Position numbers and translations under genes: made by a program. From Vairimorpha apis BRL 01 (taxonomy: Eukaryota; Microsporidia; Nosematidae): a DNA stretch of 16,802 nucleotides. The notes below the pieces were generated by a model. It worked only from the letters and a program-made list of their open reading frames with translations, was not told the DNA's origin and made no database searches. Numbering within the stretch: position 1 is the first letter of the stretch; the number at the start of each line of letters is the position of its first letter. Below are positions 1-16,802 of this stretch, piece by piece. The stretch covers positions 1-16,802 of the forward strand of contig KE647141.1 of assembly GCA_000447185.1 (NCBI GenBank), read 5' to 3'.

Positions 1-435
1 TTATTTATAAAACAGTTTTTAACTTATGTTTTAAATAAATTTTTTTATTTAATAAATTAATAAATTATTTTTATTCAAAAATGAAATTTAAAGATATAAT
101 ATGATATACAAAGCTCCATTTAAACAATCATCAAACGTCTTTTTTTTAATAATTTATATGTAAATATATATCCGCTATTTTCATATAAAATTTAGATTTA
201 AACAAATTATTTATTTTTTAAGAGAGTTTTAATATAAAAAAGATTCATATGTATTTATGAAAAAGAAAAAGATTTGAATATTTAAGAAAAATTATTTATA
301 ATAATGCTCAATAAATTCATTATTAAACTCTATAAATTTTTTAAGTAATTTTATGGCATCATTTTAATAAATCCTTCTTAATCATATTAAATATATTTTA
401 AAATAGCTATTTTGTTTTATAAAATTTCACCCCAT
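1..435. other. AT-rich intergenic / left flank
   Basis: No gene is supported here. The stretch is almost pure A/T with short T and A runs. On the - strand a 22-codon open stretch ends in a stop at 292-294. It could be joined by a one-base shift near 360-368 to an ATG at 385, giving a roughly 31-residue basic peptide, but stretches this short are expected by chance at this base composition. The last 10 bases hold the C-run start signal of the eS21 gene. Confidence 0.6.
430..433 (+). promoter_or_regulatory. CCCC start-proximal signal of the eS21 gene
   Basis: CCCC lies two bases before the ATG at 436. A C-run immediately upstream of the start codon is the known microsporidian signal and implies a near-leaderless transcript. 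It decides the start: the open frame runs further upstream, but the signal points to the ATG at 436. Confidence 0.7.
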
Positions 436-636
436 ATGTTTGAAAGACGAAATTGTTCATTTACTAAAAGACCAATAGCTTCATGTGATAAGAGCAGTGT
501 ACAGATTACACTTGCCGATATAGATGAGATAGGAAGACTTAATGGAAATATCACTACATTTGATGTATCCGGTGTTGTAAGAAAAAATGGTTTATCTGAT
601 AGTTACCTATATGATGCAATTAACAATGAAGAATAA
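436..636 (+). CDS. RPS21: 40S ribosomal protein eS21 (RPS21)
   Basis: Component of the small ribosomal subunit; in yeast and human eS21 sits on the solvent side near uS2 and is needed for 18S rRNA maturation. The 66-residue protein aligns through most of its length with eukaryotic eS21: the [11 protein letters not shown] segment matches the family's PRKCSATNRII region, followed by [24 protein letters not shown] and a VRKNGLSDS block equivalent to IRRMGESDD. Human eS21 is about 83 residues, so this copy lacks roughly 10 N-terminal residues and ends early, in line with microsporidian protein shortening. The frame is open to a TTG at 412, but the CCCC at 430-433 places the start at 436. It is the first gene of a + strand cluster, and about 96 bases separate it from MAT1. 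Confidence 0.9.
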
Positions 637-724
637 ATTATTATAAAATTTTATTATTTTTTTTAAGTTTTTCTTACATAACTTATAGGTTATAAAAATT
701 ATTTATTTATTCAAAAAAACAAGT

Positions 725-727
725 CCC
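725..727 (+). promoter_or_regulatory. CCC start-proximal signal of MAT1/TFB3
   Basis: TCCCTTAAA directly precedes the ATG at 733, with five bases between CCC and ATG. It has the same form as the signals at 1326, 2058 and 8958. Confidence 0.65.
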
Positions 728-732
728 TTAAA

Positions 733-1185
733 ATGTCTGATTCAAGATGTCCAATATGTAAAACAGATTCTTATTTGAATCCAGAAATGGTCCTTTATAT
801 AAGTCCTTGCTTTCATAAGATTTGTGAAAGCTGTATGATTAGAAATTTCAATGTTGGTAAAAACAAATGTTATGAATGTGGTATTGAATTAAGAAAAATT
901 AACTATATAACTTCTACATTTGAGGATATCGAAGTAGAAAAAGAGTGTAAAATAAGACGTCAATTCAATAAATATTTTTATAGAAATGAAGATGACTTTA
1001 ATGATATAGAAGAATATAATGATTATTTAGAAGAATACGAAAAATGTATTTATGAATTATGTGAATTTAAAAGTGAATCTTTAATTAAACAACGTATAAA
1101 TGAAATATTATTATCGGACTCGATTTTAAACAAAAAAATTGTTTTGGTTGCTGAAGAAATAAATGAAAATAGTTTGGAATTTTGA
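733..1185 (+). CDS. TFB3: CDK-activating kinase assembly factor MAT1/Tfb3 (TFIIH), N-terminal part
   Basis: MAT1/Tfb3 links the CDK7-cyclin H kinase to core TFIIH and stabilises the trimeric CAK complex in the nucleus. The protein opens with a C3HC4 RING finger: C6, C9, C26, H28, C31, C34, C46 and C49, with the family-typical CESC and YECG blocks. The MAT1-specific extension after the RING follows, at about residues 52-107: LRKINY, a FEDIEVEKE block, IRRQFNKYFYRNEDDF and EEYNDYLEEYE. This matches human LRKSNF, FEDPTVDKE and [20 protein letters not shown] very well. The frame stops after 150 codons, where the family runs to about 310 residues. The missing C-terminal motif is found just downstream in the next frame (1173-1319), so this is one gene with a one-base deficit near 1173-1185. 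The start is set by the CCC at 725-727. Confidence 0.9.
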   Translation: MSDSRCPICKTDSYLNPEMVLYISPCFHKICESCMIRNFNVGKNKCYECGIELRKINYITSTFEDIEVEKECKIRRQFNKYFYRNEDDFNDIEEYNDYLEEYEKCIYELCEFKSESLIKQRINEILLSDSILNKKIVLVAEEINENSLEF

Positions 1186-1319
1186 TTTTTAAAGAAGATA
1201 TTGAACCTATTATAAAGAAATGTAATGAAAATGTTTATCTACCATCTAAGTATTATGTAAAAAGTGAATGTGGAGGATTGTCTAAAAGTTTTATTATATC
1301 GTATTTACTTAAATATTGA
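1173..1319 (+). pseudogene. TFB3: Frame-displaced C-terminal tail of MAT1/Tfb3
   Basis: Directly after the TGA that ends the main MAT1 frame (1183-1185), another frame is open from 1173 to a TGA at 1317-1319, giving about 44 residues after the shift. It ends with SECGGLSKSF followed by an aliphatic stretch. Human MAT1 ends with a closely similar AGGYTSS block followed by a helix, the region that binds CDK7-cyclin H. Joining needs one extra base between about 1171 and 1185, for instance in the TTTT at 1180-1183. The next gene's signal begins 7 bases after this stop, so the C-terminus fills the gap between genes exactly. I call it part of a functional or recently broken gene; I cannot tell a sequencing undercall from a real mutation. 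Confidence 0.75.
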
Positions 1320-1325
1320 TATTAT

Positions 1326-1328
1326 CCC
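1326..1328 (+). promoter_or_regulatory. CCC start-proximal signal of the gene at 1336
   Basis: TCCCTTAATTA precedes the ATG at 1336; seven bases separate CCC from ATG. It falls immediately after the displaced MAT1 stop codon. Confidence 0.6.
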
Positions 1329-1335
1329 TTAATTA

Positions 1336-1929
1336 ATGTATATACAAACAATATATGGAACAAAATTTAAAATAAAAAATAATTTGAAAAAAGATGAAAT
1401 CATCAATGAAATAAGTAAAAAATTTGGATATGATAAATCTAAGATATATTTATATGATAATTTTTTTGGTGTTTTTAATACTAATAATTCATTTAAAAAA
1501 CATTTTAAACATTTAAAAAATAATCAGTTAAATTTAAACAGTGATTATGATTTTAAAACAAAGAATAAAACAACAGATAATTCCGAATCGAATGTATATT
1601 CTAAATATGGTGTACCTGATTACATTTATAATTATCATTTGCAAGAAGAACGACTAGATTATTTTTTGGATTATGAAAAAATGAAAATCGTATCTTATAT
1701 TCATATGAACATACCGGAAGAATTATCTCAAGATAAAAATTTAACTGCAAAAATTTTTAAACATTTTTTGTGTGAAAATAACCGAATAATAGAAGTTGAA
1801 CAAACAAATATTGATAGTTATGTAAGAGATTTTATAAATGAAGATTGGAAATCTTTTAATAAAGAAGATAAAGAAATAATTAATAAAAACTTAGAAGAAA
1901 TCATAAAAAACATATGTAAAAAAATATAA
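1336..1929 (+). CDS. Hypothetical protein with possible ubiquitin-like N-terminus
   Basis: I do not recognise this 197-residue protein. The C-run signal and its place in the + strand cluster support a real gene. Residues 1-42 have the order of a ubiquitin fold: a strand (YIQTIYG), a strand (TKFKIKN), a long amphipathic helix (KKDEIINEISKKFGYDKSKI) and a short strand (YLYDN). A low-complexity linker rich in Asn, Lys and Ser follows at about 50-85. A conserved-looking segment with PDYIYNYHLQEERLDYF and IPEELSQDKNLTAKIF lies at about 95-145, and the C-terminus is charged and helical. There is no membrane segment, signal peptide or Cys pair. Ubiquitin-like is inferred from the strand-helix pattern only. 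Confidence 0.7.
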   Translation: MYIQTIYGTKFKIKNNLKKDEIINEISKKFGYDKSKIYLYDNFFGVFNTNNSFKKHFKHLKNNQLNLNSDYDFKTKNKTTDNSESNVYSKYGVPDYIYNYHLQEERLDYFLDYEKMKIVSYIHMNIPEELSQDKNLTAKIFKHFLCENNRIIEVEQTNIDSYVRDFINEDWKSFNKEDKEIINKNLEEIIKNICKKI

Positions 1930-2057
1930 TAATGATAATATTATTTTTTCTTTTTACGATGTTTTGTAGTATTAACATATAAGTAAAAATTTTTTAGCTT
2001 AATTTTTGTAATGTGTTCATAAATTTTTTTAAATTATTTAAATATGTTTAAAATTCT

Positions 2058-2060
2058 CCC
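2058..2060 (+). promoter_or_regulatory. CCC start-proximal signal of the gene at 2063
   Basis: CTCCCTT directly precedes the ATG at 2063, with only two bases between CCC and ATG. It confirms that this ATG, not one further inside, is used. Confidence 0.6.
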
Positions 2061-2062
2061 TT

Positions 2063-2389
2063 ATGCAATATCAAAATTTAATAAAAAAAGAATTCGATTT
2101 TTGCATAAATAAAGATAAATCAAATGATTTTTTATTAAATGAATCAATAAAATATAATTTGAAAAATAATTTAAATTATAAGGAAATAAAAGTTATTTTT
2201 AATCTAATTTTAGAAAATTATAAGCTTTTTTTATTAGATGAAAATAAAGAATTTTCTGAGTACTATAAAATTGTTTTGTCAGATAAATCACAAAAATTAA
2301 TTTCTTTCACAATCAACGGTTGTATAATGTTTAGTGATATGATAAAGAAAATTTTTGTTGATGAAGATTTTTATGTTTTTTTAATATAA
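2063..2389 (+). CDS. Hypothetical protein, N-terminal part (frame continues at 2383-2772)
   Basis: Unrecognised. These 108 residues are soluble and mixed helix/strand: helical KEIKVIFNLILENYKLFLL at about residues 53-71, then strand-rich segments with KLISFTINGCIMFSD and EDFYVFLI. The reading frame ends at the TAA at 2387-2389, just after a run of seven T (2376-2382). In the adjacent frame coding continues with no gap through 2401-2772. That downstream frame has no C-run signal and opens without an ATG, so the two form one gene of about 236 residues lacking one base in the T run. The fused gene follows the 1336 gene after a 133-base spacer. Confidence 0.7.
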   Translation: MQYQNLIKKEFDFCINKDKSNDFLLNESIKYNLKNNLNYKEIKVIFNLILENYKLFLLDENKEFSEYYKIVLSDKSQKLISFTINGCIMFSDMIKKIFVDEDFYVFLI

Positions 2390-2772
2390 AAAATAAAGTT
2401 TTGTATGACACAAAAAAGAAAGATTTATTAAATAATATTTCAAGAATGTTTAATACGAAAAAAATAATTTTTATAGATTGGAATGTTTCAATAAACGTAT
2501 TTTTACAAAATGAAAAATTAGAAATGTTATTGTTTTACAAAAATAAATTTTATTTATTAAAAAGAATGAACATATTATACTGTAAAAACAATATATTAGA
2601 TTATTATAGTTACACGAATATATCCTATGTTCAAAATAAATGTGATTTGTGTGGTATTTTTAATTATGAATACGTAATTGAAGAAGATTTTGTTTTTAAA
2701 AGAAAGTTTAATAAATTTTGCAAAAAATGTTATAAAATTATTACTATTATACCATCATCTCTCAAAAAATAA
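2383..2772 (+). CDS. Hypothetical protein, C-terminal part with CxxC-x22-CxxC zinc site
   Basis: Continuation of the 2063 gene in the next frame. From 2401 it gives 123 residues. Near the end, four cysteines form CDLC and CKKC with 22 residues between the pairs (C81, C84, C107 and C110 counted from 2401), a plausible single structural zinc site. The rest is hydrophobic/basic alpha-beta sequence with aromatic-rich strands (KKIIFIDWNVSINVF, KLEMLLFYKNKFYLL). I found no family match. The frame begins with TTG at 2401 and is open back to the T run at 2376-2382. The nearest ATG in this frame is well inside, which argues against an independent gene. Confidence 0.65.
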   Translation, partial: NIKNKVLYDTKKKDLLNNISRMFNTKKIIFIDWNVSINVFLQNEKLEMLLFYKNKFYLLKRMNILYCKNNILDYYSYTNISYVQNKCDLCGIFNYEYVIEEDFVFKRKFNKFCKKCYKIITIIPSSLKK

Positions 2773-2819
2773 TGAGAAGTTAAATAAGAATAAAAATTAA
2801 AAACAAAAATATGTAATTA

Positions 2820-2978
2820 TTAATTTGTAAAAGACATTAATTTAAAAAAATTTACATCGTCTAAAATTTCTAAGATTTCATAATAAGATTCAAATTCATT
2901 ATATATATTTTGTAATATTTTGCATAAAACATAATTTTTACTTTTTAACATTTCAAGCTTATTTTCAAGATCATTTTC
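2820..2978 (-). pseudogene. Frame-displaced C-terminal tail of the coiled-coil protein
   Basis: Reading the - strand, the frame starting with GAA at 2978 is open to a TAA at 2822-2820, about 52 residues. It is acidic and coil-like at first (NDLENKLEMLKSKN), then has NEFESYYEILEILDDVNFF and ends MSFTN. Its character matches the coiled-coil protein just upstream, which stops early in its own frame at 2945. One missing base in the T runs at 2979-2989 (A runs on the coding strand) would join the two into a protein of about 148 residues. Confidence 0.55.
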
Positions 2979-3265
2979 TTTAATTTTTTATTTTTTATAC
3001 ATGTATATTGCTTGTTTATCTCATTTCTAAATTGAATGTGATTTTTTTTCATCTTATTCTCTAATTTTATATTTAAACTTTTTAACTTGTTATAATTAAT
3101 ATTAAGACTATTAAATTCTTCTTTAATTTTACATAACTCAACATTACAATCTATTAATCTGTTATTTGATTTATTTAATTCTTCTTTTAAATTATTATTA
3201 ATTGTATGTAATTTTTTATTATCTAATATTAATTCTTCTATTTTTGTATTATAATGTTCAAACAT
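2945..3265 (-). CDS. Small coiled-coil protein, function unknown
   Basis: These 106 residues are dominated by a coiled coil. From about residue 8 to 75, heptad-like spacing of Ile/Leu/Asn is seen in KIEELILDNKKLHTINNNLK, EELNKSNNRL and YNKLKSLNIKLENKMKK. There is no signal peptide or Cys pair. The last residues before the stop are Lys-rich and appear to be out of frame: the coil logically continues in the adjacent frame (2978-2820). Possible roles include a kinetochore, spindle-pole or tethering subunit, but nothing in the sequence chooses between them. The start at 3265 is preceded by TCCTT on the coding strand (3267-3271), a weak version of the C-run signal. Confidence 0.6.
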   Translation of the reverse strand: MFEHYNTKIEELILDNKKLHTINNNLKEELNKSNNRLIDCNVELCKIKEEFNSLNINYNKLKSLNIKLENKMKKNHIQFRNEINKQYTCIKNKKLKKMILKISLKC

Positions 3266-3525
3266 AAGGATAAAATTTAAAATTTTTTGTTTATTTTATA
3301 TATACTTATAATTGTGCGTTTATTAAAAAAATTAGAAGAAAATAGCATAAGCTATATTTATTACTCTTAAGAGTAGCGTACATCATAAAAAACATACGAC
3401 TTAAAACAAATATGTTTTTTATTGTCTCAGCTAGCATTGACTCTATCTCTGTAAAAACATCATTGATAGACAACCTCCTTTACGCAAGAACAACCCCTAA
3501 ATGAACAAAAAAATTTATATAAAAT
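3266..3525. other. GC-richer island, possible relic of a coding element
   Basis: About 3340-3500 is visibly richer in G/C than its surroundings. On the - strand it is open from just after a TAA near 3483 down to about 3313, reading LSINDVFTEIESMLAETIKN and continuing into a hydrophobic tail. It has no start codon or C-run. The complementary + frame is also open but looks less protein-like. The codon use (GAG, AAG, CTA) resembles the retroelement tails at 6115 and 7426 more than the local host genes, so a decayed mobile-element or horizontally acquired fragment is possible. No family is recognised. Confidence 0.3.
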
Positions 3526-3822
3526 TTATTTATTTTTTTTTAAAAAACCAAATAAATTTCCTTGTTTAGCTCTTTTTACTTCTGGCTTATTTTTTACAAC
3601 ATTTGTTTCTTCTGGTATATTTTTTTTAGTCTGAAAATACTTGTATATATCATCATAATTTTCTGTACTTAGAATATATAAAAAATCTCCAGAGTTCTTG
3701 CTTAGGCTTAATTTTGTTGTATTACCGACTTTATTTACATTTATAAATATTTTGTTGTATTTTGATAAATTATTACATTCCCAGTTTGAATCTCTCGTTC
3801 GAAAAATAGTTTCTTTTACCAT
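3526..3822 (-). CDS. Small protein with C-terminal PCNA-box-like motif
   Basis: 98 residues. The start is well supported: CCC (GGG at 3830-3832 on the + strand) lies seven bases before the ATG at 3822. Residues 1-66 look like a compact alpha/beta domain: a strand with IFINVN, KLSLSKNSG, FLYILS, and a helix YDDIYKYFQTKK. A polar linker (67-83) leads to KRAKQGNLFGFLKKNK, where Q87, L90, F93 and L94 fit the QxxhxxF(F/L/Y) pattern of a PCNA-interacting peptide with basic flanks. C-terminal PIP boxes are typical of small subunits of DNA polymerase delta, RNase H2 and similar replication proteins. The globular part also vaguely resembles the SRP9/SRP21 fold. Neither identity is established. Confidence 0.75.
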   Translation of the reverse strand: MVKETIFRTRDSNWECNNLSKYNKIFINVNKVGNTTKLSLSKNSGDFLYILSTENYDDIYKYFQTKKNIPEETNVVKNKPEVKRAKQGNLFGFLKKNK

Positions 3823-3829
3823 TTAAATT

Positions 3830-3832
3830 GGG
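3830..3832 (-). promoter_or_regulatory. CCC start-proximal signal of the gene at 3526-3822
   Basis: On the coding (-) strand the sequence is TCCCAATTTAAATG, with CCC seven bases before the start. It supports the ATG at 3822 and the - strand orientation of this gene. Confidence 0.6.
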
Positions 3833-4250
3833 ATTAAAGTTTAAATATTTTTTGTTAATTTTTAAATATTGTAAATATAATTTAAATCAAAAAACACAAT
3901 AAAAACATCATTGTTTTATTATGATAAAAAAAATTATTTTAATAAAAATGATTTTTATTTTTTAAATTAAAGAAAAATGAATAAATAAATGTTTTTTTGA
4001 TTATAATTATCAATAAAATACATAAATAAGAATAACTTACGAGATTAAATTTCACTATATAGATGAAATAAAATTTTAATTATATAAATACATTATAAAA
4101 ATGATAATATTAAAATATTCTTATTTTTTAATCAAAGTTTTATTTCGATAATAAATTTGAATTTTAAAACAGTGATAAAAATATAAAATTATATATATAA
4201 TTAATTTATAATCAAAATATTATTTATACATTTTTAAAAAAAAATTTATT
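3833..4250. other. AT-rich spacer, nothing recognised
   Basis: More than 400 bases of nearly pure A/T between two - strand genes. I see no open frame of interest, no C-run, no tRNA-like T-loop and no clear repeat. It includes the 3' flank of the lectin-like gene at 4251. Confidence 0.6.
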
Positions 4251-4787
4251 TTATATTTCATTATAAGGGTTTGCAGTAATTATGTTTGTAAATGATGGCG
4301 TATTTTCATGATTAATTGCACCAATTTCCTTAAAATCATCACTAATTTTAATTATAAAAAAATTTTGTTTTTTGTTATTTTTATCACATTTTTTTAATTC
4401 TAGAGGAATGTTATTATATGAATCTCTTTCTCCTTTTTCAAAGCATACATCATCTCTGAATATTTTATGATGATTTTCAATATATACAATCTGCCAATCA
4501 CTTGGTGCATATTGTCCTTTTTGTGTCATAACAAGTGTAGGATATTGACCTAAAACAAGTTCTCTAGAAAAATGTTCATTTTTAAATGTTGATATTCCTT
4601 TATTTTGTGTATCATATAAAAAAATATTCTCATCGTTGTTTTCCGAATTTGATGCTCTAAAATATAAACCATCAAATGTATTTTTTTCATTTTTAATATT
4701 TCTTAATTCCAATTCTTTATCCATTGTTAATATCTTAATTTTTACTTTAAATGAATAAATTATTAAAATGTAAAAAATATATTGCAT
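4251..4787 (-). CDS. Secreted ricin-B-like (beta-trefoil) lectin protein
   Basis: 178 residues. The first ATG (4787) gives a hydrophobic N-terminus (YIFYILIIYSF) that reads as a signal peptide, so secretion is inferred; a second ATG at residue 22 (4724) would remove it. The body resembles a degenerate ricin-B-type carbohydrate-binding repeat: SDWQIVY at 96-102 in the QxW position, then C115 ... LELKKC134 ... Q141-N-F143, the C-(x)n-L-x-L-x-x-C-(x)n-Q-x-F/W layout of one trefoil lobe. Only the lectin type of domain is seen, with no enzymatic chain. Families of secreted ricin-B lectins are known in Nosema and related genera and have been linked to spore adherence. No C-run precedes either possible start. 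It is a likely paralogue of the gene at 8115-8807. Confidence 0.7.
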   Translation of the reverse strand: MQYIFYILIIYSFKVKIKILTMDKELELRNIKNEKNTFDGLYFRASNSENNDENIFLYDTQNKGISTFKNEHFSRELVLGQYPTLVMTQKGQYAPSDWQIVYIENHHKIFRDDVCFEKGERDSYNNIPLELKKCDKNNKKQNFFIIKISDDFKEIGAINHENTPSFTNIITANPYNEI

Positions 4788-6114
4788 AGTTGAATAATTT
4801 CAAATTTTTTATACCTAAAAAATGTAAAACATGTTTCGAAAAAAATCACTAAAAATTATTAAATGATCCAAAATTTTAAAATATTTACAATTATCGCCAT
4901 TAGAATGATATTAATTTACGATCTAATTTTTTTGATAATATTACTGTGCCAATTTAAATGATGTAATATCTTAATATCAGCATAATTGCAAAAAAAAGAA
5001 CATATCTTTTTTTATTATTTTATTATGTTATATTCATTATTAGAATTTTTTTTTAAATAGTATATTATTTTATATTTCATATAAATTTTTCTATAGTTAT
5101 TATTTTGATGTTTTTTATTTCTTTTATTTTTTATTTTCTAAATATAAACAATTTAAAAGTTTATTACTTTTCACTATTTAGATTCATTTAATATATGTCG
5201 AAATTTAAAATTGAAAAAAATATAATTTAAATCAATTACAAAAAACAAAAGTTTGTATTTTTTAAATATATTTAGATAGATTTACGATCCTAAGTTTACC
5301 TATTTTGGTATTATGTTACTATCACTTCTTTTATTATTATATAAGATAATGATTTTGTCAAGTAATAAATCAAAAGATTGTACATATTGATTTTTTATTT
5401 TCTAAAAAATTTATTAATTTTGATTTTAAATATTTTAACAATTGATTTTTTTTATCATATTTTTTTATTTAGTTAATATAATTGTATTTATATTAATATC
5501 TAATTTTTAAGACTTATCCTTTTAAGTTTATTAAGACTTAATTTTTTTAAGCTACTTATAACATAGAAGTAAATTTTAAATCTAAATATTTTGTTATTTT
5601 TACTCAGTGTAGAAATTAAAAGCTTAAACACATTTAATATAAAATAATCTAATGTTTGTTCATGTATTAAATAATAGCATAATATCATATTTTTTTTATA
5701 AATATGTAAATATAATGTAGAAATCAAAATTTGCATTCTTTCTCACCTTATTATTTACTTTTATAATGCATGTATAAAATTTCTTATTGTTTTAAATTTA
5801 TTTTTACATAGATTTAGTTTTCAGTTTATGAATAATCTTATTTATTTAATATAATGATAGTTGTGCAATTTATTAAAACCGTTAAGTTATCATTTTTAAT
5901 TATCTTATATCATTATTTTACCTACTCTAAGTAAAAAAAATAAGAATTTATTTCTTTGACAGTATTAATGATTGCTTCAAATGAATTGTTTCTAGATTTA
6001 TTTAAGTATTTATACTTTTTTAAAACTTAAATTTAACTTAAAACTAATAATGTTTAGTTTTTTCTCTTTAAATTTATATAAAATAAAAAAAGTATTTTAA
6101 TTATAATTAAAAAT
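4788..6114. other. 1.3 kb AT-rich spacer, no supported gene
   Basis: Very long for a microsporidian intergenic region. It holds only low-complexity A/T sequence with short T runs. The longest open frame (5500-5736, - strand, 78 codons) is Leu/Ile/Lys/Tyr-rich, lacks a C-run and looks like a by-product of base composition, though a small secreted or membrane peptide is not excluded. No structural RNA is recognised. The spacer may be decayed mobile-element DNA next to the retroelement tail at 6115. Confidence 0.5.
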
Positions 6115-6550
6115 GTAGAGATTAGAGTAGACACCAGGATACCAACCGGTATCAAAGTGAAATATAATAAACCTGACGTTTATATTTTAGATAAAATAAA
6201 AAAGAGATATTAATCGTTGAAGTAGGAATAACCAGTTTCGATAACTTACAAGCTGTAGAAACGGAAAAAAAGCATAAATATGATCTGCTTGCCAATCATT
6301 GTGGTGCAATGCATGGATATAAAACAAAAATTATACCATATGTTAAGACATGGGAGGGAATAGAAACAACTTTCCACAAACAATACAGGAATGTGCTAAA
6401 TATAAACAGCCGAACACAGGCATACGTACAAGCCAGAGTGCTTAAGATGACTCTAGAGAGTCTCTCTATGGAAGTCCTAAGAGGCAAGTATATTACGGAA
6501 AGTGAACAGGAGGTTAATGAGTTAGAAAATTTAGAATCACATAAATGAGA
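6115..6550 (+). mobile_element. 5'-truncated non-LTR retrotransposon tail (restriction-like endonuclease domain), copy A
   Basis: Decayed C-terminal part of a LINE-type polyprotein. The first frame (6115-6210) reads VEIRVDTRIPTGIKVKYNKP then D, giving the family's K-P-D triad at about 6169-6177. After a frame break near 6207-6213 the next frame gives LIVEVGITSFDNLQAVETEK with the paired acidic residue (GAA at 6219), then KYDLLAN, KTKIIPYVKTWEGIETTFHK and a stop at 6546-6548. The KPD ... (D/E) ... K..KY..L arrangement is that of the restriction-like endonuclease at the C-terminus of R2/R4/CRE-type non-LTR elements. No reverse transcriptase remains; 5' truncation is normal for this class. G+C is higher than the surroundings. 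The open part from 6309 to 6548 should not be taken as an independent gene. Confidence 0.75.
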
Positions 6551-7425
6551 AAGTCGCCTATATCTACTTGTGACAATATATAAATTATTGAAAAACACTA
6601 TACCCTAATAAATATTTTCTTCAATTATAATTATATGTTTTCAGTAAAATTTTAATAATTTCATATAATCTGATTTTTCACTGAAATATTATATAAAATA
6701 AAATTGAAATAAATCATATATGCTTTTTAAAGATTTAAATATCTTAAACAAAATTAAATAATTTATTAAATGTTAATTTAAAATATATAAATTTTGTATT
6801 ATATTTATACATTTTTTATTAAAATAAATAAAACAAAAAATTGTTTATAGAACATTAAAATAAAAAATAAATTTTAATATATTTGTATTGGTTTTTATTT
6901 GATAAAATTAAAAAATATTATAATAATTTAAACAAAAAAATAATATATTAATTTTTAACATTGTAATTTAGATATTACCTTAGTATAAGTTTCAGACTAT
7001 ATAAGTATTTCTTTCCAATATAATGATTAATAGTTTTTTATTTAAATTTTAAATAATCTTTCAAAATATATATTGCTTAATTTAGAATGTTTTGTTTATT
7101 TAAAACAACATTAAATTTTTTATTCTATTTTATTTTTCTAAAAAAAATTCTTAGTATGTATAACTTAATCATATAAATTATAGTTTTTTATTACTATAAA
7201 TATTAAAAAAATTTATAAAATTAACTTACTTTTCAATAGTGTTTTTATTTTTTTAATATGATATATAAAAATGATTTTTATATATATAAATTTTATAAAC
7301 AATTATATTAAATATTTATATCAATAAGAATAAAAATTATTTACGATTGTAAAATGAAAAACTTTTTATTTGAGGGTTAATTTTATTATTCTATTATTTT
7401 TTTTCCGCTTCCGTATCAAACGAGT
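6551..7425. other. AT-rich spacer between facing retroelement tails
   Basis: Nearly 0.9 kb separates the two retroelement 3' ends. About 6551-6605 may be 3' untranslated retroelement sequence, since it is less AT-rich, and 7395-7425 is the corresponding 3' flank of copy B. The middle is low-complexity A/T with no open frame or repeat I can support. Confidence 0.5.
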
Positions 7426-7781
7426 TCACTTGGTATGTAAGTTTTCGTTCCTCTCGTTCTCCGCTAATATTAAATCGTCTCCTCTTCTATACTCCATAGA
7501 CACATACTCAAAAGTTTTTTTAAGAGTTACTGATTGGATATATGCTTCGATTCGGTCTAAGATTTCTAGCGCCTTTTTGTATTTTGCGTGGTATTTAGTG
7601 ACTATACCATCCCATGTTAGCACATATGGAATTATCCTTGTTTTAACCCGTGTAGTAATCATAGCTCATTAGCTAACAGATCGTACTTTCTTAGTTTTTC
7701 TGTCTCTACTTGTTGAAGGTTGTCAATAGATGTGACCCCTATTTCAACTATAAGAATTTCTCTAGATTTTTTATCTATATT
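7426..7781 (-). mobile_element. 5'-truncated non-LTR retrotransposon tail, copy B (inverted)
   Basis: Second C-terminal retroelement fragment, on the opposite strand. From 7781 downward it reads NIDKKSREILIVEIGVTSID, then NLQQVETEKLRKYDLLANEL and a stop at 7661-7659. After a frame change it continues from 7662 with TRVKTRIIPYVLTWDGIVTK, YHAKYKKALEILDRIEAYIQ, YVSMEYRRGD and a stop at 7426. It aligns residue for residue with copy A (IIPYVKTWEGIETTFHKQY versus IIPYVLTWDGIVTKYHAKY), but with many substitutions, so the two derive from different subfamilies or old insertions rather than a recent duplication. The KPD part present in copy A is missing here. The antisense open frame at 7370-7672 is a shadow. 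Confidence 0.75.
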
Positions 7782-8114
7782 GTAAAATGAATAACATATA
7801 TTAAACATATATTTTTAAAAAATTTAAAAGTAATTAAGGTATTAAATATCATGTTAAAGCTATATAAATGTTAAAAACCTAAATAGAATTTATTTTTATT
7901 AATATTTTTTTATTAATGATTTAAATTGTATATATTAAATAATTCAAAATTTGTTTTAATCAAATAAAATTATTTTTTTAGATAAAAAAATTGATGCTTT
8001 TTTAACAAATTAAAATAGTTTATAAAAAAATTATCAACAGACAAATTTCATATTTTCGCATAAAATAATAAATAATATATATGTTTAAATATATCAGAAA
8101 ATTAAATAAAATAT
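7782..8114. other. AT-rich spacer, nothing recognised
   Basis: About 330 bases of low-complexity A/T between the retroelement tail and the 3' end of the lectin gene. No open frame, C-run or RNA-like structure is seen. Confidence 0.6.
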
Positions 8115-8807
8115 TTAATTACTTTCAACAGGTAAGTAATATTGTTTAGTTAAATCAACTATTGTGTTATGATCAAGTCTACTATCTCCATGACCAAATT
8201 GAAACAATGCCCTCATTTCTCCTATAGAAGTAGCATATTTAACAGGTCCTGTTTCTTCACTCATAACAGTTATTATTACTTTTGTTGGTGCAGAGGAATG
8301 ACGAAGATGTTGTCTTAATTCAGGTAATCCTCCGCTTGAATAAGGACCACCTAATTCAAATTCTGAATACATATTATTTGTTCCTTTTTCATAGGTAAAC
8401 AATTGCGGATATTTGTCTGTATTACATGGCATAGCATAAACATTGTGTTGTCCAGGCTTATCAGCTTTACCTAAAGTTAGGCACAAATCTTTTGTTTGAA
8501 ATTTCCAATATCCATTTTCTGCATGTAAATTCCATTTTGTATTATTAACACCATTTTCACACAGCATAACACGATATGGTACATTTTTTTCATCAATACA
8601 TAACTCTTTACCTTGAATTTTAAACACTTGTTTTTGCTCGTCATATTCAATAAGTTCCATTTCTTTTTCATCTTTAATAATATCCAAATTAGCAAAATAA
8701 ACTTTTCCTTCTCTAAGTGTTGCTAATCTTAATTTATCGTTTCCTTTAGGTGTAATTTCTCCAGTCAATGCTAATGTATATTTAAGTAAATGTAAAAAAG
8801 TAAACAT
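8115..8807 (-). CDS. Secreted ricin-B-like (beta-trefoil) lectin protein
   Basis: 230 residues beginning with a signal-peptide-like stretch (MFTFLHLLKYTLALTGE), so probably secreted or routed to the spore surface. Two trefoil lobes can be seen. The first is KELC70 ... RVMLC83 ... T90-K-W92-N-L, the second KDLC109LTLG ... VYAMPC128 ... Q135-L-F137. Each has the Cys-(x)n-Cys pair and QxW-type position of ricin-B carbohydrate-binding domains; an N-terminal lobe at about 20-66 is weaker. The C-terminal 85 residues (from about 146) leave the lectin pattern, contain a polar SSGGLPELRQHLRHSS segment, and are unrecognised. No catalytic toxin chain is present. It shares layout with the gene at 4251 and is longer. 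Its start lacks the C-run signal of the housekeeping genes, and codon use is somewhat less AT-extreme. Confidence 0.8.
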   Translation of the reverse strand: MFTFLHLLKYTLALTGEITPKGNDKLRLATLREGKVYFANLDIIKDEKEMELIEYDEQKQVFKIQGKELCIDEKNVPYRVMLCENGVNNTKWNLHAENGYWKFQTKDLCLTLGKADKPGQHNVYAMPCNTDKYPQLFTYEKGTNNMYSEFELGGPYSSGGLPELRQHLRHSSAPTKVIITVMSEETGPVKYATSIGEMRALFQFGHGDSRLDHNTIVDLTKQYYLPVESN

Positions 8808-8957
8808 ACATTTAATTTGTTATGATGTTTTTATATTGTAAAGTTTCATTTTTGAAACAAACGTTTTTAATTTAAAACATGATTTTTGTAAACGTAGAAA
8901 AAAATACGAAATTAAAATAAAGTAATTTTAACAAAATTTCAAATTTTTTTTTCATAA

Positions 8958-8961
8958 CCCC
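8958..8961 (+). promoter_or_regulatory. CCCC start-proximal signal of the uL11 gene
   Basis: AACCCCTTAA directly precedes the ATG at 8966; four bases separate CCCC from ATG. It is a strong example of the start-proximal signal in this window. Confidence 0.7.
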
Positions 8962-8965
8962 TTAA

Positions 8966-9463
8966 ATGAACAAAGGAAAACAAGATACAGGAGAAGTAAA
9001 ATTTCTAAAAATTCAAGTTATTGGAGGTGAATTACCGGGTCCTGTTTTGGCTCAAAAAGCAGCTTCTTGGGGAATACAAATTAAAAAGGTTGGTGAGGAT
9101 ATAAAAGCAGCAACTGCAGAATATAAAAGTTTAAAAGTACTTGTAGGACTCACAGTTGAAGGAGGAAAAGCTACTGTCGAAGTTTTACCAGCTACATCTA
9201 CTTTGATAATTAAAGCTTTAAGGGAAGCACCAAGAGATAGAAAAAAAGTTAAGAATATTAAACATGATGGAAATCTACAAATTAGTGATGTTATTGAAAT
9301 TGCAAGAAAAATAAGAAGTAGATCATTTAGTAAAAAATTTAGTGGAACTGTAAAAGAAGTTTTAGGAACATGTTTTTCGGTAGGTTGTACTGTTGAAAAT
9401 AAAACTCCTATGCAAATAATTGCTGAAATTAATAATGGTGAAATAAGAATTCCAGATGAATAA
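8966..9463 (+). CDS. RPL12: 60S ribosomal protein uL11 (RPL12)
   Basis: uL11 forms the base of the ribosomal P-stalk and contacts the GTPase-associated rRNA and elongation factors. The 165-residue protein matches eukaryotic RPL12 in length and throughout: KKVGEDIKAATAEYK, LTVEGGKATVEVLPATS and LIIKALREAPRDRKK, then KNIKHDGNLQISDVIEIAR, SGTVKEVLGTCFSVGC and a short acidic end. It is odd in one place: residues 28-37 read LAQKAASWGI where typical eukaryotic copies have LAPKIGPLGL, so the proline-rich switch segment between the two domains has lost its prolines. The N-terminus carries a short charged extension. The start is fixed by the CCCC at 8958. It stands alone between long spacers. Confidence 0.95.
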   Translation: MNKGKQDTGEVKFLKIQVIGGELPGPVLAQKAASWGIQIKKVGEDIKAATAEYKSLKVLVGLTVEGGKATVEVLPATSTLIIKALREAPRDRKKVKNIKHDGNLQISDVIEIARKIRSRSFSKKFSGTVKEVLGTCFSVGCTVENKTPMQIIAEINNGEIRIPDE

Positions 9464-11321
9464 AATTTATTTATATTATATTTTATAATTAAAATTTATT
9501 TAACGTACATTAAAATATATATTTAGTTTATTTTCAATTTAAATTAAAATTTAATGGCAAAATACATTTCATATATTTATATTAAATTTTCTTATTTGTT
9601 TATATAATTATATATTAATATATAGTATTTTAAACTTTAAATCAAAAATTTTATTAAAGTTATAATAAAATTATATTATGTTTTTTGTAAAATATTTGTT
9701 TTTAAAAACTTAAATGTAGTTAATAATTTTCGTGAAAAAAATAATTTATAATTATATGAACCACAAAAATTATATTCAATATCTTTTGATTGTAATTTTT
9801 TTTGTATAGATTTTAAATTTAATATAGAAAAATGACACTTTTAATTTTTTATGTTTTATTTAAGAGATGTTATATTTAAGTTTTAAATTTTAAACTTAAA
9901 CTGCTTAATAATATATTTTCATAAAGTTTAAAGACTATTAAAATATAAAACATTTTTAAATTCAAAATTATTAAATTAATAATTAAAGAATATATACAAT
10001 AAATTAAATCTTTTTTTACAACAAAAGTTTAATAAATAAATTGACATTTATACAACTTTTCTAATTAATAAAAACTAAAATTAAAAATTATTAAATATCA
10101 AATATTTATTTAATAGAAAAATTTATTATATCTAAATTATATTGATTTAGTTTAAACAATTAATCTTCAAAAAATTTTATCGAACATTGATATTTTGAAA
10201 TTAAGATTTGTTTAATTAAGTTTTAAATTATTGTAAAATGTAAAAATATTTTTTAATTTCAATTTTATAAATTATAAACTTTAATATAATAATTTTGATA
10301 GTTTTAAATATAATTGTTTTAATTATTATATTTAAAAAAATTTAAAATTATAAAAAAAGTATTATGCATCAATTTTAAATATTTATCATATATTTAAATT
10401 ATTTACAATTTTTTAATTTTTATTCAATTGTAAAAACATTTTATAAATAACAAATTTATGCATTTTTTTGCAACACCAATCAATAGAAAACAAGAATTTT
10501 TTTTTGATTTTTACACAATTATATACAAAATTTTTTACATTTATTAATATAAATTGTAAACTAGATATTAAAAATATATACAATGAAAATTATAATTATA
10601 AAATAATTATAAATTCATATAATCAGTTAAAAAATATTAAATTTATAATTCTAGTTCGTAAATAATTGAATCTTTAACAAATTTTTTTTTAATTAATATT
10701 GACATGTTGATAAAAATTTTGATTTTAAAATTTTTGCTTTAAAAATGAAATAAAATTAGTTTATTATTTTATCTAAATTATTTTTATATAATATAAAAAA
10801 ATATCAATTTTTATTTTAATTATAAAAGTTTATTAAAGCAAATGAGTAAAATAACAAGTAACAGTAGTATTTTAATATTAAAATAAATTTAAAAAATTTT
10901 ATAAAAATAAATGAAAGATTTAAAGAACAATTTTATATTTTTTGTATTCATTATAAAAAATTTAGCCATAAAACATAATCTACTTAATTTTTTAATACGT
11001 TTAAATTTTATGTTTTATTAAAATATAATGCAATTTAAATATCATTAAATTTTTTAATTTTTTTAGTTTTGATTTTAAATTAATTGTAATTTATCTATTT
11101 TTGCAAAAATTACTATATTTTCTTAAATCAAATAAATAAATAAATTAAATCAACACGTAATATTATTTTAATATACAAAACAAAAATAAGTTTTAAATTT
11201 ATTTTTAACCAATTAAGTTATAAATTAAAATTTAAAACTGTTTGTGACAAATTATAATATTTGATAGTTTATAACATATACAGGTTGATTTGTAAACAAT
11301 AATTTTTTTTCTTTAAATAGA
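9464..11321. other. 1.9 kb AT-rich spacer, no supported gene
   Basis: Extremely A/T-rich sequence with frequent A and T runs. An open frame at 10468-10665 (+, 65 codons, TTG start) is composed almost only of Asn, Ile, Lys, Phe and Tyr and is rejected. A - strand stretch from about 9816 to 9676 is open for 46 codons with slightly more varied residues but no start or C-run. At this composition such lengths are expected by chance. No tRNA or other RNA gene is recognised. Confidence 0.5.
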
Positions 11322-11326
11322 CCCCC
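11322..11326 (+). promoter_or_regulatory. CCCCC start-proximal signal of SIN3
   Basis: ACCCCCATATG has two bases between the C-run and the ATG at 11329. It is the longest C-run in the window and fixes the SIN3 start. The spacing matches that of the eS21 gene (ACCCCATATG). Confidence 0.7.
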
Positions 11327-11328
11327 AT

Positions 11329-12110
11329 ATGTCTAATAATATGGATAACTCTAACATTCAAGAAAACGAAAAAAGAGTAGATCAAAATAAAAGATTTAAT
11401 GATGATAAGCCTGCACATCAAGAATATTCTGAAAGCAATCATCATTTTGTTCCACAGATGACTCACGGTTTAATACCTGTTAGTAGACAAGAAGATAATT
11501 TATACATGCAAAATGTTAATGTTTCTAAACCTCCTATTCCTGAGGACGCAGAAGTATGTGATGCTATGAATTTTTTAAATCGTATAAAAAATGAATTTTC
11601 AGAAGATTTAGTTACATATGATAATTTTTTAGAAACTATGAGAGATTATAAATTTGGTAAAATTGATGCTGATGAGGTTTGTAAAGCAGTAGTATTACTT
11701 TTTAAAGACAAATCTCATCTGATTGATCTTTTTAACGAATATTTGCCAAATCATTTAAAATTTCCTCCTGATAATAGAAAGAATGAATTCATGGCAAGAA
11801 ATTTTGAAAGAATGTCTTTAAATCAACAACATCCACAATTTAGACGTAATTTTATTAATCAAAAAATTATGCATCCTGGGTTGAGACCAATGATGCCTAA
11901 AATGGGTCCTCCTCCCCATTTACAACATCAACCTTCTCATTTAAGTGGACTTCTTCCAGGAATGGTTCCTGGTTTTGCTCCCACAAACATACCTCATCCA
12001 AATTCACAATCTCAAATAAGAATACCTCCTCCAAATGTTCAAAAAATCAATCCTAATAGTTATAATTTAAATGCTCCGCCGAAAACTGAAGATGAGACTA
12101 TAAAAAAAAA
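11329..12110 (+). CDS. SIN3: Sin3 transcriptional corepressor, N-terminal segment (PAH1)
   Basis: Sin3 is the nuclear scaffold that brings the Rpd3/HDAC1 histone deacetylase to DNA-bound repressors. This segment starts with a polar, Asn/Asp-rich region. It then carries the first paired amphipathic helix at residues 74-144: EVCDAMNFLNRIKNEFSEDL, YDNFLETMRDYKFGKIDADE, LLFKDKSHLIDLFNEYLP, the typical four-helix PAH pattern. A linker at about 180-250, rich in Pro, Met, His and Gln, follows. The frame stays open to 12270, but the 53 residues after the A9 run at 12102-12110 are out-of-frame readthrough: the true continuation is in the next frame. One missing A at that run separates this segment from PAH2. 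Confidence 0.88.
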
Positions 12111-13580
12111 CAAGCAAATGATTTTATACAGCGAGTCAAAAAACGATATTATAATCAACCAAATGTATATAAAACATTTGTGGAAATTTTACAAAAATTT
12201 AATAATGAAAGTAATATATCTGCTATACGGGCCGAAGTTGGAAGTTTATTGTTTGAAAATCAAGATTTAATTGATGATTTTGAAAAAGATTTCATAACAG
12301 AAGTTAAAATTAAGAATGAAGATAATGATTCTATTTTTAAACAACTTTGCAAAGAAATTGAAGATAAAAATATATACGATGAATTTTTGAGAATTTTAAA
12401 GTTTTTTAATCAAAATTTTATATCAAAAACCGATTTATTGTTACTAGTAATACCTATATTAAAAGATGAACGACAAATTAATATATTTAAAGATTTTATT
12501 AATGAGAAAGACATTAAAGAGGAAGTTGTAAATAAATATGAAAATTGTAGGAAATTTGGATCTTATAGAATTTTACAAAATGAAATTCAAAATACTAATC
12601 AAGATGCTATTGCGAGAGAAGTACTTAATACTACATGTGTTTCATGTCCTACATTCGATTCTGAAGATGCTACTTTTGTATTTTTAAAAAGAAATATGTT
12701 TGAAGATACAATTTTTAGAGCTGAAGATGATCGTTCAGAAGCAAGTCTAGTTATTGAAAGATTAGACTTTTTAATAACATCATTAGAAATAGTATATTCT
12801 AATCTTGGAACTGATGAACTATCAATAAAAGATATTGGTATGTCACCTGGAATTATTAAAGAAGTTTTAAAAAATATTTATGATGAATCAGCTTCAGAAA
12901 TTTTAGAAGGTATATTAATAAATCCAAAAAAGGCAATTCCTATATTAATAAAAAGACTTTATGCAGTAAACAAAGATTTAAGAGAAAAATTAAGACAAAA
13001 ACATAAAGTTTGGAATGAACAAGTTGAAAGAGCATATTTCAAAGCTCTTGATACTAATGGTTTGTATTATAAAAATATTGAGAAAAATAACTTTTCAATT
13101 AAGGTTTTAGCTCAAGAAGCAGATGATGGTTTTGAGCAAGATTTTTCAGATACAAAAATAATTAAAGATATAGCTGACCTTTTTAAAATTTTTATAAAAA
13201 TAAATCAGAATGAAAATAAAAGGATTAATATGTCATCATTTTCAAAAACAGTTGATTTAATTTTCGACATTATATTTAAAAATGTTGAATTTACTGCAGA
13301 TTTCAATATCTTTTGTGTTTATAGATATATTTTTTATGTGTATGAAAAAATAAAAGAAATAAAAGATTTAAATCTTAAATCAATCAAATCATCACAATTG
13401 GCTGTTAATATGAACCTAATTCAAGAATATGATGTAGAAAATAGATTTGAAGAATTACTTAATCAAATAAAACTTTATTTTGAAAAAGAAATCGAACCAT
13501 CTGAATACGAAGAATCTGTTCGAATATTAACAGATTGCAAAGGATATAAATTGTATAATATAAAAAAAGTTTTTTTCTAA
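12111..13580 (+). CDS. SIN3: Sin3 corepressor, central segment (PAH2, PAH3, HDAC-interaction domain)
   Basis: Continuation of SIN3 in the next frame. Directly after the A9 run it reads ANDFIQRVKKRYYNQPNVYK then FVEILQKF and EVGSLLFENQDLIDDFEKDF, a full PAH2 (12111-12300). A third PAH-like unit with SIFKQLCKEIEDKNIYDEFL and LKDERQINIFKDFI lies at about 12330-12500. The Sin3 HDAC-interaction domain follows at about 12537-12825: CRKFGSYRILQNEI (family GPSYRLLP), REVLNTTCVSCPTF (family EVLNDTWVSVPSW), FVFLKRNMFEDTIFRAEDDR and an ERLDFL helix. The remainder is helical C-terminal Sin3 sequence. The GTG at 12180 is not a start. The frame ends at 13580 beside another homopolymer pair (A7 at 13562-13568, T7 at 13570-13576), with coding continuing in the next frame. 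Confidence 0.88.
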   Translation, partial: QANDFIQRVKKRYYNQPNVYKTFVEILQKFNNESNISAIRAEVGSLLFENQDLIDDFEKDFITEVKIKNEDNDSIFKQLCKEIEDKNIYDEFLRILKFFNQNFISKTDLLLLVIPILKDERQINIFKDFINEKDIKEEVVNKYENCRKFGSYRILQNEIQNTNQDAIAREVLNTTCVSCPTFDSEDATFVFLKRNMFEDTIFRAEDDRSEASLVIERLDFLITSLEIVYSNLGTDELSIKDIGMSPGIIKEVLKNIYDESASEILEGILINPKKAIPILIKRLYAVNKDLREKLRQKHKVWNEQVERAYFKALDTNGLYYKNIEKNNFSIKVLAQEADDGFEQDFSDTKIIKDIADLFKIFIKINQNENKRINMSSFSKTVDLIFDIIFKNVEFTADFNIFCVYRYIFYVYEKIKEIKDLNLKSIKSSQLAVNMNLIQEYDVENRFEELLNQIKLYFEKEIEPSEYEESVRILTDCKGYKLYNIKKVFF

Positions 13581-13837
13581 AATTGAAAAATCGATCATTT
13601 TCTGTAATTGAAAATGAAGAATCAATAAATTATCTTAATGTTTTGTCATTTGATCAAGAATCTGATGATGCATTAATATTTAGTTTTAAAAATAATTTAT
13701 TTATTGTTAAATCGTCTAAATCATTTGAAAGTTATTCTGATGGTGAAATTACATATGGTGAAGGGGAGTTCGCTGAAGAGAGTAATTTAAAAGACGATTT
13801 TGTATCAAAAAAGACTAAAAATGATAATGATGAATAA
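13577..13837 (+). CDS. SIN3: Sin3 corepressor, C-terminal segment
   Basis: Last part of SIN3, again in the neighbouring frame. It needs one extra base in the A7/T7 runs at 13562-13576, giving VFFLKLKNRSFSVIENEE in continuous reading. It contains NYLNVLSFDQESDDALIFSF, then KNNLFIVKS and an acidic, Ser-rich end with EGEFAEES and a basic tail. This resembles the generic C-terminus of Sin3 proteins, where short helices are followed by an acidic tail, but it has no diagnostic motif. It has no C-run or separate ATG at its beginning, so it is unlikely to be a gene of its own. Joined, SIN3 would be about 835 residues, much shorter than the yeast protein of about 1500. Confidence 0.65.
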   Translation, partial: LKLKNRSFSVIENEESINYLNVLSFDQESDDALIFSFKNNLFIVKSSKSFESYSDGEITYGEGEFAEESNLKDDFVSKKTKNDNDE

Positions 13838-15195
13838 AACAATAAAAATGTGATAGTAAAATTATATTTAATTTTTTTAATTTATTTATTTTTGAGATTT
13901 ATTTAGAATGAAATTTAATTTCTTTTTTTACCTTCATTAATTAATAATAATTTCATAATTGTAAAATAACGTTAATATTGTTGTAATAAATTATTTTTTA
14001 TATACACATTTCAAATTTTATAAAATTTTTTAGTTAAATAAACTAAATTTTATTAAAATTACACTAACATAAGAAAATTTTTTTTACTTAATTATTTGAT
14101 TATCATTTATTTTGAAAATATTAATTTTATTTATAAAGTAAGTAATGAGGAATAAAATTTTGGTTTAAAATCTACATTTTATAGTTAATGTAAAAATAAT
14201 TTATTACATCTTTAACGAAAATTAAAATATACATTTTTACACTAAAAATGATATTTTGTAAGTATAAAAAATAATACATTTAATTATAGTATGAAATTAA
14301 TTTTTAATTTATTTTTGATTAAAAAAATATTTTTTTATTATTTATAAATTTAATTTTATTTAAAAATAACTTTTTTAACAATAAAATATTATTCAAATTT
14401 TTTTTTAAATACATAAACAAACTATATTAATAAGATTTAAATGTAATTAATATTAAAAAACATTCAAAATTTTTCAATGAAAATAAGATTTTTAAAAATT
14501 TTAACCTATATCTTTATTAATTTTATATTTATAATATATTATTCAGAAAATTACATATTTTTGATATTTCAAAAATAATTATTGATTATAAATAGTTATA
14601 AAATTAATATTTATAAAAGTTGAAAAAAATAAAAATACCATAATCAAATATAAAGAATGCTAAACATCCATGTCATCGTTATAAAAAAAAATTGATATTT
14701 TCTTTTTATTTTCATTAAATTTAACTAATATAAGTATATAATTATGCTTCAAAAATTTACTTCAATAACAAAAAATTAAAACAAAATATCTCTAAATTTA
14801 TTTTGCATATTTAAATATATAATTTTTTAAAAATTATAACATTAAAGTTAAATTATTTACTTTAAAATTGACGTAATTCTTATAAAAAATGTAAAATAAT
14901 CAATTTTTACTATTAATTTTTATTTTTTAAATAATATATTTATTATTAAAAAAAATAAATGTAAAATTAATCTGTAAAATTAAAAAATATAAAATATAAA
15001 ACTATGATAAACATTTTCTTAACATTAAATAAATAAGAAATCGATATCTTAAAATTATTTTTAATAAAAATTAAAAAAAATTACGACATAAAAATCATGT
15101 TATTTAAAATTAACGCATTTTAAAATTTCTATTTTATTATCATATTTTCTTGATGAGTTATCCCTTTTCGTAATCATTAATTTTATATTAAATAT
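13838..15195. other. 1.4 kb AT-rich spacer, no supported gene
   Basis: Nearly pure A/T with many A and T runs. A TCCC at about 15160-15163 is the only C-run, about 45 bases before the kinase start. No open frame of note, RNA gene or repeat is recognised. Confidence 0.55.
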
Positions 15196-15201
15196 GGGTC
15201 C
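15196..15201 (+). promoter_or_regulatory. GGGTCC start-proximal signal of the kinase gene
   Basis: ATGGGTCCTTAATATG: GGGTCC ends five bases before the ATG at 15207, in the position where the other genes have CCC. Both CCC- and GGG-type signals are known before microsporidian start codons. Confidence 0.5.
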
Positions 15202-15206
15202 TTAAT

Positions 15207-16391
15207 ATGAAGAATAAGATACTTACAAATCCTCCAGATTTATATAACTCACTCTATGACAATATTGATCATAATTTGGTTTTAAGAAGAGGAGATTTTT
15301 TACAAAAAAATGAAAATAAGAAATATATGGTTATAGATTTACTTGGTACAGGCACATTCAGTCAAGTTGTAAGATGTGTAAGTACTGACGGTGAAGAAGT
15401 AGCAATTAAAATTGTTAAAAACAGTCCTAAATATTATTTTTATGAAATGAATGAAGTGCGAATTTTACAAAATTTGATGTACAAAAATTTATCAAAATAT
15501 TTTGTAGAAATCAAAGATGTATTCATGTTTAAAGAACATCTATGTATAGTACAGGAATTATTAGGATATAATTTATATGAAATGCTTAAAATTACAGGAT
15601 TCAAAGGATTTGATCATAAAATTGTACAAAAATTGGGTAGACAATTATTAGAAGGATTGACTCAGTTGTCACTAATGGGAATTACACATTGTGATTTAAA
15701 GCCTGAAAATATTTTAATAAAGAATTGTAATACGTTTGATATAAAAATTATTGATTTTGGTTCGGCCTTCATAAGTCCTCAACAATCAAATTTTTATGTT
15801 CAATCTAGATATTATAGATCACCAGAAGTTATTTTAGGTATTCCATATAGTAATTTATGTGACATATGGTCATTTGGATGTATAATATATGAAATTTATA
15901 TGGGTGTTCCTATTTTTCCTGGTAAAGATAATGCTGATTTATTAGGAAAAATTCATAATTTTTTTAGCAGGCTTCCAAAATTCATGCTTGAACATGGAAA
16001 ACATACTAATGTATATTTTGAAAAAGAAAATAATTATAAAATTATCTTTGATCCAAAAGGACCAACCATGAATGAAATTATTGATAAAATAAAATCTAAG
16101 AATAATAATTTATATATAGATGATGTATTTGTAAGTTTTGTACTGTCATGTTTAAATCCTTCCCATCTGACAAGACCTTCTTCAGATGAACTGTTAAAAC
16201 ACAAATATTTATGTTTTAATATGAAAAACGAAAATGATTTTGCAATAAGAAATCAACCAACACCTATTCCTCCAATAAGTAAACAAAGAAGAAATTCTGA
16301 TTATAGTGCTGTAAGAGCCAAGAAAAATAAAGATGAGAAAAGGAAATGTTCTGTGTTTAATATGACTAATGAAAACAAACCAAATAATTAA
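15207..16391 (+). CDS. YAK1: YAK1/DYRK-family protein kinase
   Basis: Dual-specificity Ser/Thr kinase of the CMGC group; in yeast Yak1 acts downstream of PKA/TOR to slow growth under stress. All catalytic elements are present in 394 residues: Gly-rich loop LLGTGTFSQVVRC (45-57), VAIK lysine K68, HCDLKPEN with catalytic D163, DFG at 183-185, YVQSRYYRSPEV at 197-208 and DIWSFGCIIYEIYMGVPIFP at 219-238. The RRGD lead-in (27-30) and YMVIDLLG, and the GVPIFPG block, point to YAK1/DYRK rather than other CMGC kinases. The activation-loop YxY is reduced to NFY (195-197), keeping only the second Tyr. The C-terminal tail (about 340-394) is short and basic, with RRNSD as a possible PKA-type site. It lacks the long N-terminal region of yeast Yak1. 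The frame is unbroken. Confidence 0.92.
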   Translation: MKNKILTNPPDLYNSLYDNIDHNLVLRRGDFLQKNENKKYMVIDLLGTGTFSQVVRCVSTDGEEVAIKIVKNSPKYYFYEMNEVRILQNLMYKNLSKYFVEIKDVFMFKEHLCIVQELLGYNLYEMLKITGFKGFDHKIVQKLGRQLLEGLTQLSLMGITHCDLKPENILIKNCNTFDIKIIDFGSAFISPQQSNFYVQSRYYRSPEVILGIPYSNLCDIWSFGCIIYEIYMGVPIFPGKDNADLLGKIHNFFSRLPKFMLEHGKHTNVYFEKENNYKIIFDPKGPTMNEIIDKIKSKNNNLYIDDVFVSFVLSCLNPSHLTRPSSDELLKHKYLCFNMKNENDFAIRNQPTPIPPISKQRRNSDYSAVRAKKNKDEKRKCSVFNMTNENKPNN

Positions 16392-16696
16392 AATAATTAG
16401 TTAATTTTTATAAATAAAAATAATATATATTTAATGTACTCTTAATTAAAATAATTTTTAAATATATATTTTTAAAATCTTTCCATTCTATATTACTATT
16501 TTAATATGGAAATAACTCATTTTTTTTAGATTTACAAATAATTTATTTTTAATTTTTAAAAAAATATTTAAAGATAATATAATTTTTTATAATTATAATT
16601 TTACTATAAATATATTAGTTATTATAAATTTCATTAACATTTGTATAAAAGTTAAATATTTACATTAAAAAATCATTTATAACATAATTTAAAAAA
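16392..16696. other. AT-rich 3' flank, nothing recognised
   Basis: About 300 bases of A/T between the kinase stop and the 3' end of the possible edge gene. The two genes would be convergent. No terminator hairpin or RNA gene is evident. Confidence 0.6.
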
Positions 16697-16802
16697 TTAC
16701 ATATAATTAAACAACATAATTTTCACGAGTAGAAAATGTTCTAAATAAAGGTTATGAAGTGTAAATTTTCCATTATCTAATTTAACTTTTAAGTATTTTT
16801 TT
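16697..16802 (-). CDS. Possible C-terminal fragment of a gene running in from the right edge
   Basis: On the - strand the frame is open from the window edge to a TAA at 16699-16697, about 34 residues. It reads KKYLKVKLDNGKFTLHNLYL then EHFLLVKIMLFNYM. Base composition becomes less extreme here (16725-16770), and the residue mix, alternating charged and hydrophobic, looks more like protein than the A/T noise elsewhere. The fragment is too short for a family call, and its 5' part lies outside the window. Confidence 0.35.
   Translation of the reverse strand, partial: KKYLKVKLDNGKFTLHNLYLEHFLLVKIMLFNYM

What the first reader, a model, noticed from the sequence alone, without database searches (positions are those of the whole stretch)
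733..13837. Five same-sign one-base breaks at or beside A/T homopolymers in four genes
MAT1 (near 1173-1185), the CxxC gene (T7 at 2376-2382), the coiled-coil gene (runs at 2979-2989) and SIN3 (A9 at 12102-12110; A7/T7 at 13562-13576) each continue in the neighbouring frame. Every case is repaired by adding one base, never by removing one, and the breaks are at A/T runs. The continuation keeps family domains in MAT1 and SIN3. Systematic homopolymer undercalling fits best. The biological alternative is real deletions rescued by polymerase slippage on long A/T runs, as described for AT-rich insect endosymbionts, which would be new for a microsporidian. The kinase and ribosomal genes contain comparable runs without breaks.
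Basis: partly seen in the sequence, partly recalled or inferred. Interest (0 to 1): 0.75.

Follow-up and report, generated by a model that had tools for sequence, protein, structure and literature searches.

The report
Assembly indel errors splitting microsporidian genes
The broken reading frames in this contig of a microsporidian parasite are best explained as ordinary sequencing and assembly errors at A/T runs, because a second contig of the same assembly and database proteins show at least two of the genes unbroken at those places.

Summary
The frame changes are in the letters, but are best read as consensus errors. Yet MAT1 and the SIN3 3' end each carry two EXTRA T's; the CxxC-gene break is a T missing beside the T7, not in it; SIN3 A9 fits a one-base shortfall; the coiled-coil break could not be adjudicated. 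The assembly holds window 1-3665 a second time, at the end of contig C78: there MAT1 is open and the CxxC break absent, while other frames are altered. Database proteins P0010 and P0048 are continuous and match sometimes one contig, sometimes the other. In 25 sampled stretches 48 breaks were called in 35,892 codons, 40 of the minus-one class; 28 of 48 lie at A/T runs of 6 or more. Between overlapping contigs A/T run lengths disagree in 10 of 3839 runs of 1-2 bases but 6 of 15 of 8 or more. Homopolymer consensus error, mostly but not only undercalling, explains this; slippage rescue is not needed, but is not excluded for SIN3 A9 and four breaks present in both copies.

The parts
733..1182 (+). 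MAT1 (CDK-activating kinase assembly factor), first frame piece; RING and MAT1 domains
   Evidence: Pfam MAT1 E 1.8e-16; residues 1-150 identical to P0010
1180..1190 (+). MAT1 break: T4 and T5 runs, each one T longer than in contig C78
   Evidence: contig comparison; two extra bases in frameshift-aware alignment to P0010 and to P0011
1188..1316 (+). MAT1 C-terminal piece in another frame
   Evidence: 100% to P0010 residues 152-194
1336..1926 (+). Unnamed gene, open from ATG in the window; contig C78 differs by one base near its start and one near its end, which changes its frame there. No database protein tells which copy is right
2063..2769 (+). CxxC gene (weak SNAPC3 resemblance of its second piece, below the Pfam cut-off), in two frames
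   Evidence: P0048 is a continuous 236-aa homologue, 98% identical; Pfam
2373..2375 (+). CxxC gene break: one T fewer than in contig C78; neighbouring T7 unchanged
   Evidence: one missing base
2820..3262 (-). Coiled-coil gene with a frame change in a T6/T6 tract at about 2982-2996; same letters in contig C78
11329..12108 (+). SIN3 N-terminal piece (PAH domain)
   Evidence: 92% to P0001 residues 1-260; Pfam PAH
12102..12110 (+). SIN3 break 1: A9, one base short against relatives
   Evidence: one missing base at 12101-12107 in 6 of 6 relatives aligned, of 9 found
12102..13574 (+). SIN3 middle piece (PAH, Sin3_corepress, Sin3a_C)
   Evidence: 90% to P0001; Pfam
13570..13603 (+). SIN3 break 2: two extra T's, one at T7 and one at the T4 near 13600-13603
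   Evidence: two extra bases at these places in 5 of 5 relatives aligned, of 9 found
13604..13834 (+). SIN3 C-terminal piece
   Evidence: P0001 tail match in frame +2, to 13834
1..3665 (+). Stretch that overlaps the end of contig C78 (10375-14030) at 99% identity; 47 differing columns of 3670, 26 of them in window 1-320

Best explanation
The window is one contig of a draft assembly of an AT-rich Nosema/Vairimorpha microsporidian (Nosema apis or a close relative, inferred). Its consensus carries single-base length errors in A/T runs. Shown: breaks in the genome sample are more often of the shortfall class, but both signs occur; several are private to one contig where two contigs cover the same DNA; in this window frames change in MAT1, the CxxC gene and SIN3. 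Inferred: the split genes are intact in the organism and make ordinary full-length proteins, and the consensus is poor near contig ends. No slippage or recoding mechanism is required.
For: An open MAT1 copy on contig C78 of the same assembly (206-aa frame, no stop). Window 1-3665 and C78 10375-14030 are two versions of one stretch, differing at 47 of 3670 columns; C78 is in turn broken at the start of the CxxC gene, where the window is open. P0010 (194 aa, 6 member sequences on 6 contigs) and P0048 (236 aa, 3 member sequences) are continuous. At all five places in these two genes where the contigs differ, the proteins match the window at two (986-987, 2081-2083) and C78 at three (1183-1190, 2373, 2564). 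Genome sample: 48 breaks in 35,892 codons in 25 stretches; 28 of 48 have an A/T run of 6 or more within the 19 bases around them against 10.2% of 5,000 random coding positions. Planted single-base changes were recovered in 118 of 171 deletions and 96 of 171 insertions, none with the wrong sign. In three pairs of overlapping contigs, A/T run-length disagreement rises from 10 of 3839 (runs of 1-2) to 10 of 39 (7) and 6 of 15 (8 or more). Precedent: the Nosema ceranae 454 assembly paper reports 58 cases of adjacent ORFs joinable by assuming a one-base frameshift error (PMC2685015, passages).
Against: Four breaks in contig overlaps are the same in both contigs: the coiled-coil gene and three in C42/C50. 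These could be reproducible undercalls or real. SIN3 has no second copy found in the assembly and its nearest continuous relative is 90% identical, so it was judged from other species or strains. P0010 and P0048 come from a collection labelled 'lgn' (read here as assemblies of public read sets, recalled); whether some of the same reads lie behind them is unknown. P0048 also differs from both contigs at one residue (14). Pairs of overcalls (MAT1, SIN3 3' end) are unexpected if errors strike independently. Differences between contigs include substitutions (28, 14 and 7 columns in the three overlaps), some of which may be true allelic variation. Break density did not differ clearly between shorter and longer contigs (38 in 24,152 codons up to 17.1 kb against 10 in 11,740, p 0.09; cut chosen by me) and was not over-dispersed (chi-square 23.4, 23 df). 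No reads were available.
Confidence: 0.93

Rival explanations
1. The overlapping contigs are alleles of a diploid or tetraploid parasite, and each allele carries real private indels, so that a broken gene may have an intact partner.
For: Contig copies also differ by substitutions, among them four transitions close together in C51/C52. A 2025 study of forty microsporidian genomes deals with tetraploidy (PMC12558613, title, start of abstract and passages).
Against: Both copies of a gene can be broken at different places (CxxC gene in C78 and C79; C51 and C52). The database proteins match a mosaic of the two contigs rather than one of them. All three overlaps found end at contig ends, as unmerged assembly overlaps would.
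Confidence: 0.04
2. Real one-base deletions in long A/T runs, rescued by RNA polymerase slippage as in Blochmannia and Buchnera.
For: Minus-one bias and concentration at A/T runs of 6 or more in the sample; four breaks shared by both copies of an overlap; SIN3 A9 is a fairly long run.
Against: MAT1 and the CxxC gene are in frame at these places in another contig and in database proteins; their breaks lie in T4/T5 and in a T2 read as T1, runs too short for efficient slippage (general knowledge); 20 of 48 sampled breaks have no A/T run of 6 or more in the 19 bases around them.
Confidence: 0.02
3. True pseudogenes.
For: Frames are interrupted.
Against: MAT1 and CxxC pieces are 98-100% identical to continuous homologues on both sides of the breaks, and the two larger SIN3 pieces 90-92%, the third 62%; MAT1 and SIN3 are core transcription proteins (general knowledge); an open MAT1 copy exists.
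Confidence: 0.01

Closest known systems
Homopolymer-linked frameshift errors in draft microsporidian assemblies, e.g. the 454 assembly of Nosema ceranae (PMC2685015, passages seen)
   Same: AT-rich Nosema genome; adjacent ORFs of one gene joined by assuming single-base frameshift errors; homopolymer runs named as prone to sequencing error
   Different: The platform and accession of the present assembly are unknown; here overcalls as well as undercalls are seen
Slippage-rescued frameshifts at poly(A) tracts in Blochmannia and Buchnera (as described in PMC3017870, passages seen; Tamas and others 2008 seen only in its reference list)
   Same: One-base indels at A/T tracts in otherwise conserved genes of an AT-rich intracellular organism
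   Different: There some frameshifts are conserved between populations and species; here the two genes that could be tested against near-identical database proteins are continuous there, and several breaks are private to one contig

Membership tests
Assembly consensus indel error | Unbroken version present in other data or in another contig | tested here: met
   MAT1 and CxxC gene; not tested within the species for SIN3 and the coiled-coil gene
Assembly consensus indel error | Break private to one contig of an overlap | tested here: met
   Private: MAT1 and CxxC in C79, C51 3136, C52 1394 and 2586, C42 3185, C50 1104 (seven). Shared: coiled-coil, and C42/C50 1336, 2343, 4274 (four). Unclear: C51 2474, because the model ends one ORF and starts another near there in C52
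Assembly consensus indel error | Run-length discordance rises with run length | tested here: met
Assembly consensus indel error | Raw reads support the unbroken frame | not testable with these tools
   no reads
Pure homopolymer undercalling | All errors are shortfalls within long runs | tested here: not met
   MAT1 and SIN3 3' end have extra bases; the CxxC shortfall is outside T7
Slippage-rescued frameshift | Frameshift fixed in the organism's DNA | tested here: not met
   not met for MAT1 and the CxxC gene; not settled for SIN3 and the coiled-coil gene
Slippage-rescued frameshift | Long uninterrupted tract at the break | tested here: inconclusive
   SIN3 A9 yes; MAT1 and the CxxC gene no
Slippage-rescued frameshift | Mixed-length mRNA | not testable with these tools
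   no RNA data
Programmed ribosomal frameshift | Frame change conserved at the same place in relatives | tested here: not met
   the relatives aligned (six for SIN3, two for MAT1, one for the CxxC gene) are continuous proteins, five of the six SIN3 ones across both breaks (P0002 ends at the second)

The most novel reading that the evidence does not exclude
The breaks present in both copies of a contig overlap (coiled-coil gene; three in C42/C50) and the SIN3 A9 break are real short runs in the parasite's DNA, read through by transcriptional slippage, which would be a eukaryotic parallel to the Blochmannia/Buchnera cases.
Probability: 0.03. Interest if true: 0.7.

Novelty: not a real feature. 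Interest (0 to 1): 0.1.

Why it matters
It is mainly a caution: at roughly one detected frame break per 750 codons in the sampled stretches, gene, pseudogene and intron calls made on this assembly need checking against other data before any gene loss is claimed. If the shared breaks were real, the parasite would be a eukaryotic case of slippage-dependent gene expression.

Tried and rejected
A single one-base shortfall at MAT1 and at the SIN3 3' end was considered and rejected, because the alignment with two extra bases scored best in each relative aligned and, for MAT1, the C78 letters show it. A dependence of break density on contig length was tested and not established (p 0.09). The continuous CxxC protein P0048 gave no Pfam family at E 0.1 or better, although the second-frame piece alone gave a weak SNAPC3 match below the cut-off. 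Identifying the exact assembly failed: it does not fit the published N. apis statistics (a coordinate of 116,096 on C206 exceeds the largest published contig of 75,980, and the only N runs in the sampled letters are single long stretches at the start of six of them). Literature: six answered searches, each listing at most 20 papers; I saw no report of slippage rescue in a microsporidian in those listings, and read only passages of six papers (PMC11592040, PMC3726280, PMC2685015, PMC12558613, PMC3017870, PMC8206274).
Full report
What the window is. It is the whole of contig C79 of an unnamed assembly of 5,960,447 bases in 223 contigs. Window G+C is 19.3%; the 25 sampled stretches (221,431 unmasked bases) come to 18.8% from the base counts, and 76 long ORFs to 25.0%. 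The Nosema apis genome paper gives 18.78% and 25% (PMC3726280, passages). The N. apis forward 18S primer of that paper matches exactly at C70 14227-14246, and the reverse primer with one mismatch lies at 13978-13997; the span is 269 bases, the published product size. So N. apis or a close relative is likely; this is inference, and the assembly does not fit the published assembly statistics.

The frame changes. That arithmetic hides different things. A protein-to-DNA alignment that allows frame changes at equal cost in both directions gives: MAT1, two extra bases against P0010 (1183 and 1190) and against P0011 (1165 and 1190), the two of 38 homologues that were aligned; CxxC gene, one missing base at 2373 against P0048, its only homologue found; SIN3 at 12101-12107, one missing base in 6 of 6 relatives aligned; SIN3 3' end, two extra bases at 13575-13581 and 13603 in 5 of 5 aligned. 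Of the nine SIN3 relatives, P0007-P0009 were not given and P0002 ends at the second break. P0003 and P0004 added four and two further shifts in poorly conserved downstream sequence. The coiled-coil gene had no homologue to compare with.

A second copy in the same assembly. P0010 finds an open MAT1 frame at C78 11103-11684. C78 10375-14030, its end, matches window 1-3665, its start, at 99%. The aligned pair has 47 differing columns of 3670: 28 substitutions, 14 bases only in C79 and 5 only in C78; 26 of the 47 fall in window 1-320. At MAT1 the C78 runs are one T shorter at both places. At the CxxC gene C78 has one more T before the G, and T7 is unchanged. C78 is itself broken at the start of the CxxC gene, where the window agrees with P0048, and its frame is altered near the start and end of the gene at 1336-1926, for which no database protein tells which copy is right. 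The coiled-coil tract is the same in both. SIN3 has no second copy found.

Database proteins. P0010 (194 aa, 6 member sequences on 6 contigs) and P0048 (236 aa, 3 member sequences) are continuous. At the five places in these genes where the contigs differ, they agree with the window at 986-987 and 2081-2083 and with C78 at 1183-1190, 2373 and 2564; at residue 14 P0048 agrees with neither. A mosaic of this kind is expected if each contig has private errors, less so if each contig is an allele. Both come from a collection labelled 'lgn'; whether they rest on wholly separate reads is unknown. For SIN3 the best relative, P0001, is continuous but 90% identical over the middle piece, so it does not test this isolate.

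How general it is. A codon-usage dynamic programme with equal penalties for both signs was run over 25 stretches, 260,832 bases including 39,401 masked: 48 breaks in 35,892 codons, 40 of the minus-one class and 8 of the plus-one class. It missed the MAT1 and CxxC breaks, ending and restarting genes there; it counts the coiled-coil break twice (C79 and C78); and two of its five calls in C79 (7472, 7666) lie in a repeated element that may be truly decayed. Others may lie in repeats too; this was not checked. Codon-shuffled controls gave 9 new breaks in 106,404 codons. The bias held at penalties 8, 10, 13 and 16 (63:14, 40:8, 20:3, 9:0); at 20 no breaks were called. Planted changes were recovered in 118 of 171 deletions and 96 of 171 insertions, all with the right sign, so detection favours deletions somewhat but not fourfold. 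28 of 48 breaks had an A/T run of 6 or more in the 19 bases around them against 10.2% of 5,000 random coding positions. Density showed no clear link with contig length and no over-dispersion, which neither helps nor hurts much.

Searches with three further stretches that were rich in breaks found two more overlaps of contig ends, C51/C52 and C42/C50; the third, C12, had only a 115-base match at its start besides repeats. C51 was called at 2474 and 3136, C52 at 1394 and 2586. Three of these four coincide with a run-length difference private to one contig; for C51 2474 it is unclear, since in C52 the model ends one ORF and starts another near there. C42 and C50 share three breaks (1336, 2343, 4274 in C42) and have one private each (3185; 1104). 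Over the three overlaps (window 1-330 left out) A/T run lengths disagreed in 10 of 3839 runs of 1-2, 19 of 806 of 3-4, 4 of 136 of 5, 10 of 81 of 6, 10 of 39 of 7 and 6 of 15 of 8 or more; a few of these are runs split by a substitution.

Reading. Length errors in A/T runs of the consensus, with a bias to shortfalls, explain the window and the sample. The N. ceranae assembly paper met the same problem (58 cases; PMC2685015, passages). Slippage rescue as in Blochmannia (PMC3017870, passages) is contradicted for MAT1 and the CxxC gene. It is not formally excluded for SIN3 A9, the coiled-coil tract and the three breaks shared by C42 and C50, where a reproducible undercall is the simpler account.

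Noticed in passing
window 6105-6670 (+) and 7207-7829 (-): Two members of repeat families with dozens of listed matches across the assembly, mostly 75-95% identical (40 of 199 candidates were scored), carrying ORFs of 117 and 79 aa without a Pfam match; the second is itself broken. Possibly ends of a mobile element (recalled impression, no call names it).
   Followed up: partly
window 8115-8804 (-) and 4251-4721 (-): The first ORF resembles a ricin-B-type lectin domain (Pfam E 3.5e-6, just below the family cut-off); the second has no Pfam match at E 0.1.
   Followed up: no
window 3526-3819 (-): 98-aa ORF ending in QGNLFGFLKKNK, which resembles a PCNA-binding (PIP) motif (recalled, not tested).
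   Followed up: no
G000 C201 54929-55940: An RNA polymerase second-largest-subunit domain is matched in two pieces in different frames, so another core gene may be split; only one such gene was found, which may mean an incomplete assembly or a limited first look.
   Followed up: no
G000 C70 13043-15169 and C133 17965-19190: 18S primer sites recur 923-957 bases apart; three primer-to-primer spans are 269, 268 and 269 bases, which suggests repeated or misassembled rDNA pieces.
   Followed up: no
G000 C51/C52 overlap, C51 2065-2246: Four transitions in 182 bases between the overlapping contigs look more like allelic variation than run-length error.
   Followed up: no
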